A stretch of DNA of 64,000 nucleotides from positions 10,277 to 74,276 of the forward strand of contig PMUI01000049.1 in NCBI GenBank assembly GCA_003166955.1, in the 5' to 3' direction. Made by a program: the position numbers and the translations under genes. The notes beneath the pieces are model-generated. The model was not told where the DNA came from and made no database searches. It was given only the letters and a program-made list of their open reading frames with translations. Shown here piece after piece: positions 1 to 64,000 of this stretch; positions within the stretch are counted from its first letter, which is position 1, and each line of letters starts with the position of its first letter. The stretch comes from Acidobacterium sp. GTDB taxonomy: Bacteria; Acidobacteriota; Terriglobia; Terriglobales; Acidobacteriaceae.

Positions 1-299
1 TCAACTCCAGCGAAAAGCGCCTCGCCCGCATTCTTCTGTTGATGGCGCAGTTTGGCAAGCCAGGTTACCCGGAATCGCTGATTCCGAAGATTTCGCAGGA
101 GACCCTGGCGGAGATGGTCGGCACCACGCGATCCCGGGTCAGCTTTTTCATGAATCGCTTTCGCGATCTCGGATTTATTGAGTACAACGGCGGCATCAAG
201 GTTCACAAGTCGCTGCTGAATGTGGTGCTGCTCGATCAGGAGCCGGACCACAACGCGGCTAAGGCCGCTGTCCTCGGCACTCCGCCGGCCGAATCGTAA
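1..299 (+). CDS. Crp/Fnr-family transcriptional regulator, C-terminal part (cut by window edge)
   Basis: Only the last 98 residues are visible; the open frame runs in from the left edge. It contains the winged-helix DNA-binding domain of a Crp/Fnr regulator: the helix-turn-helix lies around the stretch ETLAEMVGTTRSRVSFFMNR, followed by the wing with FIEYNGGIKVHKSLL. It is closely similar, nearly residue for residue, to the C-terminal half of the complete regulator at 5257-6054, so the two are paralogues. The C-terminal tail after the wing is shorter than in the paralogue. The effector-binding cupin domain lies outside the window, so the signal sensed cannot be judged. It is convergent with the response regulator downstream. 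Confidence 0.93.
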   Translation, partial: NSSEKRLARILLLMAQFGKPGYPESLIPKISQETLAEMVGTTRSRVSFFMNRFRDLGFIEYNGGIKVHKSLLNVVLLDQEPDHNAAKAAVLGTPPAES

Positions 300-332
300 T
301 CGCGGGGCGCAGTTCAGGCGGTATTCCCATCG

Positions 333-935
333 CTAATTCTGCGGCGATATGGGATCGGCGGAGTGGACAATTGCGTAGTGAATTGGGTTGGAGCACCAGG
401 CGCATTTTGTATCGAGCATGGTGGCGGCGCTCTTGTCCGGAACCTGTGGGAACGCCCTGAGGCACTCGGGACAGGAAATCAGCACGTAGGGTTCGCCCGA
501 TGGATTGTGCCCGTTGGTGGGAATCCAGATGGGCGCAACGGAACGTGGGGGATGGATGACCCTCGATCGCGGCGGGCGCATCATCGTTTGCACGATCCGG
601 AGCAGGAGAGACGGACGTTTACCCTTTTCATAAAAGGCGTCGGCGGCAACGCCTCGAGGCACTGCCATACCGGAGAATGCGCCGCTCATGGCGATCACTC
701 GAACGGAGGGAAACCGGCGGCGGACAACCGAGAGCAGTTCAAAGCCCGACATTCCTGGCATATACAGGTCACAGAGCAGAAGGTGGGGAATCTCATCCCG
801 TATGGCGTCCAGTGCGGAGAAGCCGTTCGGGGCGCTCCGCACCTCATAGCCAAGAGCGGTTAGCAATACGGACAACGTTTTGCGAAACGCTGGTTCATCG
901 TCTACAATCAGAAGGCTCGGTTTGAAGTTGGGCAT
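333..935 (-). CDS. Response regulator: receiver domain plus C-terminal zinc-ribbon-like tail
   Basis: A 200-residue protein. Residues 5-120 form a CheY-like receiver with acidic pocket D12-D13, phospho-acceptor D56, switch serine S84 and K104, so it should be phosphorylatable. No known DNA-binding or enzymatic output domain follows. Instead residues 135-192 carry two CxxC pairs (C155/C158 and C178/C181) separated by 19 residues, the spacing of a zinc ribbon, ending with PIHYAIV. A close paralogue is encoded at 2235-2900 on the other strand. The output role is unknown: protein-protein or nucleic-acid binding through the zinc module is possible but unproven. The start is the ATG preceded by GGGTGAA. 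Confidence 0.9.
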   Translation of the reverse strand: MPNFKPSLLIVDDEPAFRKTLSVLLTALGYEVRSAPNGFSALDAIRDEIPHLLLCDLYMPGMSGFELLSVVRRRFPSVRVIAMSGAFSGMAVPRGVAADAFYEKGKRPSLLLRIVQTMMRPPRSRVIHPPRSVAPIWIPTNGHNPSGEPYVLISCPECLRAFPQVPDKSAATMLDTKCAWCSNPIHYAIVHSADPISPQN

Positions 936-1038
936 CGTTCACCCGCGGGACGGCATCTAATCGCGTCCCGATCAGTCTCGCATCGCCCCGGTTTCAGTAC
1001 TGTTCAATATTGCTCAGGTGGTGGAATACCACACCGGC

Positions 1039-1194
1039 CTATCGGAAGACGCCCAGCAGATAGCAGACCAACAGGATCACCAGCACGGTACCAAGTCCGA
1101 TACCGCCGCCCCCGCGATAGCCCCACCGGCTGTAGCCAAAATATCCGCCGCCGAGGCCGAAAACCAAGACCAGAACGATGATGATTATGAGCAT
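1039..1194 (-). CDS. DUF3309-like small membrane protein (51 aa)
   Basis: A 51-residue reading frame, MLIIIIVLVLVFGLGGG at the N-terminus, then a Gly/Tyr/Arg turn (FGYSRWGYRGGGG) and a second hydrophobic stretch ending in LLGVFR. This is the hydrophobic-glycine-hydrophobic layout of the DUF3309 family of mini-proteins common in Acidobacteria and Proteobacteria; their function is not known. A ribosome-binding site AAAGGA sits about 7 nt before the ATG. It lies just downstream of the 192-residue membrane-anchored protein on the same strand, about 35 nt away, so the two may be cotranscribed. Two short membrane segments are predicted from hydrophobicity. Confidence 0.8.
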   Translation of the reverse strand: MLIIIIVLVLVFGLGGGYFGYSRWGYRGGGGIGLGTVLVILLVCYLLGVFR

Positions 1195-1229
1195 TGCAAT
1201 ATCCTTTCATTTCAGGTGAAAATGCGTGG

Positions 1230-1808
1230 TTATGCGACAGCTTTGATTTCGCCGGGGGTCTTCACCTCGACGAGTTCATCGAAGAGTGAGCGGTACTGGA
1301 TCATCGCGGTTCGCAGGTCCTCCGTGCTTGCTTCGTCTTTGCCCAGCCGCACCGCCACGCCGTGCGCGGAGCGGTAGTATTCCACCAGGCGCGGATGGTT
1401 GACGGAGATATCGGCGGCGCGCTGATCGAAATCGGCCACAGGATAGCCGCGCGCCTTCAACAGCGAAGAGACCAGCTCATCGGCTTCGGTGACGGCGCCC
1501 CTGGGGTGATCGACAAAGCGCGATTGCACCGTATGCCAGTCCGCTATAAAGCGCTCCCGCTCCGTGGCGCCAAGCTCGCGGATCTTCAGTCCTTCCACCC
1601 GCGTCTCGCGATCCGCCAGTTTTGTCTGGGCCGCGCGTTCGGAGCCATGGGTGAGAACAGCCTGGTCGTATTCTGGCCCAAAGCGAGTGCGCAGGCCCTC
1701 AGTGGTCTTTCTGCGTTTTCGCAAGTACAGCGCAACCGCAACAACGATGATCAGAACTATCGCGATCGCGCCCGCGATAAGTCTGGGATTCGTCAGTTCA
1801 GGATTCAT
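1230..1808 (-). CDS. Membrane-anchored helical protein of unknown function (192 aa)
   Basis: The start chosen is the ATG at 1808 because it is preceded by a clear CAGGAGGGTG ribosome-binding site; the open frame extends upstream but without such a site. The protein has one N-terminal transmembrane helix (about residues 9-28, IAGAIAIVLIIVVAVALYL) followed by a basic stop-transfer KRRK and a soluble, charged, mostly helical domain of about 160 residues (RTRFGPEYDQAVLTHG onward). This resembles a widespread family of 'secreted/membrane-anchored' hypothetical proteins with an FGPEYD motif found in soil bacteria; no catalytic motif is visible. It is likely cotranscribed with the DUF3309-like gene downstream. 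Confidence 0.8.
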   Translation of the reverse strand: MNPELTNPRLIAGAIAIVLIIVVAVALYLRKRRKTTEGLRTRFGPEYDQAVLTHGSERAAQTKLADRETRVEGLKIRELGATERERFIADWHTVQSRFVDHPRGAVTEADELVSSLLKARGYPVADFDQRAADISVNHPRLVEYYRSAHGVAVRLGKDEASTEDLRTAMIQYRSLFDELVEVKTPGEIKAVA

Positions 1809-2234
1809 TTCACCCTCCTGGGCGTTGAATGCCGGCGACGGGGAGGGTCGGGTTCGAGAGGCTTCCCCCGGGCCAGGACACTCAACCCAGCGAGTATGCA
1901 ACCGGGAGGCCCCCAAAGCTGATCAGAAACGCTCAGTTGGCCATACAAGAAGGAGATTGTTGCGGTGCTTCGCTCAGCAGAGGCCCTCGGCACCGCCGAA
2001 TGGGCGAAGGCACCAGGCGTTCGACTCTCCGCGGCTCGCCTGAAGCCGCCAGCCGCATAACCCAAACGCCGTGAGTTTGCCCACAGCAACAGAGAAGTCA
2101 ACAACGTCCGCCCGGGATCGGCGAATTGATGAAATAGCCCGGTTGAGCAAAATTGATCAGCATGACGATTCAAACAGGGGGAACATAAGCCTCACCCCAC
2201 GATTGTCCCCACGAATGCGCCGGAGAGGTGCACG
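1809..2234. other. Divergent intergenic region (426 nt)
   Basis: Spacer between the leftward membrane-anchored protein gene and the rightward response regulator gene; both promoters must lie here. Short open frames inside it have no ribosome-binding sites or recognisable products. An AT-richer patch near 2144-2172 contains TTGA and TCAA half-sites 13 nt apart, loosely like a Crp/Fnr-type operator, which is suggestive only because Crp/Fnr genes lie nearby. No RNA gene was recognised. Confidence 0.4.
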
Positions 2235-2900
2235 ATGTCCAATCCCAAAGCGAAACTCCTCATCGTCGACGATGAAGCATTGATGCGACTCACTCTTTCG
2301 ACCATCCTGAAGGAATTCGAATACAGCGTGCAAACCGCTGAGGACGGCTTCTCCGCACTGGCCGAGATTCGGCGCGAGATTCCGGATGTACTGATTTCCG
2401 ATCTCCATATGCCGGGGATGTCCGGCTTCGAATTGCTGTCGGTGGTCCGTCGCCGGTTTCCCGCGATTCAGGTGATCGCGATGAGTGGCGCATATACCGG
2501 CGATGGCGTGCCGCCGGGCGTTGCCGCCGATGCCTACTATCAAAAAGCAACCCATCCGGGCCTTTTATTCCGCGTTGTGAAAGCAATGTCGCAATCGGAA
2601 CGGCTATCGTCGCTGCGGGATCGCCCAGCCTCGATGGCGCCGGTCTGGATTCCGCGGAACGGGCACGACCCGGCTGGCGAAGAGTACGTCATGGTTGCCT
2701 GCACGGAGTGCCTCAGGACCTTCCCCCAGATACTGGGCAAAGGGCTCGACGGAATCCAGCAAGCCAACTGCATCTCCTGCTCCAGCCCAGTCCAGTATGC
2801 AATTGTCCAGCCGATGCATCTGGTGTCGCCGCCCGCATTTCGGCGGAAGCCCGGCGCCGGCCCGTCCGCTGCTCTGGGAACATCGGATCTCAACTTCTAA
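2235..2900 (+). CDS. Response regulator: receiver domain plus C-terminal zinc-ribbon-like tail (paralogue)
   Basis: A 221-residue paralogue of the protein at 333-935. The receiver keeps D12-D13, phospho-acceptor D56 in ISDLHMPGMSGFELLSVV, the switch serine in IAMSGAYTG and the conserved lysine in YYQKA. After a linker with PVWIPRNGHDPAGEEYVM, two CxxC pairs (CTEC and CISC) are spaced like a zinc ribbon and followed by PVQYAIVQP. The C-terminus is about 20 residues longer than in the paralogue and Pro/Ala-rich. The start follows GGAGAGGTG. No sensor kinase is adjacent, so the phosphodonor must be encoded elsewhere. Confidence 0.92.
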   Translation: MSNPKAKLLIVDDEALMRLTLSTILKEFEYSVQTAEDGFSALAEIRREIPDVLISDLHMPGMSGFELLSVVRRRFPAIQVIAMSGAYTGDGVPPGVAADAYYQKATHPGLLFRVVKAMSQSERLSSLRDRPASMAPVWIPRNGHDPAGEEYVMVACTECLRTFPQILGKGLDGIQQANCISCSSPVQYAIVQPMHLVSPPAFRRKPGAGPSAALGTSDLNF

Positions 2901-3070
2901 AGCGATGACAGGCGCGCCGCAACGATGTCGAATGGCGCTGCCAGCCACGAGCGTGACGCGGAAACTTCGGCTGACGGCAACGAGCACAGGACGAGTGGCA
3001 CCAGCGATTCCGCAGACCCTGGACGCACTCTCCTGACAACCGAGGCGGGGATCCAGCACTCCGACTCATC

Positions 3071-4342
3071 GTGAACAGGCTTTCCCCTTCTCGATGGACG
3101 CGACTTCTCTTGAAGTCCATCGGCCCAGGCGTAATCACCGGCGCCGCTGACGATGACCCGTCCGGTATCGCGACCTACTCGGTGGCGGGCGCGCAGTTTG
3201 GAACCAGGCTGCTGTGGACCGCGGCCCTGACCTGGCCTCTGATGGCCGCGGTTCAGATGATGTGCGCGCGCATTGGCAAGGTGACGGGCCGGGGCCTGGC
3301 CGGGAACCTGAAGGCGCGATTTCCTGTGTGGCTGCTCTACATTTTTGTCTTTGCCCTGCTCGTGGCCAACACCATCAACATTGCCGCGGACTTAGCTGGC
3401 ATGGCGGATGCGGCTGCGATGCTCTCCGGCATCGATTCCCGCATATTTGTGGTGGTCTTCGCTCTCCTGATCTCATGGGCTACGGTTCGGCTTCGCTATT
3501 CGCAGATCGCGAACTCGCTCAAGTGGCTGGTTCTGGTTCTCCTTGCCTACCCCGTCACGGCGTTTGTTGTTGGAGTTGATTGGCGTCAGGTGGCGCACTC
3601 TACCTTTGTACCCTCCATGCCGCACAGTGGAGCCGAATGGTCGATGCTGGTAGCGATTCTCGGTACAACGATCAGCCCGTATCTTTTCTTCTGGCAGGCC
3701 AGTGAAGAGGTGGAAGAAGAGAAGGCCTCTGGCCAAAGTACGCTTGCGATGAGGAAAGGAGCCTCAGTGCAGGAACTGGAGATGCGAAACATCGATGTAG
3801 GCGTGGGTTCGTTCTTCTCGAACCTGGTGATGTTCTTCATTATCCTGACCACCGGGATCACCCTCAACCGGCATGGCCTGACTCACATCGAGACGACCCG
3901 CGAGGCGGCCGAAGCCCTTCGTCCCCTTGCCGGCAAGTTCGCCGCAACCCTGTTTACTGTGGGTATTGTCGGTGTCGGGTTCCTTGCCATCCCAACCCTC
4001 GCCGGATCATCGGCCTACGCCTTCGCGGAGACCCTCGGCTGGCGCCAGGGACTGAACCGGGAACTGAAACAGGCGCGCTGGTTCTACGGCCTCATCCTGC
4101 TCTCCACCGCTGTTGGAGTCGGTCTTAACTTTGCGGGCTTAAATCCGGTGAAGGCGCTCTACTGGACCGCGGTTATCAATGGATTACTTGCCCCGTTCCT
4201 CCTGGTCGCGATCCTGGTCGTAGCATCGGACAGGAAATTGATGCAGGGTCAGCCCAGCTCGCGATTGGGCTTCGCCATCGTGACAGTAACCGCAATTGCG
4301 ATGTTTGCCGCCGGTGTAGCCATGTTTGTCTTTCCAGGCTGA
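3071..4342 (+). CDS. Nramp-family metal transporter, divergent metal site
   Basis: A 423-residue polytopic membrane protein, normal length for Nramp (SLC11/MntH) transporters, with about 11 hydrophobic helices. The N-terminal GPGVITGAADDDPSGIATYS is the TM1 signature region, but the canonical DPGN metal-binding motif reads D29-P30-S31-G32, so the Asn ligand is missing. In TM6 the canonical methionine ligand of AxxMPHN is replaced: the stretch is GTTISPYLFFW (Ser202 before Pro203, Tyr204 for His). It therefore belongs to an Nramp-like subgroup whose substrate cannot be assumed to be Mn2+ or Fe2+. The start is a GTG with no clear ribosome-binding site. A charged EEVEEEK loop follows TM6. Confidence 0.9.
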   Translation: MNRLSPSRWTRLLLKSIGPGVITGAADDDPSGIATYSVAGAQFGTRLLWTAALTWPLMAAVQMMCARIGKVTGRGLAGNLKARFPVWLLYIFVFALLVANTINIAADLAGMADAAAMLSGIDSRIFVVVFALLISWATVRLRYSQIANSLKWLVLVLLAYPVTAFVVGVDWRQVAHSTFVPSMPHSGAEWSMLVAILGTTISPYLFFWQASEEVEEEKASGQSTLAMRKGASVQELEMRNIDVGVGSFFSNLVMFFIILTTGITLNRHGLTHIETTREAAEALRPLAGKFAATLFTVGIVGVGFLAIPTLAGSSAYAFAETLGWRQGLNRELKQARWFYGLILLSTAVGVGLNFAGLNPVKALYWTAVINGLLAPFLLVAILVVASDRKLMQGQPSSRLGFAIVTVTAIAMFAAGVAMFVFPG

Positions 4343-4569
4343 GCACGCTTGCCGGGATAACACCGGACCTCCTGCTCTGTGCCCGTCCAGGCAGAACCAA
4401 TCTGAGAAGTGAGCGGAACAGTACAGATTGTTGCTTCCGTCCATGCGATGGTAGCTATGGATAAGTCCGAATGGGCGCCCCGGAACCGGGTTCTGAACCC
4501 CGTCATATTGGTAAGCGAGTTCCTTCCTCACAAGACCCAGTCAGGAAATGGCGCAGCAGTTAAATGAAG

Positions 4570-4586
4570 TTGTCACAAGTGAACAA
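4570..4586. promoter_or_regulatory. Near-perfect palindrome overlapping a ribosome-binding site
   Basis: TTGTCACAAGTGAACAA reads as TTGT-CAC / GTG-AACAA around a central AA, a dyad immediately before the AAGGTG ribosome-binding site of the secreted protein gene at 4596. It could be an operator or a small hairpin; it may also be chance. Confidence 0.3.
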
Positions 4587-4595
4587 GGTGAATTT

Positions 4596-4988
4596 ATGGT
4601 GAAGTTGAATGTTTTTGCATTAGCCGCTGTTGCTGGAATCTGCCTCGTAGCAGCTACTCCCACAGCAAAGGCTCAGGTGGTCGTCAACATCGGAGTCGCC
4701 CCCGCATGTCCCTACGGTTACTATGACTACTCTCCTTATACCTGCGCTCCGTACGGCTACTACGGCCCGGAGTGGTTTAATGGCGGTGCCTTTATCGGCG
4801 CCGGACCGTGGTTTCATGGCGACGAACAGTTCAACGGCCACGTGAACAATCGTTACGATCCGCAGCACGGCTATAAGGGCTCACTGCCAAAAAGCGGCGA
4901 TAAAGGGCGTAACAAGCCCGCACCTCGCAACTTCAAGTCAAATGAAACTCGGGATGGACGCGGTCACACTGCTGACGATAAACGCTAG
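4596..4988 (+). CDS. Secreted Tyr/Gly-rich protein of unknown function (130 aa)
   Basis: The start is the ATG preceded by AAGGTG. Residues 1-24 are a typical Sec signal peptide ending TAKA-Q. The mature protein begins VVVNIGVAP, followed by a Tyr/Pro/Gly-rich segment with two cysteines (CPYGYYDYSPYTC) and PYGYYGPEWFNGGAFIGAGPWFHG, and ends in a charged, disordered Lys/Arg/Asn tail. Similar small secreted proteins are frequent in Acidobacteria and Burkholderiales; their role is unknown. The two cysteines could form a disulphide in the envelope. It stands alone between the transporter gene and the His-rich mini-protein gene. Confidence 0.8.
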   Translation: MVKLNVFALAAVAGICLVAATPTAKAQVVVNIGVAPACPYGYYDYSPYTCAPYGYYGPEWFNGGAFIGAGPWFHGDEQFNGHVNNRYDPQHGYKGSLPKSGDKGRNKPAPRNFKSNETRDGRGHTADDKR

Positions 4989-5010
4989 ACCTAGTCACAA
5001 TGCTATTCAT

Positions 5011-5048
5011 GCACAGCCGGGTTAGTCATAACCCTGTCTCGGCTGTGC
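5011..5048 (+). promoter_or_regulatory. Nested hairpin directly before a Shine-Dalgarno sequence
   Basis: GCACAGCCG at 5011-5019 pairs perfectly with CGGCTGTGC at 5040-5048, and inside it GGGTTA pairs with TAACCC around the loop GTCA (5019-5034). The structure ends one base before the AGGAGG ribosome-binding site of the gene at 5061. It could terminate transcription from the gene at 4596 (there is no T-run) or control translation of the mini-protein/Crp pair. Confidence 0.55.
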
Positions 5049-5060
5049 CAGGAGGACGTC

Positions 5061-5264
5061 ATGCCGCAGAGCGTACACGATCGAGCCGCGGAACTGCACA
5101 ACCTTGCAGCCCACGCCCACGCGGCCGCGGCTACGGCCCACGGTAAGGGAGATTATTTGACGGCTCATGAGCTCTCAAAACGGGCTCATGAGCACTCTGC
5201 AAGTGCACATGAGTTTGCCATGAAGCTCGCGGTCGAGGCGGCCGGAGGTGACTCAAATGGATGA
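5061..5264 (+). CDS. His/Ala-rich helical mini-protein (67 aa)
   Basis: A 67-residue protein with an excellent AGGAGG ribosome-binding site. It is rich in His and Ala (for example LAAHAHAAAATAHGKGDYL and HELSKRAHEHSASAHEF) with a repeating A-H-x pattern that fits one or two amphipathic helices. There is no signal peptide, so it should be cytoplasmic. Its last 8 nt overlap the start of the Crp/Fnr gene, indicating translational coupling. The histidines suggest metal binding but no known family was recognised with confidence. Confidence 0.75.
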   Translation: MPQSVHDRAAELHNLAAHAHAAAATAHGKGDYLTAHELSKRAHEHSASAHEFAMKLAVEAAGGDSNG

Positions 5265-6054
5265 GCAGGAGAACACTGCATTCAGCGTCGACGACTTTCT
5301 GGCCAAAGCGGGACTGGGGCGGAGAATCGTCCAGGTAAAGCCGCAGCACGTCTTCTTCTCGCAGGGAACCCCTGCCGATTCCATCTTCTATCTTCGCAAG
5401 GGTCGCGCGAAGCTGACAGTCATTTCGAAGAAAGGGAAAGAGGCTACGATTACTCTTCTCGGAGCCGGCGATTTTGTTGGTGAGGAGTCACTCGCCGGCC
5501 ACGTGGGCCTGCGCATGGCAACTGCAATCTCCATCACGGCGTGTACCGCACTCAGGATCGAGCGCGAAGAGATGATCCAGGTAATGCACCAGGAGCATGC
5601 GTTCTCCGATCTGTTCCTGAAGTTTTTGCTGGCCCGGAGTATGCGGACCCAGGCCGACCTTGTCGACCAGCTCTTCAACTCCAGCGAGAAGCGCCTGGCG
5701 CGCATCCTGCTGTTGATGGCGGAATTTGGCAAACCCGGTGAGCCGGAAACGTTGATTCCGGCCATCACTCAGGAATCCCTGGCGGATATGATCGGCACCA
5801 CGCGGTCCCGAGTCAGCTTTTTCATGAATCGGTTCCGCAAGCTCGGCTTCATTGAATACAACGGGCGCATCCGAGTGCACCAGTCGCTTCTCAACGTGAT
5901 CCTGCATGACCAATTACCCGAACACAACGCAGAAACACCCCCCCTCCCGGACACACTCGCGCGCCCACCCCGGAAGATCCCCAGAGCGAGCAGACGGAGC
6001 GAGCTCAATAAGTCGAATATCAGCGCCCAGGCTGTCGGGCATATCCAAATGTAA
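5257..6054 (+). CDS. Crp/Fnr-family transcriptional regulator
   Basis: A 265-residue regulator. The ATG at 5257 is chosen over the in-frame GTG at 5248 because GGAGGTG lies 7 nt upstream of it. Residues 15-130 form a cyclic-nucleotide-binding-like cupin (FFSQGTPADSIFYLRKGRAK and LGAGDFVGEESLAG). A long dimerisation helix follows, then the winged helix-turn-helix (ESLADMIGTTRSRVSFFMNR). No N-terminal or central cysteine set for an FeS cluster is seen, so an Fnr-type oxygen sensor is unlikely. A C-terminal extension of about 45 Pro/Arg/Ser-rich residues is absent from the paralogue at the left edge. It overlaps the His-rich mini-protein gene by 8 nt. Confidence 0.93.
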   Translation: MDEQENTAFSVDDFLAKAGLGRRIVQVKPQHVFFSQGTPADSIFYLRKGRAKLTVISKKGKEATITLLGAGDFVGEESLAGHVGLRMATAISITACTALRIEREEMIQVMHQEHAFSDLFLKFLLARSMRTQADLVDQLFNSSEKRLARILLLMAEFGKPGEPETLIPAITQESLADMIGTTRSRVSFFMNRFRKLGFIEYNGRIRVHQSLLNVILHDQLPEHNAETPPLPDTLARPPRKIPRASRRSELNKSNISAQAVGHIQM

Positions 6055-6553
6055 TGAGTTAAGGGGAGCGAAAACTCCCGAGTAACCGGCTTGGCGGAAA
6101 CTTTCGTGTAGCACTTCCCAGCTAGTCCGATTCTCCTTCCGAATTCAGGACGAGAGTTCACCGATTATTGGTTTGCAACTTGCCTCCTGAGTACTACAAT
6201 TCCATCCAGTTGGGCGGGCGACGGCCACGGTAGCCATCGGCACGGATGGCGGCTGCGGCCCGGTGAACACCCGCTGCGGGTGGCAGCCTGGCCGGAAGGC
6301 TCGAGTGCTGTAGCAGCACTCAGGGAAAACTGAAATGCTGCGAGGACAGGATTCCAGACTGTGAGGGACCTGCCGTGCTGACTGAATTTGGAGGCGAGGA
6401 ACGATGCGAGAGTGTCGTGGCGCTTTCTCCGAATTCTGGGTGAAAGTGAGCAAAAGCGATCAGTCCGATGCATTGGTCAAACGCCAAAATGCATCATAGC
6501 CGACATTTTGCTGTGGATCATCGTAATGTGCGTGCCGAAAGAGGAGATCCCGG
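6055..6553 (+). other. Structured intergenic region / candidate non-coding leader RNA (499 nt)
   Basis: No convincing protein gene. The stretch 6211-6390 can form a chain of hairpins: GCCATC/GATGGC around 6231-6249, GGCTGC/GCAGCC enclosing CACCC/GGGTG (about 6250-6288), and GAGTGCT/AGCACTC (6301-6319). Further weaker stems follow. The region lies upstream of, and in the same direction as, the giant secreted protein gene at 6554, so it may be a 5' leader or a separate small RNA. I could not match it to a riboswitch family that I know. Confidence 0.45.
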
Positions 6554-9500
6554 ATGAAACGGCTGGTCCTTGTTCTTGCTCTGCTTGGTTCCACTCCCGC
6601 GTGGGGCGCCATCGCTTTTGTCTCCGCGTCGCACACCATTTGCAGTCAGGCCACAGCTTCTTCGGGTACGGCCTGTACGCTGACCGCGCCGACGACGGCG
6701 GGGAATCTGGTGATTGCAGGTCTGACGTGGAGCAGTTCAAACTCGATCAACGACGTGGTGGGAAACGTCACCAGTTCTTACTTTTTCCCCTACGCACAGG
6801 TTTGCAATGGCTCGGGTTCGTGCTCGGCGATCCTCATCTGTCGAGACTGCTCGGCGCTGACCACGGTGACACCTCATTTTAACGGTCAGACAAACTACAA
6901 CCTGAGCGTTGAGGAATACTCCGGTGTGACGGCAATTGGAGTCACGCGAACCGCAACTGGAAGCAGCACCGCTCCTGGTGTTGCTATCACTGCAGGGGAC
7001 GCGAACGATTGGCTGGTAGCGGTGACGGCGAGCCCGGCGAGTGCGGGTGTTCCCACAGCGGGGACTGGCAATCTGCGCGATGCGGGTCGTACGGGGAGCA
7101 GCGGGGTCGCTAGCGCGGTCTGCGACAATACGACGGCGACGGCGGGAAGCCTTTCCTGTGCTGCGACCGCCGCGTCGGGGGCGTGGTCCGCCGCAGGGGT
7201 GGAGTTGCGCACGACCTACGCGACGACGTACATCTGGCCCGATTGCGACTTGACGCATCCCTGCGTGATTCACGAGAAGGACACGGTTTCGCTGGGAACC
7301 GGCACGGACACACTGACAGGCCCATTCAAGATCACAGTGCCTCCCACTCTGTCCGGGAACCTGATGAAGCTGACCATCACGCATCCGGGCGCGGCAACGA
7401 TCAACTCGGTTAGCGATGACCAATCGAACACGTGGACGACGGGCGCCACTGCGAGGGACAGCAGCAATGGCGAGATTACAGAGGTCCGATATGTGTGCGG
7501 CGCGGCCACCGGAACGTCGGTCATTTCTGTTGCTTACAGCAGCGCCATTGTCGATGGCGATATCGCGCAGTTCAGTTATGACGAGGTGAGCGGCATTGCG
7601 CCATCTTCCTGCGGTGATGGGAGCAGCGGTTCCGGCGGAGGTGTGGGCGTTCTGAATCCCGGCCCGATTGCGACAACATCCGGCGGCGATATGATTTTTA
7701 CCTTCGGAATCGCCGCTGACGGTTGGGCGGAGAACGGAAATCAGGCGGGCGTGGCCCAGCCTGACGATAATTCCGCGAAGATCGCGGAGAACGATTTCGA
7801 TCAGTTCATGTCGATGGTGCAGGTGCAGGGGTCGGCGGGAACGGCCAATCCCACGATGTACGCCAACGCGCTGGATGTGAACAACACGGGCCTGCACTGG
7901 AACATTGTGTCGCAGGCGTTCAGGGCGTCGAGCGGGGCAGGAACGCAGCCCAGCGGAATCCATGTTGTAACGGACCAGCATTTTCTCAACTGGAACGGAT
8001 TGGGATGGAGTCCACTGCCGTCGAACGGCAATGTCGTCGTATTCTCCACGTCGAATCCCAGCGCGGGATGGGGAATGGCGAATCTGGCTGATAACTATGG
8101 GGCCACCTACATCAGAACGCCTTACACGGATGCGAACGTGGATCCGCAGCAGTTCTCGGCGTGCCTTGGCTCGAACGTCTCAGCCCGCGACCGCATCTTT
8201 AGCTACACCGCGGATAGAGTTCAGACGCACGTTGAGATTTACACGATTGCCGGGGCAAAGAACGCCACCGGAACGGGCTGCGTGGGCACGACGGTCAATC
8301 ACTATGTAAGCACCCAGGGATCGATTAAGAACGATAACATCGTGAGCGACGTGGTCATTAAACCGACGATTAATGGGGGAGCGAACAGTGTAATTTTCGC
8401 AACGTCCTATGTGGGGACTGGACCTCCGACCGGGATGTGCATTTCCGGAGGGGTGACGCCGCCCACGTGTACGGGACAATCGGCGGGCGTGATTTTCAAT
8501 TCGATCTACGCGACAGGAATGACGGATCAATCGAGCTGGAGTACGGGCGACCCATACGCGTTCTTCTACACTAACTCGACCAGTTCGAGGTCGATGGATT
8601 ACCTGATGGCGAACGGGACGTCTGGAACGGCTCTGTACGGTGCTGCCATTGAGATTTTTGGGGCAGGCACTACGGCGGGGCCGGTAATGCTAACGCCGAC
8701 CATCACGGTGACGCCGTCCGCGCCGAGCATCACGAGGGTGCAGCCGCTTTCGGTGACCGTGGCGGTGAAGGGTGGAAGCGGTAGCCCAACGCCCACCGGA
8801 ACGGTGACGCTGAGCGGCGGCGGGTACGCCTCCGCGGCGACAACGCTGAGCAGCGGCAACGCCACGATCGGCATCCCGGCAGGTTCTCTGGCGATCGCGT
8901 CGGATACGCTGACCGTCAGCTACACGCCCGACTCCGGAAGCTCCTCGACCTACAACACTGCCACAGGCACTTCTTCGGTGACGGTCACCCAGGCGACGCC
9001 AACGGTGTCGTCATGGCCCACGGCCAGCGCCATCAGCTTCGGGCAAACGCTGGCCTCGTCGACGCTGACGGGAGGCGCGGCTTCGGTGCCGGGCAGTTTC
9101 GCCTGGACCACGCCCAGCACGGCCCTCGGCATGGGGGCATCGTCGCAGAGCGTGACCTTCACGCCCACTGACGCGACCGACTACACCAACGTGACCGGAC
9201 AAGTCAGCGTCACCGTGGCCAATGCGGCGAAGCCGACGGTGTCGGTCTGGCCCATAGCCAGCGCCATCACCTATCGGCAAACATTGGCTTCGTCGACTCT
9301 GACGGGCGGCACGGCTTCCGTGCCGGGCACGTTCGTCTGGACCACGCCGAGCGCGGTTCCCGGCGCGGGTACGCCTGCGGAGAGCGTGACCTTCACGCCC
9401 ACGGACGCGACCGACTACACCACCGTGACCGGACAAGTGAGCGTCACCGTGAACAAGGCGACGCCGACGGTGTCAGCATGGCCCATCGCCGCCGCCATCA

Positions 9501-10957
9501 GCTACGCGCAAACGCTGGCCTCGTCGACGCTGACGGGAGGTGTGGGTTCGGTGCCCGGCACCTTCGTATGGACCACGCCCACCACGGCTCCCGGCACGGG
9601 GACGTCGTCCCAAAGCGTGATCTTCACGCCCACGGACGCGACCGACTACAACGCCGTGACGGGACAAGTAAGCGTCAGCGTGAACCAGGCGACGCCGGCG
9701 GTGTTGGCTCGGCCCATAGCCACCGCCATCAGCTACGCGCAAACGCTGGCCTCGTCGACCCTGACGGGAGGCGTGGCTTCGGTGCCCGGCACATTCGCAT
9801 GGGCCACGCCCGCCACGGCTCCCGGCACGGGGACATCGGCCCAGAGCGTGACCTTCACGCCCACGGACGTGGTCGACTACGCCACCGTGACAGCACAAGT
9901 GAGCGTCACCGTGAACAAGGCGATGCCGGCGGTGTTGGCTCGGCCCATCGCCAGCGCCATTGCCTACGCGCAGACACTGGCCTCGTCGACTTTGACGGGA
10001 GGGGTGGCTTCGGTGCCCGGCACGTTCGCCTGGACCACGCCCACCGCGGTTCCCGGCGCCGGCACACCCTCTGAAAGCGTGACCTTCACGCCCACGGACG
10101 CGACCGACTACAACCTCGTGACGCAGACGGTGCAGCTCACCGTGACGAAGGCCATCTTAGCCGTGACGGCGACGAACGCTTCGGTGCCCTACAACCAGGC
10201 GATTCCGAATCTCACCTACACCATCGCGGGCTATGTGAATGGGGATCCCTCTTCTGTGGTCAGTGGTGCGCCGTTGGAGAGCACGACAGCCACAAAGGGT
10301 TCGCTTGTGGGAACTTATCCGATCACTATCGTCCAGGGCATGCTCGCGGCTATCAATTACAACTTCCTGTTCCAGAACGGCACGTTGACCGTCACCTCAC
10401 TGGGAGCAACGGCCACGCCAGTCTTCACACCAGCTGCGGGCACATACACCTCGACCCAGACGGTGACCATCTGGGATGCGACGGCAGGTGCGGCCATCTA
10501 CTACACAACCGACGGAACTCCGCCGACGATTTCCTCTGCGAAGTACACGGGCGGAGTCGCGGTGCCGGCAACGGAAACCATCGAGGCCATCGGCGTAGCT
10601 CCCGGCTATTCGCAGAGCGCCCCTGCCTCGGCGCTGTACACCATCAATATTCCCGTTGCCACGGCGCCTTCGGTCGCCACTATGGCAGTAACGAATCTGG
10701 GCAGATCCAGCGCAACTCTGAATGGGACCGTGACCGCGAACAATGCAACCACGCAGTACTGGTTCGCCTACGGAACCAGCAATACCGCTTTGACCGGCAC
10801 AACAATAAGGGCCGGCGCATTGACAGGAACATCGGCCACGCCGGTGAACGCAACTCTGACTGGCCTGAGGCCGTTTACCACTTACTACTTTCGGGTCTTC
10901 GCGTCGAATGCGGTGGGCACAACCTCGGGCTCGGTCCTGAGCTTTACTACGAGATAG
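6554..10957 (+). CDS. Giant secreted Ig-like/MBG/FN3 repeat protein (1467 aa)
   Basis: The N-terminal signal peptide (residues 1-19, ending WGA) marks it as exported. Residues 20-720 are a beta-rich, Ser/Thr/Gly-rich region with two laminin-G-like stretches. An Ig-like domain follows (about 715-815), then five tandem copies of a 77-78-residue repeat with the core ASSTLTGG, FTPTDATDY and VSVTV (about residues 815-1195). After these come an MBG-type domain (VPYNQAIPNLTYTIAGYVNG), a chitobiase C-terminal-like domain (IYYTTDGTPPT) and a terminal fibronectin type III domain (TYYFRVFASNAVGT). No sortase or autotransporter signal is visible. A role in adhesion or biofilm is inferred from the architecture only. 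The ribosome-binding site is GAGGAG. Confidence 0.9.
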   Translation: MKRLVLVLALLGSTPAWGAIAFVSASHTICSQATASSGTACTLTAPTTAGNLVIAGLTWSSSNSINDVVGNVTSSYFFPYAQVCNGSGSCSAILICRDCSALTTVTPHFNGQTNYNLSVEEYSGVTAIGVTRTATGSSTAPGVAITAGDANDWLVAVTASPASAGVPTAGTGNLRDAGRTGSSGVASAVCDNTTATAGSLSCAATAASGAWSAAGVELRTTYATTYIWPDCDLTHPCVIHEKDTVSLGTGTDTLTGPFKITVPPTLSGNLMKLTITHPGAATINSVSDDQSNTWTTGATARDSSNGEITEVRYVCGAATGTSVISVAYSSAIVDGDIAQFSYDEVSGIAPSSCGDGSSGSGGGVGVLNPGPIATTSGGDMIFTFGIAADGWAENGNQAGVAQPDDNSAKIAENDFDQFMSMVQVQGSAGTANPTMYANALDVNNTGLHWNIVSQAFRASSGAGTQPSGIHVVTDQHFLNWNGLGWSPLPSNGNVVVFSTSNPSAGWGMANLADNYGATYIRTPYTDANVDPQQFSACLGSNVSARDRIFSYTADRVQTHVEIYTIAGAKNATGTGCVGTTVNHYVSTQGSIKNDNIVSDVVIKPTINGGANSVIFATSYVGTGPPTGMCISGGVTPPTCTGQSAGVIFNSIYATGMTDQSSWSTGDPYAFFYTNSTSSRSMDYLMANGTSGTALYGAAIEIFGAGTTAGPVMLTPTITVTPSAPSITRVQPLSVTVAVKGGSGSPTPTGTVTLSGGGYASAATTLSSGNATIGIPAGSLAIASDTLTVSYTPDSGSSSTYNTATGTSSVTVTQATPTVSSWPTASAISFGQTLASSTLTGGAASVPGSFAWTTPSTALGMGASSQSVTFTPTDATDYTNVTGQVSVTVANAAKPTVSVWPIASAITYRQTLASSTLTGGTASVPGTFVWTTPSAVPGAGTPAESVTFTPTDATDYTTVTGQVSVTVNKATPTVSAWPIAAAISYAQTLASSTLTGGVGSVPGTFVWTTPTTAPGTGTSSQSVIFTPTDATDYNAVTGQVSVSVNQATPAVLARPIATAISYAQTLASSTLTGGVASVPGTFAWATPATAPGTGTSAQSVTFTPTDVVDYATVTAQVSVTVNKAMPAVLARPIASAIAYAQTLASSTLTGGVASVPGTFAWTTPTAVPGAGTPSESVTFTPTDATDYNLVTQTVQLTVTKAILAVTATNASVPYNQAIPNLTYTIAGYVNGDPSSVVSGAPLESTTATKGSLVGTYPITIVQGMLAAINYNFLFQNGTLTVTSLGATATPVFTPAAGTYTSTQTVTIWDATAGAAIYYTTDGTPPTISSAKYTGGVAVPATETIEAIGVAPGYSQSAPASALYTINIPVATAPSVATMAVTNLGRSSATLNGTVTANNATTQYWFAYGTSNTALTGTTIRAGALTGTSATPVNATLTGLRPFTTYYFRVFASNAVGTTSGSVLSFTTR
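8993..10150 (+). repeat. Five in-frame tandem repeats of 231-234 bp
   Basis: Copies begin near 8996, 9230, 9461, 9692 and 9923, measured from the recurring CGACGGTG/CGGCGGTG position (9002, 9236, 9467, 9698 and 9929). Spacing is 234, then three times 231 bp. The copies are very similar at DNA level, including synonymous positions, which points to recent duplication or gene conversion. They encode the 77-78-residue Ig-like repeats of the giant secreted protein. Confidence 0.9.
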
Positions 10958-11063
10958 GGCAGAACCAGATGTAGATGGATGGGCAGGCTGTGTGGCGCAC
11001 CTGTCCTTCGCCGGGCCCTGCCCGCGCGCAGCCTGATCGATGATGAGGTCTGGAGGATCCGGG

Positions 11064-11243
11064 CTACAGCTTCTCGTAAAAGTCGCAGGCGGAGCACGAG
11101 ATGTAGACGCCGCCGGGGACGCCGCGCTCGCGGTCCTTCACTCGCTTGACGATACGGGTGGGCTTGGAGCATTTCGGGCAGTCGGTGCTCTTGGTGGTGT
11201 CCATCATTTTCTTGCGGTCGGCAGTCTTGGCAATCTTGGCCAT
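11064..11243 (-). CDS. Small zinc-ribbon protein (59 aa)
   Basis: The ATG at 11243 is preceded by AGGAGC at good spacing; the frame is open further upstream but without support. The product starts MAKIAKTADRKKMMDTTKS and has two CxxC pairs, CPKC at about residue 22 and CSAC near the C-terminus (YISCSACDFYEKL), forming a C4 zinc ribbon of about 30 residues. The basic N-terminus is compatible with nucleic-acid binding. Similar stand-alone zinc ribbons resemble the C4 finger of topoisomerase I, but no function is known. It is convergent with the giant secreted protein gene and divergent from the polyferredoxin gene. Confidence 0.75.
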   Translation of the reverse strand: MAKIAKTADRKKMMDTTKSTDCPKCSKPTRIVKRVKDRERGVPGGVYISCSACDFYEKL

Positions 11244-11497
11244 GGTGGTGCTCCTGATCCTGTGCTGGCGCGCTCGGCCCGTGCGGACGCGAAGCGCCGA
11301 AATCGTGGCGCAGACATTCCGGGGTCTCCACGGGATTCGCCTGATCTGTGCAGGGAGCAACGGGAAGAGCCGCGGGACGCGCCTGTTTGATTTTACACGA
11401 CGCGAAAGTAATGGATTCAGGGGGGCGGGCGTGACGGGGGTCACAGTGGGCGCTCCGGGGAGACGGCTACGTTCGACGTAACTGGGAGTTGCGGGCC

Positions 11498-12595
11498 ATG
11501 AGCACACACGCGGCGAATTCGATTGTTCCGGGTCATGAAAAGGGAAAGAGGAAGCTGGTGCGGCGGGCGGCGCCGGATGAGTCGCAGCGGATTCGGCATG
11601 TTGTGCAGGGGGTGTTTGTTGCGCTCAACGTGTGGATCGGGGCGCAGTTTGTCGCGTGGGTGCGCTGGTTCGAGCGCGGCGGGCACGGCTGGGCAATGAG
11701 CCGGCCCGCGGGCGTGGAGGGCTGGCTGCCCATCGCGGGATTGATGAACCTTAAATACCTGCTGGTGACGGGGCGGGCTCCGGCGGTGCATCCTGCGGCG
11801 ATGTTCCTGCTGATCGGGTTTCTGCTGATGAGCGTGCTGATGAAGAAGGCGTTCTGCGGATGGTTGTGCCCGGTGGGGACTTTCTCGGAGATGCTTTGGA
11901 AGGCGGGGCAGAGGGTTTTTGGGCGGAATCTGGAAGTGCCGAAGTGGCTCGATCATCAGCTGCGCGGGTTGAAGTATCTGCTGCTGGGGTTCTTCGTGTT
12001 CGTGATCGCGTGGATGCCGGCCGAGGCGCTGAAGGATTTCATGGCCGGGCCCTACGGGACCATTGCCGACGTGAAGATGCTGGATTTCTTCCGCGGCATT
12101 GGGGTGGTGGGGATCGCGGTGATCGGCTGGTTGGTGCTGCTGTCGGTGTTCATCAAGAATCTGTGGTGCCGGTATCTGTGTCCTTACGGCGTGCTGATGG
12201 GGCTGGTGTCACTGGTGAGCCCGGTGAAGATCCGGCGCGATGCGGAGGCTTGCATCGATTGCGGAAAATGCTCGCGGGCTTGTCCGTCGCAGTTGCGGGT
12301 GGACAAGCTGGTGCAGATTCGGTCGGTGGAATGCACGGCTTGTATGGCTTGCGTGGCTTCGTGTCCGGTGGAGAATGCACTGCAGTTGGCTCTGCCGCCT
12401 CGGAAGGCGGAGACGGCGGTGGCGCGGTGGCGTGGACTGGTGGTTCGGCCGCCAGCGGTCGTGGCGATTCTGGCGGCGATTTTCCTTGGGGTGGTGTTGG
12501 TGGCTCGGATGACGGGCCACTGGCAGACGCATGTGCCGCGTGACGTGTACATGCAGTTGGTGCCGCATGCTAATGAAGTTAGCCACCCGATGTGA
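11498..12595 (+). CDS. NapH/NosR-type membrane polyferredoxin (4Fe-4S protein)
   Basis: A 365-residue membrane iron-sulfur protein. The ATG at 11498 has GGGAG upstream; a TTG three codons earlier is an alternative. Several transmembrane helices carry two CxxxCP motifs (FCGWLCPVG and WCRYLCPYG) characteristic of the NapH/NosR/CcoG group. Two ferredoxin motifs follow: CIDCGKCSRACP and CTACMACVASCP, each able to hold a [4Fe-4S] cluster. A C-terminal membrane anchor ends the protein. Such proteins pass electrons from quinol or ferredoxin to periplasmic reductases. No nap, nos or cco genes are adjacent, so its electron partner is unknown. Confidence 0.88.
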   Translation: MSTHAANSIVPGHEKGKRKLVRRAAPDESQRIRHVVQGVFVALNVWIGAQFVAWVRWFERGGHGWAMSRPAGVEGWLPIAGLMNLKYLLVTGRAPAVHPAAMFLLIGFLLMSVLMKKAFCGWLCPVGTFSEMLWKAGQRVFGRNLEVPKWLDHQLRGLKYLLLGFFVFVIAWMPAEALKDFMAGPYGTIADVKMLDFFRGIGVVGIAVIGWLVLLSVFIKNLWCRYLCPYGVLMGLVSLVSPVKIRRDAEACIDCGKCSRACPSQLRVDKLVQIRSVECTACMACVASCPVENALQLALPPRKAETAVARWRGLVVRPPAVVAILAAIFLGVVLVARMTGHWQTHVPRDVYMQLVPHANEVSHPM

Positions 12596-12610
12596 GACGG
12601 CGGATAGCGG

Positions 12611-15040
12611 TTAGCGTTCGGCGCGCACTTCGTAGTGGCCGGGTTTCTCGATACGGATTGCCAGGCGCGTGCCGTTTTCGACGGGAGTGCCGATTTGCGG
12701 TGAACCGTTGACGCCGACGTGGTCGGCGCCGGGTTTGACGGGGAAGAGGATGGTTGCGTCGACTCCCTCGGGGATGTCGATGGTGGCTCGGAGGCCATGA
12801 CCTTCTTTGTTGAGGTCGACTTTGAGGAGGCCATTGGGCGTGGGTTCGGCGCCGCGCGCCCAGTCTAGGTCGAGAAGGTCAGGGCGGATGGTGGTTTTGC
12901 TGAAGCCGGGCGCGGTGGGCACGATGCCGAAGACCTGGTCCATGAGCCAGTACGCCGGGGCGCTGGACCAGCCGTGGGCCAGTGAAACGTAATAGCCCGC
13001 GATGTTATCGGCCTGGAGAACGACATGGGGATGGTCCTTCGGCCAGGCGGGATCGTAGGCTTCCCAGAAGCTGGTGGCGCCTTCGTTGATCATGCCGCCC
13101 CAGTATTCGCGAATCCACGATAAGGCATCTGCCCGGTGGTTGATGCGGGCCAGTGCATCGAGGACGTAGGAGCCGTAGTAGGGCGTGATGACGTCGGGGC
13201 GCCAGGTGGGCTTGCCGACGTTCGAGAGGACGCCCGTCCAGATGGAGCCGTACTGGTCTGGCGTGGCAACGCCGGAGATGACGGCCATGGCGTTCGTCTG
13301 CCAGCGTGGACCGAAGGATCCGTTGGCGAATTGGGAGGCTTGGCTGGACTGCGCTAAATCGTCGGCGCGGTGGGCGAAGTGCTCGGCATTTTTGGTGTCG
13401 CCTATTTCCTCGAGTAGACGGGCACCGGCGCGGTAGGCGCGGATGTATTCCAGGATGGTGGTGGCGCGAGAGGAGGGCGTGTCGCCGTTGAGGTCGAGGG
13501 ACCAGTCAACGTAGAGCCACTCGTGGGTGTGGTTGATGAAGTTGTTCTGGGCATCGAAGTCCTTGTCCATGAACTTGAGTAAGTCAACGATCTGGTCGTG
13601 CATGGAGGCCGCGTATTCTTTGTGGCCGGTGTGGAGAGTGTGGTTGAGCAACTCGGTGAACCAGTAGGAGGAGTAGCCGGGGATGCCGTTGACATGCTCC
13701 TTGATGGGGAGCGGGCCGATGAGGCGGGTGAGGGTGTCTTCGAGGAGGAACTGGTCGGCGAAGACGGCGTCGCTGACGCGGCCGGAGACGTCGGTGTCAC
13801 CCATCCAGCGGCCGCGATCGCGCTTGGGGGCGTCCCAGATGTCGTCCTGCATGCAGAGGTGGGTGGTGTAGACGCCGGTTTCCCAGATGCGATTGAGGAG
13901 CGGGTCGGAGGATTCGAAGGAGCCCTGGTAGTGGACGGGGTAGTAGATGTCGTCGAGGCGGATGGCGTGGAATTTGACGACGGCGGGGCCGGCCAGGAAA
14001 CGGATGCGGGCGTAGCGGAAGGCGGACTTGGGACCGGCGGCCGTTCCAGTTGGGGTGATGTGGAGGGTGTTGGTGCCGAGGTAGGCGTCGTTGTCGACTT
14101 CGCCCAGAGATTCTCCATAGGTGATGGAGACGGTGATGGGCGAATCGGTGTCGGAGGCGAGCTGGAGGCGACCGTTGACTTCGCGGCCAAAGTCGAGGGT
14201 AATGGCGGGGACGAATTCACCAGAGGGATTGGGGGCGAGGTGAACGGCGAACTCGTGGGCAGGATTTTCTTCGGATCCGGTGAGAGCATCGGTGTTTTCG
14301 AAGGAGCCTTCGCCCGCATAGAGGTCGCGGACTTCCGTCGCGGTTAGATGTGTGTGGGCGAGGAAAGGCGAGGCGCCTTCATAGCCGGGCCAGTTGTAGA
14401 GACCGGCGTCGTCGTTCCATTGGAGGAAGTCAATGTTGCCTTCGATGGAGCCGTTGGCCGAGACGGAGGACCAGGATTTGTCGTCGAACTGCGCTTCGCG
14501 CCATTTATCGGGAGCGTGTGTCGAGACTTTCCATTCGGGACCGCTGATGAGGATGGGCGGAGCGATGGCGCCAATCGGGGCGGGGATTAGTTTCACGACG
14601 AGTCTGCGGCCGTGATCGGCTTCGATGGCAATGACGTTGTCGCCGGAATGCAACTGGCGGGTAAGGTCGACGACGAAGACGTGCATGGAGACGCGCGAGA
14701 GCGGATCGGCTGCGAGGCGAGCAGCGGGAGCGCCGTTGACGTATATCTCTGCGTCGCGGGGTCCGGCGAGGTAAAGGGTCGCCGCTTCGGGGACACTGTC
14801 GAGGTGGAGATGGACGCGGAAATGGCGGGGCTCGTCGCGCTGGGCGCGGGTGAGATTCTCAGCGTCGTGGGTCCAGATGTACTGCTCAGGAAGCGGTTGG
14901 TGGAAGGAGGAGAAGAGGACGGGATTCTGGATGGCGCGGGTGGGGTCCAGCTGGCCGGGGGGTGGGAGCGGCGGCACGTTTTGGGCAAGTGAGACCGAGA
15001 CAGAGAGTAGCAGCAGAGCGAAGACGATGAGAGCGCGCAT
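12611..15040 (-). CDS. Secreted alpha-L-rhamnosidase, GH78 family
   Basis: An 809-residue protein. The ATG at 15040 is chosen because GAAGGAG lies 9 nt before it and it gives a clean signal peptide (MRALIVFALLLLSVSVSLAQ). The N-terminal half is made of beta-sandwich domains. The catalytic six-hairpin region follows, with DDIWDAPKRDRGRWMGDT, the signature acidic segment of GH78 enzymes. Later TSFWEAYDP and HGWSSAPAYWLMDQVFGI are typical of the end of the (alpha/alpha)6 barrel, and a C-terminal beta-sandwich closes the protein. It should cleave terminal alpha-L-rhamnose from plant glycosides or rhamnogalacturonan in the periplasm or outside. It is convergent with the polyferredoxin gene. Confidence 0.9.
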   Translation of the reverse strand: MRALIVFALLLLSVSVSLAQNVPPLPPPGQLDPTRAIQNPVLFSSFHQPLPEQYIWTHDAENLTRAQRDEPRHFRVHLHLDSVPEAATLYLAGPRDAEIYVNGAPAARLAADPLSRVSMHVFVVDLTRQLHSGDNVIAIEADHGRRLVVKLIPAPIGAIAPPILISGPEWKVSTHAPDKWREAQFDDKSWSSVSANGSIEGNIDFLQWNDDAGLYNWPGYEGASPFLAHTHLTATEVRDLYAGEGSFENTDALTGSEENPAHEFAVHLAPNPSGEFVPAITLDFGREVNGRLQLASDTDSPITVSITYGESLGEVDNDAYLGTNTLHITPTGTAAGPKSAFRYARIRFLAGPAVVKFHAIRLDDIYYPVHYQGSFESSDPLLNRIWETGVYTTHLCMQDDIWDAPKRDRGRWMGDTDVSGRVSDAVFADQFLLEDTLTRLIGPLPIKEHVNGIPGYSSYWFTELLNHTLHTGHKEYAASMHDQIVDLLKFMDKDFDAQNNFINHTHEWLYVDWSLDLNGDTPSSRATTILEYIRAYRAGARLLEEIGDTKNAEHFAHRADDLAQSSQASQFANGSFGPRWQTNAMAVISGVATPDQYGSIWTGVLSNVGKPTWRPDVITPYYGSYVLDALARINHRADALSWIREYWGGMINEGATSFWEAYDPAWPKDHPHVVLQADNIAGYYVSLAHGWSSAPAYWLMDQVFGIVPTAPGFSKTTIRPDLLDLDWARGAEPTPNGLLKVDLNKEGHGLRATIDIPEGVDATILFPVKPGADHVGVNGSPQIGTPVENGTRLAIRIEKPGHYEVRAER

Positions 15041-15323
15041 GGCTAAAGACTCCTTCATGCGGGGTATCTGAACGCAAGAGCCGAAGGTATGCGTGTCGGC
15101 GTGGGATGTCAATTGGAACGACCTGATCCGCGGGAGTCGTCATCGTGGGGTTCCGCGGGCTGTGGTAATCTCAGGGCTCTCCGGGAAAGATTCCGGCGTG
15201 GCTAAAGGGCTGTGCACAGGGCTCCTTCTCTGGCTCCTGTTTATTTCGCGGGCCCTCCTGCGCCACGCGCGGAGTTCAGACGAAACGCAATTGCGAGAAA
15301 CCTCCCCTGAAAGGATGTGGAGC

Positions 15324-15815
15324 ATGATTCTCGGGATGAGTCTGGCCAGATTTACGCAGGTGCATGTGGCGATCAGTTTGATTGGGATTGCTGCGGGATT
15401 TTTGGTGATTTTGGGGATGTTCGCATCGAAAAAGCTGCCGGCGATGACGGCGCTGTTCCTGATCATGACGGTGCTGACGAGTGTCACGGGGTTCTTCTTT
15501 CCGTACAAAGGCGCGACGCCGGGCATCAAGATCGGGATTCTGTCGCTGGTGGTGCTGCTGTTCGCCCTGATCGCGTGGTATGGGGGACACCTGCGGGGTG
15601 GATGGCGCGGGACGTGGGTGATCACGGCGGTCGTGGCGCAGTTTTTCAACTTCCTTGTGCTGGTCGTGCAGTCGTTTGAGAAGGTGCCGGCGTTGCACGC
15701 GCTGGCTCCAACGCAAAAGGAGATGCCCTTCGAAGTGGCTCAGATCCTCACGCTGTTGCTCTTCATTGTGCTGGGCGTTGTGGCATACAGGAAGTTCCAT
15801 CCTGAGACTGAGTAG
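15324..15815 (+). CDS. Integral membrane protein of unknown function (163 aa)
   Basis: The start is placed at the ATG 15324 (AAGGA 8 nt upstream); an ATG 9 nt earlier has poorer spacing. The product is almost entirely hydrophobic with four to five transmembrane helices: HVAISLIGIAAGFLVILGM, TALFLIMTVLTSVTGFFFP, IGILSLVVLLFALIAWY, VITAVVAQFFNFLVLVVQSF and ILTLLLFIVLGVVAYR. Similar small membrane proteins occur in soil Acidobacteria and Bradyrhizobium, with no known function. It is divergent from the rhamnosidase gene. Confidence 0.8.
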   Translation: MILGMSLARFTQVHVAISLIGIAAGFLVILGMFASKKLPAMTALFLIMTVLTSVTGFFFPYKGATPGIKIGILSLVVLLFALIAWYGGHLRGGWRGTWVITAVVAQFFNFLVLVVQSFEKVPALHALAPTQKEMPFEVAQILTLLLFIVLGVVAYRKFHPETE

Positions 15816-15867
15816 GACACAACTCGGGCCGGAGGCGCCGGGCAGAGGGTGGGTACAATTTCCGTAC

Positions 15868-17229
15868 ATGCGTCCGACGGCCATTGAAATTATCGTGTGT
15901 TGTTTGCTGTCCGCGGGGTTAACCGCACAGGGCCAGTCCGCAGCTGGATCGCACCCTGCGAGGGTGGAAACATGGGTGGGAACATGGGCCTCGTCGCAGC
16001 AGATTCCGGAGCCGCGCAATGCGCTGCCGGTCGACGACCTGCGCGACGCGACGGTGCGGCAGGTTTTTCATCTGTCGATCGGCGGCAGCACGCTGCGGGT
16101 GCGGCTGTCGAATACGTTTGGCACGCAGCCGCTGCATTTCACATCGGTTCATATCGCGCGGCCCATCGCGACGACGACTCCAGCGGGCGGGCCGATGGTC
16201 GGGCCGGATGTCGATGCGGCCACGGACCGGGCGCTGACGTTCAACGGTGCTGCCGACGTCGTGGTTCCGGCGGGCGCCGAGTATTTGTCCGATCCCATCG
16301 ACTATGCGGTGACTCCACTGTCCAGCCTCGCGGTGAGCTTTCATCTGGGCGAGCCGCCGGTGGGGGAGACGGGGCATCCCGGATCGCGCGAAACGACGTT
16401 CTACGTGCACGGCGACAAGACTGGCGCGGCGGAGCTGCCCGACGCGAAGCAGATTGAGCACTGGTATCAGGTTTCCGGGATCGATGTGGAAGCGCCGCCC
16501 CAGGCTGGGGCAATCGTGGCGCTCGGCGATTCGATCACGGACGGGCATGGGGCAACCACGAACGCCAACGACCGCTGGACGGATGTGCTGGCGGAGCGGC
16601 TGCAGGGTTCAGCGGCGACGAAGAATCTGAGCGTGCTGAATATGGGCACGGGCGGCAATCGTCTGCTGAACGACGGCCTGGGGCCGAATGCGCTGGCGCG
16701 TTTCGGTCGCGACGTAATTGCGCAGAATGGCGCGCGGTATCTGATCGTCTTCGAGGGCGTGAATGACCTGGGCACCCTGATGCGGGACAGCCCGGTGACG
16801 GCTGCTGCGCATGCAGCGCTGGTGGCGCGGATGGAGGACGCTTATCAACAGATGATTGAGCGTGCGCACGCGCATGAGATCGAGGCCATTGGGGCGACGA
16901 TCACGCCTTTTGGGGGATCGGCGTATACCAAGCTGGATCCCGACGCGGAGGCGGACCGGCAGGCGGTCAACGCGTGGATTCGCGCTGCGGGGCATTTCGA
17001 TGCGGTCGTTGATTTCGATGTGGCAGTGCACGATCCACAGCAGCCGGATCGGCTTTTGGCGGCGGATGACTGCGGAGACCATCTGCATCCTTCGCCCGCA
17101 GGGTATCGGGCGATGGCCGAGGCGATTCCTCTGGCCTTGTTTTCCCAGCCGCCAGCGAGTGGGCCGGCTGGTTCCGGCCGTGACCAGCGTGGCGTGCATC
17201 ACAGCGCGGGAGAGGCGGGATCGCGCTAG
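15868..17229 (+). CDS. Secreted SGNH/GDSL-family hydrolase
   Basis: A 453-residue protein with an N-terminal signal peptide (cleavage near AQG-Q). An N-terminal beta-sandwich of about 200 residues (VETWVGTWASSQ, FHLSIGGSTLRVRLSNTFG) precedes an SGNH hydrolase domain. Block I is ALGDSITDGHG with the nucleophile Ser, the central GTGGNRLL and GVNDLG supply oxyanion-hole residues, and DDCGDHLHPS holds the Asp/His pair. This two-domain form is typical of secreted carbohydrate or acyl esterases such as rhamnogalacturonan acetylesterase-like enzymes. The substrate is not determinable here. The C-terminal 40 residues are low-complexity. It ends 8 nt before queC. Confidence 0.88.
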   Translation: MRPTAIEIIVCCLLSAGLTAQGQSAAGSHPARVETWVGTWASSQQIPEPRNALPVDDLRDATVRQVFHLSIGGSTLRVRLSNTFGTQPLHFTSVHIARPIATTTPAGGPMVGPDVDAATDRALTFNGAADVVVPAGAEYLSDPIDYAVTPLSSLAVSFHLGEPPVGETGHPGSRETTFYVHGDKTGAAELPDAKQIEHWYQVSGIDVEAPPQAGAIVALGDSITDGHGATTNANDRWTDVLAERLQGSAATKNLSVLNMGTGGNRLLNDGLGPNALARFGRDVIAQNGARYLIVFEGVNDLGTLMRDSPVTAAAHAALVARMEDAYQQMIERAHAHEIEAIGATITPFGGSAYTKLDPDAEADRQAVNAWIRAAGHFDAVVDFDVAVHDPQQPDRLLAADDCGDHLHPSPAGYRAMAEAIPLALFSQPPASGPAGSGRDQRGVHHSAGEAGSR

Positions 17230-17237
17230 CATAGAGG

Positions 17238-17999
17238 GTGGTCGAGCGGAGCGGAATCGGGAGCGGAATCGGGCACAGGGAACGAGCGGTGGTATGCCTG
17301 TCCGGAGGCATGGATTCGTGCGTGTGTGCGGCACTGGCAGCGCGGGACTACGAAGTGTATGCGCTGCACTGCAGCTACGGGCAGCGCACCGAGGATCGCG
17401 AGTGCCAGGCGGCGCATGCGGTGGCCGATCGGCTGGGGTTCCGCGATTTTCTGAGGCTGAGGCTGGACATTTTCCGGCGCATCGGTGGATCGGCGCTGAC
17501 TGACTTGCGGATCGATGTGCCGGAGGCGCCTGCTGATGGCGCGGCCATTGGCGCGGAGATTCCTGTCACCTACGTCCCCTTTCGCAACGCGCATTTTTTG
17601 TCGGCAGCGGTGAGCTGGGCCGAGGTGCTGGGCGCGCGGACGGTGTTGATCGGAGCGGTGGAGCAGGACAGCTCGGGATATCCGGACTGCCGGCTGGCGT
17701 ACTATGAGGCGTTTCAGGAGCTGATTCGCAAAGGAACGCGGGAGGGCGACATCGTTGTGAAGACGCCGCTCATCCATATGCAGAAGTGGCAGATTGTGGC
17801 GCTCGGCCTTGAACTGGCCGCGCCGCTGGATTTAACGTGGTCGTGCTATTCGGGCTCAGAGGTTGCGTGCGGCGTGTGCGAGAGCTGTGTGCTGCGCCTG
17901 CGGGCCTTCGAGCGGGCCGGAGCGAAGGACCCGATCCGCTATGCGAACAGGTGGGCGGGACCGGAAGCCGGGGAGACAAATCAGGAGGGCGCGGCGTGA
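17238..17999 (+). CDS. queC: 7-cyano-7-deazaguanine (preQ0) synthase QueC
   Basis: A 253-residue protein of the PP-loop ATPase family. VVCLSGGMDSCVCAALAA is the ATP-pyrophosphatase loop, ALHCSYGQRTEDRE is the QueC signature, and VTYVPFRNAHFLSAA and IGAVEQDSSGYPDC match the substrate site. A four-cysteine zinc site is formed by CYSG..CGVCESC near residues 209-223. QueC converts 7-carboxy-7-deazaguanine to preQ0 in queuosine synthesis. The GTG at 17238 is used; a GTG closer to AVVCLSGG would give the usual short N-terminus and is an alternative start. No other queuosine gene is in the window. Confidence 0.93.
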   Translation: MVERSGIGSGIGHRERAVVCLSGGMDSCVCAALAARDYEVYALHCSYGQRTEDRECQAAHAVADRLGFRDFLRLRLDIFRRIGGSALTDLRIDVPEAPADGAAIGAEIPVTYVPFRNAHFLSAAVSWAEVLGARTVLIGAVEQDSSGYPDCRLAYYEAFQELIRKGTREGDIVVKTPLIHMQKWQIVALGLELAAPLDLTWSCYSGSEVACGVCESCVLRLRAFERAGAKDPIRYANRWAGPEAGETNQEGAA

Positions 18000-18027
18000 C
18001 CGTGCTTTCCAGCGGAGAGGAATGACT

Positions 18028-19137
18028 ATGCAGATGAAGAACTTTGGTCCGCGCCTTGCGCTGGCCGCACTTTTTGGAACTGTGCTGTTGGTGGCGGCCC
18101 AGGCACCAACGGGAAAGATTCACGGGCATGTGACCGATCCGACGGGTTCGCCGGTGAGCAGCGGGACAATCTCGCTGTATGCAGGCGGGGCGACGTCGGG
18201 AGACGCGAAATACACGCTTCCGGTGGACACCGGCGAGTACAAAGGCGAAGTGGCGCCGGGGTCTTACACGCTGGTCTACCGCGAGCCGACGACGCCGAAG
18301 GATAAGGTAGTCGATCAGATAGACAACGTGAAGGTGACCGCCGGCGGCGACACGCTGCAGGACGACGACATGTCGCGGCAGGATTATGTGAGTAAGATGT
18401 CCCCGGAACAGCGGAAGGCGCTGGAGGAGACCAAGGCGAAGAACGCTGAGATTCTGAAGGAAAACTCGACGATCAAGAATCTGAACGGGGATCTGGCGAA
18501 GGCGCGTTCGGATCGCGCCAACAAGAATTTTCAGGAGGCTGCCGAGTTGATGCAGAGGGACGTCGCGTTGAAGCCCACCGAGGCGCTGCTGTGGGTGGAG
18601 CTAGGCGAGGCGCAGCTGGGGCTGAAGCAGTATGCGGATTCGGAAACATCGCTGCAGAAGGGCATCCAACTCGACGCGGGGGGGAAGAAGCCGAATGCAG
18701 AGGTGGAAGGCGCAGCGGGGAATGCGCTGGGCGAGGCTTACGGTTCGGAAGGCAAGATTCCGGAAGCGCAGGCAGCCTATGATGCGGCAGCGAAGGTGAA
18801 TCCGACGGGCGCGTCGATGTACTACACGAACGAAGCGATCGTGATGGATCGAAACAATCAGCTGGACGCGACAGTGGCGGCGGCAGACAAGGCGATTGCA
18901 GCCGATCCGACAAAGCCGATTCCGTACTACCTGAAGGGGAAAGCGCTGATCAACAAGGCGACCATCGATCCCAAGACGCAAAAGATCATTGCGCCGCCCG
19001 GGACCGAGGAGGCGTACCAGAAATATCTGGACCTGGCGCCAACGGGGCCGTTCGCAGGCGATGCGAAGCAGGTGCTGGCGGAGCTGAACCAGACACAAAG
19101 CACCAGCTACAAGGCTACGTCGAAGAAGCCCCACTAA
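18028..19137 (+). CDS. Exported TPR protein with N-terminal carboxypeptidase-regulatory-like domain
   Basis: A 369-residue protein starting at the ATG 18028, with GGAGAGG upstream; two nearby ATGs give almost the same protein. A signal peptide (LALAALFGTVLLVAAQA) is followed by a beta-sandwich CarboxypepD_reg-like domain (GKIHGHVTDPTGSPVSSGTI). After a Lys/Glu-rich coiled stretch come about four TPR-like repeats (ALLWVELGEAQLGLKQYADS and ASMYYTNEAIVMDRNNQLDA). It probably acts as a scaffold in the periplasm; its partners are unknown. It is followed by moeA on the same strand, about 80 nt downstream. Confidence 0.87.
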   Translation: MQMKNFGPRLALAALFGTVLLVAAQAPTGKIHGHVTDPTGSPVSSGTISLYAGGATSGDAKYTLPVDTGEYKGEVAPGSYTLVYREPTTPKDKVVDQIDNVKVTAGGDTLQDDDMSRQDYVSKMSPEQRKALEETKAKNAEILKENSTIKNLNGDLAKARSDRANKNFQEAAELMQRDVALKPTEALLWVELGEAQLGLKQYADSETSLQKGIQLDAGGKKPNAEVEGAAGNALGEAYGSEGKIPEAQAAYDAAAKVNPTGASMYYTNEAIVMDRNNQLDATVAAADKAIAADPTKPIPYYLKGKALINKATIDPKTQKIIAPPGTEEAYQKYLDLAPTGPFAGDAKQVLAELNQTQSTSYKATSKKPH

Positions 19138-19220
19138 CCGGAACGAAACGAGGAGCGCCGGATTCTCGCCAGGGGGTGGGCGGGACGGCGCTCTTTCTTT
19201 TTGCGACAATCGTCTCGGGT

Positions 19221-20462
19221 ATGAGCGGCGAATCTCCATCGATCGTGCTCAGCTACGAACACGCTGCCTCCGTGGTCCGGCGTCAGGCGGAGAGGGTGCG
19301 CGCGGACGGGGCGCCGGCGCGCGGCGTGGAGCGGGTCTCGCTGACGGAAAGCGCGGGGCGCGTACTGGCGGAATCCGTGGTTGCCGATCGGGATCAGCCG
19401 CCCTTTGCGCGGGCGACACGGGACGGATTCGCGTGCCGCGTCGCGGACCTGGGCGCGGGGGGGTTGCGTGTGGTGGGCCAGTTGCGCGCCGGGGAGGCGT
19501 GGACGCTGGGGGCGATCCGGCCGGGAGAAGCGGTGGAAATCATGACGGGCGCAGCTGTGCCGCCCGGCGCAGACTGCGTTGTGATGGTGGAGCACGTGGC
19601 TGCTGCCGAAGGGTGGGTCAGCCTGTCGGCGCCGCGCGAGCTTGCGCCGGGAGAGAACATTGTGCCGGCCGGGGCAGAGGCGCAGGCTGGTGACGTCGTG
19701 GTGCCGGCAGGGCAGCGGCTGGGCGTGGCGGAGATTGCCGCTGCGGCGGCCTGCGGCGCGGCGAAGCTGCCGGTTTTTGCGAGGCCGCGCGTGGCGATTC
19801 TGGCCACGGGCGACGAACTGGTGGACGTGACCGAGAAGCCCCAGGCGCATCAGATTCGCAACTCAAACAGTTACTCATTAGCGCAGCAGGCGAGAGCGGC
19901 GGGAGCAGAGCCGGAGGTTTTCCCTGTCGTGCGCGACGATGAGGCGGCGACGGAGCGGGCGATCCGAGAAGCTTCGAGTCGCGATCTGGTGGTGCTGACG
20001 GGCGGAGTGTCGATGGGGAAGTTCGATTTTGTGGAGCAGGCGCTGCTGGCTCTGGGAGCGGAATTTTTCTTTACAGGAGCGCGCATTCAACCGGGGAAGC
20101 CTGTGGTATTTGGAAGGCTGACGGATACCTATTTCTTTGGGCTGCCGGGAAATCCCATCTCGACGATGGTGACGTTTGCCCTGTTTGCCGCGCCTCTTTT
20201 GCGGGCGATGGGCGGCGAGACCGACGCCAGGCCGCACTTCGGGATGGCCACGGTCGAAGAAGAGGTTCGCGTGAAAGCGGGACTGACGCGATTTCTGCCG
20301 GCGAGTATCCACACCGATGTTCGTGGGGCGCGGGTCCGGCACATTGCATGGCAGGGGTCCGGAGATCTGGCGGCCGCGGCAAAAGCGAATGGATTCCTGG
20401 TGGTTCCGGAAACCTCGGAGCGAGTGGCGGCCGGAGAGATTGTAACCGTGCTTGAGATTTGA
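19221..20462 (+). CDS. moeA: Molybdopterin molybdenumtransferase MoeA
   Basis: A 413-residue protein, usual MoeA length. The order of motifs is standard: an N-terminal domain with PPFARATRDGFACR, the beta domain with VEIMTGAAVPPGADCVVMVE, then the MogA-like domain with ARPRVAILATGDELVD, RNSNSYSLAQQ, VVLTGGVSMGKFDFV and FGLPGNPISTMVTF. A C-terminal MoeA domain IV closes the protein. It inserts molybdate into adenylylated molybdopterin in molybdenum cofactor synthesis. The ATG 19221 is used; no strong ribosome-binding site is seen. Other moa/moe genes are not nearby. Confidence 0.95.
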   Translation: MSGESPSIVLSYEHAASVVRRQAERVRADGAPARGVERVSLTESAGRVLAESVVADRDQPPFARATRDGFACRVADLGAGGLRVVGQLRAGEAWTLGAIRPGEAVEIMTGAAVPPGADCVVMVEHVAAAEGWVSLSAPRELAPGENIVPAGAEAQAGDVVVPAGQRLGVAEIAAAAACGAAKLPVFARPRVAILATGDELVDVTEKPQAHQIRNSNSYSLAQQARAAGAEPEVFPVVRDDEAATERAIREASSRDLVVLTGGVSMGKFDFVEQALLALGAEFFFTGARIQPGKPVVFGRLTDTYFFGLPGNPISTMVTFALFAAPLLRAMGGETDARPHFGMATVEEEVRVKAGLTRFLPASIHTDVRGARVRHIAWQGSGDLAAAAKANGFLVVPETSERVAAGEIVTVLEI

Positions 20463-20495
20463 AGGGCAGCCAGTAGCCAGTAGCGAGTAGCTGCT

Positions 20496-21323
20496 TTAGG
20501 CGATGTGGTAGGCGCGGGCGGCGGTGGTGTGGAAGAGCGCTTCGCATTCGGCGTCGGAAAGCGACGCGGCGAACCGCTCGACGGTGCGTACCCAATCCAC
20601 GTAGGTAGTGGCAACCCGGCAGACGGGCCAGTCGGAGCCGAACATGAGCCGCGCGGGCGTGAAGGCTTCGAGCGCGACTTCCACGTAGGGAAGAATCTGC
20701 GCATAGGTCCAGGTCGCGTAGTCCGCCTCAGTTGCGACGCCGGAGAGTTTGCAGAAGACGTTGGGGCGGCGGGCGAGATCGGCCAGGTTGTGTGCCCAGG
20801 GCTGGAGTTCCTCCGCGCGGATCGGAGGCTTGGCGATGTGATCGAGCACGAAAGCCTGGTTCGGATGGCGATCGACGAGGCGGATCGCCGCGGGAAGCTG
20901 ATGGTGGAGGATGAGGAGGTCGTAGGTGAGGTTAAGGGTGCGGAGCTGCACGAGGCCGTGGTTGAAGTCGGCGCGATCCATGTAGGCGTCGGGTTCCGCC
21001 TGCAGGACATGACGGATGCCTTTGAGCCGGGGATTGGCGGCGAGGCGCGCGAGGAGATCGGCGATGGCGGGGTGGGCGAGGGGGACCCAGCCGACGACTC
21101 CAGTAATCCAGGAATGCTGGGCGGCGTAGTCGAGGAGCGCTTCAGTTTCGGCGATGGTTTGGCACGCCTGGACGGAGATGACGGAGTCGATGCTCGCAGC
21201 GGCCATCTCGGGCGCAAGGTCGCTGGGGAGGAAGTCACGCCGAATCGCGGCCATCGCGTCGTCGATCCAGCTGTATTCATCGGAAGAGTAGCGCCAGAAG
21301 TGTTGATGTGCGTCGATGCGCAT
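20496..21323 (-). CDS. Amidohydrolase_2 family lactonase-like enzyme
   Basis: A 275-residue metal-dependent TIM-barrel hydrolase of the COG3618 group, which includes L-fuconolactonase and L-rhamnono-1,4-lactonase. Metal-site motifs are the N-terminal RIDAHQHFWRY, the central AFVLDHIAKPP and the C-terminal LMFGSDWPV. The presence of a GH78 rhamnosidase about 6 kb away makes a sugar-acid lactone from rhamnose or fucose a reasonable substrate, but this is inference. It is convergent with moeA and lies just downstream of rdgB on the same strand. Confidence 0.88.
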   Translation of the reverse strand: MRIDAHQHFWRYSSDEYSWIDDAMAAIRRDFLPSDLAPEMAAASIDSVISVQACQTIAETEALLDYAAQHSWITGVVGWVPLAHPAIADLLARLAANPRLKGIRHVLQAEPDAYMDRADFNHGLVQLRTLNLTYDLLILHHQLPAAIRLVDRHPNQAFVLDHIAKPPIRAEELQPWAHNLADLARRPNVFCKLSGVATEADYATWTYAQILPYVEVALEAFTPARLMFGSDWPVCRVATTYVDWVRTVERFAASLSDAECEALFHTTAARAYHIA

Positions 21324-21381
21324 AGCAGGTGTTGACGGTAGGTATTGTATCCGCGGATCGAAAGTGGTGCGGGCAGTTCGA

Positions 21382-22026
21382 TTATTGCGGCGAGGCGGGA
21401 GTACGCAACAGCTTCCTGAGTTCGGGCAGGAGGGCGCGAAACGCGCGGCCGCGGTGGCTGAGCGCGTGCTTCTGATCGAGGGAGATCTCCGCCATGGTGA
21501 AGCGCAACTCGGGGATCAGGAAGAGCGGATCGTAGCCGAAACCGCCTGTGCCACGGGGATCCGTCAGGATCTCGCCGTTGACGAAGCCTTCGGCGGTCAG
21601 CAGCACCGTTCCTTCGCGGGCGACGGCCAGGGCACAACGGTAGCGGGCGGTGCGTTGGGTGATGCCGCGCATGCGGGACATGAGGTAGAGATTGTTCCGG
21701 GCGTCTATGGAAAGGCCGCCGCTGACGCCGCGCGGCTCGAAGCCCGCGTCCTCGGCAAAGCGCGCAGAGCGAATCCCTGGTTCGCCCCCCAACGCGTCGA
21801 CCTCGAGGCCCGAGTCGTCGGCCAGCACCAGGCCGGGATTGAAGCGGCTATAGTACTGCGCTTTCAGGCGGGCGTTGCCTGCGAAGGTGGGCTCGTCTTC
21901 CGCAGGAGGAGCGATCTCTTTGAAGTTGGGCGGCGACTCGATGGTAAATCCACCTTCGGCGGCAGCAACAGAAAAGTCGCGCAGCTTGCCGGGATTGGTG
22001 GTGGCAGCACAGAGCGTAACCGTCAC
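21382..22026 (-). CDS. rdgB: dITP/XTP pyrophosphatase RdgB/HAM1
   Basis: A 214-residue protein. Family motifs appear in order: the N-terminal CAATTNPGKLRDF phosphate-binding region, PTFAGNARLKAQYY, LADDSGLEVDALGG, GTGGFGYDPLF and the C-terminal LSHRGRAFRALLPEL. The enzyme removes non-canonical purine nucleoside triphosphates (dITP, XTP) from the nucleotide pool. It lies 9 nt downstream of the glycosylase gene on the same strand, so a nucleotide/DNA-repair pair is likely cotranscribed. Confidence 0.95.
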   Translation of the reverse strand: MTVTLCAATTNPGKLRDFSVAAAEGGFTIESPPNFKEIAPPAEDEPTFAGNARLKAQYYSRFNPGLVLADDSGLEVDALGGEPGIRSARFAEDAGFEPRGVSGGLSIDARNNLYLMSRMRGITQRTARYRCALAVAREGTVLLTAEGFVNGEILTDPRGTGGFGYDPLFLIPELRFTMAEISLDQKHALSHRGRAFRALLPELRKLLRTPASPQ

Positions 22027-22035
22027 CGTTTCATT

Positions 22036-22800
22036 TTATGCGCGGGGTTCGCGAGGCGCGACTTTTTTCAGGTCAAAGGAAAGCGGGCAGCCGTCGCAGC
22101 GGGCTACACGGCCGCAGTGTGTCTTGCCGATCTGGACGGCGAGGGCATGAAATTCGTTGTAGTGGCGGGCGAGGCCTCCGGGGCTCTCGCCCCTCCGTTC
22201 CGCGGCGAAGGCCTGCTCGGCGAGGGCCTGAAGCCCGGAATATTTCGCGTTCTGCGGCGCGAGTCCGTGCCGAATCGCAATGCGTCGCAGATACTCATCG
22301 ACGACCATGGCTGGGGCGCCGAGGGCGTAGAGGAGAATGGCGTCGGCGGTTTCCTGACCGACGCCGGGCAGGGCGAGCAACTGGTCGCGGATGGCATGCG
22401 GATCGCCCAAAGCAGCGGCGCGGAGGGCTTCTATGTGGCCACCGTAGTGCGCGTCGAGAAAGCCGACGAAGGCTTTGAGCGCGGCCGCCTTGCGCAGCAT
22501 GAAGCCTGAGGGACGGATCAGATCGCGGAGCTCGGATTCTGAGATTTCGCGCAAGCCGCCGATGGAGAGGACGCCGCGCGCCTCGAGATTCGCGATGGAG
22601 CGCTCGACGGATTTCCAGGCTGTGTTCTGGGTGAGGTAAGCGCCGATGACGACCTCGAACGCGGTTTTGGCCGGCCACCATCGCTGGGGGCCGAAGCGGG
22701 CGACGAGACGGTCGTACATCACGCGCAGGCGGCGGCCGGATTGGCGCAAGTCGGCGGGTGTGGATTGCGCCGGATTACCTGCGCCACGTTTCGCCGCCAT
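22036..22800 (-). CDS. HhH-GPD DNA glycosylase, endonuclease III/MagIII-like
   Basis: A 254-residue helix-hairpin-helix glycosylase related to endonuclease III. The HhH is LALPGVGQETADAILLYALG, followed by the conserved Asp in MVVDEYLRRIAIRHG. The catalytic Lys of bifunctional EndoIII (in GxGxKTA) is replaced by Glu, as in COG2231/MagIII-type monofunctional glycosylases. The C-terminus has three cysteines (THCGRVARCDGC) but the fourth ligand of the usual [4Fe-4S] loop is missing, so the cluster may be absent or altered. The probable function is excision of alkylated bases. It sits directly upstream of rdgB. Confidence 0.88.
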   Translation of the reverse strand: MAAKRGAGNPAQSTPADLRQSGRRLRVMYDRLVARFGPQRWWPAKTAFEVVIGAYLTQNTAWKSVERSIANLEARGVLSIGGLREISESELRDLIRPSGFMLRKAAALKAFVGFLDAHYGGHIEALRAAALGDPHAIRDQLLALPGVGQETADAILLYALGAPAMVVDEYLRRIAIRHGLAPQNAKYSGLQALAEQAFAAERRGESPGGLARHYNEFHALAVQIGKTHCGRVARCDGCPLSFDLKKVAPREPRA

Positions 22801-22917
22801 GCTCTCGATCTTAGAATCTCGTTTGAGAATCGTTTGGACGGTCTCGACGCTCTTATGCTGAAAGGGAACTGAACTCGGGATCCTGGATTCGTCATCTTTG
22901 TTGCATGAGGAGCAGGT

Positions 22918-23919
<1,002 letters not shown>

Positions 23920-23940
23920 GACCTCGCCGGTCGGGCGGAC

Positions 23941-23955
23941 GATCCCTTCGGGATC
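23941..23955. terminator. Hairpin between convergent genes (possible terminator)
   Basis: GATCCC-TTC-GGGATC, a perfect 6-bp stem between the aldo/keto reductase gene and motB, which converge. No T-run follows, so termination is only a suggestion. Confidence 0.3.
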
Positions 23956-23983
23956 TCTGGGAACTGCCGGTTGGTTCGTCCTG

Positions 23984-24768
<785 letters not shown>

Positions 24769-24772
<4 letters not shown>

Positions 24773-25539
24773 CCGCGCTTCTCCGGCTCGCGTGGAGCGT
24801 TGCCCTGAAAGCTGGCGAGTTTGATCTCAATCATGCGGGGATTCATGCCTTCGATGATGGAGATGACGCCTTCGAGGGCCATTTCCTTGAGGCGCTGATC
24901 TTCGCGGGCGCGCTGCCTCAGCTTACCGGCAGCGGGAAGAAAGAAGAGATTGGCTGCGCCCACGCCGTAGATGGTGGCGACGAAGGCGACGGCGATGCCA
25001 CGTCCCACCTGATCCATGTGGTCGAGATGCTGCATCACCTGGATGAGGCCGATGACGGCGCCGATGATGCCGATGGTGGGGGAGAATCCGCCGGCGGATT
25101 CGAAAACGGCGGGAATGCGGGCCTCGTTTTCGCTGATGTTGTCGATCTGGACCTCCATGATGCGGCGCAGCTCGGAGGGCTCGGTGCCGTCGACGGCCAG
25201 CATGAGAGCCTGACGGAGGAAGGGATCGGCAACCATGGGCAGATCCTGATCGAGGGAGACGATGCCTTTGCGGCGTGCTTTGTTGGCGAAGCCGACGATC
25301 TCGCGCAGCAGGGCTTCGCCGCCGCCCTTGCGATGGAAGAAGACGCGCCAGAGATGGACGACGGCCGAGAGCACGGTGGGGAGGGGGAACTGCAGCATAA
25401 CCGCGCCCAGGGTGCCCCCGAAGACGATCATGGCCGCGGTGGGTTGCATCACCTGACCGATGTGCCCGCCCTCGAAGATCAGGCCGGCGAGAATGCCGGC
25501 GAGCGCGAGGAGAATGCCGCCGAGGCTGCCCGCGTCCAT
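24769..25539 (-). CDS. motA: Flagellar motor stator protein MotA
   Basis: A 256-residue inner-membrane protein of the MotA/ExbB family. The start MDAGSLGGILLALAGILAG is chosen; the frame is open further upstream only because it overlaps flbD. Four transmembrane helices are arranged as two pairs around a cytoplasmic loop of about 110 residues. The later pair includes GGFSPTIGIIGAVIGLIQV, containing the conserved Pro near the proton path. The gene begins 4 nt after the flbD stop and overlaps motB, forming flbD-motA-motB. Confidence 0.95.
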
Positions 25540-25543
25540 CAGG

Positions 25544-25834
25544 TTAGTCCTCGGAAAGAGCGGAGTCGACGGGCTGAGGCGAGAGCCGCTCCGGGGAGCG
25601 AGCCGATGCGGGCAGGGGCGTCCATGCGAGCGACTGCAGGTGTCCGGCGGCCTCCGCAAAGACGCGACCGCGGTACGCGATGGTGCGATTGACGACGTCT
25701 TCGCAGGTTTCGAGTACGACGATTTTTTCGCCGTTGATCAGCGTGAGCATGGTGTCCGGCGAGGCTTCGGCGTACTTGATCAGGTCGCTGTTCACGACCA
25801 GAGGATTCCCATTGAGCCGCGTGAGGTGAATCAT
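25544..25834 (-). CDS. flbD: Flagellar protein FlbD
   Basis: A 96-residue protein. The N-terminal 60 residues match the short FlbD family: MIHLTRLNGNPLVVNSDLI, then YAEASPDTMLTLINGEKIVV and VVNRTIAYRG. The C-terminal 35 residues are an extra Pro/Ser-rich tail. FlbD proteins sit at the head of flagellar motor operons in several phyla; their exact role is unclear. The start is the ATG at 25834 with GGAG about 9 nt upstream; the in-frame upstream extension has no support. It is the first gene of flbD-motA-motB and is divergent from the flagellin gene. Confidence 0.9.
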   Translation of the reverse strand: MIHLTRLNGNPLVVNSDLIKYAEASPDTMLTLINGEKIVVLETCEDVVNRTIAYRGRVFAEAAGHLQSLAWTPLPASARSPERLSPQPVDSALSED

Positions 25835-25863
25835 GCTGGGCGTCTCCGCGCGCCTTTTATGGC

Positions 25864-25871
25864 TTATCGGC
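25864..25871 (-). promoter_or_regulatory. Possible sigma-28 -10 element before flbD
   Basis: On the minus strand GCCGATAA, a perfect match to the FliA -10 consensus, ends about 30 nt before the flbD ATG. The -35 position 15 nt further upstream reads TCAC rather than TAAA, so the assignment is weak. Confidence 0.35.
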
Positions 25872-25983
25872 GAAACGTGGGCTAAGGTGAGGGCTCGAAG
25901 GGAGAGCGATTCAGCGGCCGCGCCAGGGCAGCGCGTTGCGGTAGTTCCGCGTGCACGCCGGGGGCCACAGCAACTGACGAACG

Positions 25984-26010
25984 TAATGACGATGGTTTGG
26001 GGGCCGATGA
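25984..26010 (+). promoter_or_regulatory. Sigma-28 (FliA)-type promoter before flagellin
   Basis: TAAT, a 15-nt spacer, then GCCGATGA: one mismatch in each half to the FliA consensus TAAA-N15-GCCGATAA with exact spacing. It lies 94 nt before the flagellin ATG and points toward it, fitting late-class flagellar expression. Confidence 0.6.
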
Positions 26011-26103
26011 AGAGGCTGAGTAAAAGCGGTTCCCAGGGATGCGGAAGGCCGAACGGCCACGCACTCCGTTCAGGAACCCCTATTTCAGAATGGAGAAAAG
26101 AAA

Positions 26104-29100
26104 ATGCCACTGGGTGTCCTGAACAACATCTCAGCAGTCTATGCGGAAAACAACCTGAACCAGACGCAGTCGGGTCTGCAAAAAGTTTTGACGGAACTGT
26201 CTTCGGGTTCGAAGATCAACTCCGGCGCGGACGATCCGGCCGGTCTGTCGATTGCGAACGGTTTGGCGGCCAATTCCGCGGCCCTTTCGCAGTCCTCCAG
26301 CAACGCCAGTGAGGGCGCGGGCTTCCTGCAGGTGGCAGACGGCGCATTGTCGCAGGTAACGAGTTTGCTGACCAGCGCCGTCACGCTGGCTACGGAAGCG
26401 GGCGGCGGAACATTGTCCGGCTCGCAGCTGGGCGCGGCCAACCAGGAGTACCAGGATATTCTGACGCAGATCGGGACGATCGGCAGCACGACAGAATATA
26501 ACGGGATCACGGTTTTCAGCGCCGACCAGACCACCAGCGCGCTGGGATGGGGCGCGAATGCAGTGGGATCGGCCAGTTCGGCCACCGCAACATCGGGGGC
26601 GATTGCCTCTCAGGCGATCACGGCGAGCGCAGCAGCGGCACCGGTGCAGGCCACAACCTACGGGGCCGCGACGGCCATGAGCTGGACGCTGAACGGAACC
26701 GCCAGCATTACCGCCAGCACGTCGACCATCACGTCCTCGGTCATCCCCAATGGCGCCCAGCTTTCCGGCACCGTTGCCTTTACGCCTCTGACCAGCGGGG
26801 GCACCGCCAATCCGATCAGCATCAACCTGGCCAATGTCACCGGCAGCTCGCTGGGGACGCAGGCAACCAGCCTGGCGAATCTCATCAACGCGCAGGCCGG
26901 GAACGGCAACCCCGACTACGCGGTGTCTGTGGTGAACGGCAACCAACTCCAGATCGGCCTCGGCACCAGCGCCAACGCCGACCACATCACGGGATTCAAT
27001 GCTGCCCCGGCGACGAACGTCGTCACCAGCGGCGCGGCAGCCGCGCAGACCGGCTTCACCATGACCGTGACAGATGGTGGAACGCTGGGCGGTTCGCTCA
27101 CCGTGAACCCCGCCGTGCTCGTAGCCGGAACACAGACCGGTGTCAACTTCAACACCAGCAGCTCCACACAGATCGTGGCGTCGAACATCCTTGCCGGGCA
27201 AACCCTGGGCGGCAGCATCACCCTCGGCGGCACCACTTTGACGCCCGGCACGCCCTCGCCGATCAACTTCACCAACAGCTCCGGCACGTATACGGCGACC
27301 ATCCCGGTCGGCGATATACTCGCGGGCGGCTTCACCATCACTCCGACCGGCGGCTCCGACTCGCCGGTCGATATTGACCTGACTGGCCTGACCACTTCAG
27401 GCACTTCCCTGGTGGACGGGATCAACAGTCAACTGGGCAGCGCCGCGAGCGACTACGTGGTTTCCTATTCGGGCAACACCTTGAGCATCGGCATTACAGC
27501 CAGTGCCAGCGGAACCAAGCCCACCTCGATCGTCGTTGCCGCCGATACCAGTGGTGGCGCCCACGGCGCCGGCACCCAGACCACGGCGGCGGTGCCAGGG
27601 ACAGCCACACCCAAGACAATCGATCTGACTAACGTGACGACTGCGAACCTGCAGAGCACACTGAACGCCGACCTGGCGGGGTCGGACTATGCCGCCACCT
27701 ACGACACCACAGCCCACACGTTAACCTTCAGCATCTCGGGTGGTCAGGGCGCCTCCGACCACGTCAATGCCATTAACTTGAACGGCGTCACTCCGACCGT
27801 GACCAAACAGACCGCGGCCAGCACGTCGGCGGGAACCCAGGGCAATATCAGCCTGACGAATGTGACCACCGCGAATCTGGCGAGTGTGGTGAACACAGCG
27901 CTGAATGGAGTCAAGACAACCACAGCGGACTACTCCGTCAATTACAGCGGCGGCGTCCTGACGGTGGGCCTCACGGCGTACGGCACCGGCACGGACAATA
28001 TTGGCAGCCTTGCCCTGACCGGCTCACCGACGGAGACCTCACCGACGGCAGCCAGTATCCAGTTCACCGACGGTGCGCAGTTGAGCGGCCAGTTCAGCAT
28101 TACGCCGACCATCAGCGGAGCGGCGGGGAGCATCACCACTGTCAACCTGAACGGCCACAGCACATCGGATCTGGTCAGCACGGTCAACGCAGCGCTGGGC
28201 GCCTCGGCGAGCAAATACACTGTGGCTTACAACGCCAGCAGCGGCGTCGGCACGCTGAGCATCAGTGTCAACGCAGCCGGCCTCGCGGCCAACTACGACT
28301 CGGTCGCCATCGCAAACGGCACCTCCACGAATGCGATGGGGCAATCCGGAGTGGCCATTACCAACGTCAACGCCGCGAACACGGTGATGGGCAACTTCAC
28401 GGTTACGTCCGCGGGCGCCGGGACGGCGAAAAACGTCGACCTGGACGGCGTGAGCAATGCGAACCTGCTCAGCACGGTGCAGCAGGCACTGGGGACGAAC
28501 TATACCGTTTCCTACAACACAACAGCCGCCACTCAGGCCCTGGGCCTGGGCAATCTGTCCATCGGCATCTCGGCGGCGGGCGCGGCAGCCGGCATCACGT
28601 CGTTCACGGTGGCCGAGGCTTCCTCGCAGGCCGCATCGCAGGAAACTCCGATCACGGGCGGCGTGAGCGTCTACACCAGTGACGGCACCAGCGCGGGCAG
28701 CCAGAACTACAACGTGACGGTGGGCGCTCTGACCGATGGCAGTGTTGGAACCTCGAGCGCTGCCAGTGCGACCTCTCTGATGGGCACGCAGGTCACCACG
28801 ACTGTGGGCGGGGTTACAGGCACGGGCGGGATGCTGTCGGGCGCCGGGGCCGGCACCAGCCTGACGGGTACCAACCTGAACAACCAGGCGAATGCCGAAG
28901 CGGCTCTGCAAACCATTGACAACGCCATCAACGCCGTCGCTTACCAGCGCGGTCAGGTGGGCGCCAACATCAACACGCTGACCGCGGCATCGAACATCGC
29001 CAGTTCGCAGATGACGAACATCACTTCTGCGCAGAACACGATCACGGCGACGGACTATGCCTCGGCCACCTCCAACATGTCGAAGTACGAGATCCTGACC

Positions 29101-29169
29101 CAGACCGGCATTTCGGCTCTGGCCCAGGCCAACAGCACGCAGCAGATGGTGACCAAGCTGCTGCAGTAA
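26104..29169 (+). CDS. fliC: Giant flagellin (1021 aa)
   Basis: The first ~140 residues are a normal flagellin D0/D1 N-terminus (GVLNNISAVYAENNLNQTQS, SSGSKINSGADDPAGLSIAN, QEYQDILTQIGTIGSTTEYN). The last ~100 are the C-terminal D1/D0 (LQTIDNAINAVAYQRGQVGA, ILTQTGISALAQANSTQQMV). Between them lies about 780 residues of Thr/Ser/Ala/Gly-rich beta structure with about six degenerate repeats of the form I-x-L-x-x-V-T-x-x-N-L-x-S-x-x-N-x-x-L, YxVxYN, LxIxI. Common flagellins are 270-500 residues, so the surface-exposed part is greatly enlarged. The ribosome-binding site is GGAGAAAAG. A sigma-28-type promoter precedes it and a terminator follows. Confidence 0.95.
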   Translation: MPLGVLNNISAVYAENNLNQTQSGLQKVLTELSSGSKINSGADDPAGLSIANGLAANSAALSQSSSNASEGAGFLQVADGALSQVTSLLTSAVTLATEAGGGTLSGSQLGAANQEYQDILTQIGTIGSTTEYNGITVFSADQTTSALGWGANAVGSASSATATSGAIASQAITASAAAAPVQATTYGAATAMSWTLNGTASITASTSTITSSVIPNGAQLSGTVAFTPLTSGGTANPISINLANVTGSSLGTQATSLANLINAQAGNGNPDYAVSVVNGNQLQIGLGTSANADHITGFNAAPATNVVTSGAAAAQTGFTMTVTDGGTLGGSLTVNPAVLVAGTQTGVNFNTSSSTQIVASNILAGQTLGGSITLGGTTLTPGTPSPINFTNSSGTYTATIPVGDILAGGFTITPTGGSDSPVDIDLTGLTTSGTSLVDGINSQLGSAASDYVVSYSGNTLSIGITASASGTKPTSIVVAADTSGGAHGAGTQTTAAVPGTATPKTIDLTNVTTANLQSTLNADLAGSDYAATYDTTAHTLTFSISGGQGASDHVNAINLNGVTPTVTKQTAASTSAGTQGNISLTNVTTANLASVVNTALNGVKTTTADYSVNYSGGVLTVGLTAYGTGTDNIGSLALTGSPTETSPTAASIQFTDGAQLSGQFSITPTISGAAGSITTVNLNGHSTSDLVSTVNAALGASASKYTVAYNASSGVGTLSISVNAAGLAANYDSVAIANGTSTNAMGQSGVAITNVNAANTVMGNFTVTSAGAGTAKNVDLDGVSNANLLSTVQQALGTNYTVSYNTTAATQALGLGNLSIGISAAGAAAGITSFTVAEASSQAASQETPITGGVSVYTSDGTSAGSQNYNVTVGALTDGSVGTSSAASATSLMGTQVTTTVGGVTGTGGMLSGAGAGTSLTGTNLNNQANAEAALQTIDNAINAVAYQRGQVGANINTLTAASNIASSQMTNITSAQNTITATDYASATSNMSKYEILTQTGISALAQANSTQQMVTKLLQ

Positions 29170-29234
29170 GCTGACTCGGCTGTTTTTACAGGCGGGGAGC
29201 TTTCCCACCTCTGGCGAGCCATAACAGGATCGCC

Positions 29235-29264
29235 GGGAGCGGGCTCAGGCTCCCCGTATTTTTG
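29235..29264 (+). terminator. Rho-independent terminator after flagellin
   Basis: GGGAGC (29235-29240) pairs with GCTCCC (29249-29254) and is followed by CGTATTTTTG. It lies 65 nt after the flagellin stop and separates it from fliD. Confidence 0.7.
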
Positions 29265-29361
29265 TTAACTCCCTCTAATCATGCGGGGCGACGAGTGGCC
29301 ACGGTCCTGCATCTGGCAGGCCTGGGGTCATGCTCTCCCGGAAAGCGACGATAACAGCATT

Positions 29362-30765
29362 ATGGGCAACGTCGGTATCTCATTCGGTTCCCCGACCAGC
29401 GGCCAGGGCTTCGATGTATCGACCACGGTCAGCGCGATCGTGGCGAATCTGCAGGCAGTGGAGACGCCGTGGAAGAACCAGCTCACCACGCTCCAGTCCG
29501 AGGACACGGCGCTGACAAGCATCGGAACGGATCTGAGCTCGCTGTCCACAGCGCTGACTTCGCTGAACGATTTTGAGGGCGTATTTGCGGGAAAGGAAGG
29601 CTCGAGCTCCGATACGTCGGTGGTCGCGCTGACCAACGCAACGTCGGCAGCCGTGGCCGGCAGTCATACCGTCGAGGTGGGTCAGCTGGCGCAGACCTAC
29701 TCCTATGCCACCGGCGATTTGGGCGCCACCGATACCCTCAGCGGCAGCCTGACGATTAACAATCAGAAGATCACGATCTCCGACGGCACGGCGACCGACA
29801 GCAGCGGCAACAAGATACTGGCCAATAACACGCTGGCGACGCTCGAATCGTATATCAACAACGGCGATTACGGGGTGCAGGCCAACGTGGTCACGGACTC
29901 ATCGGGATCGCGGCTCTCGCTGTTGAGCGACACCAGCGGGGGCGCAGGGGCTGTCACGATCGACGCCAGCAGCTTCACCGATTCGACAACCGGCAAGACA
30001 ATCTCCATCCCGCAGGCGCAGCTGGGACAGGATGCGCAATTTTCGGTCGATGGAACGTCGATGACCAGCTCCACCAACACGGTCACGACGGCGATTCCGG
30101 GCGTGACGATGCAGTTGCTGGATGTGGGTGGGGATACTCCGATACAGGTGGAGATCACGAACAACAACAGCAACGTTGAATCCGCAATGACGACGTTCGT
30201 GAACGCCTACAACACAGTGGTAAAGGATCTGAGTACGCAGGAAGGCAATACGTCGTCCGGAACTGCCGAGCCTCTGTACGGCAATTCTTCGATTGCTATG
30301 CTCCAGGAACAACTGCAGCAGGCCATGACCTCCACACAGTCTTCCGGCGCCATCACTTCGCTGTCGCAGTTAGGAGTCACGACCAACAAGGACGGTACGC
30401 TCACGCTCAGCACGAGCACGCTGGACAGTGTTCTCAACAGCAATTATCAGGACGCGATGAATTTCTTCCAGGCGGACAGCAGCTCTACGTCGTTTGGAGT
30501 GAATCTGACCAAGGTTCTGAGCAACGTCGGCAACAGCGGACCGGGCGGCGTGATTTACCTGGCGCTGCAGCAGGACTCGTCGCAGGAGACGGACCTGAAC
30601 AAGAACATCACCAACGAGAACACGGCGATCAGCACACAGCAAACGCAGCTGACCACCGAGCTCAACGAAGCGAATTACACCCTGCAGATGATCCCGGAGC
30701 AACTGCAATCGGTGAACGAGCTGTATAGCGCGATTACCGGATACAACGAGAACCCCGGCGGATAA
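29362..30765 (+). CDS. fliD: Flagellar filament cap / hook-associated protein 2 FliD
   Basis: A 467-residue protein. The ATG at 29362 is chosen because MGNVGISFGSPTSGQGFDVS is the usual FliD N-terminus; the frame is open upstream but gives an unlikely extension. The FliD_N region (FDVSTTVSAIVANLQAVETP) and a middle domain with flagellin-IN-like repeats are present, as is the C-terminal FliD_C coiled coil (TTFVNAYNTVVKDLSTQ and NTAISTQQTQLTTELNEANY). It caps the growing filament and guides folding of flagellin. It is followed 22 nt later by fliS. Confidence 0.94.
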   Translation: MGNVGISFGSPTSGQGFDVSTTVSAIVANLQAVETPWKNQLTTLQSEDTALTSIGTDLSSLSTALTSLNDFEGVFAGKEGSSSDTSVVALTNATSAAVAGSHTVEVGQLAQTYSYATGDLGATDTLSGSLTINNQKITISDGTATDSSGNKILANNTLATLESYINNGDYGVQANVVTDSSGSRLSLLSDTSGGAGAVTIDASSFTDSTTGKTISIPQAQLGQDAQFSVDGTSMTSSTNTVTTAIPGVTMQLLDVGGDTPIQVEITNNNSNVESAMTTFVNAYNTVVKDLSTQEGNTSSGTAEPLYGNSSIAMLQEQLQQAMTSTQSSGAITSLSQLGVTTNKDGTLTLSTSTLDSVLNSNYQDAMNFFQADSSSTSFGVNLTKVLSNVGNSGPGGVIYLALQQDSSQETDLNKNITNENTAISTQQTQLTTELNEANYTLQMIPEQLQSVNELYSAITGYNENPGG

Positions 30766-30787
30766 CGGGGAGACAGTGCGGAGGAAC

Positions 30788-31249
30788 ATGAATTACCAGC
30801 AGCAGGCGGTAGCCGGCATGAATCCGATGGAGCTGATTGTCGCTCTCTATGACGGAATGGTTCGCTTCCTCTACCAGGCGATTGCGGCGGTTGAGAGCCG
30901 CAATCAGCAGGACCGCCGCGTCGCAGTGGCGCGGGTGCTGGAAATCCTGATGCACCTGCAGTCGCGGCTGCGGCCGGATGTAGGAGGGAATTCCGCGAAG
31001 GCTCTCAGCGAGTTTTATGCCGCGATCTTCGCGCTGTGTCTGGAGGGATCGAGGCTGGAGTCGGCGGATCGCTTCAGGGAAGCCATCGGCTGCATACGCG
31101 ATGTGCGCGAAGCATGGAGTGTGGCAGCCCACGATCCGGAAGTGCTGCGTTTGCTGGGAGAGGAAGACGGCGGGTCGGGGCATATGGTGATGACGCGGGC
31201 GACCAGCATGACAGCCGCGGAACCGGCGAGTTCCAGCTGGACGGCGTAG
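30788..31249 (+). CDS. fliS: Flagellin export chaperone FliS
   Basis: A 153-residue four-helix protein. The ATG at 30788 has GGAGG 5-6 nt upstream; an in-frame GTG 12 nt earlier is less likely. FliS features are MNPMELIVALYDGMVRFLYQ, then helices with AIAAVESRNQQDRRVAVARV and LSEFYAAIFALCLEGSRL. The C-terminal ~30 residues (GSGHMVMTRATSM...) extend past the usual end. It binds the flagellin C-terminus before export; here its client is an unusually large flagellin. It converges with the ABC transporter gene with only 6 nt between the stop codons. Confidence 0.92.
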   Translation: MNYQQQAVAGMNPMELIVALYDGMVRFLYQAIAAVESRNQQDRRVAVARVLEILMHLQSRLRPDVGGNSAKALSEFYAAIFALCLEGSRLESADRFREAIGCIRDVREAWSVAAHDPEVLRLLGEEDGGSGHMVMTRATSMTAAEPASSSWTA

Positions 31250-31255
31250 ACGAGG

Positions 31256-33019
31256 TCAGTGGCTAACAGCGAGCTCTTCTTCGAGCAGCTGTTTCTGGAA
31301 CAGGCTGGCATAGTAGCCGTTGCGCTCGATTAACTCCTCGTGCGTGCCCAGTTCCGCAATTCGCCCGCGCACCAACACAGCGATGCGATCGGCGTGGCGG
31401 ACGGTGGAGATGCGGTGCGAGATGAGAATCGTCGTACGCCCGGCCATGACGTCGCGCAGTTCTTCGAGAATGCGCTCTTCCGTGTAAGTATCGACGCTGG
31501 CCAGGGCATCGTCCAGGATGAAGATGCGGGGGTTGCGGAGAATCGCCCGAGCGAGGGCGGTGCGTTGCTTCTGACCGCCGGAAAGGGTGAGGCCTCGTTC
31601 GCCAACCGTGGTCTCGAAAGCGGTGGGGAACAGATCGAATTCCTCGCGGATATGCGCAGCTTCCGCGGCGCGCGCTACCTCGGAAGCGGACGCGCCCTGA
31701 ACTCCGAAGGCGATGTTCTCGTGGATGGTGGTGCTGAAGAGAAATGTCTCCTGGGGCACAAAGCCCACCGAAGCTCGCAACGAATCCATACGGTAATCGC
31801 GAATGGGGCGGCCGTCGATGAGCACGGTGCCCGGCGGGGCATCGTAAAGGCGGGGAATGAGGCTGACCAGCGTGGATTTCCCGGACCCGGTGGGCCCGAC
31901 AAGGGCGAGGCTGCTGCCGGCTGGGATCCTGAGCGAAATGCCGTGCAGCACCTCGACGGGGTTGCCGTTTTCCGTGGGATAGGCGAAGCGCAGATCGCGA
32001 AATTCGACGTCACCGAGAATCTGGGTCTGCTCTGAAGGAACTTTCGCATCGCGGTCGTCGATGGCCGGCTTTGCGGTCAGCAGTTCGTGGATGCGGAGAA
32101 CCGACGCGGTGCCGCGCTCAAAAAGATTCACAACGTAGCCCAGGGCGATGATGGGCCACGTGAGCATGAGCATGTAGGTGGTGAAGGCCACAAACTGGCC
32201 GATGTCGATGCGGTGCGACAGCACCTGATGTCCGCCGACCAGCAGCGCGATGACCATGGCCAGCCCCAGCATGAACTCCAGCGTTGGCCAGAGCATCCCC
32301 ATGAGGCGCACCAGACGCAGGGCGCGACGGATGTACTCGCGATTAGAGACCTCAAAGGCCTTGATTTGCGCCTGCTCCTGGGCGAAGGCGCGCACGAGCC
32401 GGGCTCCGGAGAAGTTCTCCTGCGCCTGAGCTGAAATGTCGGAGAACATGGCCTGAATGCGCTCGAAGCGCTGATGGATTTTGCGGCCCATGAACTGAAT
32501 CAGGATGCTGGCCAGCGGCATAGGAGCCAGCGCCGCGAGCGTCAGCATGGGACTGATGCGCAGCAGGAAGTAAACCGCACCCGCAAAGAACACCACTGTA
32601 TTAGCGGTGTACATGATGGCCGGACCCAGAAGCATGCGGACCGCGTTAAGGTCATTCGTCATGCGGGCCATGATGTCGCCGGTGCGGTGCTCGTGGTAGT
32701 ACGAAGCCGATTGCTTTTCGAGCTGGGCAAACAGGTCGTTTCTGAGGTCGAACTCGATGTCGCGCGAGATGCCGATGATGATCCATCGCATCAGAAAGAG
32801 CATGATGCCGTGGGCGACGGTCACGCCCATGACGAGGCCGGAATATTCGAGAATCTTGTTCCAGGTCACGCCCTTCTGCAGGTCGTTCACGGCGATTCCA
32901 ATGACCCGGGGGAACTGCACCCAGATGGCATTGGCCAGAACCGTACAGAAGCAGCCCCACAGATATCCGCGCCAGTAGCGGCGCATATAAGGGAAGAGGG
33001 GCTGAAGGTTCCTGAACAT
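31256..33019 (-). CDS. ABC exporter, fused permease/ATPase (MsbA/MdlA-like)
   Basis: A 587-residue half-transporter: six transmembrane helices (residues 1-300) then a nucleotide-binding domain. Walker A is LVGPTGSGKSTLV, the Q-loop is GFVPQETFLFS, the signature is LTLSGGQKQRTALARA, Walker B is IFILDDALASVD and the switch His is ILISHRIST. The residue after the Walker B Asp is Asp, not Glu, as in the degenerate subunit of heterodimeric exporters and in MdlA. No partner gene is adjacent. It starts 11 nt after the LptFG fusion stop codon, suggesting an operon for lipid or LPS export. The substrate is unknown. Confidence 0.92.
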   Translation of the reverse strand: MFRNLQPLFPYMRRYWRGYLWGCFCTVLANAIWVQFPRVIGIAVNDLQKGVTWNKILEYSGLVMGVTVAHGIMLFLMRWIIIGISRDIEFDLRNDLFAQLEKQSASYYHEHRTGDIMARMTNDLNAVRMLLGPAIMYTANTVVFFAGAVYFLLRISPMLTLAALAPMPLASILIQFMGRKIHQRFERIQAMFSDISAQAQENFSGARLVRAFAQEQAQIKAFEVSNREYIRRALRLVRLMGMLWPTLEFMLGLAMVIALLVGGHQVLSHRIDIGQFVAFTTYMLMLTWPIIALGYVVNLFERGTASVLRIHELLTAKPAIDDRDAKVPSEQTQILGDVEFRDLRFAYPTENGNPVEVLHGISLRIPAGSSLALVGPTGSGKSTLVSLIPRLYDAPPGTVLIDGRPIRDYRMDSLRASVGFVPQETFLFSTTIHENIAFGVQGASASEVARAAEAAHIREEFDLFPTAFETTVGERGLTLSGGQKQRTALARAILRNPRIFILDDALASVDTYTEERILEELRDVMAGRTTILISHRISTVRHADRIAVLVRGRIAELGTHEELIERNGYYASLFQKQLLEEELAVSH

Positions 33020-33030
33020 TTCTCTCTCGA

Positions 33031-35349
33031 TTATGTGGGAGTGCGGAGCAGCAGATAAGCGCCGGCGAGTCCAAACAGCAGATCGGGGGACCAGGCGGCG
33101 AGGAACGCGGGCAGCCAGCTTACGTTGCCCATGGCGTCGAAGAATGCGGAGACGACGGAGTAAGCGATGGCCACGCCGATGGCGATGGCGATGCTGGAAA
33201 GCGAGCCTCGCTTGCCCATGGAAAGCGCAAAGGGAATGGCGAGCACGGCCATCACCAGCGTGATGAGCGGATAGGCCAGCTTATGGTTGAGCTGGACGCG
33301 CAATGGAACGGTGTTGAATCCGCTCTGGCGGAGATCATGAATGTAGGCAGCGAGCTCGCCGAAGTTCATCTCTGAAGACTGGCGAACTTCCTTCTTGAAG
33401 TAGGCCGGCTGCTCGGAGATCTCGGAGAACGTTTTGACCGGGAAGTCCTCGTAGGAGGTGATGTCGGAGCCGTTGAAAGTGCGCTCCCAGCCATCTTCAA
33501 AGACCCAGGTGTTCAGTTTCGGCTCCCAGTGGGCGGTGGAAGCGAAGATTCGTTTGGCGATGGTGAAAGAGCCGGGGTTGAATTCGAAGATAGAGATATT
33601 GCCGAAGGTATCGATATCGGAGTCGAAGTACTCGTAGTAAAAGATGCGGCTGGGCTGGCCCGGGCGCTGCTGGCCGAAGATCCACTTGCGTCCGGGATGC
33701 TCGAAGGTCTCGGCGGGCTTGCCCTTGATGACGTTGCGCAGGGCTTCCTGCCTGCGATTTGCCTGCGGCAGGTAGAGCTCATCGAACATGAACAGAGAGA
33801 CGGAGAGAACCGCTGCGATGGCAACAACCGGCACCGTGATGCGATAGAGGCTCACGCCGGTGGCTTTCATTGCGGTCAGCTCGCTGTTGCGGTTCATGAT
33901 GCCGAAGACCACCAGCACGCCGATCAGGACGCTGAGGGGCGTGATGACGTAAATCATGCTCGGCGTGAGGTTGACGAGGTACTCGCCGACGGTGACCAGC
34001 GGTGTTTTGTTGCGGATGATGTCGCTCAGCAGCTCGAAGAATGTGAAGATGAGCATGAGCATGACAAATGTAACGAGCACCATCACAAATGTGAGAAGAA
34101 ACTCGCGCAGGACATATTCGTCGAGGATCAGGGGGAAGCGGCCGCGGGCTGCGCGTTTGCGGACGGTCACCCTGACAGGCTCTGCCGAGGCGGCGGACCC
34201 CTCTGCGCGCAGCCGGAACCAGTTTCCCAGAGAAGTCAGTGCGGAGAGGGCCGCGCCTCCCGTGGCCATCTGCCGCAGCAGCACGAGGCCGCAGACGGCA
34301 AAGATGAGATTGGCCTGCCAAACCCCCAGGAAGGTGGGAATCTTGTGCTGGCGCGCCAGGGCGGTGCCGGTGGAAGAGAGGAAGTAGTAGACGAAGACGA
34401 GAGCAATGGTGAGCACGAAACCGGCGCCCTTGCCGCCGCGTCGCGATGAAATGCCGAGCGGCACGCCCACCAGCATGAGGACAAGACACGCCGCGGGATA
34501 AGCAAGCCGTTTCTGGAATTCGATCTCATAGACGCGGCCGTTCCTGCCGTGCGTGCGCGCGAGCAGTTGATGGTTGGTCATCGCCAGAATGGGTGTGTCA
34601 CTGCGGCCGAGTCGAACATCTTCCTGGGAACCAGCCTCGAGGGGCAGATCGGTCTGCCCAAACGTGGAGACGGTGTATTGATTGGGCTGATCGGCGACGG
34701 TCTGGCTTTCGGTGCCTTCGCGCAGCCGCATCGTCATCGTCTGATTCGGGCTGTTGACGACTGTGGCGCGATCGGCAGTCGTGATCTTAGGCGCTCTCGG
34801 ATCGGTGACGTCGGCGAGAAAAATGCCACGCCAGTTGGCAGCACCGGAGCCGGCGCGCACGTCCTGGACGTAGAGGACGTAGTTCTTGAAGTCCTCATAG
34901 AAGACGCGCGGCTGCACCTCATAGGAAGCCTGGGCGTTGGCGAGAGAATTCTCGAGGTGAATCATGGCGGCGGCCGATTTGGGGGCCAGGTACATGCTGT
35001 TCCACAAACTGATGGCCCATGCCGCAACCGCGATCATGCCAACGGTGCGAACAAAACTCCACACGCCGATACCGGACGCGCGCATCGCGGTGATTTCGCT
35101 GTCAGCGGCGAGACGGCTAAGGCCCAGCAGGATCCCAACGAGCACGGCCATGGGAATGGTGACCGTGAACATATCCGGCAGCGTCATCAGCACGATGGTG
35201 AGAACCGACCCGAGCGAGGCGCTGTTGCGGACGATCATCTCCAGCAGATGTGGGAGGTAACGGATGAAGAGGACGAACGTGAAGATCGCTCCCCCGATCG
35301 CGGCGTGCGACAGGACTTCGTTGAGGATGTATCGGGTGAGGATGCGCAC
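33031..35349 (-). CDS. LptF-LptG fusion permease of the LPS export system (772 aa)
   Basis: Two LptF/LptG-type units in one chain. Unit 1 (residues 1-370) begins MRILTRYILNEVLSHAAIGG and has LAADSEITAMRASGIGVWS. Unit 2 (from about 405) begins with LDEYVLREFLLTFVMVLVTF and has NRNSELTAMKATGVSLYRI. Each has three N-terminal helices, a periplasmic beta-jellyroll, and three C-terminal helices (EFQKRLAYPAACLVLMLVGV and LNHKLAYPLITLVMAVLAIP). A linker of about 35 residues with a basic patch (VRKRAARGRF) joins them. LptF and LptG normally form a heterodimer with LptB2 that extracts LPS; here the two are covalently linked. It is followed by the ABC exporter gene. Confidence 0.93.
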   Translation of the reverse strand: MRILTRYILNEVLSHAAIGGAIFTFVLFIRYLPHLLEMIVRNSASLGSVLTIVLMTLPDMFTVTIPMAVLVGILLGLSRLAADSEITAMRASGIGVWSFVRTVGMIAVAAWAISLWNSMYLAPKSAAAMIHLENSLANAQASYEVQPRVFYEDFKNYVLYVQDVRAGSGAANWRGIFLADVTDPRAPKITTADRATVVNSPNQTMTMRLREGTESQTVADQPNQYTVSTFGQTDLPLEAGSQEDVRLGRSDTPILAMTNHQLLARTHGRNGRVYEIEFQKRLAYPAACLVLMLVGVPLGISSRRGGKGAGFVLTIALVFVYYFLSSTGTALARQHKIPTFLGVWQANLIFAVCGLVLLRQMATGGAALSALTSLGNWFRLRAEGSAASAEPVRVTVRKRAARGRFPLILDEYVLREFLLTFVMVLVTFVMLMLIFTFFELLSDIIRNKTPLVTVGEYLVNLTPSMIYVITPLSVLIGVLVVFGIMNRNSELTAMKATGVSLYRITVPVVAIAAVLSVSLFMFDELYLPQANRRQEALRNVIKGKPAETFEHPGRKWIFGQQRPGQPSRIFYYEYFDSDIDTFGNISIFEFNPGSFTIAKRIFASTAHWEPKLNTWVFEDGWERTFNGSDITSYEDFPVKTFSEISEQPAYFKKEVRQSSEMNFGELAAYIHDLRQSGFNTVPLRVQLNHKLAYPLITLVMAVLAIPFALSMGKRGSLSSIAIAIGVAIAYSVVSAFFDAMGNVSWLPAFLAAWSPDLLFGLAGAYLLLRTPT

Positions 35350-35371
35350 GGTCGAGCTACCGCCTTCAGTT

Positions 35372-35486
35372 TAGAGCGAATCCAGCGACCTGTGCCCTTT
35401 TGAGATTTTCCAGGTGCGGCTTTCTTCGGCGGAAAGCCGCGTCCAGAGCGGTGGCCTCGGGGTACAGCTTCGCTGGATTCGCTCTA
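35372..35486. repeat. 115-bp inverted-repeat element with internal hairpin (MITE/REP-like)
   Basis: TAGAGCGAATCCAGCGA (35372-35388) is repeated perfectly in inverted orientation at 35470-35486, and the similarity continues inward with mismatches (CTGTGCCC versus CTGTACCC). Between the arms GCGGCTTTC pairs with GAAAGCCGC around a 7-nt loop near 35416-35440. The outer end includes the stop codon of copA. No transposase is present. It may be a miniature transposable or REP-type element, or a large terminator. Confidence 0.65.
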
Positions 35487-37760
35487 CCGTGGCGTAAAGC
35501 GGCGGAGACGGAGGCTGTTGGAAAGGACGCTGACGGAACTGAGGGCCATGGCGGCGCTGGCGATGGCGGGGCTGAGCAGAATGCCGAACGCCGGATAGAG
35601 AACGCCTGCCGCGATGGGGATGCCGAGCAGGTTGTAACCGAAGGCCCAGCCGAGGTTCTGACGCATGACGCGCAGCGCCTGGCGCGCCAACAGCACGGCG
35701 TCCAGGATCTGCCGGGGCTCGCCGTGGAGCAGGATCGCGTCGCCTGCTTCGCGCGCGAGATCGGCGCCGGTGCCCATGGCGAGCCCGGCGTCGGCCTGGG
35801 AGATGGCCGCGGCATCGTTGATTCCGTCGCCGGCCATTCCAACGCGATGGCCCTGTTGTTGCAATTCGCGAATCTTTTCGAGTTTCTGGGCGGGAAGCAG
35901 CCCAGCCCAGACCTGATCGATGCCCGCGGTGTGAGCGATGGCCTCGGCGGTGGCCGGGGTGTCCCCGGTGAGCATGGCGGTGCTGATGCCGAGCCGCCGG
36001 AGTCCTGCAATGGTCTCCGGCGCGGACGCACGCAGCGTGTCGCGCGCTTCGATTGTGCCGAGAACCTTGCGATCCACCGCGAGGTACATCAGCGTGGTTC
36101 CGGGTTCTGTCGCTGGGCTCGCCGGAACGGTCGCGCCGATTTCCTGCATCAGCGCGGAATTGCCGGCGGCGATGGCTCGCCCGCTCGCGATGCCCTCAAT
36201 TCCTTTGCCGGGGACGGCGTGGACATCGGTGGCAGTGGGCGTGGTTAGGCTGCGTTTTTCTGCTGCGTTGATGATTGCGTGTGCCAGCGGATGCTCGGAG
36301 CGACGCTCCAGCGACGCCGCGAGAGCCAGAACTTCGTCCTCGGTAGCGCCTCCCAATGCGTGGACCGCCACGACCTCAGGCCTGCCCTCCGTCAGCGTGC
36401 CGGTTTTATCGAGGACGAGGGTGTCGATGTGGGCCAGGCGCTCGAGGCTCTCGCCGCCCTTGAAGAGCACGCCGAGTTGCGCGCCGCGTCCGATGGCGAC
36501 GGTGAGAGCAGCGGGAACGGCGAGGCCCATCGCGCAGGGGCAGGCGATGACCAGCACCGCGACCGAAACGGCAAAGGCGCGGCCAACACCGCCACCGGCG
36601 AATATCCAGACGAGGAAGGTGGCGAGCGCGAGAGCGAGTACGACGGGCACGAAGACGGCGCTGACGCGGTCGGCAAGCTGCTGCATGGGCGCACGCGAGG
36701 ACTGCGCTTCCTCGACCAGGCGCATCATCTGGCCGAGAACGCTGTCAGCCCCGATGGAAGTCGCGCGGTATTCGACCGCACCCTCGAAATTCAGCGAACC
36801 GCCGATGACGCGGTCGCCGGTTTTGCGCGTGACCGGAACAGATTCGCCGGTGATGAGCGACTCGTCGATGGAAGTAACGCCGGAGAGGATGATGCCGTCG
36901 ACCGGCACGCGCTCCCCGGGGCGCAGGACGATGACCTCTCCGGCGATGACTTCGGAGAGCGGGACCTCGACTTCGTGGCCGTCGCGCAGCAGGCGGGCGG
37001 AGTGCGGCTGCAGCTTCATGAATTCGTGCAGGGCGTCGAGCGTGCGGCGCTTCGCGCGTGCATCGAGCCAGCGCCCGAGCAGAAGAAAGCCGAGGATCAG
37101 CAGAACCGCGTCGTAGTAGACGTCAGCGTGAAGGCCATTGCGACGGAAGACGCCCGGCATAGTGGTCGCAGCCAGCGAATAGACAAGCGCCGCCCCGGTG
37201 CCCAGCGCCACCAGCGTGTTCATATTCGTGCCGCGATGGATGGCCGCGGTCCACGCCTGGCGATAGATGATGCCGCCGCCCCAAATCATGCCGGCGAGTG
37301 TGATGGCCAGCATCACGTATTGCAGAGTGCGCGGTGAAATCCCGAACAGAACCGGCGCGACCGGAGCGAGCCAGTTGTGGGCGCTCATCAACAGCATCAC
37401 GAGAACGCCGCCGGCAAGCGTGAAAACTGCTTTGGCGCGCAGCGAACCTTCGTCCGATGCGGTATCGACGGGAGTTGCTGTGGGATCTGCGGGAAGAGCG
37501 GCGTCGTAGCCCGATTCGCGCACCGAAGCGATGAGATCTGCCGGCCTGGCGATGCCGGGATCGAAGGTGACGCGGGCGGAGTTGGTGAGCAGGTTGACGG
37601 TCGCTTGACGAACGCCCGCAGTCGATCGCAGGGCGCGTTCGACGTGTGACTGGCAGGCCGCGCAGGTCATGCCGATGACGGGCAGAGTGACGGTGCTGCT
37701 CTTCTCCGTTGCCGCTGGGGCAGCCGCCTTCTCGGTCTTCTCTACATCGATCGCGGGCAT
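35484..37760 (-). CDS. copA: Copper-exporting P1B-type ATPase CopA
   Basis: A 758-residue P1B-type ATPase. One N-terminal heavy-metal domain holds GMTCAACQSH. After the transmembrane helices come the actuator TGES loop (DESLITGESVPVTRK) and the metal-transport motif VIACPCAMGLAVP in TM6. The phosphorylation site is VLDKTGTLTEG, the HP motif is SEHPLAHAI and the hinge is GMAGDGINDAAAI. The CPC motif assigns it to Cu+/Ag+ export. The ATG has GGAG 6 nt upstream. It lies 13 nt after the CopZ-like gene and downstream of a sensor/regulator pair on the same strand, so copper-responsive control is likely. Confidence 0.95.
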   Translation of the reverse strand: MPAIDVEKTEKAAAPAATEKSSTVTLPVIGMTCAACQSHVERALRSTAGVRQATVNLLTNSARVTFDPGIARPADLIASVRESGYDAALPADPTATPVDTASDEGSLRAKAVFTLAGGVLVMLLMSAHNWLAPVAPVLFGISPRTLQYVMLAITLAGMIWGGGIIYRQAWTAAIHRGTNMNTLVALGTGAALVYSLAATTMPGVFRRNGLHADVYYDAVLLILGFLLLGRWLDARAKRRTLDALHEFMKLQPHSARLLRDGHEVEVPLSEVIAGEVIVLRPGERVPVDGIILSGVTSIDESLITGESVPVTRKTGDRVIGGSLNFEGAVEYRATSIGADSVLGQMMRLVEEAQSSRAPMQQLADRVSAVFVPVVLALALATFLVWIFAGGGVGRAFAVSVAVLVIACPCAMGLAVPAALTVAIGRGAQLGVLFKGGESLERLAHIDTLVLDKTGTLTEGRPEVVAVHALGGATEDEVLALAASLERRSEHPLAHAIINAAEKRSLTTPTATDVHAVPGKGIEGIASGRAIAAGNSALMQEIGATVPASPATEPGTTLMYLAVDRKVLGTIEARDTLRASAPETIAGLRRLGISTAMLTGDTPATAEAIAHTAGIDQVWAGLLPAQKLEKIRELQQQGHRVGMAGDGINDAAAISQADAGLAMGTGADLAREAGDAILLHGEPRQILDAVLLARQALRVMRQNLGWAFGYNLLGIPIAAGVLYPAFGILLSPAIASAAMALSSVSVLSNSLRLRRFTPR

Positions 37761-37773
37761 TTACTGCTCCACT

Positions 37774-37980
37774 TTATTGCTCCACCAGGGCCGGGTATCC
37801 GGCCTTCTCCACCGCGCCCACCAGGGCGCTTTCACGCACATCGTCGGGTGCCAGTACGCGCGCTGCGCCGATGCGGACCTCGCCAACCTGCACGCCGCCA
37901 ACCTTCTCCAGCGCCTGAGTCACGCGGCGCACACAAGCTCCGCAGTGCATGTTCTCGATTCGAAGCGTCAGTTCTCGCAT
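37774..37980 (-). CDS. CopZ-like heavy-metal-associated (HMA) chaperone (68 aa)
   Basis: A 68-residue single HMA domain. The metal site is in ENMHCGACVRRVTQAL (the MxCxxC form), followed by the beta-alpha-beta pattern VGEVRIGAARVLAPDDV and a C-terminal GAVEKAGYPALVEQ. Proteins like this carry Cu+ to CopA. It is encoded immediately before copA (13-nt gap), which supports that role; the conserved domain itself would also fit other thiophilic metals. The stop of the response regulator gene is 72 nt upstream. Confidence 0.9.
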   Translation of the reverse strand: MRELTLRIENMHCGACVRRVTQALEKVGGVQVGEVRIGAARVLAPDDVRESALVGAVEKAGYPALVEQ

Positions 37981-38052
37981 GATCTGACCCTAATTCCCAG
38001 ATGCGACAGCAGCGTCGCGGATGCACAGCAACTGCAGTTTCCGACCATGGAT

Positions 38053-38769
38053 TTACTCCGCATTCGGCATAAAGCGGTAACCGACGCCTCGCACCGTCTG
38101 CAAATATTTTGGCGACGCAGGATCGTTCTCGATGTAGCGTCGGAGTCGCACGACGAAATTGTCAATGGCGCGGGTGTCGGTGTCCTCGCGCACGTGCCAC
38201 ACCTGCTCCAGCAGCTCTTTGCGCGAGACGATGCGCTCGCGGTTGCGGGTGAGATAGCGCAGCAGATCGGCTTCCATGAGGGTTAGACGCACGGTGCGGC
38301 CGGGAGCATGCAGTTCCAGAGAGTCGAAGTCGATGCGGCGGCCGTCAAAGGCAAATTCGTCGAGTTCATCGGCTGCACCGTCATTCTTTTCGGCGCCGTG
38401 GGGCCAGCTCATGCGCCTCAGCAGCGCGTTCAGACGAGCGAGAAGGACGGAAAGGTCGAAGGGCTTGGGCAGATAATCGTCGGCGCCCGCGGCAAAGCCA
38501 TTCACAACATCCTCGGAGCGGGAACGCGCGGTGAGCATCAGCACCGGAACATAATTGCCCTCGGCGCGGAGCGTGCTGGCCACTTCGAATCCATCCTTGC
38601 CAGGCAGCATCACGTCGAGGACCACAGCGTCGAAGGGCTCACGGCGGAGAGAATCGAGTGCCGACTCGCCGTCGCCAGTAACGCTGACCTCGTGGCCCTC
38701 GGCTTTGAGGTTGAAGAGCAGCCCCCGCGCGATATTGCTTTCATCTTCGACGATCAAAATGCGTGCCAT
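38053..38769 (-). CDS. OmpR/PhoB-family response regulator
   Basis: A 238-residue DNA-binding response regulator. The receiver has E8-D9, phospho-acceptor D52 (VVLDVMLPGKDGFEVA) and the conserved Thr/Lys (VLMLTARSRS and YLPKPFDLS). The C-terminal winged helix is of OmpR type (LTLMEADLLRYLTRNRERIV, LLEQVWHVREDTDTRAIDNF, VRLRRYIENDP, TVRGVGYRF). It starts 3 nt after the kinase gene and lies upstream of copZ-copA, so it probably controls copper export genes; that link is inferred from gene order. Confidence 0.94.
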   Translation of the reverse strand: MARILIVEDESNIARGLLFNLKAEGHEVSVTGDGESALDSLRREPFDAVVLDVMLPGKDGFEVASTLRAEGNYVPVLMLTARSRSEDVVNGFAAGADDYLPKPFDLSVLLARLNALLRRMSWPHGAEKNDGAADELDEFAFDGRRIDFDSLELHAPGRTVRLTLMEADLLRYLTRNRERIVSRKELLEQVWHVREDTDTRAIDNFVVRLRRYIENDPASPKYLQTVRGVGYRFMPNAE

Positions 38770-38772
38770 GTT

Positions 38773-39696
38773 TCACTGCTGCCTAAGGAGAGGAGGTAGG
38801 ATGCGGGGGAGCTGCAGACTGACGGTTGCGCCGCGGCCTTCGCCCTCACTTTGCGCGGTGGCGTCGCCGCCATGCTGGCGGGCGATGGTGCGGACGAGGT
38901 AGAGGCCAAGGCCGGTGCCTTTGGTGCTGAGCACGCTGCGGCTGGGAACGCGATAGAAGCGGCGGAAGATGCGCTTGAGTTGGGCAGATGGTATCCCGAT
39001 GCCGGTGTCGGTGACACTGACGCGCACCCAGGCGTCGTGCTCCACGCTGAGGGCGACACGAATGTCGGCGCCGTTCGGCGAGTATTTCACCGCGTTGCCG
39101 AGCACGTTGAGGAGCGCGGTCTGCAGCTCGTCGGGATCGCCGTGCACCAGCATGGGCAGGGCCGTTTCTTCCACGCGCAGGGTGATCGTCTTTTCCTCCA
39201 GACCATGACCCGCCAGGGTGGTGCTGATGCAATCGGCGACCAGATCGCGCATGTCGACGGAGACCCGCACGTTGGAACGGGAGCGCTGGCCAACTTCGCC
39301 GGCTTTGAGCACCTGCTCCACGGTGGCGAGGAGGCGGTTACTGTCGGCGAGCATGCGCGCGTAAAACTCGCCGCGCTGGGCGTCGTCGAGCCGCCGAAAC
39401 TGGAGCGTCTCGAGGTAGAGGTGGATGGAGGCGATGGGGGTTTTTAGCTCGTGGGTGACCGCGCTGAGAAAGGCGTCGTGGCGCTCGTTGCGACGGACTT
39501 CCCGCACCAGAAAGATAGTATTGAGGGAGACACCCGCAATCAGCAGCGCAAAGAAGGGGATGCCGATGGCCATGGGGACGATGCGACGCCAGTTGAGGAC
39601 GATCCAGCTGACGTTGAGGAAGACGGCCACGCCGACGAGGCACACGCCGAGCAGGGTGAAGAGGACCATGTTCCGTCTTCGTCCGCTCAAGCGCAT
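38773..39696 (-). CDS. Sensor histidine kinase
   Basis: A 307-residue kinase. Two N-terminal transmembrane helices (about residues 10-28 and 40-58) are separated by only about 12 residues, so there is almost no periplasmic sensor domain; sensing may be in the membrane. The H-box is AVTHELKTPIASIHL with H82. The catalytic domain has the N-box LLNVLGNAVKYSPNG, G1 VTDTGIGIP, F-box FRRFYRVPS and G2 KGTGLGLYLV. It pairs with the OmpR-type regulator 3 nt downstream. A CusS-type copper sensor normally has a larger periplasmic domain, so the signal is uncertain. Confidence 0.93.
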   Translation of the reverse strand: MRLSGRRRNMVLFTLLGVCLVGVAVFLNVSWIVLNWRRIVPMAIGIPFFALLIAGVSLNTIFLVREVRRNERHDAFLSAVTHELKTPIASIHLYLETLQFRRLDDAQRGEFYARMLADSNRLLATVEQVLKAGEVGQRSRSNVRVSVDMRDLVADCISTTLAGHGLEEKTITLRVEETALPMLVHGDPDELQTALLNVLGNAVKYSPNGADIRVALSVEHDAWVRVSVTDTGIGIPSAQLKRIFRRFYRVPSRSVLSTKGTGLGLYLVRTIARQHGGDATAQSEGEGRGATVSLQLPRILPPLLRQQ

Positions 39697-39713
39697 GGTT
39701 GGAATGCGAAACG

Positions 39714-39737
39714 CCCGCCACGGAAAAGCCGTGCGGG
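39714..39737. promoter_or_regulatory. Hairpin between desaturase and kinase genes
   Basis: CCCG and CACGG (39714-39723) pair with CCGTG and CGGG (39729-39737) with one bulged base. It could end desaturase transcription or lie in the kinase leader. The T-rich stretch lies on the plus-strand side, so minus-strand termination is uncertain. Confidence 0.3.
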
Positions 39738-39785
39738 TGCTTCTATTTTCGCAGGTATGGCGGGCGGCTGTTAACTGGCCCAGAG

Positions 39786-40754
39786 CTACGCGACTCCGGC
39801 AGGGCGGGGATTGTGCGGGTCGTACTGCGCAACTTTGATTTCCTCGGCGAGGCCGAGCTTCCTGAGCAGCCAGATGCCCCAGTAGTTCACGTCGACTTCA
39901 AACCACTTGAGACCGTGACGCGCGGAGACCGGGTGGGCGTGGTGGTTGTTGTGCCAGCCTTCGCCGCCGGTGATGAGCGCGACCCACCAGTTGTTGCGGG
40001 AGTCGTCGCGGGTCTGGAAGCGGCGCGATCCCCACATGTGGGTTGCGGAGTTGACGAGCCATGTGGCGTGCAGGCCGAGGGTGGTGCGGAGGAAGATGCC
40101 CCACATCACGCAGGGCCAGCCGCCGATGAAGTAGAGCGCGACGGCGACGGTCGCCAGCGGAACCCAGTGATACTTGCTGAGCCAGCGGTAGAAACGGTCG
40201 CGGGTGAGATCGGGCACGTAGCGCGCCAGCGAATCGGTCTCCGTGTTCAGCGAGTCTCCGATGATAATCCAGCCCACATGGGCCCACCATCCGCCTTCGT
40301 GCGGGGTGTGCGGGTCGCCTTCATGGTCGGAGAGCTGGTGATGGACGCGATGCAGGGACACCCAGAAAATTGGGCCGCCTTCGAGGGCCATGGTTCCGCA
40401 AACCGCCATCACGTATTCGAGCCACTTGGGAACGCGATAGCCGCGGTGGGTGAGCAGGCGGTGATAGCACATGCCGATGCCAACGTTGGTGGCCAGCACC
40501 CACAGCACCAGGGCGCAGATGAGGGCCTTCCAGGAGAACATGAAGAGGGCGGCGATGGCACCGACATGGAAAAGGATCATGAAGCTGGTGGTGAACCAGT
40601 TGGGTCCTTTGTGGGCCTGGGCCTGGTATCCGAGCTTCGGCATTCCCTGGCCTTCGCGCAGGTGAGACTTGACAGCCGTGCGCGCAACAACTGCGGTGGC
40701 GAGGGGGCTATCCTGGACTTCGGCCTGATCGTCAGTAAGAATTTCGGGGGACAT
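39786..40754 (-). CDS. Membrane fatty acid desaturase (delta-9 acyl-CoA desaturase type)
   Basis: A 322-residue protein; the ATG at 40754 is chosen because the upstream in-frame sequence is low-complexity, but no clear ribosome-binding site is seen. Three histidine boxes for the di-iron centre are present: HRLLTH, HRVHHQLSDHEGDPH and GWHNNHHAHP. Two pairs of transmembrane helices surround them (ILFHVGAIAALFMFSWKALI and WVPLATVAVALYFIGGWPCV). The box spacing matches stearoyl-CoA/acyl-lipid delta-9 desaturases, which introduce a double bond to adjust membrane fluidity with O2. It is divergent from the phosphoesterase gene. Confidence 0.93.
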   Translation of the reverse strand: MSPEILTDDQAEVQDSPLATAVVARTAVKSHLREGQGMPKLGYQAQAHKGPNWFTTSFMILFHVGAIAALFMFSWKALICALVLWVLATNVGIGMCYHRLLTHRGYRVPKWLEYVMAVCGTMALEGGPIFWVSLHRVHHQLSDHEGDPHTPHEGGWWAHVGWIIIGDSLNTETDSLARYVPDLTRDRFYRWLSKYHWVPLATVAVALYFIGGWPCVMWGIFLRTTLGLHATWLVNSATHMWGSRRFQTRDDSRNNWWVALITGGEGWHNNHHAHPVSARHGLKWFEVDVNYWGIWLLRKLGLAEEIKVAQYDPHNPRPAGVA

Positions 40755-40991
40755 AAGAGGAACCGTTTCTGGGAAAAAGGGATTTGCAAGCGTCGAAATA
40801 CGCCGCTTCTCCAACCGTAGCAGCCGTAATGCAGCAGCGGGTGTAACACTTTTGTAAGGCGGCGACGCCAGTTTGTGAGGTGGTGACCGCAGTGCCAGAG
40901 AGACAGGCTGGGCGAAGCGGTTCGGCCGCAAGCCTCTGACCGTGCTTGACCTTCACGCAGTGTTAATCAGCTCCGGAGACGATAAAACGCG

Positions 40992-43820
40992 ATGAATCTT
41001 CGCACTCTGCACAACCTCTGGGTTCCGTTCCTCATGGCCAGCACCTGTGCCGCGCAGACGATCCACCTTCCCACCAGCAAAGAGATTCAAGGCCCCGTGC
41101 CTGGCTCGCCGCAGTTGCTGAACAGCCTGCCGATGGCGGCGGCGTGGTCGCCGGACCATCGCTATCTGGCGTTGGTGAACGCCGGCTTCGGCACGGTGGA
41201 GTCGAACTACGAGCAGTCGATTGCCATTCTCGACACGGGAACGGGGAAGCTGACGGATTATCCCGAACCGCGAACGGACATCCCGGCGCCGCAGACGTAT
41301 TACTCGGGGATTGCGTTCTCATCGGACGGCTCGCATCTGTATGTGAGTTTCGACTCGATCAGCGCGCCGGAGGGCGGCAAGGAGGATCAGACCGGAAACG
41401 CGGTTGGTGTTTACAAATTCACGCCGGGAAGCTCCGGCGACGATGCGCTCACGCCGGAGCGGACGATTCCGGTTCCGCTCAGAGAGCTTCCGGCTGGCAA
41501 GACGCAGCACCACGGCGCCATCGAGCTCGCGGAGGACAAGGGGATTCCCGCGCCGGCGGGACTAGCTGTGATGAAGGGCGCGGATGGCGTGGAGAAAGTG
41601 CTGGTTGCCAACGAATACTCGGACGAAGTGCTGTTGCTCAACGTGGCGAGCGGCAAGGTCGAAACCACATTTGACTTCTCGATCGGGCCGACCATTCCGA
41701 CGACGTATCCGATCGCGGTGATTGCGAGCCGCGATGGGCGCCGCGCGTGGGTTGCGCTGTGGAACGGATCGGCTGTCGCGCAGATCGACCTGCGGGGAGG
41801 GAAGATCGTTCAGCAACTGCCGCTGCTGCCCCCGCTGCGCGACACATCGCCCAGTTCGCACCCCATGGCGATGGCGCTGAGCCCGGACGAAAAGATGCTG
41901 TACATCGCGTTGGCGAATCGTGACGGCGTCGCGGCGGTTCGTGTGTCAGGTCCGACGATGCGGACGGCGGCGTTCTACGACACGCGGCTGCCGGGGCAGG
42001 CGTTCTTCGGATCGATGCCGGACGCGGTTGCGGTTTCCGATGATGGCGGGACGCTCTACGTTGCGAATTCGGGGTCGAATGCGGTGGCTGTATTTGACGT
42101 ACACACAGCGCCGGCCGTGAAGGCGCCAGTGATTCCGGCTGGCTTTATCCCGACCGAGTGGTATCCGACGGCGCTGGCCATCGAGGGGAATCATCTCTAC
42201 GTCGCGACTGGCAAGGGCAAGGGAACGGCGGCCAACGCGGCGCCGCAGCCGAAGCCTGCGAATCCGCCGCCCAACCAGTCGAGGCGGCTTGACCGGCCGC
42301 ACACGTACATCGCGACGATGCTGCATGGATCGCTGGCGACGATTGACCTGGCGGATGCCGCCAGCCATCTGCGCGACCTCACGAAGGAGACTCTCGACAA
42401 TAACCTGATGTACGCGGCGCAGAAGCGGATCGAGTTTCAGGGCGGCGGCGACAAGATTCATCACGTGATCTACATCATTAAAGAGAACCGCACGTACGAT
42501 CAGATCTTCGGCGACCTGGGCGCGGGCGACGGCGATCCGTCGCTGACCATGTACGGCAAGGACGTCACCCCGAACCTGCATGCGCTTGCGTTGCAGTTCG
42601 GGGTGCTCGACAACTTCTATGATTCGGGTGAGGTTTCCGGCGACGGGCACGTGTGGTCGACGGCGGGAATCGACAGCGACTACAACGAGCGGACCTGGCA
42701 GATTGGCTACCGCGGCCACGAACGGCCTTACGATTTTGAAGGCGTTGTGGAGGAAGGCTATCCGCTGCTGGAACACATTCCCGACATCGATGAACCGGGC
42801 AGCGGGTATCTTTGGACCGATCTGGCGCGCAGTCACAAAACGCTGTACCACTTCGGCGAGTTCATCTCGACAAAGTTCTGCGACGACTCCGGCGAGGCGC
42901 CGCATTCGCGGCCGCTGCCGGAGCAGGCTGGCACGCCCGAGGGAACGCATCTTTGCGAGCACGCATCCATTCACAAGGGCGATCCGATCCCCGAGAACTA
43001 CGGCGGCGGGACGAGTCCGTATCCGTGGCCGATTCCGCTCATCTACGAGAACGTCGCGACCAAGCCGGAGCTGGTGGGGCATTTCGACCCGGCGTATCCG
43101 GATTTCAACCTGAGCTTTCCCGATCAGTTGCGCGTCAACGAGTTTCTGACCCACTTCAACAAGTGGGTTGCTGACCTCAAACCGGGGCACGATACGATGC
43201 CCGCATTCGTGATGCTGCGGCTGCCGAACGATCACACGGCGGGAACGAGGCCCGGTTCGCCAACGCCGAAAGCCTCCGTGGCAGATAACGACCTGGCGGT
43301 GGGACGGGCAGTGGACGCGGTCTCCCACAGTCCGTACTGGGACTCGACGGCGTTCTTCATCCTGGAGGACGACGCGCAGGACGGGGCAGATCATGTCGAT
43401 GCGCATCGGTCGATTTCGCTGGTGGTGAGCAAGTACTCGCCGCGCAAGGACACGCCGTTTGTGGATCACACTTTTTACACGACGGTGAGCACTCTGCACA
43501 CGATACTGACCCTGCTGGGCGCGCCGCCGATGAACAACAATGACGCGTTTGCGCCCCTGATGGTGCCGTTGTTCGGGGGAGCCGGGGACCAGCCTGCGTT
43601 CGGCGCAGATTATCGGAATCGCGACAACGGACTGATCTACACGGCGAACCCGCCAGAGGCGGAAGGCGCGAAGGAGTCGAGCAAGATGGACTTCCGGCAT
43701 GAGGACCGCGCCGACCCGGTGAAGCTCAACGTCATTCTCTGGAAGGACGCGATGGGCAACAAGCCCGTGCCGTGGATGCTTCTTCATCCGCACGGAGTGC
43801 GCAAAGACGACGGCGACTAG
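40992..43820 (+). CDS. Secreted beta-propeller/phosphoesterase fusion protein (942 aa)
   Basis: A Sec signal peptide (ending CAAQ) is followed by a seven-bladed YncE-like beta-propeller (residues about 25-440, with repeated blades such as AVSDDGGTLYVANSGSNAVA and MALSPDEKMLYIALANRDG). The C-terminal half is an alkaline-phosphatase-superfamily phosphoesterase: VIYIIKENRTYDQIFGDLGA, then FGVLDNFYDSGEVSGDGHVW and a C-terminal metal site around FILEDDAQDGADHVDAHRS. This two-domain form is known from soil bacteria and is usually called bifunctional YncE/alkaline phosphatase. It likely cleaves a phosphate ester in the periplasm; the substrate is unknown. Confidence 0.9.
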   Translation: MNLRTLHNLWVPFLMASTCAAQTIHLPTSKEIQGPVPGSPQLLNSLPMAAAWSPDHRYLALVNAGFGTVESNYEQSIAILDTGTGKLTDYPEPRTDIPAPQTYYSGIAFSSDGSHLYVSFDSISAPEGGKEDQTGNAVGVYKFTPGSSGDDALTPERTIPVPLRELPAGKTQHHGAIELAEDKGIPAPAGLAVMKGADGVEKVLVANEYSDEVLLLNVASGKVETTFDFSIGPTIPTTYPIAVIASRDGRRAWVALWNGSAVAQIDLRGGKIVQQLPLLPPLRDTSPSSHPMAMALSPDEKMLYIALANRDGVAAVRVSGPTMRTAAFYDTRLPGQAFFGSMPDAVAVSDDGGTLYVANSGSNAVAVFDVHTAPAVKAPVIPAGFIPTEWYPTALAIEGNHLYVATGKGKGTAANAAPQPKPANPPPNQSRRLDRPHTYIATMLHGSLATIDLADAASHLRDLTKETLDNNLMYAAQKRIEFQGGGDKIHHVIYIIKENRTYDQIFGDLGAGDGDPSLTMYGKDVTPNLHALALQFGVLDNFYDSGEVSGDGHVWSTAGIDSDYNERTWQIGYRGHERPYDFEGVVEEGYPLLEHIPDIDEPGSGYLWTDLARSHKTLYHFGEFISTKFCDDSGEAPHSRPLPEQAGTPEGTHLCEHASIHKGDPIPENYGGGTSPYPWPIPLIYENVATKPELVGHFDPAYPDFNLSFPDQLRVNEFLTHFNKWVADLKPGHDTMPAFVMLRLPNDHTAGTRPGSPTPKASVADNDLAVGRAVDAVSHSPYWDSTAFFILEDDAQDGADHVDAHRSISLVVSKYSPRKDTPFVDHTFYTTVSTLHTILTLLGAPPMNNNDAFAPLMVPLFGGAGDQPAFGADYRNRDNGLIYTANPPEAEGAKESSKMDFRHEDRADPVKLNVILWKDAMGNKPVPWMLLHPHGVRKDDGD

Positions 43821-43862
43821 CGACGAAGCTGCGCTACTATGGCTCATCGGAGGCCTGCCCGC

Positions 43863-44978
43863 ATGAATCGCCCACTCGCCGCTGCATCTCTGTTGCTGGT
43901 TGGCCTGCTTGCGCCTGCATTCCTCTCGCGCCCCTCTGCGGTCGCAGGGGCCTCCCTCTCCGTGGCGACCTGGAATAAACAGGCGGCGGCGAAGTTTCTC
44001 GACGAACGCGAGACGTGGTGGCAGGCATGGCCGCGGGCGCAGAAGGACCACGACACGCTGTGCATCTCGTGCCACACGGTGGTGCCGTATGCGATGGTGC
44101 GGCCGGAGCTGCGGCGCGACCTGGGCGATGCGGCGATGGCGGCTCCGGAAAAAACGATGCTGGAGAGCGTGGAGAAACGCGTCGGCGACTGGGCTGAGAT
44201 GGCGCCGTTCTACTCCGATGAGAAATATGGAAAGGGCAAGGCGGCGGAGTCGCGAGCGACCGAAGTGGTGCTGAATGCGGTGATCCTGGCGAACTACGAT
44301 CGCGCGCAGGGCCAACTGCGGCCCATCACGCGGAAGGCATTCGATGAGGCGTGGGCGCTGCAGGAGGCGGATGGCCCGCTGGCCGGCGCGTGGAAGTGGC
44401 AGGACTTTCATTTGGGACCGTGGGAGTCGACAGAGTCGGGGTATCAGGGAGCGGCGCTGCTGATGGTTTCGGTGGTGAACTTACCCGGAGGGTTTGCGCG
44501 GGAGCCTGGGACGCGGGAGCATCTGGACCGGCTGCAGGATTATCTGCGGCGGAATTATGCGGCCCAGCCGATGGTGAATCAGCTGTATATGCTGTGGGCG
44601 TCGGCGAAGGAGCCGGGGTTGCTGACCAAGCCGGAGCGGAAGGCGCTGTTGGCAGCCGTGCGGGCTCAACAGCAGGGGGATGGAGGGTTCCGGACCGCAG
44701 CGCTCGATGCGCGGGAGCGCGTGGATCACACCGCGCAAGCGACGGCGAGCGATGGATACGCGACCGGGCTCGCGGTGCTGGCGCTGGAGGCGGTGGGAAC
44801 GCCGCGCGGTGACGCGACTTTGCTGCGTAGCCTCGATTGGCTTGCCACACATGAGCAGACCGACGGAACCTGGACGGCAGCGTCGCTGAACAAGCAGCGG
44901 GATCCGAAGAGCGATCCGGCGCTCTTCATGACCGATGCGGCGACCGCCTATGCGGTGCTCGCCCTTGAAAGCCGTTAG
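43863..44978 (+). CDS. Exported alpha-toroid (squalene-cyclase-like) protein with a haem c motif
   Basis: A 371-residue protein; the ATG at 43863 has GGAGG 9 nt upstream. After a signal peptide (about 1-28) comes HDTLCISCHTVVPYAMVRPE, a single CxxCH haem-attachment motif. The rest is a helical toroid with repeats like those of squalene-hopene cyclase and prenyltransferases (RAQQQGDGGFRTAAL, ATGLAVLALEAVG, THEQTDGTWTAASLN). The catalytic DxDD motif of class II cyclases is not visible. It may therefore be a periplasmic c-type haem protein with a cyclase-like fold rather than a terpene cyclase. It follows the phosphoesterase gene by 42 nt on the same strand. Confidence 0.82.
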   Translation: MNRPLAAASLLLVGLLAPAFLSRPSAVAGASLSVATWNKQAAAKFLDERETWWQAWPRAQKDHDTLCISCHTVVPYAMVRPELRRDLGDAAMAAPEKTMLESVEKRVGDWAEMAPFYSDEKYGKGKAAESRATEVVLNAVILANYDRAQGQLRPITRKAFDEAWALQEADGPLAGAWKWQDFHLGPWESTESGYQGAALLMVSVVNLPGGFAREPGTREHLDRLQDYLRRNYAAQPMVNQLYMLWASAKEPGLLTKPERKALLAAVRAQQQGDGGFRTAALDARERVDHTAQATASDGYATGLAVLALEAVGTPRGDATLLRSLDWLATHEQTDGTWTAASLNKQRDPKSDPALFMTDAATAYAVLALESR

Positions 44979-45085
44979 TCCCTGTCGGAGCGTGAATGGA
45001 AATTGCAGGGTGGTACTTGCGTGGTCATTGACCCTTAGGTTCGCAGACCGTAACCTTGAAGTATCCCCACGGTGAAGGAATCTCG

Positions 45086-45667
45086 ATGCTGATTACCCTG
45101 CTCGATCTTGAACGCGAGCCGGTCCATCTTGACCTGAAGTTTGCTCCGGGCTCCATCGATTACGGAGACGAAGCGACGCAGACGTCGGACCTTGCGGTGA
45201 AGGGCGAGGCGGAGTTGCTGCGCGAGCATCGCGGGCCGAAGGAAGTGGTGCCCGATATTCGGACGCGGGCGAAGTGGTCGGGGACGTTTGAGGCTCCGTG
45301 CGCGCGGTGTCTGGATCCGGTGAAGCACGAGCTGGCGGGCGAATTCGATTTGCTGTTTCGGCCGCTGGGTGTCGATGCGGGTCCGTCGGAACGGGAGTTG
45401 GGGACGCCTGAAACGGAAATCGGTTATTATCAGGAAGGCGGTCTGGTACTGGAAGATGTTCTGCGGGAGCAGGTGCTGCTAAGCCTTCCGGCAAGAACAC
45501 TTTGCAGTGAGGACTGCAAGGGACTTTGCCCGCGCTGCGGACGCAATCTGAATGAGGGAGCCTGCACCTGCGAGGCCACATCGGCCGATCCGCGGTGGTC
45601 GGCGCTTTCAGATTTGCGCAGCCGGGTGGACCTGAAGACGAAAGAGACGAATAAGGTCGGACACTGA
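45086..45667 (+). CDS. DUF177 (YceD-like) protein
   Basis: A 193-residue protein; the ATG at 45086 has AAGGA at 7 nt. It shows the DUF177 layout: an N-terminal domain with FEAPCARCLDPV, then YYQEGGLVLEDVLREQVLLS, and a C-terminal zinc-ribbon-like LCSEDCKGLCPRCGRNLNEG. In bacteria this gene almost always sits before rpmF and plsX, as here. YceD has been linked to 23S rRNA accumulation in other organisms. It is the first gene of the DUF177-rpmF-plsX operon. Confidence 0.93.
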   Translation: MLITLLDLEREPVHLDLKFAPGSIDYGDEATQTSDLAVKGEAELLREHRGPKEVVPDIRTRAKWSGTFEAPCARCLDPVKHELAGEFDLLFRPLGVDAGPSERELGTPETEIGYYQEGGLVLEDVLREQVLLSLPARTLCSEDCKGLCPRCGRNLNEGACTCEATSADPRWSALSDLRSRVDLKTKETNKVGH

Positions 45668-45728
45668 AGTATTTTGCCCGGAGTTTTTGCGCTGCCTGCG
45701 CCGCCCCCGGGAGCGAAAGGAATCCGCA

Positions 45729-45914
45729 ATGCCGAATCCAAAGCGGCGCCACTCGAAGGCCCGCACCTCCACCCGCCGTGCCCATGACGCGCTGACATCG
45801 CAATCGCTGTCGGAATGCCCGAATTGCCACGAGCGGAAGCTTCCGCATCGTATTTGCCCCAAGTGTGGTTATTACAAGGGGCGCGAAGTTCTGGAAGTAA
45901 AGGAAGCCAAGTAG
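45729..45914 (+). CDS. rpmF: 50S ribosomal protein L32
   Basis: A 61-residue protein beginning MPNPKRRHSKARTSTRRAHD, with the C-terminal zinc ribbon CPNCHERKLPHRICPKCGYY (four cysteines, so the zinc-binding form of L32). The ribosome-binding site AAAGGAA precedes the ATG. It lies between DUF177 and plsX, the standard arrangement that couples ribosome and lipid synthesis genes. Confidence 0.98.
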   Translation: MPNPKRRHSKARTSTRRAHDALTSQSLSECPNCHERKLPHRICPKCGYYKGREVLEVKEAK

Positions 45915-45926
45915 CCGAAGCGCTCG

Positions 45927-46973
45927 ATGCTCACAGACATCGCTCTCGACGCCATGGGCTCGGACAAAGCTCCGGAGCCCGAGATACGAGGCGCGATTCT
46001 TGCCTGCCGCAACCTGCCGGTGCGCGTGCATCTGGTGGGGCCGGAAGACCTGCTGCGCAAGCATCTGAACGGGGTGTACGGCAGCTCGCGTCTGGCGATT
46101 TCGATCGTGCACGCCGAGGAGTATATCGGCATGGACGAGAAGGCCGCGCAGGCGGTGCGCACCAAGCGCAACAGCTCGATGCGGATCGGGCTGAAGATGG
46201 TGAAGGAGAAGCGCGCGGCGGGATTCTTCACGGCGGGCAACACCGGCGCGGGCATGGCGACGGCGAAGATGACGCTGGGAGCGCTGCCGGGTGTGGATCG
46301 GCCGGCGCTGGCCATCGTGGTGCCGACGATGTCCGGTTCGCCATGCATTCTGCTCGACGTCGGCGCCAATGTCGACTGCAAGCCGCAAAACCTGGAGCAG
46401 TTCGCGGTGATGGGGGAGCTGTATGCGCGGAGCGTGCTGCGGATTCCGCGACCGCGCGTGGGGATCCTCTCCGTTGGCGAAGAAGAAGGCAAAGGCAACG
46501 ACCTGACGCGCGAAGCGTCGCTGCTGGTGCGCAAGCTGCCCATCAACTTTATCGGGAACGTCGAGGGCCGGGATATTTACAACGGCAACTGTGACGTAAT
46601 CGTCTGCGACGGATTCGTCGGCAACGTCGCGCTGAAGACGTCGGAGGGATTGAGCCGGCTGGTGCGCGAGATGCTCAAGGTATCGCTGATGCAGACGGTG
46701 ACGGCGCAGGTGGGAGCGCTCTTGTCGCGGCGGGCGTTCAACGCATTCCGGCGCAGGCTGGATCCGTCGGAGTACGGTGGAGCCCCTCTTCTGGGCGTGC
46801 GCGGCGTCTGCATCATTGGCCACGGATCGTCGAACGACCGCGCCATCATGAACGGGATTCGGGTCGCTTCGGAATTCGCGCTGGCCGGCGTCAACGACCG
46901 GCTGGAGCGTGAGTTTGCGAGCCGTCCGGCCGCATCCGCAGACGGGCCGGACCTGCAGCTTCCGATTCAGTAG
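45927..46973 (+). CDS. plsX: Phosphate acyltransferase PlsX
   Basis: A 348-residue protein beginning MLTDIALDAMGSDKAPEPEI, the PlsX signature. Other conserved stretches are FFTAGNTGAGMATAKMTLG, CILLDVGANVDCKPQNLEQF, VGILSVGEEEGKGNDLTREA, VEGRDIYNGNCDVIVCDGFV and GVRGVCIIGHGSS. It makes acyl-phosphate from acyl-ACP for phospholipid synthesis, in the cytoplasm at the membrane. It starts 12 nt after rpmF and is the last gene of the operon. Confidence 0.97.
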   Translation: MLTDIALDAMGSDKAPEPEIRGAILACRNLPVRVHLVGPEDLLRKHLNGVYGSSRLAISIVHAEEYIGMDEKAAQAVRTKRNSSMRIGLKMVKEKRAAGFFTAGNTGAGMATAKMTLGALPGVDRPALAIVVPTMSGSPCILLDVGANVDCKPQNLEQFAVMGELYARSVLRIPRPRVGILSVGEEEGKGNDLTREASLLVRKLPINFIGNVEGRDIYNGNCDVIVCDGFVGNVALKTSEGLSRLVREMLKVSLMQTVTAQVGALLSRRAFNAFRRRLDPSEYGGAPLLGVRGVCIIGHGSSNDRAIMNGIRVASEFALAGVNDRLEREFASRPAASADGPDLQLPIQ

Positions 46974-47366
46974 AACCGGGAGCAAAAAATAAGACCGGAT
47001 GCCCGCTGTCGCACCCTGCACGCAGGCATTCGGGAGACCGCACGTTCATCGGCCTGAGGTCGGTTGTCTTCTTTCCACGCATCCCGATGACAACAAATAC
47101 GAGAACCAGGCAGGACCTGGAATGGTGGTGAGCACAGCACCTTCTTTCTGTGCGTGACTCCTGACCACCCTCCCATGCCGGCTGGCGGGCCGGTCCTTCC
47201 TCCAACTCGGCGATGGGCGGCAGGTGAGTGAACCAAGCCCACAACAATGGGGACCGCGGTCCACTTTCTGTCAGAGTAGGCGGGGTGGCGGGCGGGCTTG
47301 TCACGCCGATGTCACTTGTTTTTCGGTCTTGTGTGAATCTCCGACAAAGCGACTGCTAAGGCCGCC
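46974..47366. other. Intergenic region between convergent genes (393 nt)
   Basis: Spacer between plsX and the GH105 gene, which converge. No protein or RNA gene was recognised. A perfect 12-bp palindrome GGACCGCGGTCC lies at 47251-47262. No classical terminator with a T-run was found close to either stop codon. Confidence 0.4.
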
Positions 47367-48437
47367 CTACTTTTCCAACAGAGCCCTCGCCGTCCACAGC
47401 ACCGGGGCCTGGCCGTGAAAATCTCCAGTCTTGCGTGGGCGCGCCAGATAGTAGGCGAGGCTGTTCTGTTTGCCCGTTCCGACGCAGATATTCGTCACGT
47501 CTGCATTCTGGTCGACGAAGCCGGCGAGGGCGATCCATCCCTTGCGGGCCGCGGGGCCGTAGGTTTCTTCCGAGAGCCAGCCGCGACGGACGCCTTCAAC
47601 CATCGCAAAGGTGAACATCCCGGTGGCGGAGCTTTCTTCCCACGCCTCGGGATGATCGAGGAGCTGGCGCCAGGTTCCGTCGGGGTCTTGATCCTTCACG
47701 AGCTCCGCCATCATCTTCCGGTAGCCGGCGAGGATTTCCGCACGCTGCGGGTGATCGGCGGGGAGCGAGAGCAACATTTCGGCCATGCCTGCGGCGAACC
47801 AGCCATTGCCGCGGCCCCAGAAAAAGGGCACATCTGGCGCGTGATAGAAGAGGCCGTTCGGCTGTTGCAGCTTGCGCAGGTACGCGACCATCTCGTGGGC
47901 AGCGCGGTCGAGGTACTTGCGGTCGCCGTTCGCGCGATAGGCTTCGAGCTGCAGGATCTCCAGCATGTACATGTCGTCGACCCAGTAGCGGGTTTCGCCG
48001 GAGAGGCCGTCGGGCTGAGGATGGCTCCACTGGCGATCGGCGAAGCGGAGGCCGGCCATCTGGGCCGCTGCGTCTTTGGTCTCGATGAAGATTTGGAGAG
48101 GAACGATGCCGAAGATCTCGAAGTCGACGTGTTCTTTGTCGGGGATGTAGCTGGCGAACTGCGGGGTGAGGAGACGCTGATAGCGTTCCCGCAGCTGCGA
48201 CTCGAGCGCCGTTCTGCCGGTGGCTTCGGCGTATTTGAGCGCGCCGTACCAGGTGCAGACTTCAGAATAGTGGATGGTATTTGTGTACGGGCTGGTTACA
48301 AAATGGGCGGCTACGCGATCCGCGACGGCGCGGGGATCGGCGTTCTCGGGCCAGTCCTGAAAGTATTTTTGTTGCGCGAGGGCGGTCGTCGTGCAGGTGG
48401 CAGCGAGACACGCGAGCGCGAATATCTGTGGGCGCAT
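47367..48437 (-). CDS. Secreted GH88/GH105 unsaturated uronyl hydrolase
   Basis: A 356-residue protein with a signal peptide (ending TALAQ). The (alpha/alpha)6 barrel carries GH105 hallmarks: YWVDDMYMLEILQLEAYRA (catalytic Asp region), DVPFFWGRGNGWFAAGMAEM and HPEAWEESSATGMFTFAMVE. These enzymes hydrolyse the unsaturated galacturonyl residue left by rhamnogalacturonan lyases. With the GH78 rhamnosidase this suggests pectin degradation. It is transcribed leftward and stands alone. Confidence 0.9.
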   Translation of the reverse strand: MRPQIFALACLAATCTTTALAQQKYFQDWPENADPRAVADRVAAHFVTSPYTNTIHYSEVCTWYGALKYAEATGRTALESQLRERYQRLLTPQFASYIPDKEHVDFEIFGIVPLQIFIETKDAAAQMAGLRFADRQWSHPQPDGLSGETRYWVDDMYMLEILQLEAYRANGDRKYLDRAAHEMVAYLRKLQQPNGLFYHAPDVPFFWGRGNGWFAAGMAEMLLSLPADHPQRAEILAGYRKMMAELVKDQDPDGTWRQLLDHPEAWEESSATGMFTFAMVEGVRRGWLSEETYGPAARKGWIALAGFVDQNADVTNICVGTGKQNSLAYYLARPRKTGDFHGQAPVLWTARALLEK

Positions 48438-48512
48438 GCTGATTTCCTCCAGGCCAGGTTGAGCGACGACGCAGCGCCTTGCCAGAGACCGAGCAATTAT
48501 AAGCAGCTGGAT

Positions 48513-49877
48513 CTATGCAGCGGTTGTGCCGCGCAGGCCGTCCGCAGTGAGAGCAGTGATGTGCGCGGCGACGAGGCGATTCGCGGGGATTTCTTTATCG
48601 ATCGTGAGCTTGAGGAAGTTGTCGGTGACGGCGTGTGTCGTTGCACCGGGGCCGGGCTCAACCGTCACAGCGGACAGCGCGCGACCGACGAATCCCGTGC
48701 GGAAGGCGCGGAATTTCTCGGCAATCAGGCCGCGGAGCGCCGCCATCCGCTGCTGGGCGGCGCGCACTGGAACCGGATTCTGACGATGCAGTTCCCACGC
48801 GGGCGTACCGGGGCGCGCGGAAAACGGGAAGAGATGCAAGTAGGTGAAGGGCTGCGCGGCGATGAAGTCGTAGCTCTCACGGAAGAGGGCGTCGGTTTCG
48901 CCGGGGAATCCGATCATGACGTCGGCGCCGATTGCAGCGTCGGGCAGAAGCTCACGGATCGCCGCGAGACGCTCGGCATAGTGCCATGGACGATAGCGGC
49001 GATACATGCGGCGCAGAATCGCGTCGGAGCCGGACTGGAGCGGCAGGTGTGCGTGCCGCGCCAGCCGAGGATGTTCGCCGCTCGCGAATTCACGGTAGAG
49101 CGCGAGCAAATCTTGGGACCAGTCCATCGGCTCGATTGAACTCAGGCGAAGACGCGGGAGTGCGGTCTCCATCAGGATTGCGGCCACGAGGTCCTCGAAT
49201 CGCTGCGCTGGTTCGAAGTCGCGCCCCCAGCGCCCGAGGTTGATTCCGGAAAGGATCAGCTCTTTCCCATCCTGGCCGACGAAGCTGCGGACATTGTCGA
49301 GGCAAGTTGCCAGCGCGACCGAGCGCGAGTGTCCGCGCGTGGTCGGGATGATGCAAAACGAGCAGCGATTGCCACAGCCGTCCTGCACCTTCAGGTTTGG
49401 GCGGGTCTGTTGCGCATCGGCGGCAAAGGGGAGCGTAGCGAACTCGGTATGAGCGAAGGCGTCGTCGTGAAGGATTTTCGGCGCGAGCGAGCCGATCGGA
49501 ACAAAGCCTTCTGTCGTAACTGCGACCGGCATCTCACCCGCAAACTGCAAAGCCATTTCCGCAACCATGGCCTTATGGCTGTTGCCGATCACCGCGTCGA
49601 CCTCAACCAGCGCAGCGAGTTCCTGGGGGGCGCGCTGGGCATAACAGCCGGTGACGATGACGCGCGCATCCGGGTTCTGGCGGCGGACGCGGCGCACGTA
49701 CGCGCGGGCCTGGCGGTCGGCTTCGGCTGTGACGCTGCAAGTGTTTACAATGACAACACTCGCGGTGGCAGGTCGATCGGCGGGCGAAAGCCCGTTGTGG
49801 CGCAGGTTGGCGGCAATCGCTTCACCGTCGGCGCGGCTTGCGCGGCAGCCGAAGTTTTCGACGTGGTATTCTGCCAC
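48513..49877 (-). CDS. mtaB: tRNA t6A37 methylthiotransferase MtaB
   Basis: A 454-residue radical-SAM methylthiotransferase. The N-terminal UPF0004 domain has cysteines in VENFGCRASRADG, VNTCSVT and VTGCYAQR for one [4Fe-4S] cluster. The radical SAM motif is DGCGNRCSFCIIPTTRG, then the barrel with SGINLGRWGRDF and ADVMIGFPGETD. A C-terminal TRAM-like domain (SAVTVEPGPGATTHAV) ends it. It converts t6A37 to ms2t6A37 in tRNA. The MtaB subgroup is favoured over MiaB and RimO by the N-terminal GCRxxxxD pattern. It is divergent from the response regulator gene. Confidence 0.93.
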   Translation of the reverse strand: MAEYHVENFGCRASRADGEAIAANLRHNGLSPADRPATASVVIVNTCSVTAEADRQARAYVRRVRRQNPDARVIVTGCYAQRAPQELAALVEVDAVIGNSHKAMVAEMALQFAGEMPVAVTTEGFVPIGSLAPKILHDDAFAHTEFATLPFAADAQQTRPNLKVQDGCGNRCSFCIIPTTRGHSRSVALATCLDNVRSFVGQDGKELILSGINLGRWGRDFEPAQRFEDLVAAILMETALPRLRLSSIEPMDWSQDLLALYREFASGEHPRLARHAHLPLQSGSDAILRRMYRRYRPWHYAERLAAIRELLPDAAIGADVMIGFPGETDALFRESYDFIAAQPFTYLHLFPFSARPGTPAWELHRQNPVPVRAAQQRMAALRGLIAEKFRAFRTGFVGRALSAVTVEPGPGATTHAVTDNFLKLTIDKEIPANRLVAAHITALTADGLRGTTAA

Positions 49878-49996
49878 GTTGCTCAGTGTATCAATGGGGG
49901 ACGAGGAGGGTCCGGCGGTGCTGGATTCGACGCGGCCCTGAAGCTCTTTTCATACTTTTTGGTGTACGATCCAGCGATGGGACCCAGGAGTTCGAT

Positions 49997-50458
49997 ATGA
50001 AACGACGCATTCTTTTGGTCGATGACGACGTTGCGATTTTGCTGACTTTGAAAGCGGTGCTCGAAATCAGTGGGTTCGAGGTGCAGACCGCGGCCTCGGC
50101 GCGCGAAGCCAAGCAGAAGCTGAAGTCGAACGAATACCACATGGTGATCACCGATCTCCGGATGGAGAGCGAGACGGCCGGCGAAGAAGTCGCCGCGGCG
50201 GCGAAGAAGGCGGCGAATCGGCCGGCGGTGGCGATGCTGACGGCGTATCCGCCGAAGGATGCGGACTGGGTGACGACGTCGTACATGGACAAGGTTCTGG
50301 TGAAGCCAATGAATACGCAGGATCTGCTGCGGCAGATTGAAGCCATGCTGGTGGCGCACGAGGACAAGAAGCGGAAAGAGAGCGACACGAAGCTCCGCGC
50401 TCTGACCGCAGCCTCGGCGGTTGCCAAGAAGCCGCGCAAACTGGCTGACGCGCGGTAA
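49997..50458 (+). CDS. Stand-alone receiver-domain response regulator with basic tail
   Basis: A 153-residue protein starting at the ATG 49997 (CAGGAG 7 nt upstream; the frame is open earlier but unsupported). The receiver begins MKRRILLVDDDVAILLTLKA, has the phospho-acceptor in HMVITDLRMESETAGEEV, and VAMLTAYPP and VLVKPMNTQDL for the switch Thr and Lys. After the receiver there is only a ~35-residue Lys/Ala-rich tail (AHEDKKRKESDTKLRAL and KKPRKLADAR), which could bind nucleic acid or mediate contacts. No kinase is adjacent. Confidence 0.92.
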   Translation: MKRRILLVDDDVAILLTLKAVLEISGFEVQTAASAREAKQKLKSNEYHMVITDLRMESETAGEEVAAAAKKAANRPAVAMLTAYPPKDADWVTTSYMDKVLVKPMNTQDLLRQIEAMLVAHEDKKRKESDTKLRALTAASAVAKKPRKLADAR

Positions 50459-50562
50459 AGCGGGCAACAGGGAACAGCGGGCGGGCGCGGCACACGATCC
50501 GCCTGCGAACAAACTGAACGATGCGGGGGGGGGCCGAGCCGCGGCAGAGCGATTCGGTGAAG

Positions 50563-50853
50563 CTAGCTGGCCTGGCTGATGACCCGCTTCTGCTGGAAAC
50601 AACCGCGGCAGAGGACCGGTCGCCCCTGGGTGGGCTTGAAGGGGACCGTGGTCTCCGTTCCGCATTCCGAGCAGACGGTACGCGTTTCCGGACGGGCAGA
50701 GCCTGAGCCGGAAGCGCGTTTGGCCTTGCACTGCTTGCAGCGTTTCGGATCGTTCTTGAACTGTTTATCGAAGAAGAAGAGTTGTTCGCCGGCTGTGAAG
50801 ACGAAATCGGTCCCGCAGTCGGCACACTTGAGAACTTTGTCTACGAAGTCCAT
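50563..50853 (-). CDS. Double zinc-ribbon protein (96 aa)
   Basis: The ATG at 50853 opens MDFVDKVLKCADCGTDFVFT; the upstream in-frame sequence is unsupported. Two zinc ribbons follow one another. The first pairs CADC with RCKQCKAKR (zf-trcl type, with the conserved GEQLFFFDKQFKNDPKRC). The second pairs VCSECGTETTVPFKP with GRPVLCRGCFQQKR, a CxxC-x17-CxxC type common in Acidobacteria and Deltaproteobacteria. A Ser/Gly-rich linker joins them. It should be a cytoplasmic nucleic-acid- or protein-binding factor; the function is unknown. Confidence 0.85.
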   Translation of the reverse strand: MDFVDKVLKCADCGTDFVFTAGEQLFFFDKQFKNDPKRCKQCKAKRASGSGSARPETRTVCSECGTETTVPFKPTQGRPVLCRGCFQQKRVISQAS

Positions 50854-51285
50854 GTCCCGTTTCCCTCGCCTTTGCCCGAAGCACCCGTGCTTGCGACGCC
50901 TGAGTGGTAGCGCGCCCGGATCGCCCGGCACCTTCTGATGCCGGCTTGCTGCGACACGCCGGTCTTGCGCCGGCATGGTACTTCCTGAATTGGATAAGGG
51001 GCCCTGGTGGCAGCAGCGAGTCCTGCGGTCCGTTCAGGATTCGACGTTCCTGGGCGAATCATCTCTCTGAAACTGCCGAGCCGCGGACGAACTGCGGCTC
51101 AAAACTGCACCGGCGAAACGCCGGAAACTCCGCCCATGGCGGACGGAGTAAGAAGAGTTAAAGCCGGCCTGCGTCCCAGAGGCTCCATGAGCGATTCTGA
51201 GGGTTGGTCCTCCACCCTGGCATGTATACACCAGAGATCAGATCTGGTCGGAGTCTGGGGACCTGAACAGACCGGCTCGGGTTAG
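50854..51285. other. Intergenic region with hairpin cluster (432 nt)
   Basis: Spacer between rpsU and the double zinc-ribbon gene, both leftward. It contains GAGCCGC/GCGGCTC (51078-51100), CCGGCG-AAA-CGCCGG (51110-51124) and ACTCCG/CGGAGT (about 51127-51150). Another GC-rich set containing GCCGGC repeats lies at about 50938-50975. No coding sequence was recognised. It may be a structured leader of the zinc-ribbon gene or an rpsU terminator region. Confidence 0.4.
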
Positions 51286-51483
51286 TTAGTCCTGCTCTTT
51301 ACGTGCTTTCTTACGATTCCGCTTGCGCGCGAGTGCTTCTTTCACGCGTCGCTTTTCGCCGGGCTTGAGGTAGAAGGAATGACGTTTGACTTCCTTAATA
51401 ATGTCTTCCTGCTGGACCTTGCGCTTAAACCGGCGCAACGCATTTTCAAGCGGCTCGCCTTCCTGAATGCGAACCTCCGCCAA
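51286..51483 (-). CDS. rpsU: 30S ribosomal protein S21
   Basis: A 65-residue basic protein: MAEVRIQEGEPLENALRRFK, then VQQEDIIKEVKRHSFYLKPG and a Lys/Arg-rich C-terminus. Length and sequence fit bacterial S21. The ribosome-binding site GGAGGTG lies about 14 nt before the ATG. It is transcribed alone leftward; no dnaG or gatB-like neighbour is present. Confidence 0.97.
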   Translation of the reverse strand: MAEVRIQEGEPLENALRRFKRKVQQEDIIKEVKRHSFYLKPGEKRRVKEALARKRNRKKARKEQD

Positions 51484-51746
51484 AGAAATACACCTCCAGA
51501 CGACCCACGCTGGGCATGGACCAGATTACAGGAAATCGGGGTAAATAAGCCATAAAGAAGGCCGGTGGGTTTGCCCGGCTGTAACGTCAACAAGCGCCAC
51601 AGGGCAGACTAACCCGACCTATCAGATCGATAGGGGACAGACGGGTTTGCCTTGCCGGAGTTTCATATCATTGGGTCAAAAATCCGGCTACCTGTCGACA
51701 TTCTAATGGAGCATGGGTTATCTGTAGAAATTCAACAGGAGGGCGC

Positions 51747-51957
51747 ATGGGCGAAGGCAGGCCGGATGTGCTCCGGCCCACCGCGGGCGCGGCGGGGACC
51801 CCAATGAATCACCCCACGCGGCATAGTGCCGCCGACGTGGGGGCGCAGCGGTGGGTCTGGCGGCAGGGACTTGCGTGGCATTAGGGCTGACGCAGCTGCT
51901 GCGGAGCCAATTGTATGAGGTGCGGGCGGATGATCCGCTCGTGTGCGCCTGTTCGCT
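51747..51957 (+). pseudogene. Relic: PadR 5' end joined to an ADOP-type permease fragment
   Basis: A good AGGAGG ribosome-binding site and ATG at 51747 open a 45-codon frame that includes MNHPTRHSAADVGA, a copy of the N-terminus of the PadR relic on the other strand, and stops at 51882. In another frame, from 51851, the translation VGLAAGTCVALGLTQLLRSQ continuing through LYEVRADDPLV matches the last transmembrane segment region of acidobacterial FtsX/MacB-like permeases. The similarity ends near 51950 where the minus-strand PadR fragment begins. These are broken gene pieces, not a functional gene. Confidence 0.65.
51804..51841 (+). repeat. 38-bp inverted repeat, left copy
   Basis: ATGAATCACCCCACGCGGCA starts this copy. 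Its reverse complement recurs at 52061-52098 with one mismatch over 38 bp. It corresponds to the first codons of a PadR gene, so two PadR 5' ends face each other about 220 bp apart. Confidence 0.8.
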
Positions 51958-52188
51958 GATCTGCTCGATCCGCCGCGCGATTCCGTAGCCGTGTTGCGGC
52001 CCCATCGTTTCCAGAGTCTTCAGGACCATCAGGTCCAGGGTTCCCTGCAGCATCGGGGCACCCACGTCGGCGGCACCATGCCGCGTGGGGTGATTCATCG
52101 GGGCCCGTTGAACGCCGAGGGCTGTTCTTAACTCCGCCCGGAGCGCCTCGACAGGATTCACTGATGCCGCCAGGAGCGCCGGGCGGAG
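51940..52188 (-). pseudogene. Relic: ADOP permease C-terminus followed by PadR regulator N-terminus
   Basis: Reading leftward, LRPALLAASVNPVEALRAE (52188-52132) is the typical C-terminal end of an FtsX/MacB-type permease. It is followed by MNHPTRHGAADVGAPM and LQGTLDLMVLKTLETMGPQH plus GYGIARRIEQISEQAH (52098-51940), the first half of a PadR-family repressor. After EQAH the PadR sequence stops abruptly and permease sequence of the opposite strand begins. An open frame runs through it all, but the product would be a chimera of fragments. Acidobacterial permeases of this kind normally have PadR directly upstream, so this looks like a decayed and rearranged locus. Confidence 0.7.
52061..52098 (-). 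repeat. 38-bp inverted repeat, right copy
   Basis: Inverted copy of 51804-51841 with a single C/T difference. It carries the start of the minus-strand PadR relic. Confidence 0.8.
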
Positions 52189-52292
52189 AGTTGCGATGGT
52201 AGGCCTGAGCGGTCGCACGCCGGGCGTTCCGCCATGCCCGGCTTTCCAGGTGGTAGGCTCAGGAAGGACCGCCCCCGTGTCCCGACGCACCG

Positions 52293-52368
<76 letters not shown>

Positions 52369-52736
52369 GACTCATCCCGAAAAGGCCGCCCGTCGCAGCC
52401 CTCCCAGGGCGTTCCCTTGTCCGGCGCCTAGCCACTGCTGCTTTTCCAGTGCGGTTTTCTGTGGAAATCCAAAACCTGCGGTAACCCCCGCTGCCTCTGT
52501 TGTTTCCCGATCTGACCCACCTGTGGAGGGGTAACGCAAAAGTACCACGGAGAAATTACCAAAGTAATTTTTGATGGTGACTTGCCGTGCTATGTTGGCA
52601 CCATATTGGTAACGGGGACTGACTTACAGGCAGCTCGGTGGCCGATCCGATTGAGTCAGGAGCTTTCCCCGCTGCCCTCTGCGTCTTCCGCTCGCCCGCC
52701 TGCGGAACCCGGCAGAGAGATTACGACGAGGATTCT
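52369..52736 (+). other. Upstream region of the NHL/Ig-like giant gene (368 nt)
   Basis: No gene was recognised. The AT-richer part 52530-52610 contains a perfect dyad (see 52553-52570) and several GGTAAC repeats (52479, 52530, 52608). The promoter of the downstream giant secreted protein is expected here. Confidence 0.45.
52553..52570. promoter_or_regulatory. Perfect inverted repeat, candidate operator
   Basis: AAATTAC-CAAA-GTAATTT is a perfect 7-bp dyad in an otherwise GC-rich region. Its right edge abuts TTTTTGATGG, and TATGTT at 52591-52596 could be a -10 element, so a bound regulator would overlap the -35 region of the giant secreted protein gene. Confidence 0.5.
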
Positions 52737-55700
52737 ATGACGGCTCTGTTTCGTTTCTGCCTTGCTTCCAGATGCAGCCTCAAGTCGCTATTTGCCGCTC
52801 TGATGACCACTGCGGCGCTGGCGCTGACCAGCGTGCCTGCCGTGCGTGCCCAGACGGTATTCCCGGCGACAGCGGTGGGGACGGCAACGCCTGCATCCCA
52901 GACCGTCACGGTCAGCCTGCAGGCGGCCGGCACCGTTGCCAAAGTCGAAGTGCTGACCCTGGGAGCGTCGAATCTGGACTTCACTGAATCCGGATCGGAC
53001 AACTGCAGCGGGATCAGTTCCGGCAGCTGCCAGGTGACCGTGGCCTTTGCGCCCAAATGCCCGGGGCTGCGCCAGGGCGCTGTCGTGCTGCTGGACGCAG
53101 CCAACAACACACTGGGCACCGCTTTCGTGGCTGGCATTGGGCAGGGTTCGCTGGCAGTCATGGTTCCGGGCGCGGTCAGCACCGTGGCCGGACAAGTCGG
53201 CGAGTGGACCGTGGTGAATGACGGCGGTCCGGCAACGCAGGCGGATCTGTACCTCCCCTCCGGCGTCTTCGTGGATGGCGCGGGCAATCTCTTCATCGCG
53301 GACTCGCACCACAACCGAGTGCGCGAAGTCTTCGCGGCCGGTGCAAATGCGGGCACGATTGCCACCGTGGCCGGCGATGGCGCAGCAGGTTATGACGGCA
53401 CCGCCACGGTGGCGACCTCGACGTCGTTGAATCAGCCGAGTGGCATAGCCATCGATGGTGCGGGCAACGTCTACATCGCGGATACGAACAACAACGTGAT
53501 CCGCAAAGTGGACCTGACCACCGGCGCGATCAGCACTGCGGCCGGCACCGGCGCGCCGGGATACACGGGCGATGGCGGCGCGGCAACCGCAGCGACGCTG
53601 AACTCGCCCGAGGGCATCGCGGTCGATGCGGCGGGCGATCTCTTCATCGCCGATACCAATAATGATGCGGTCCGGGAAGTGGTCGCAGCCACCGGAAAAA
53701 TCTCCACCATCGCAGGCGACGGAACGGGCGTACCGGGCTACGCGGGCGACGGCGCGCTGGCGATCTACGCCAGGCTCAATGCGCCTTACGGCGTAGCGCT
53801 CGATTCCACAGGGAATCTGTACATCGCCGATTCGGGCAATAACCGCGTGCGGGTGGTGAACGCAGCCGGCAACATCAGCACCTCGGCCGGCGATGGCGCC
53901 GCTGGCTACAAAGGCGATGGCGGCCTCGCGACCTCCGCTGAGTTGTATTCGCCGCTCGGCGTAGCGTGCGATCCAGCGGGCAATGTATACATCGCCGACG
54001 CGCGCAATTACGTCGTGCGCAAAGTGAATGCCGTCTCGAGAAATATCACGACCATCGCCGGCAGCAATGCGGACACCAACTACGTCGATGGCAAGTCGGA
54101 CTTCAGCTACGGCAACGGCGAGAACGGCGATGCGTTTAGCGGCGGCGGCATTGCGACCGGTGCGGGAATCTACGCGCCGTATGGTGTTGCGGTCGATCAA
54201 GCCGGAAATCTTGTGATCGCGGAGTATTTCGACCACATCGTTCGGGAGGTTGCGGCGAACTCGGCAACGTTATTCTTCACGCCGGAACTCTGGCAGAACC
54301 AGGTCAGCTCGCCGCAGAACCAGGTCATTGAAAACGACGGCAACGCGACGCTGACCTTTTCCGCAGTCACGCCGGATGCGAACGCCGCCGTTGCTTCGAC
54401 CGGCAGCACCTGCACTACGACCAGCAGCGTCACGGTCGATGAGTCCTGCGCGGTGGCCGCGGAGTTTGCGCCCACCAACACTGCCAATCCGCTGCCAAAC
54501 CCGCTCGTGGGCAACGTCAATCTGACCGCCAATTCTGCGGACTCGCCCCTCGATATTTCCATCGTCGGCGAGGCGCTTGGCCTGAACGGCGCGATCGTGA
54601 CGCTCAGTTCGAGCCAGAATCCTTCGGCCTATGGGCAGTCGGTCTCGCTGAACGTCACGGTGAAGCAGGATCCGAACTCGACGCAGGGCACGCCGACCGG
54701 GACGGTGACTTTCTCTGACACCTTCCAGGGAACGACGAGCCCGCTGGGGACCGCACAGACGCTGAACTCCAGCGGCAATGTGAGCCTGCAGCTTACTTCG
54801 CTGGCGGTGGGTACGCATGTCATCACCGCGAACTACAGCGGCGATACGTATTACAGCTCGTCAGCTTCCAACCCGCTTTCGCAGGTCGTACAAGAACAGG
54901 TAACCGTGACGGTTGCCAATACTGGCGGAGGCAATCCGTCGGCCTGGGGCACCACTGTGACCTTCACCGCAACCGTCAGCGTTTCAGGCGGAATTCCGGT
55001 TTCCGGCTCGGTCTCCTTCTACAACGGCGCGGCTTACCTGGGCAGCGGAACCCTGAACGGCAGCACGGCAACCTACTCGACGGCGAACCTGCCGGTGGGC
55101 AGCAACCCGATCACCGCAACCTTCACCGATTCCAACAACGTCAGCTCGACCTCCTCGCCGCTCAATCAGGTTGTGCAACAGACAACCGCGACGGCGATCA
55201 CCTCCAGCGCCAACCCCACCATCCACGGGACGCCGGTCACATTCACGGCCGTCGTCACGGCGGTGGGTACCGTTGTGCCGACCGGGACGGTAGCGTTCTA
55301 CGACGGCACTCTGCAGATCGGGACGGGCACGTTGGCTCCAGCTGGTACCACGAGCGCCGTAGCGACCTTCCAGACCTCGACTCTGGCTGCGGGAACGCAT
55401 TCGATTACTGCCTCCTATGGAGGCGACGCGAATGACTTCACCAGCACCTCCGCGGCGATTTCGCAGACCGTCAACATCGCCTCTTCGGCCACGGCTGTGG
55501 CAGCGAGCGCGAACCCGGCCATCGCCGGCAAGCCTCTCACGCTGACCGCGACCGTAACCACCAACGGCGGGACCGCCGCGGGCACCGTGAATTTCTACAA
55601 CGGAACGACGCTGCTGGGTACGGGCACGCTGAACGGAGCAGGGGCGGCGACCTTCACCTCCTCTACACTGCCGGCCGGTAACTATTCCGTCACGGCCAAC

Positions 55701-56867
55701 TATGTGGGCGACGCCAACGACACAGGCAGCACCTCGGCGACACTCGCGCTCACCGTCGTCCAGGCCACCACCACCATCAGCATCGTCACCAGCAACCAGA
55801 CCGTGCAGGTCACCAGCGCGGTCACGTTCACCGCGACCGTGACCGGCAACGGTGGAGTTCCAACTGGCAACGTCACATTTATGGATGGCGCCAACACGCT
55901 CGGCTCCGTAGCCGTCAACGCCGGCGGAGTGGCCAGCTACACCACTTCCTCGCTGGCGGTTGGGACGCACAACATCACGGCGGTGTACGGTGGCGACGCC
56001 AATGACGGCGGCAGCACATCGGCAGGCCTCACTGAAACCGTGACAGCCTACGCCACCCAGACATCGCTGGTGGCTTCCGCGACCAGCCTGAACACCGACC
56101 AGGAACTCACCCTGCTGACAACCACCACGTCGTCGACCGGCAACGCGGTGACCGGCACCGTCACCTGGATGAACGGTTCGACGACGCTGGGCTCGGCGAC
56201 GATAGGCGTCAACGGCACGGCGACCCTGAATCTGAATCCAGCCGCGGGATCGTACAGCATCACCGCGCACTACAGCGGTGACGCCCTCAACGCGCCGTCC
56301 GTCTCCAACGTGGTGACGGTCACCGTCTCGCTGGCCACGGAATTCACGATCGCCCTGAACCCGACTTCGCTCAGCATTCCGACCTCGCAGTCGGCGCAGT
56401 TGACCATCAACCTCGGATCGGAGGACGGGTTCGCCGACAAGATCGCGCTCGGCTGCGGCTCGCTGCCGTATTCGGTCAGCTGCAACTTCGCCACCAACGA
56501 TGTCACGCTGAACAAGGACGGCACAACCTCCGTCACCCTGACCGTCGATACGAACTCACCGCTGGCTTCCGGCTCGCAAGCGCGGAATGAGGATCCATTC
56601 AGCGGTAGCGGCATGCTCGCAGCGTGCGTCTTCCCAGGCGCGGCCCTCCTGGGGTTCGCATTCTGGCGCTTCCGCAAAAACGCAATGGCCCTGCGCGCGC
56701 TCGCGGTCATCGCGATGCTCGCAGGCACCACCCTCCTGATGACCGGCTGCGGCGGCTTCTCTCTGAACAGCGCCAAGGCGGGCAATTATGTGATCCAGGT
56801 GACGGCCACCGGCGAACAAACCGGCGTAACCCATGTCGCCAACCTCACATTAACGGTGACCCAGTGA
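52737..56867 (+). CDS. Giant secreted NHL-repeat/Ig-like repeat protein (1376 aa)
   Basis: The ATG at 52737 follows GAGG. A signal peptide ends near VRAQ. After an N-terminal Ig-like segment come about six NHL repeats (GVFVDGAGNLFIADSHHNRV, GIAIDGAGNVYIADTNNNVI, GVALDSTGNLYIADSGNNRV), giving a six-bladed propeller at about residues 140-510. At least seven Ig-like (Big_3_5-type) repeats follow, each with a VTFTATV...PTGTVTFYDG...YGGDAND pattern. Near the C-terminus two hydrophobic segments (AACVFPGAALLGFAFWRFRK and ALRALAVIAMLAGTTLLMTG) are followed by CGG and a final beta segment ending LTLTVTQ. The product is probably surface-exposed and anchored; its binding partner is unknown. Confidence 0.9.
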   Translation: MTALFRFCLASRCSLKSLFAALMTTAALALTSVPAVRAQTVFPATAVGTATPASQTVTVSLQAAGTVAKVEVLTLGASNLDFTESGSDNCSGISSGSCQVTVAFAPKCPGLRQGAVVLLDAANNTLGTAFVAGIGQGSLAVMVPGAVSTVAGQVGEWTVVNDGGPATQADLYLPSGVFVDGAGNLFIADSHHNRVREVFAAGANAGTIATVAGDGAAGYDGTATVATSTSLNQPSGIAIDGAGNVYIADTNNNVIRKVDLTTGAISTAAGTGAPGYTGDGGAATAATLNSPEGIAVDAAGDLFIADTNNDAVREVVAATGKISTIAGDGTGVPGYAGDGALAIYARLNAPYGVALDSTGNLYIADSGNNRVRVVNAAGNISTSAGDGAAGYKGDGGLATSAELYSPLGVACDPAGNVYIADARNYVVRKVNAVSRNITTIAGSNADTNYVDGKSDFSYGNGENGDAFSGGGIATGAGIYAPYGVAVDQAGNLVIAEYFDHIVREVAANSATLFFTPELWQNQVSSPQNQVIENDGNATLTFSAVTPDANAAVASTGSTCTTTSSVTVDESCAVAAEFAPTNTANPLPNPLVGNVNLTANSADSPLDISIVGEALGLNGAIVTLSSSQNPSAYGQSVSLNVTVKQDPNSTQGTPTGTVTFSDTFQGTTSPLGTAQTLNSSGNVSLQLTSLAVGTHVITANYSGDTYYSSSASNPLSQVVQEQVTVTVANTGGGNPSAWGTTVTFTATVSVSGGIPVSGSVSFYNGAAYLGSGTLNGSTATYSTANLPVGSNPITATFTDSNNVSSTSSPLNQVVQQTTATAITSSANPTIHGTPVTFTAVVTAVGTVVPTGTVAFYDGTLQIGTGTLAPAGTTSAVATFQTSTLAAGTHSITASYGGDANDFTSTSAAISQTVNIASSATAVAASANPAIAGKPLTLTATVTTNGGTAAGTVNFYNGTTLLGTGTLNGAGAATFTSSTLPAGNYSVTANYVGDANDTGSTSATLALTVVQATTTISIVTSNQTVQVTSAVTFTATVTGNGGVPTGNVTFMDGANTLGSVAVNAGGVASYTTSSLAVGTHNITAVYGGDANDGGSTSAGLTETVTAYATQTSLVASATSLNTDQELTLLTTTTSSTGNAVTGTVTWMNGSTTLGSATIGVNGTATLNLNPAAGSYSITAHYSGDALNAPSVSNVVTVTVSLATEFTIALNPTSLSIPTSQSAQLTINLGSEDGFADKIALGCGSLPYSVSCNFATNDVTLNKDGTTSVTLTVDTNSPLASGSQARNEDPFSGSGMLAACVFPGAALLGFAFWRFRKNAMALRALAVIAMLAGTTLLMTGCGGFSLNSAKAGNYVIQVTATGEQTGVTHVANLTLTVTQ

Positions 56868-56881
56868 GTGGAGTTGCCATC

Positions 56882-57439
56882 ATGATGAATTGCAAATGGG
56901 TAACTCGGGCTCTGTTGCTGGCCGGCCTGCTGGCTGGCTTCACAGGCGCGCGCGCGCAGTCGCCCGAGGCCGCCGTCGGCGACTGGTCGTCGCTGGCTGT
57001 CGGCGGCAGCGTTAACGCGACGCGGCTGCAATATGGGCAGCACTGGATGATCGGCGGAACGGCCTTTGTCGACGCCAATTTCACATGGCGTTACGGCATC
57101 GAAGGCGAGACCAACTGGGAGGTCCTTCGGCAGGTCGAGAACACTCGTGCGACCACCTACCTTGTAGGTCCCCGCTTTCAGATGGCTGGCCTGGGGCAAA
57201 ACGCCCAGTGGCGGCCCTACGTCAAGTTCCTGGCCGGCGACGGCTATTTCAACTTCCCCTATCACTACGCATGGGGCAACTACTTTGTCATGGCCCCCGG
57301 GGCGGGCATCGACTACCGGGTGAACTCGCGGGTCCGGTTGCGCCTCCTCGATGCCGAGTATCAGTACTGGCCGACGTTTACCTATGGGTCGATGACGAAC
57401 CTCAGTGTGAGCGCGGGCGTGCGGTATCGAATTCGGTAA
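56882..57439 (+). CDS. Outer-membrane beta-barrel protein (185 aa)
   Basis: The start is the ATG at 56882 with GGAG 8 nt upstream, 14 nt after the giant gene's stop codon. A signal peptide ends GARAQ. The mature protein has alternating strands typical of an eight-stranded OmpA/OmpW-like barrel (WSSLAVGGSVNATRLQYGQH, FVDANFTWRYGIEGETNWEV, VMAPGAGIDYRVNSRVRLRL) and ends LSVSAGVRYRIR, an aromatic/charged C-terminal strand. Tight linkage to the giant secreted protein suggests a shared transcript and possibly a role in its anchoring; that is inference. Confidence 0.83.
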   Translation: MMNCKWVTRALLLAGLLAGFTGARAQSPEAAVGDWSSLAVGGSVNATRLQYGQHWMIGGTAFVDANFTWRYGIEGETNWEVLRQVENTRATTYLVGPRFQMAGLGQNAQWRPYVKFLAGDGYFNFPYHYAWGNYFVMAPGAGIDYRVNSRVRLRLLDAEYQYWPTFTYGSMTNLSVSAGVRYRIR

Positions 57440-57473
57440 ACGCTGGAATTGCATTACTCGAGTGAGAGGTTTT

Positions 57474-58142
57474 ATGCCAGGGTTCTTCAGACGTCTGCAG
57501 TCTCTTGTTGTACTCGGTGGGGTAGGTTGCACCCTGGCGGCGGCCGCATCGGCGCGCGCGCAGGATGCGACGCAAACCGTACATCTGAATCGTAGTGAAG
57601 CGGTCCTGTCGACCACCGTCGGCTCGTTTGTTCACAGACCGAGCCACGTAGAGACTTTCGCCGCCTTCGTCCGGGAGATCGGCGCCGACGATCTCTATGC
57701 CCGCAAAGAAGCCATCACCGGCGAAAAGCAGCCGCGCGTGGACTGGAAGGCGCTGAATCACGCGTTAATCGGTCTGACTGACGAGGAGTGGAGCACCGCC
57801 TACACGAACCTCCTCGACGGCAGCCAGCGTGTCGCCGACTGGGGCGACCAGATGCAGGAAGCGCTGGGATGGAAGGATGGCCGGTTCCAGGCGGATCGCT
57901 CCGGGCCCGCCGCGGAACAGATGGCGCGGTTCGACCGGCTGAGCGATCAGGGCGATTCCATCGTTGACGAGACCATGGCCCGCCTGCGGCAGCATCTGGG
58001 AGACGACGCGTTCAATAAGCTCGATACCTTCGTCTACCAGCGCGAGGGCGGCGAACGGATCGTCGATCAGGGGCCGACCAAGCGCGGTCCGATTGAGACA
58101 GCGAAAGCCACTCCGCAGGCTGTCGTTCCGGCACACAAGTAG
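57474..58142 (+). CDS. Exported helical protein of unknown function (222 aa)
   Basis: The ATG at 57474 has GAGAGG 6 nt upstream; a GTG 12 nt earlier is less likely. A signal peptide (LVVLGGVGCTLAAAASARAQ) is followed by a mainly helical domain: SFVHRPSHVETFAAFVREIG, EWSTAYTNLLDGSQRVADWG and ETMARLRQHLGDDAFNKLDT. No catalytic motif is apparent. It is the third gene of a run with the giant NHL/Ig protein and the barrel protein (34-nt gap), so a common envelope role is possible. Confidence 0.8.
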   Translation: MPGFFRRLQSLVVLGGVGCTLAAAASARAQDATQTVHLNRSEAVLSTTVGSFVHRPSHVETFAAFVREIGADDLYARKEAITGEKQPRVDWKALNHALIGLTDEEWSTAYTNLLDGSQRVADWGDQMQEALGWKDGRFQADRSGPAAEQMARFDRLSDQGDSIVDETMARLRQHLGDDAFNKLDTFVYQREGGERIVDQGPTKRGPIETAKATPQAVVPAHK

Positions 58143-58147
58143 CCCCT

Positions 58148-59170
58148 TCACTCCTCGCGGTGGGTCTCCTCGGGCGGCGGGGGCGGCGGGGGCGCCGGTG
58201 TTGCGGGCTCAGCCGGCAAAATCTGAACCAACGCCGGTTGTTCTGGCTCCCCTGAGCCCATCGCAGCCTCGTGTTGCATGCGTGCCGCTGCAGCGATGTC
58301 CACCGGAATACCGCCCGGGACGATCTCCGCGTAGCCGTACTTGTGCTTCAAATCCCCAGTGACGCGGACCATCGCAAACAGCAGCAGAAACGAAACCAGC
58401 ACCGCGAAGGCCGACCCCTCCGGACCCTGCCCGCCGCCGCTGAGCCACGCCGGTCCATTCGCGTTCGTCGCAATCACGGGCGAGTAGCTCATCGGGCCGG
58501 AGACGGGCAGGCCGAAGAGCATGCTCATCGTGGCGATCCACGCAAAGTGAAATCCCCACCCGACCCACAGAGCGCGCGTGCGCAGAACGGCCACCGCCAG
58601 CACCATGCCCAGGAAAAATGAAACCAGCACCGACGCCGTGGTCGTCGCCCCGGAGTGCGTGCGCCATATGGCATAAACGACAGCCATGAAAAACGCCGCC
58701 AGACCGGGGCCCATGGCTTCCACGAGCCGCAGGAACGGATAGCCCCGGAACGCGATCTCGATCGCGAGCGTGCCCGCGGCAAGCGCGATCAGATCGAGAA
58801 ACAAAATGACGTACTGATGCGCGTTGGTGAATGTCGTGAGGACCAGGCCGCCGATGAGCGCGACCGGCAGCACACAGGCAAGGACGCCGGCCCATCCGAG
58901 CGCCGTTCCAAGTGCGAATTCCTTTGCCCATCCAGGACGAGGGACAAGCGCTGTCGCATTGCCAGCGTCCATGCGGCGCTGGCCGAGGCGACTCATGATC
59001 CAGTAGCCGACGATCAGCAGAAAGAGCAGCAGAATGCGGTAGAGCGGCTCCTGAAAGTCGCCGGCATTGACTGCGGCGGCGGCGCCCGAGGCGACAAGGT
59101 CCGAGAACAGAAACCACGCGCTGGCCACCAGAAACCACATCAGCGCGGAAAGACGCCCGAGAAAACTCAC
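58148..59170 (-). CDS. CPBP-family intramembrane protease homologue, degenerate active site
   Basis: A 340-residue membrane protein with about eight transmembrane helices. The CPBP (Rce1/Abi) core is recognisable: LAIEIAFRGYPFLRLVEAM (motif 1), FFMAVVYAIWRTHSG (motif 2) and GWGFHFAWIATMSMLFGLP (motif 3). In motif 1 the usual EExxxR reads IExxxR, so the first Glu is absent. The FxxxH of motif 2 and the Asn of motif 3 HxxxN are not conserved. The C-terminal ~80 residues are cytoplasmic and end in a Pro-rich tail. Either it is a non-catalytic member or it uses a different residue set. Confidence 0.8.
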   Translation of the reverse strand: MSFLGRLSALMWFLVASAWFLFSDLVASGAAAAVNAGDFQEPLYRILLLFLLIVGYWIMSRLGQRRMDAGNATALVPRPGWAKEFALGTALGWAGVLACVLPVALIGGLVLTTFTNAHQYVILFLDLIALAAGTLAIEIAFRGYPFLRLVEAMGPGLAAFFMAVVYAIWRTHSGATTTASVLVSFFLGMVLAVAVLRTRALWVGWGFHFAWIATMSMLFGLPVSGPMSYSPVIATNANGPAWLSGGGQGPEGSAFAVLVSFLLLFAMVRVTGDLKHKYGYAEIVPGGIPVDIAAAARMQHEAAMGSGEPEQPALVQILPAEPATPAPPPPPPPEETHREE

Positions 59171-59241
59171 GCCGATGCTCCGAAAATAAATAAGCCGAGC
59201 TGGAGGGAAGTCATCAGGGCTGTTTCAATGCCTGCCTGCGA

Positions 59242-60075
59242 TCAGACGGTGTAGAACTGGGCGATGTTGCGGTACTTGTCGTAGCGGCGGCGCAGAAGCT
59301 CATCGAGGGGCTGCACTTCGAGCTCGTTCAGGTGCCGGCGAAGCTTCTCCGTGAGACGTTCGGCGGCTCCAGCGGGGTCGGCATGTGCGCCGCCCTCCGG
59401 CTCAGGAACAATGTCGTCGACGCAGCCCAGGCCGTGCACGTCGGGCGCGGAGATGCGCATCGCCTCCGCGGCCTTGTCCTTAAACGTGGCATCGCGCCAG
59501 AGAATTGCCGCGCATCCTTCCGGCGGAATCACTGAGTAAATCGCGCTTTCAAAAATCAGCACGCGGTCGGCGACCGCCAGCCCCAGTGCTCCTCCTGAGC
59601 CTCCCTCGCCGGTGATGACGGCGATCGTGGGAACGCGCAGCCGCGACATCTCGCGCATGTTGCGCGCAATCGCCTCCGCCTGGCCGCGCTCCTCGGCGCC
59701 CACTCCCGGATATGCCGCCGGCACATCGATGATCGAGATCACCGGCCGCGCGAACTTCTCCGCAATTTTCATGCACCGCAACGCCTTGCGATATCCCTCA
59801 GGGTTCGGCATGCCGAAGCGCCGGTTCACCTTCTCTTTCGTCGAGCGGCCCTTGAGGTTGGCGATCACCATCACCTCCTGGCCGTCGAAACGCGCCATCC
59901 CGCATGCCATCGCGGGATCGTCGCCGAAGCACCGGTCGCCGTGAATTTCGCTGTAATCGGTGCAAATCCGCTCGATAAAGTCCATGGGATGGGGCCGTTG
60001 AGGGTGACGCGCCAGCTCGGTTTTCGCCCATTCCGGTGAAACCGGCGGCGGATTGGTCTCTGGCTCTTCGGTCAT
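59242..60075 (-). CDS. accA: Acetyl-CoA carboxylase carboxyltransferase subunit alpha
   Basis: A 277-residue protein. Motifs of AccA are ELARHPQRPHPMDFIERICT, EKVNRRFGMPNPEGYRKALR, FARPVISIIDVPAAYPGVGA, EERGQAEAIARNMREMSRL, ITGEGGSGGALGLAVADRVL and YSVIPPEGCAAILWRDATFK. It transfers carboxyl from carboxybiotin to acetyl-CoA with AccD. The start at 60075 makes it about 40 residues shorter than E. coli AccA at the N-terminus. The open frame extends upstream to 60411 but overlaps the rhomboid-like gene and lacks family similarity. accD is not in the window. Confidence 0.94.
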   Translation of the reverse strand: MTEEPETNPPPVSPEWAKTELARHPQRPHPMDFIERICTDYSEIHGDRCFGDDPAMACGMARFDGQEVMVIANLKGRSTKEKVNRRFGMPNPEGYRKALRCMKIAEKFARPVISIIDVPAAYPGVGAEERGQAEAIARNMREMSRLRVPTIAVITGEGGSGGALGLAVADRVLIFESAIYSVIPPEGCAAILWRDATFKDKAAEAMRISAPDVHGLGCVDDIVPEPEGGAHADPAGAAERLTEKLRRHLNELEVQPLDELLRRRYDKYRNIAQFYTV

Positions 60076-60220
60076 AGAGGGAGGAGGTCCGAGATTGATT
60101 GTATGGGTGCGAGCAGGGCGGGGCAAATGAGTCGGAATCACGCGGCGCTGCGTTGTTCCGGTTGAAAACGGATATACAGGCGAGCGGCGAGCGCAGGTCC
60201 CACGCTTCTTCCGGTGCGCA

Positions 60221-60976
60221 CTAGTTGTCGCGGTGCTTGCGCATGTAGACTTCGAACTTCTTTGCGGCGCGGCGGCGTCTCCAGCGGTAGTAGCGGTTGC
60301 GCATGCCGTACACAGTTTCGCTGCCGGCGACAGCGAAGCCGCGGCGCGGTGAGAACTTGATATACAGGTATCCGAACAGTGCCCCGCCCAGTTCGGAAAA
60401 AGCAAAAACATGCAGGACCGAAAACAGCATCGCCAGCGCGACGATAAGGCTGACGACCGCCATGTACTTCGCTTTGATCATGAACGGGAATGGAATCATC
60501 ATGAATTCCATATCGCCGTAAAGCACCCCAAAGGCGATTACGAAACCAAACAGGGCGCCGTAGCAGCCAGTGAAGCCAAGTCCGACCGAGGAAAAGAACA
60601 ACCCCAGGACCACAGCGGCCAACCCGGCCCCGATCACCGACAGAAAATAAAGCTCCCCCATCCAGCGCGATCCGCGCATCTGCTCCAGCATGCTGCCGAG
60701 GAACCACAGCGAAAGCATCTCAAGGGTCATGCCGAAGATGGCGCCGAGGCTCGCACCGGCGTGCACGAAGGCATACGTCACGATCTGCCAGACGCGGCCG
60801 TGCAAAACGCTGGCCGGATCCAGCGCAAAGATGCTCGCAATGTTGTAGACCGCGCCCGGCGAAGCGAAACCCAGGATCGTCAGGACGAAATAGATCCCCA
60901 GGTTCCACAGCACCAGCTGGCGCGTCAGGCCGCGAAACGGTGGGAAGCTGAGAATTCCGGGCGATACGCGTGGCAC
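60221..60976 (-). CDS. Rhomboid-family membrane protein lacking the catalytic Ser and His
   Basis: A 251-residue protein with six to seven transmembrane helices and the rhomboid fold pattern: VWQIVTYAFVHAGASLGAIF (helix 2 with the conserved His), LSLWFLGSMLEQMRGSRWMG (the conserved ExxxGSxR-like loop) and GLGFTGCYGALFGFVIAFGV. The active-site GxSG motif reads G-C-Y-G, with Tyr for the nucleophilic Ser. The partner His in AHLGG-type motifs is Glu in FSELGGALFGYLY. It should therefore be a non-proteolytic rhomboid homologue. The C-terminal ~35 residues are strongly basic (RYYRWRRRRAAKKFEVYMRK). It overlaps no neighbour and precedes accA. Confidence 0.85.
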   Translation of the reverse strand: MPRVSPGILSFPPFRGLTRQLVLWNLGIYFVLTILGFASPGAVYNIASIFALDPASVLHGRVWQIVTYAFVHAGASLGAIFGMTLEMLSLWFLGSMLEQMRGSRWMGELYFLSVIGAGLAAVVLGLFFSSVGLGFTGCYGALFGFVIAFGVLYGDMEFMMIPFPFMIKAKYMAVVSLIVALAMLFSVLHVFAFSELGGALFGYLYIKFSPRRGFAVAGSETVYGMRNRYYRWRRRRAAKKFEVYMRKHRDN

Positions 60977-60988
60977 GAGGCTATTGTC

Positions 60989-62533
60989 TCATTCAGGCCG
61001 CGTGGTGCGCGGCGCAGGCGCCGCCGGCCAGGGCACGACAGCGGGGCTGCGATGACCGTGTGCATTGACCGCACGAACGCCGAAGACGGCGTTGTCCTTA
61101 GAAACCGGAATCTGCGCCGAGAAGTGGCCTTCAGCGGTCGACGAGAACTTGCCGTCGGCGACTCCGGCCAGCCGCTCGGCTGCAATCGACCGCGTCCAGT
61201 CTGGCGTTGTGAGCGGTCGCCAGACGATTTCATAGTGCGTGCCGGCGGGTGAGCCAGCACCCTGGTCCCACTCAATCTCCGTGTTGTTGAGGGCGGTCGT
61301 GAAGACGCGTGGCGGTGCCGGATACTGCACGGTCACCGGCGCCGGCGGCGCGCTGGCCAGCACCGCCATCGTGGCCGCGTTCAGCCGCGCAGCGCGGGCA
61401 ACGTAATCGAAATCGACATACTTCAGCAGGTCGTCATACTGCACCCCATCCTCGACCCGCACATTCTGGTGCTGATGGTTGAAATCCTCGCGCCACTCGG
61501 TGAAGCGAACCGCTGCGAATCCATCCTGGTTGAACGATGAGTGGTCGCCGCCCCGCAGGAAGCGGTCGCGGCGAAATTCCAGAACTGGGCTCAGACTCGC
61601 AGCCGGGGGAGCAAGGGTGTACGTGCGGGCAACGTCGGCGATAGCTCGGGAAACCTCGCGCGAGGGCGAGTCGCTTTCGTAACCGAGCGTGAGGATCCGA
61701 CGAATCTCCTCCGGAGGAGCGCTGGCGGGGACATTTTCCGAGAAGACGCGGATGGCGTGCAGGTCCTGAAACTTGTCGCCCGGGGTCCGGTTACCGCCCA
61801 CGATGTCGTTGTCGAGAACGGCCTCAAGCTGCCAGCCCTCCTGCTTCGCCACGTCGGCAAGATGCTTGCTGCCGTTGAGCCCCTGCTCCTCCCCGGCGAC
61901 GGCGACAAAGACCAGAGTCGCGGGCAGTCTGATCTTCGAAAGGACCCTCGCGCATTCCAGACTCACCGCGACACCGCTGGCATCGTCGTTGGCGCCGGGC
62001 GCCTCGCCGTGCGTATCGGCGTTGGTGCTATTGCGGGAGTCATAATGGCCGGTAACGAGAATCATCCGCGCAGCCTGCGCAGGGTCGCTCCCGCGCATCA
62101 CAGCATAGACATTCGTCAGGGGTGTGGGCTGCGTGATGCGTGCGTCGGGGCCCGTGCCGGGCTGCTGGGTAAAGGAATCGCGGCGAACTTCGAGGCAGCC
62201 GTTGCAGGCGGCCGCGATCTCTTTGAACTCTGACTCGATCCAGTCCGCGGCCGCTGTAACGCCAGTACCCGGCGCCAGGTCCTTATCCAGGCTGGAAAGT
62301 GTGCTGCGGTTGTGGAACGAGACCAGCGTCGCAATCGTATGCTGAATCTGCCCGGGTGAGACCTGGGAAATCGCGTGGAGGATAGCAGGATCCGCGGGCA
62401 TCGCGCGAATGGGAGCGCCGATGGCATCCAGATCGCGGCGCACGGCATCGTGGGAGGAGACGCGCGACTGAGCATGAGCAATGAGGAGCGTGGAAAGGAG
62501 CAGGGCGCAGGCAGAGAGGCGATCCGATCTCAT
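60989..62533 (-). CDS. Secreted M28-family zinc aminopeptidase
   Basis: A 514-residue protein with a signal peptide (ending AHAQ). The di-zinc site residues are visible in order: ILVTGHYDSRN, EAPGANDDASGVAVSLE, VAVAGEEQGLNGSKHL (catalytic Glu-Glu), LDNDIVGGN and the C-terminal DFNHQHQNVR. A fibronectin-like C-terminal domain (TALNNTEIEWDQGAGSPAGT) ends it. M28 enzymes cut single residues from the N-terminus of peptides in the periplasm or outside. It lies 12 nt upstream of the rhomboid-like gene on the same strand, so both may be cotranscribed. Confidence 0.92.
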   Translation of the reverse strand: MRSDRLSACALLLSTLLIAHAQSRVSSHDAVRRDLDAIGAPIRAMPADPAILHAISQVSPGQIQHTIATLVSFHNRSTLSSLDKDLAPGTGVTAAADWIESEFKEIAAACNGCLEVRRDSFTQQPGTGPDARITQPTPLTNVYAVMRGSDPAQAARMILVTGHYDSRNSTNADTHGEAPGANDDASGVAVSLECARVLSKIRLPATLVFVAVAGEEQGLNGSKHLADVAKQEGWQLEAVLDNDIVGGNRTPGDKFQDLHAIRVFSENVPASAPPEEIRRILTLGYESDSPSREVSRAIADVARTYTLAPPAASLSPVLEFRRDRFLRGGDHSSFNQDGFAAVRFTEWREDFNHQHQNVRVEDGVQYDDLLKYVDFDYVARAARLNAATMAVLASAPPAPVTVQYPAPPRVFTTALNNTEIEWDQGAGSPAGTHYEIVWRPLTTPDWTRSIAAERLAGVADGKFSSTAEGHFSAQIPVSKDNAVFGVRAVNAHGHRSPAVVPWPAAPAPRTTRPE

Positions 62534-62732
62534 GTTATCGAGTATGCCCCAGACTCGGACACCAGTGCACCCTTGACGCGCGGGCGATTCTCCTCAAAAC
62601 TAGCGGAGGTTAGAAGGACTGAGCCGGGTGGCGGCGACGCGGAGCGCATCTGCCAATTTGCCCTTAGCATTTTTCCTGCGAGCCGCGTCATTCTGATGGA
62701 GTCAGGATTCATTTCTCCTGGTGGAGGGATTC

Positions 62733-62918
62733 ATGATATGCCCTGAATGCGAAACCGCTCTCGACTTCGCCGAAGACGAAGTTGAGGAAGGTGATGTGAT
62801 AGTGTGCGATGAGTGCGGGACCGAATATGAGGTGGTCGCGACGGATCCGCTCGAATTGAGCAAAATGGAAGAAGACTACGAGGACGAAGAAGAGCTCGGA
62901 GAAGAGGAAGAGGAATGA
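62733..62918 (+). CDS. LysW-like acidic zinc-binding carrier-type protein (61 aa)
   Basis: The ATG at 62733 has GGAGG 5 nt upstream. The product starts MICPECETALDFAEDEVEEG, then VIVCDECGTEYEVVATDPLE, so CPEC and CDEC form a zinc ribbon exactly as in LysW/ArgW amino-group carrier proteins of lysine and arginine synthesis. The C-terminus is a run of Asp/Glu ending EEEEE. LysW normally ends EDWGE, the modified residue being the terminal Glu; the terminal Glu is kept here but the EDWG is not. No LysX-type ligase is nearby. Its stop overlaps the next gene by 4 nt. Confidence 0.85.
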   Translation: MICPECETALDFAEDEVEEGDVIVCDECGTEYEVVATDPLELSKMEEDYEDEEELGEEEEE

Positions 62919-63316
62919 GGCGAGCCGCGTCGTCTTGTTTTCCTGCCTGGGGAGCCTTCGCTTCCGCCCGGCGCTGGCGGGTGGTGATCGGCTGCACAGC
63001 CCTGCTGGCGATCATAGCTGCGCTGCCGGGCGCGGGACTAGCCGAGGACTTCGGGCTCAGGAACCTGCAGGGCAAAGTCTTTGACGGAAAGGACGCGCCG
63101 ATCAAGGGCGCCATCGTGTACCTGCAGAATTCGCGCACCAGCGATGTCAAGACCTTCATCTCCGGCGACGACGGCAGCTATCGCTTCGCGGCGCTAAGCT
63201 CCGATACGGATTACACGGTGTGGGCGGCATTCCAGGGCAGGAAGAGCCAATCGAAGACGATAAGTTCCTTCGACACGCGAAAGCTGGTCTACGTGGATTT
63301 GAAAATCAAGCAGTAA
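62915..63316 (+). CDS. Exported carboxypeptidase-regulatory-like domain protein (133 aa)
   Basis: The ATG overlaps the stop codon of the LysW-like gene (ATGA). A basic N-terminus and a hydrophobic segment (VVIGCTALLAIIAALPGAGL) form a signal peptide or anchor. The mature part is one CarboxypepD_reg-like beta-sandwich: LQGKVFDGKDAPIKGAIVYL, DDGSYRFAALSSDTDYTVWA and a C-terminal KLVYVDLKIKQ. Such domains occur on envelope proteins and at the N-terminus of TonB receptors. Its partner is unknown, but translational coupling ties it to the small zinc protein. Confidence 0.85.
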   Translation: MRRAASSCFPAWGAFASARRWRVVIGCTALLAIIAALPGAGLAEDFGLRNLQGKVFDGKDAPIKGAIVYLQNSRTSDVKTFISGDDGSYRFAALSSDTDYTVWAAFQGRKSQSKTISSFDTRKLVYVDLKIKQ

Positions 63317-63333
63317 CACGCGACTGAGAACAG

Positions 63334-63360
63334 AAACGCCACCCGATTCGGGTGGCGTTT
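63334..63360. terminator. Bidirectional Rho-independent-type terminator
   Basis: AAACGCCACCCG-ATT-CGGGTGGCGTTT, a perfect 12-bp stem whose ends are A-rich and T-rich, lies between the two converging stop codons at 63316 and 63386. It can act in both directions. Confidence 0.75.
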
Positions 63361-63385
63361 GAATTTGCTGCGAAGCGGGACCTGA

Positions 63386-64000
63386 CTACTTCTCGCGCTT
63401 CCAGTGGACCAGATCGCCCAGTGTCGTGGTGGAGCTGGAAACCGGCTGCTTGTACGCTTCCACGTCGGCACGGCTAGCTTCGTCGCCGCTCACCGCGCGC
63501 ACGCTCAGAGCCACCTTCTTCTCTTCCGGGTTCAGCCGGATGATCTTAAAGTCCATCTCCTTGCCCTGTTCCAGCTTCACCGGCACGCCGTGCCCGTCCG
63601 TCGCTTCGGAGACGTGGCACAGGCCCTCGACTCCTTCGGCAATTTCGACGAACGCTCCGAACTGCGCGGTCCTGAGAACCTTGCCCTTCACTATATCGCC
63701 TACGCGATGCTGCGCGAAGAACGTCTCCCACACATCCGGCTGCAGCTGCTTGATGCCCAGCGACAGGCGCCGGTTCTCCGGCTCCACGCCCAGCACCACC
63801 GCGCGCACCTTCTCACCCTTCTTCAGCACTTCGGAAGGATGCTTCACGCGCTTGGTCCAGCTCAGATTGCTCACGTGGACGAGCCCATCGATGCCGTCTT
63901 CGATCTCGATGAACGCGCCGAAGTCCGTTAGGTTGCGAACCCGGCCTTCCACAGTCGCCCCGGTCGGATACTTGTCCGCCAGATGCTCCCAGGGATTATC
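63386..64000 (-). CDS. rpsA: 30S ribosomal protein S1, C-terminal part (cut by window edge)
   Basis: The last 204 residues are visible; the frame runs off the right edge. It contains S1 (OB-fold) RNA-binding repeats: GRVRNLTDFGAFIEIEDGID with GLVHVSNLSW, then VLRTAQFGAFVEIAEGVEG with LCHVSEA, and a preceding piece NPWEHLADKYPTGATVEG typical of S1 linkers (NPW). The C-terminus ends HWKREK. The repeat similarity and the inter-repeat linker (RRLSLGIKQLQPDVWETF) identify ribosomal protein S1. It shares a terminator with the gene at 62915. Confidence 0.93.
   Translation of the reverse strand, partial: DNPWEHLADKYPTGATVEGRVRNLTDFGAFIEIEDGIDGLVHVSNLSWTKRVKHPSEVLKKGEKVRAVVLGVEPENRRLSLGIKQLQPDVWETFFAQHRVGDIVKGKVLRTAQFGAFVEIAEGVEGLCHVSEATDGHGVPVKLEQGKEMDFKIIRLNPEEKKVALSVRAVSGDEASRADVEAYKQPVSSSTTTLGDLVHWKREK

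Follow-up and report, generated by a model that had tools for sequence, protein, structure and literature searches.

The window, a 64,000-nucleotide stretch of an Acidobacteriaceae genome (G000; 5.4 Mb in 142 contigs), carries the gene of a giant flagellin of 1021 residues, in which conserved ends enclose an insert of 791 residues (aa 144-934) with six degenerate repeat units. We consider it likely that this is a filament flagellin whose middle was enlarged to six units by old internal duplication, and that inserts were exchanged between its locus and that of a second flagellin gene. The named records related to this genome are Acidobacteriaceae MAGs, several of them from palsa sites.

Both the normal flagellin ends and the length given in the initial annotation were confirmed. 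Pfam places Flagellin_N and Flagellin_C at opposite ends of the protein, and fliD, fliS and motAB adjoin the gene (Table 1), so both the product and its surroundings are those of a flagellin. With more than 1000 residues and an enlarged middle, the protein has the length of the giant flagellins, and its six units correspond to the internal duplication that is a trait of some of them. The insert matched no Pfam family even at E <= 10, and an NCBIfam search found no domain in it.

The large size might be an artefact of assembly or frame, or the mark of a decaying gene, as the second giant flagellin gene of G000 (contig C55, L033) carries a frameshift in a run of eight C (~3991-4000) and the rpoB of this genome is also broken between frames. 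We regard this as hardly credible: the window copy is open across 1021 codons and has a normal C-terminus, and the intact homologues of the same length class in G002 (1033 and 1035 aa) contradict it. Because rpoB is split in the same genome, the frameshift at the C run is itself likely to be an assembly error, although slippage-based switching there is conceivable.

Two other long proteins are encoded in the window. One of 1409 residues (52638-56867, + strand) is likewise repeat-built and combines six Big_3_5 Ig-like domains with NHL repeats. The other, of 1467 residues (6554-10957, + strand), has MBG, chitobiase C-terminal and fn3-like domains near the C-terminus, and its first 1200 residues gave no Pfam match.

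Table 1. Features of the giant flagellin gene, its product and its neighbours; positions refer to the window.
Feature	Residues	Positions	Strand	Basis or remark
MotB stator		23984..24772	-	Pfam
MotA stator		24769..25659	-	Pfam
FlbD		25544..25834	-	Pfam
sigma-28-like promoter, TAAT-N15-GCCGATGA		25984..26010	+	93 bases upstream of ATG
Giant flagellin FliC, locus a		26104..29169	+	ORF of 1021 aa
N-terminal flagellin region (D0-D1), conserved	6-143	26119..26532	+	Pfam Flagellin_N, E 7e-29
Repeat R1 core	238-302	26815..27009	+	Profile E 3e-18; one helix, strands either side
Beta-only half units between R1 and R2	~313-421	27040..27366	+	Alignment; strands only
Repeat R2 core, confined to 6-unit genes	422-480	27367..27543	+	Profile E 4e-15
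Repeat R3 core, confined to 6-unit genes	504-561	27613..27786	+	Profile E 2e-15
Repeat R4 core	580-640	27841..28023	+	Profile E 1e-18; clusters with unit 2 of 4-unit genes
Repeat R5 whole unit, modelled alone		28027-28326	+	pLDDT 86.6
Repeat R5 core	about 678-739	28135..28317	+	Iterated profile
Repeat R6 core	776-838	28429..28617	+	Profile E 5e-18
C-terminal flagellin region (D1-D0), conserved	935-1020	28906..29163	+	Pfam Flagellin_C, E 1.5e-16
FliD filament cap		29362..30765	+	Pfam FliD_N, FliD_C
FliS flagellin chaperone		30776..31249	+	Pfam

Repeat units of the insert

The units of the insert have a core of 60-65 residues and a complete length of ~100 residues. Internal repeats are present in the middle region and are significant against shuffled sequences: the Smith-Waterman z of the 15 repeat pairs against shuffled copies ranged from 2.1 to 11.2, and 8 tile pairs in a scan of the protein exceeded the maximum of 30 shuffles. 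An iterated profile found all six units, each at E 4e-15 or better, in agreement with the about six degenerate repeats of 60-100 residues originally described. Between R1 and R2 lie the half units, in which LGGS-type motifs recur; by alignment, 4-unit relatives lack the central part of this region. At the DNA level only short stretches of the repeat copies are alike, with about 68-73% identity, and no recent tandem duplication was found, Tandem Repeats Finder calling nothing, so the duplications are old.

In the full-length AlphaFold model, computed from a 27-row alignment, each repeat has one helix with flanking strands and is predicted to form one alpha/beta domain. The ~780 residues of repetitive beta structure first proposed therefore hold as repeats, but the units are mixed rather than purely beta. 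Local confidence was mostly high in R1 and R5 (pLDDT 80-95), and because the overall pTM was low (0.32), the relative placement of the domains is not fixed by this model. When the R5 unit was modelled alone from an alignment of 37 units, confidence was good (pLDDT 86.6, pTM 0.79), and the fold followed the order beta-beta-beta-alpha-beta-beta-(short helix)-beta. The closest solved folds to this unit were the outer domains of Pseudomonas aeruginosa flagellin (FliC; probability 0.97, E 0.023) and of FliD (Escherichia coli D1-D3; probability about 0.9, E 0.05), both with weak scores. A search of the PDB by sequence with the repeat profile gave nothing significant, P. aeruginosa flagellin included. 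For the full chain, the best PDB match was the flagellin of Geovibrio thiophilus (792 residues; Foldseek E 4e-9).

The likeness of the repeats to the flagellin/hook IN motif noted in the initial annotation stands in part. The helix of Flagellin_IN (PF07196), with its L..xIN-type pattern, is in register with the helix of our unit, and the nearest folds are those of flagellin and FliD. On the other hand, Flagellin_IN matched neither the protein nor any unit at E <= 10 in Pfam, and a single hhalign comparison of the unit profile gave a probability of 7% (E 0.005). The IN-like segments reported for FliD are seen in the orthologues of G002, G003 and G004, which pass the Flagellin_IN cut-off, as do several other proteins of related genomes. 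Kinship of the unit with the IN motif is thus plausible, with sequence register and fold likeness being only suggestive.

Unit number within and outside the genus

To place the insert among its relatives we used a genus sample of 12 genomes (G000-G011), all with flagellins, and a family sample of 250 genomes. Within the genus the unit occurs 0, 1, 4 or 6 times, and flagellins range from 270 to 1035 residues. The unit is missing from the flagellins of G003 (298 aa), G009 (270 aa) and G004 (418 aa), and is present once in G001 and G008 (434 aa each) and in G007, whose gene runs off the contig end. In G005, G006 and G010, each of the two flagellin genes has four units (768-787 aa). In G000 and G002, each has six (1021-1035 aa); for the second G000 gene, two frames were joined across the frameshift, for counting only. 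Unit counts thus agree between the two flagellin genes of every 4- or 6-unit genome. G011 is broken by assembly gaps; it also has a separate flagellin of 272 residues (L042) next to a FliD-like gene of its own, which points to a second set of flagellar genes.

Growth of the insert by internal duplication, as the initial annotation had supposed, is well supported by the significance of the repeats, by one predicted folded domain per repeat and by the varying copy number in congeners. In a tree of repeats, genes of the 4- and 6-unit types come together in a separate clade for each of R1, R5 and R6, and R4 clusters with the second unit of the 4-unit type; R2 and R3 occur only in 6-unit genes. The two six-unit species fell apart in the fliD-motA-fliS tree, and rpoB varied too little and was too broken up to order species. 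Since neither marker fixes the order of 4- and 6-unit species, the series may reflect either gain from four to six units or loss.

The unit was not found outside its genus among the 250 family genomes, in which 79 genera were sampled. We also considered whether large repeat-built flagellins as such are special to this genus, and rejected it: flagellins of 922, 661 and 638 residues in other Acidobacteriaceae genera (G150, G222 and G183; L133, L135 and L137) have internal repeats of their own, none matching our unit. The repeats of the 922-residue protein are much more alike, so they are probably recent.

Two flagellin loci with mosaic genes

The two flagellin genes of the 4- and 6-unit genomes lie at distinct loci. 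Locus a, that of the window, adjoins motAB, fliD and fliS; locus b has none of them. Upstream regions, too, set the loci apart. The sigma-28-like promoter at locus a has 10 of 12 consensus bases, which 2 of 200 shuffles matched; its -10 element is kept across the genus, where the locus a motif reads TAA(A/T/C)-N15/16-GCCGATGA. At locus b of G000, G002, G005 and G006 (L033, L034, L036 and L038), GCCGATGA is kept, the -35 element TAAA is lost, and in its place GGACTTGAGGGTGTCC or a close sequence precedes GCCGATGA.

The ends and the insert of these genes gave different genealogies. In DNA identity, the ends of G000 and G005 at locus a are 90% (N) and 92% (C) alike, versus 83-84% for the a and b paralogues within G000. 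Their inserts show the reverse: at locus a, G000 and G005 share 57-62% identity, while a and b within G000 share 68-83% (79-83% over R1, R5 and R6), leaving aside a segment present only in 6-unit genes. In the end-region tree a six-unit clade was rejected (p-AU 4e-6) and locus a as a single clade was not (p-AU 0.08); strictly, even the ends do not keep locus a together, as the two genes of G010 pair with each other. In the insert tree the six-unit genes form a clade at 100/100 and a locus-a clade was rejected (p-AU 9e-4). Because ends follow the locus and inserts follow the genome, the genes are mosaic, and inserts have been exchanged or homogenised. Within a genome, third positions are about as similar in the insert as in the ends, so the exchange or conversion was not recent.

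The simplest reading of these sequence comparisons is that the mosaic arose by exchange between the loci, presumably through gene conversion; alternatively, one insert type may have been imported and then spread to both loci. A broader version of import, in which the insert did not grow within the genus but was acquired by horizontal transfer as a ready-made cassette like enterobacterial H-antigen regions, the 4- and 6-unit forms being two types brought in from outside, seems unlikely to us. It would fit the two insert clades at 100/100 and the divergence between 4- and 6-unit inserts, which is far above that of the ends, third positions included, and a variable region replaced through transfer has been described in E. 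coli and Salmonella (PMC7018530). However, the unit occurs in no other genus among the 79 sampled, a single-copy version is present in sister species, and four repeat positions are common to both types.

Returning to duplication with exchange between loci, we tentatively suggest that repeated insert exchange might hold the unit number equal in the two separately regulated flagellins of a genome, allowing both to build one filament with an even outer layer. If this is true, filament thickness would step by whole domains, up or down, among species of one genus.

A predicted outer layer and known systems

The D0-D1 ends of flagellins form the filament core. The conserved ends of the giant flagellin would build the ordinary core of the filament of this Acidobacteriaceae species, and its insert would take the place of D2/D3. 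We infer that a ~100-residue outer-domain unit was long ago duplicated to six copies, enlarging the surface-exposed middle, and that the resulting chain of six small domains points outward and may thicken, sheath or stiffen the filament. Exchange or homogenisation of inserts between the loci, with ends staying locus-specific, would give both flagellins matched outer layers, and the two may co-assemble. Flagellin architecture and the Oceanospirillales precedent point to such an outer layer of extra domains, and by analogy its most likely use would be a thicker or sheathed filament for movement in peat or soil.

It is improbable that the enlarged region serves mainly for binding or enzymatic display, as an adhesin or protease, rather than as a structural layer. 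The surface position would suit display, and a xylanase D module profile matched at E 0.3, which is not significant; yet the nearest folds are flagellar outer domains, and Pfam and NCBIfam searches gave no enzyme or binding family and no known adhesin signature. In contrast to flagellinolysin, whose variable region holds a metallopeptidase domain with HExxH, the protein has no peptidase family in these databases and no HExxH motif in its translation, and the enzymatic display proposed in the initial annotation finds no support.

Giant repeat-built flagellins and concerted flagellin evolution are both already known (PMC6248924; PMC6053082). Giant flagellins are longer than 1000 aa, and filaments thicker than about 24 nm are expected of them; Thomson et al. 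reported filaments at least 30 nm wide and a history of stepwise internal duplication (PMC6248924). Those of the Oceanospirillales Bermanella marisrubri and Oleibacter marinus resemble the window flagellin in length, in a middle grown by internal duplication and in stepwise growth between relatives, but have two DE units and a DX insert, whereas ours, from Acidobacteriota, has six ~100-residue units, and its genus shows 0, 1, 4 or 6 copies. As for the DE region, the unit has no sequence match to P. aeruginosa flagellin, although the single-unit fold is weakly like its FliC. The 2018 paper makes no mention of Acidobacteria (PMC6248924), and our search of a paper library found no description of such flagellins in them.

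In the sheathed or screw-like filaments of E. coli H6/H7, Achromobacter and Sinorhizobium, extra outer domains layer the core, as we predict for ours, and these filaments are linked to viscous habitats and soil (PMC8931119). Such layers influence waveform and motility, and a role in viscous habitats was suggested (PMC8931119); the contacts have been solved for those filaments, whereas ours is known from sequence and models. The Geovibrio thiophilus flagellin (PDB 9au6), also large and with a solved filament, is only 14% identical to ours with a large rmsd, and the likeness may be limited to the core. The fla genes of Alteromonadales evolve in concert, with paralogues homogenised within genomes (PMC6053082), but in the genus studied here the insert alone goes with the genome, the ends being largely locus-specific.

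Why some bacteria enlarge their flagellin is an open question, to which this genus brings minimal (270 aa), one-, four- and six-unit forms. Together with its matched paralogue pairs, these offer a natural series for testing per-domain effects on filament diameter, stiffness and swimming in viscous peat. In Escherichia and Salmonella, no intermediates of the variable region are seen, as a study of dual-level diversity notes (PMC7018530), and the value of the present genus lies mainly in its unusually clear series, in which the growth of a protein can be traced inside one genus.

Follow-up and report, generated by a model that had tools for sequence, protein, structure and literature searches.

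Lipoprotein signal peptides combine basic residues, a hydrophobic core and a lipobox with its cysteine, and are processed by Lgt and LspA. In chaperone-usher pili, an Ig-like fold is completed by a strand of another protein, an arrangement termed donor-strand complementation. NCBIfam release 20.0 holds a model, NF058595.1 ('invert_tail'), named 'lipo-invert putative C-terminal anchoring domain'; its name and description line, through which we compared it, mention neither the interruption of an Ig-like domain nor the fate of a cysteine. MYXO-CTERM is described as a C-terminal tail with an invariant cysteine, a membrane helix and an Arg cluster; in the proposed scheme an Lgt-like enzyme lipidates the tail and an intramembrane cut comes next, and relative to LspA substrates the authors assign these tails an 'inverted topology' and no lipobox (PMC11980579). 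Here we analyze the C-terminal tail of a large NHL/Ig-like protein encoded in a 64-kb stretch of acidobacterial DNA, which we refer to as the window. The tail family already has a database model; what this analysis adds is the anatomy of the interrupted domain and the reading of the tail as containing an internal signal peptide.

The ORF that carries the tail (52638–56867, forward strand; 1409 aa) encodes NHL repeats and six Big_3_5 Ig-like domains. Its listed start is GTG 52638, and we took ATG 52737 (M34), which sits immediately before the signal-peptide-like N-terminus, as the probable start of the host gene (Table 1). The tail runs from SVTLTVDTNSPLASGS into two hydrophobic stretches flanking RFRKN, then through LLMTGCGG and NYVIQVTATG...VANLTLTVTQ to the stop codon, as the first-pass annotation had correctly read and located it. 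Residues are numbered according to P0001, the 179-aa segment encoded by window positions 56328–56864; the protein ends one residue past its last β-strand (residue 178). No further tail was found in the 64-kb window.

Table 1. Features of the tail gene and its downstream neighbors (window coordinates)
Feature	Position	Strand	Basis or remarks
Host gene, NHL β-propeller / Ig-like (Big_3_5 x6) protein	52737..56867	+	probable start codon
Last Ig-like domain, first part (P0001 residues 5–74)	56340..56549	+	profile and AlphaFold2
Low-confidence linker from domain to helix 1 (P0001 residues 75–94)	56550..56609	+	AlphaFold2
Predicted transmembrane helix 1, ending WRFRKN (P0001 residues 95–117)	56610..56678	+	AlphaFold2 and hydropathy
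Predicted transmembrane helix 2 (P0001 residues 119–138), proposed to be the h-region of an internal type II signal peptide	56682..56741	+	
Lipobox-like MTGC; Cys codon 56748–56750 (residue 141)	56739..56750	+	sequence and alignments
Linker GGFSLNSAKA from Cys to last strands (P0001 residues 142–151)	56751..56780	+	sequence and AlphaFold2
Last two β-strands of the interrupted domain (P0001 residues 152–178)	56781..56861	+	profile, AlphaFold2, structural alignment
Outer-membrane β-barrel gene (PF13505)	56882..57439	+	14 nt after the stop of the tail gene; 28.9 bits vs 28.7
226-aa protein, no Pfam match	57462–58142	+	adjoins the barrel in close relatives only
CPBP-type (PF02517) membrane protease gene	58148–59170	-	beside accA

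Tails were detected by hydropathy with the value of Cys set to zero. This yielded 145 hairpins in 215 loci, of which 13 without a cysteine were judged to be unrelated proteins or antisense frames and left out; two Cys-bearing hairpins, in frames of 256 aa (L158) and 428 aa (L209), were also left out, so that 130 tails were kept. A non-redundant set comprised 103 tails with <60% identity around the cysteine, alignment A2 comprised 106 of the 111 listed tails (L095, L096, L098, L212 and L214 were omitted), and alignment A3 comprised 71 sequences. The tails were compared with a domain profile of 102 positions, built from 10 relatives that lack the interruption, of which nine belong to genomes outside the order of the window's organism. 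In all 130 tails (130/130), the part before the hairpin stops at profile position 68–89. The part after the cysteine begins at profile position 65–80 and extends to at least 98 in 121/130 real tails versus 13/1300 shuffled ones, and it scores at least 8 bits against the profile in 125/130 real tails versus 7/1300 shuffled ones.

Using the 106-tail alignment, AlphaFold2 predicted the window tail with a mean pLDDT of 85.4 and a pTM of 0.67. The strands of the model fall within residues 5–74 and 152–178 of 179, with ten-residue blocks mostly at 93–98, while helices were predicted at 95–117 and 119–138 and residues 82–89 were poorly predicted. Contiguous Ig-like domains of solved chains align over residues 4–178 of the predicted tail; one such alignment of the model was to residues 404–502 of the sialidase 2ber (98 residues, 1.9 Å, Z = 12.4). 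A second tail from the same genome (contig C54), only 20% identical to the window tail, gave the same predicted layout (pLDDT 84.0) and aligned to 2ber with Z = 12.1, and the C54 protein carries an uninterrupted copy of the domain immediately upstream of its interrupted copy. The profile break, the model of the window tail and the second tail uphold the first-pass view that the final Ig-like domain is interrupted, and the observation of this domain with its tail is confirmed. These computations make it nearly certain that the tail is a split Ig-like domain with a helical hairpin inserted into it.

The profile gave 163 first-half-only matches; every one of these that falls in a locus of the order lies 83–131 residues from the C-terminus, so the interruption was seen in the last domain only. 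By a strict count, one of 57 proteins has a full-length uninterrupted copy upstream in the same chain. A looser search returned 28 matches to uninterrupted copies in loci of the order, which is not a clean count, as duplicates of the same locus are included and two of the matches (L090 and L138) continue into a hairpin.

The tail is widespread. A profile of 22 tails (A1) found it in 246/249 genomes of the order at E ≤ 1e-6, with at most 14 candidates scored per genome, and many of these genomes carry about ten copies. The window's genome has 11 profile matches that span the hairpin; the hydropathy detector, run on 939 ORFs from 1.09 Mb of sequence that deliberately included tail regions, gave 77 C-terminal hairpins there, 11 of them such tails, including the window's. 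The suggestion that the tail recurs in Acidobacteria thus holds across genomes, and proteins other than this one carry it. Six relatives of the window tail have names, each being that of an Acidobacterium sp., Acidobacteriaceae or Acidobacteria metagenome assembly, and proteins ending in the tail range from 224 to 4207 aa. Two open frames of 4679 and 5080 aa (L021 and L023) have an extra SLCPGCN(T/S)H past the last strand, which adds two cysteines. In a draw of 396 genomes from the phylum, 99 had a profile match. Twenty-five of these matching genomes, all outside the order, were searched again: G511 and G462 (family f51) contain isolated whole tails and G473 (f55) a tail up to position 127, which were possibly acquired by transfer. 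In the other 22, most of what matches is the Ig domain's first part, and these matches represent the uninterrupted domain; one match, in G327, runs from 22 to 134 and crosses a stop.

NF058595 matches the window tail with 49.1 bits (50.4 in the genome search), above its curated cut-off of 37, and matches 22/22 of the A1 tails, so that the tail, contrary to the first-pass suggestion, is not undescribed. Its match on the window tail covers residues 64–173 of 175, which takes in the end of the first part of the domain, the hairpin, the cysteine and the last strands. Over the cut-off, the model hits 244/249 genomes of the order, 30/247 of the phylum draw and 0/14 control genomes. A scan of the whole window protein against NCBIfam did not list NF058595, an omission presumably caused by filtering of so long and repetitive a sequence. 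The open-licence literature searched contained no description of the NF058595 tail.

We found the tail cysteine in 106/106 aligned tails. As the profiles used to find the loci contain this cysteine, its invariance is partly a sampling effect, with Cys-less variants under-sampled; the total absence of large residues at the preceding position is less open to this objection. Position -1 is G in 76, A in 23 and S in 7 of the 106 tails, as in a lipobox (MTGC in the window tail), position -3 is mostly L, A, V, M or I, and position +1 is G in 71, S in 19, A in 8, N in 6, D in 1 and T in 1. In the 103 non-redundant tails, G, A or S occupies -1 in 103 versus about 37 predicted from helix composition, a comparison biased by a Cys-choosing rule that favors these residues. 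Taking the first cysteine after helix 2, free of that rule, position -1 is G, A or S in 120/132 sequences, and the exceptions include in-helix cysteines upstream of the lipobox cysteine; a strict lipobox rule is satisfied by only 108/132. The hairpin background contains 58 cysteines in 4382 residues. Heuristic candidates for N-terminal lipoproteins had A, G or S at -1 in 25/46 cases in the 1.09 Mb from the window's genome, about ten of which look real, and in 11/16 cases in the loci; these candidates are too few and too mixed for a logo of ordinary N-terminal lipoproteins.

The first-pass annotation had offered the cysteine as either a lipid or a disulphide site. The residues at -1 favor the former. 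A disulphide as its main role was rejected, with another cysteine in the C-terminal part of just 3/103 tails and two other cysteines in the domain itself; these are near-invariant (104/106 and 103/106 tails) and could pair with each other. The earlier interpretation of the tail is therefore partly supported: the interruption, the recurrence and the appearance of an anchoring signal stand, the suggestion that the tail is undescribed falls, and the disulphide option is disfavored.

The layout of residues around the cysteine resembles that of a lipoprotein signal, though not in its location. The loop between the helices has 3–7 R/K residues in the 103 non-redundant tails, with a mean of 4.6 basic residues, compared with 1.3 upstream of helix 1 and 0.3 downstream of the cysteine, a concentration fitting a cytoplasmic loop. 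The last charged residue mostly lies 15–24 residues before the cysteine and the 12 residues upstream of it are uncharged in 102/103 tails, giving the basic n-region and hydrophobic core expected of such a signal. In the 103 non-redundant tails, the cysteine lies 35–77 residues from the C-terminus, at the opposite end from the N-terminal location of lipoprotein signals. Proline is present in the core of helix 1 in 68/103 tails versus 7/103 for helix 2. The helix-1 proline often lies about 11 residues upstream of the first Arg.

We put the probability at roughly 55% that the tail serves for C-terminal lipid anchoring from within an Ig-like domain, with Lgt lipidating the cysteine and LspA cutting before it. 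The N-terminal signal peptide would direct export of the protein; helix 1 would act as a stop-transfer sequence, leaving the Arg/Lys loop in the cytoplasm, and helix 2 would pass back into the membrane, serving there as an internal signal peptide of type II, with its basic n-region, hydrophobic core, lipobox and cysteine. Once exposed on the outside, the last two strands would make the Ig-like domain whole. Lgt would attach diacylglyceryl to the cysteine and LspA would cleave immediately upstream of it, leaving a two-chain product in which the last two strands form a small lipoprotein and the large body is held through strand pairing. Lipidation and cleavage at the cysteine are favored by the loop-to-Cys layout of a lipoprotein signal peptide and by the presence of Lgt and LspA in the genome; we also infer the strand-held state and an outer-membrane destination.

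A signal-like stretch was found at the N-terminus of 52/57 proteins read at full length (heuristic), and LspA in 30/31 genomes searched. The window's genome has one LspA match and two Lgt matches, so the needed enzymes are present; the two Lgt genes of this genome (G000) are on contigs C90 and C56 (L266 and L267). By hand count, at least two Lgt genes occur in 19/22 genomes of the order versus 54/175 others of the phylum, which is suggestive of extra Lgt copies as a signature, but confounded by kinship. The NCBIfam name 'lipo-invert' points the same way as the lipid-anchor reading. Lipidation alone would not release the protein from the inner membrane, since helix 1 would still hold the body after the LspA cut. 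Transfer to the outer membrane would also need helix 1 to be cut or left behind, and no candidate enzyme for a second cut was identified.

The gene after the tail gene encodes an outer-membrane β-barrel. A related barrel directly follows the tail gene in 52/130 tail loci and in 36/72 of those with at least 700 nt of downstream sequence. Across genera, it turned up in every one of the 20 regions fetched downstream of the window gene's relatives, although one region is just 198 bases long and the 20 are not independent, being from relatives of one another. No barrel was seen beside the ten other tails of the window's genome, some of which have short downstream sequence. The barrel neighbor accompanies one group of tail proteins only, and its conservation suggests that the window protein works at the outer membrane. 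The CPBP-type gene was considered as a tail-processing protease and rejected, as the neighborhood is common to close relatives only: of the 20 downstream regions, five (L275, L277–L280) have it beside accA, and it was not found in the rest, among which L276, with 198 bases, is too short to judge. With that distribution, it is not linked to the tail.

Other explanations of the tail have to be weighed against this evidence. The hairpin might be an uncleaved inner-membrane anchor that tethers the domain while the last strands fold back, with the cysteine kept for some other reason, such as a structural role or lipidation that no cut follows; in that case the long stack of Ig domains might extend from the inner membrane to the outer-membrane barrel. 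A hairpin would suffice as an anchor, the predicted models do show two helices, and a stack of Ig domains beside a barrel gene fits a tether. We nevertheless regard this as unlikely, while keeping it in serious contention: it leaves unexplained why the invariant cysteine is preceded by G, A or S in every aligned tail and why helix 2 resembles a signal peptide, and the range of lengths of the tail proteins (224 to 4207 aa) disfavors a spacer of fixed length. More doubtful still is a sorting tail in which a dedicated protease cleaves helix 1 within the membrane and the Cys-containing part is a separate by-product. With an Arg cluster after it, helix 1 looks like the tails of exosortase, rhombosortase or myxosortase substrates, and the enrichment of proline in the helix-1 core agrees with this; we consider it improbable because no known CTERM model is among the families matching more than one tail, no dedicated protease was found adjoining the gene, and the conserved strands and cysteine would have no explanation. 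The PVV-CTERM and T9SS tail models each gave one weak match to a single tail (E = 0.057 and 0.043). The 19 NCBIfam families that the 22 tails hit at E ≤ 1 include no PEP-CTERM model; HMMER filters may drop weak matches.

A reading in which the domain is complete, an ordinary anchor comes after it and some 30 unrelated residues end the protein has the usual C-terminal position of anchors in its favor and nothing else. It is contradicted by the last residues, which match about profile positions 73–102 and are predicted to be the last strands of the domain, so that in the predicted fold the domain is not complete before an ordinary anchor begins; we hold this reading to be very improbable. A frameshift, gene fusion or assembly error is next to impossible, as the same arrangement recurs in 246/249 genomes of the order and in 130 separately read tails.

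As a proposed lipid-anchoring module, the window tail shares with the type II signal peptides handled by Lgt and LspA its basic residues, hydrophobic core, small residue at -1 and Gly or Ser at +1. Those signals are N-terminal, whereas this one follows another membrane helix close to the C-terminal end of a long exported protein. The end state expected after cleavage is that of donor-strand complementation, an Ig-like fold completed by another chain; in pili the strand comes from another protein, whereas here fold prediction suggests that it would come from the same precursor. The myxosortase system and the present tail have in common an invariant cysteine, a membrane helix and an Arg cluster in a C-terminal tail (PMC11980579). 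The order of elements differs: MYXO-CTERM runs cysteine, helix, terminal Arg cluster (PMC11980579), whereas the tail here runs helix, Arg cluster, helix, cysteine, two strands, which is an LspA-type order unlike that of MYXO-CTERM.

Taken together, our data suggest that bacteria of this order lipid-anchor big proteins at the C-terminal end by splitting a folded domain. A broader account can be put forward tentatively, as possible rather than probable: the order may lipid-anchor many of its large exported proteins C-terminally, using a signal peptide in the last Ig-like domain, an LspA cut and a strand-paired body that is carried to the outer membrane, where some bodies would work with the adjacent barrel. 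If lipid anchoring by this tail is true, the lipoprotein pathway would operate in the interior of a polypeptide, at the end remote from the N-terminus, and one gene would give rise to a two-chain domain. It would also be a main attachment route for the large surface-type proteins of the order, of which many members have about ten per genome. Placing the tail within an Ig-like domain gives the database name a testable mechanism, with a predicted cut position, a lipid site and a product held together by its strands.
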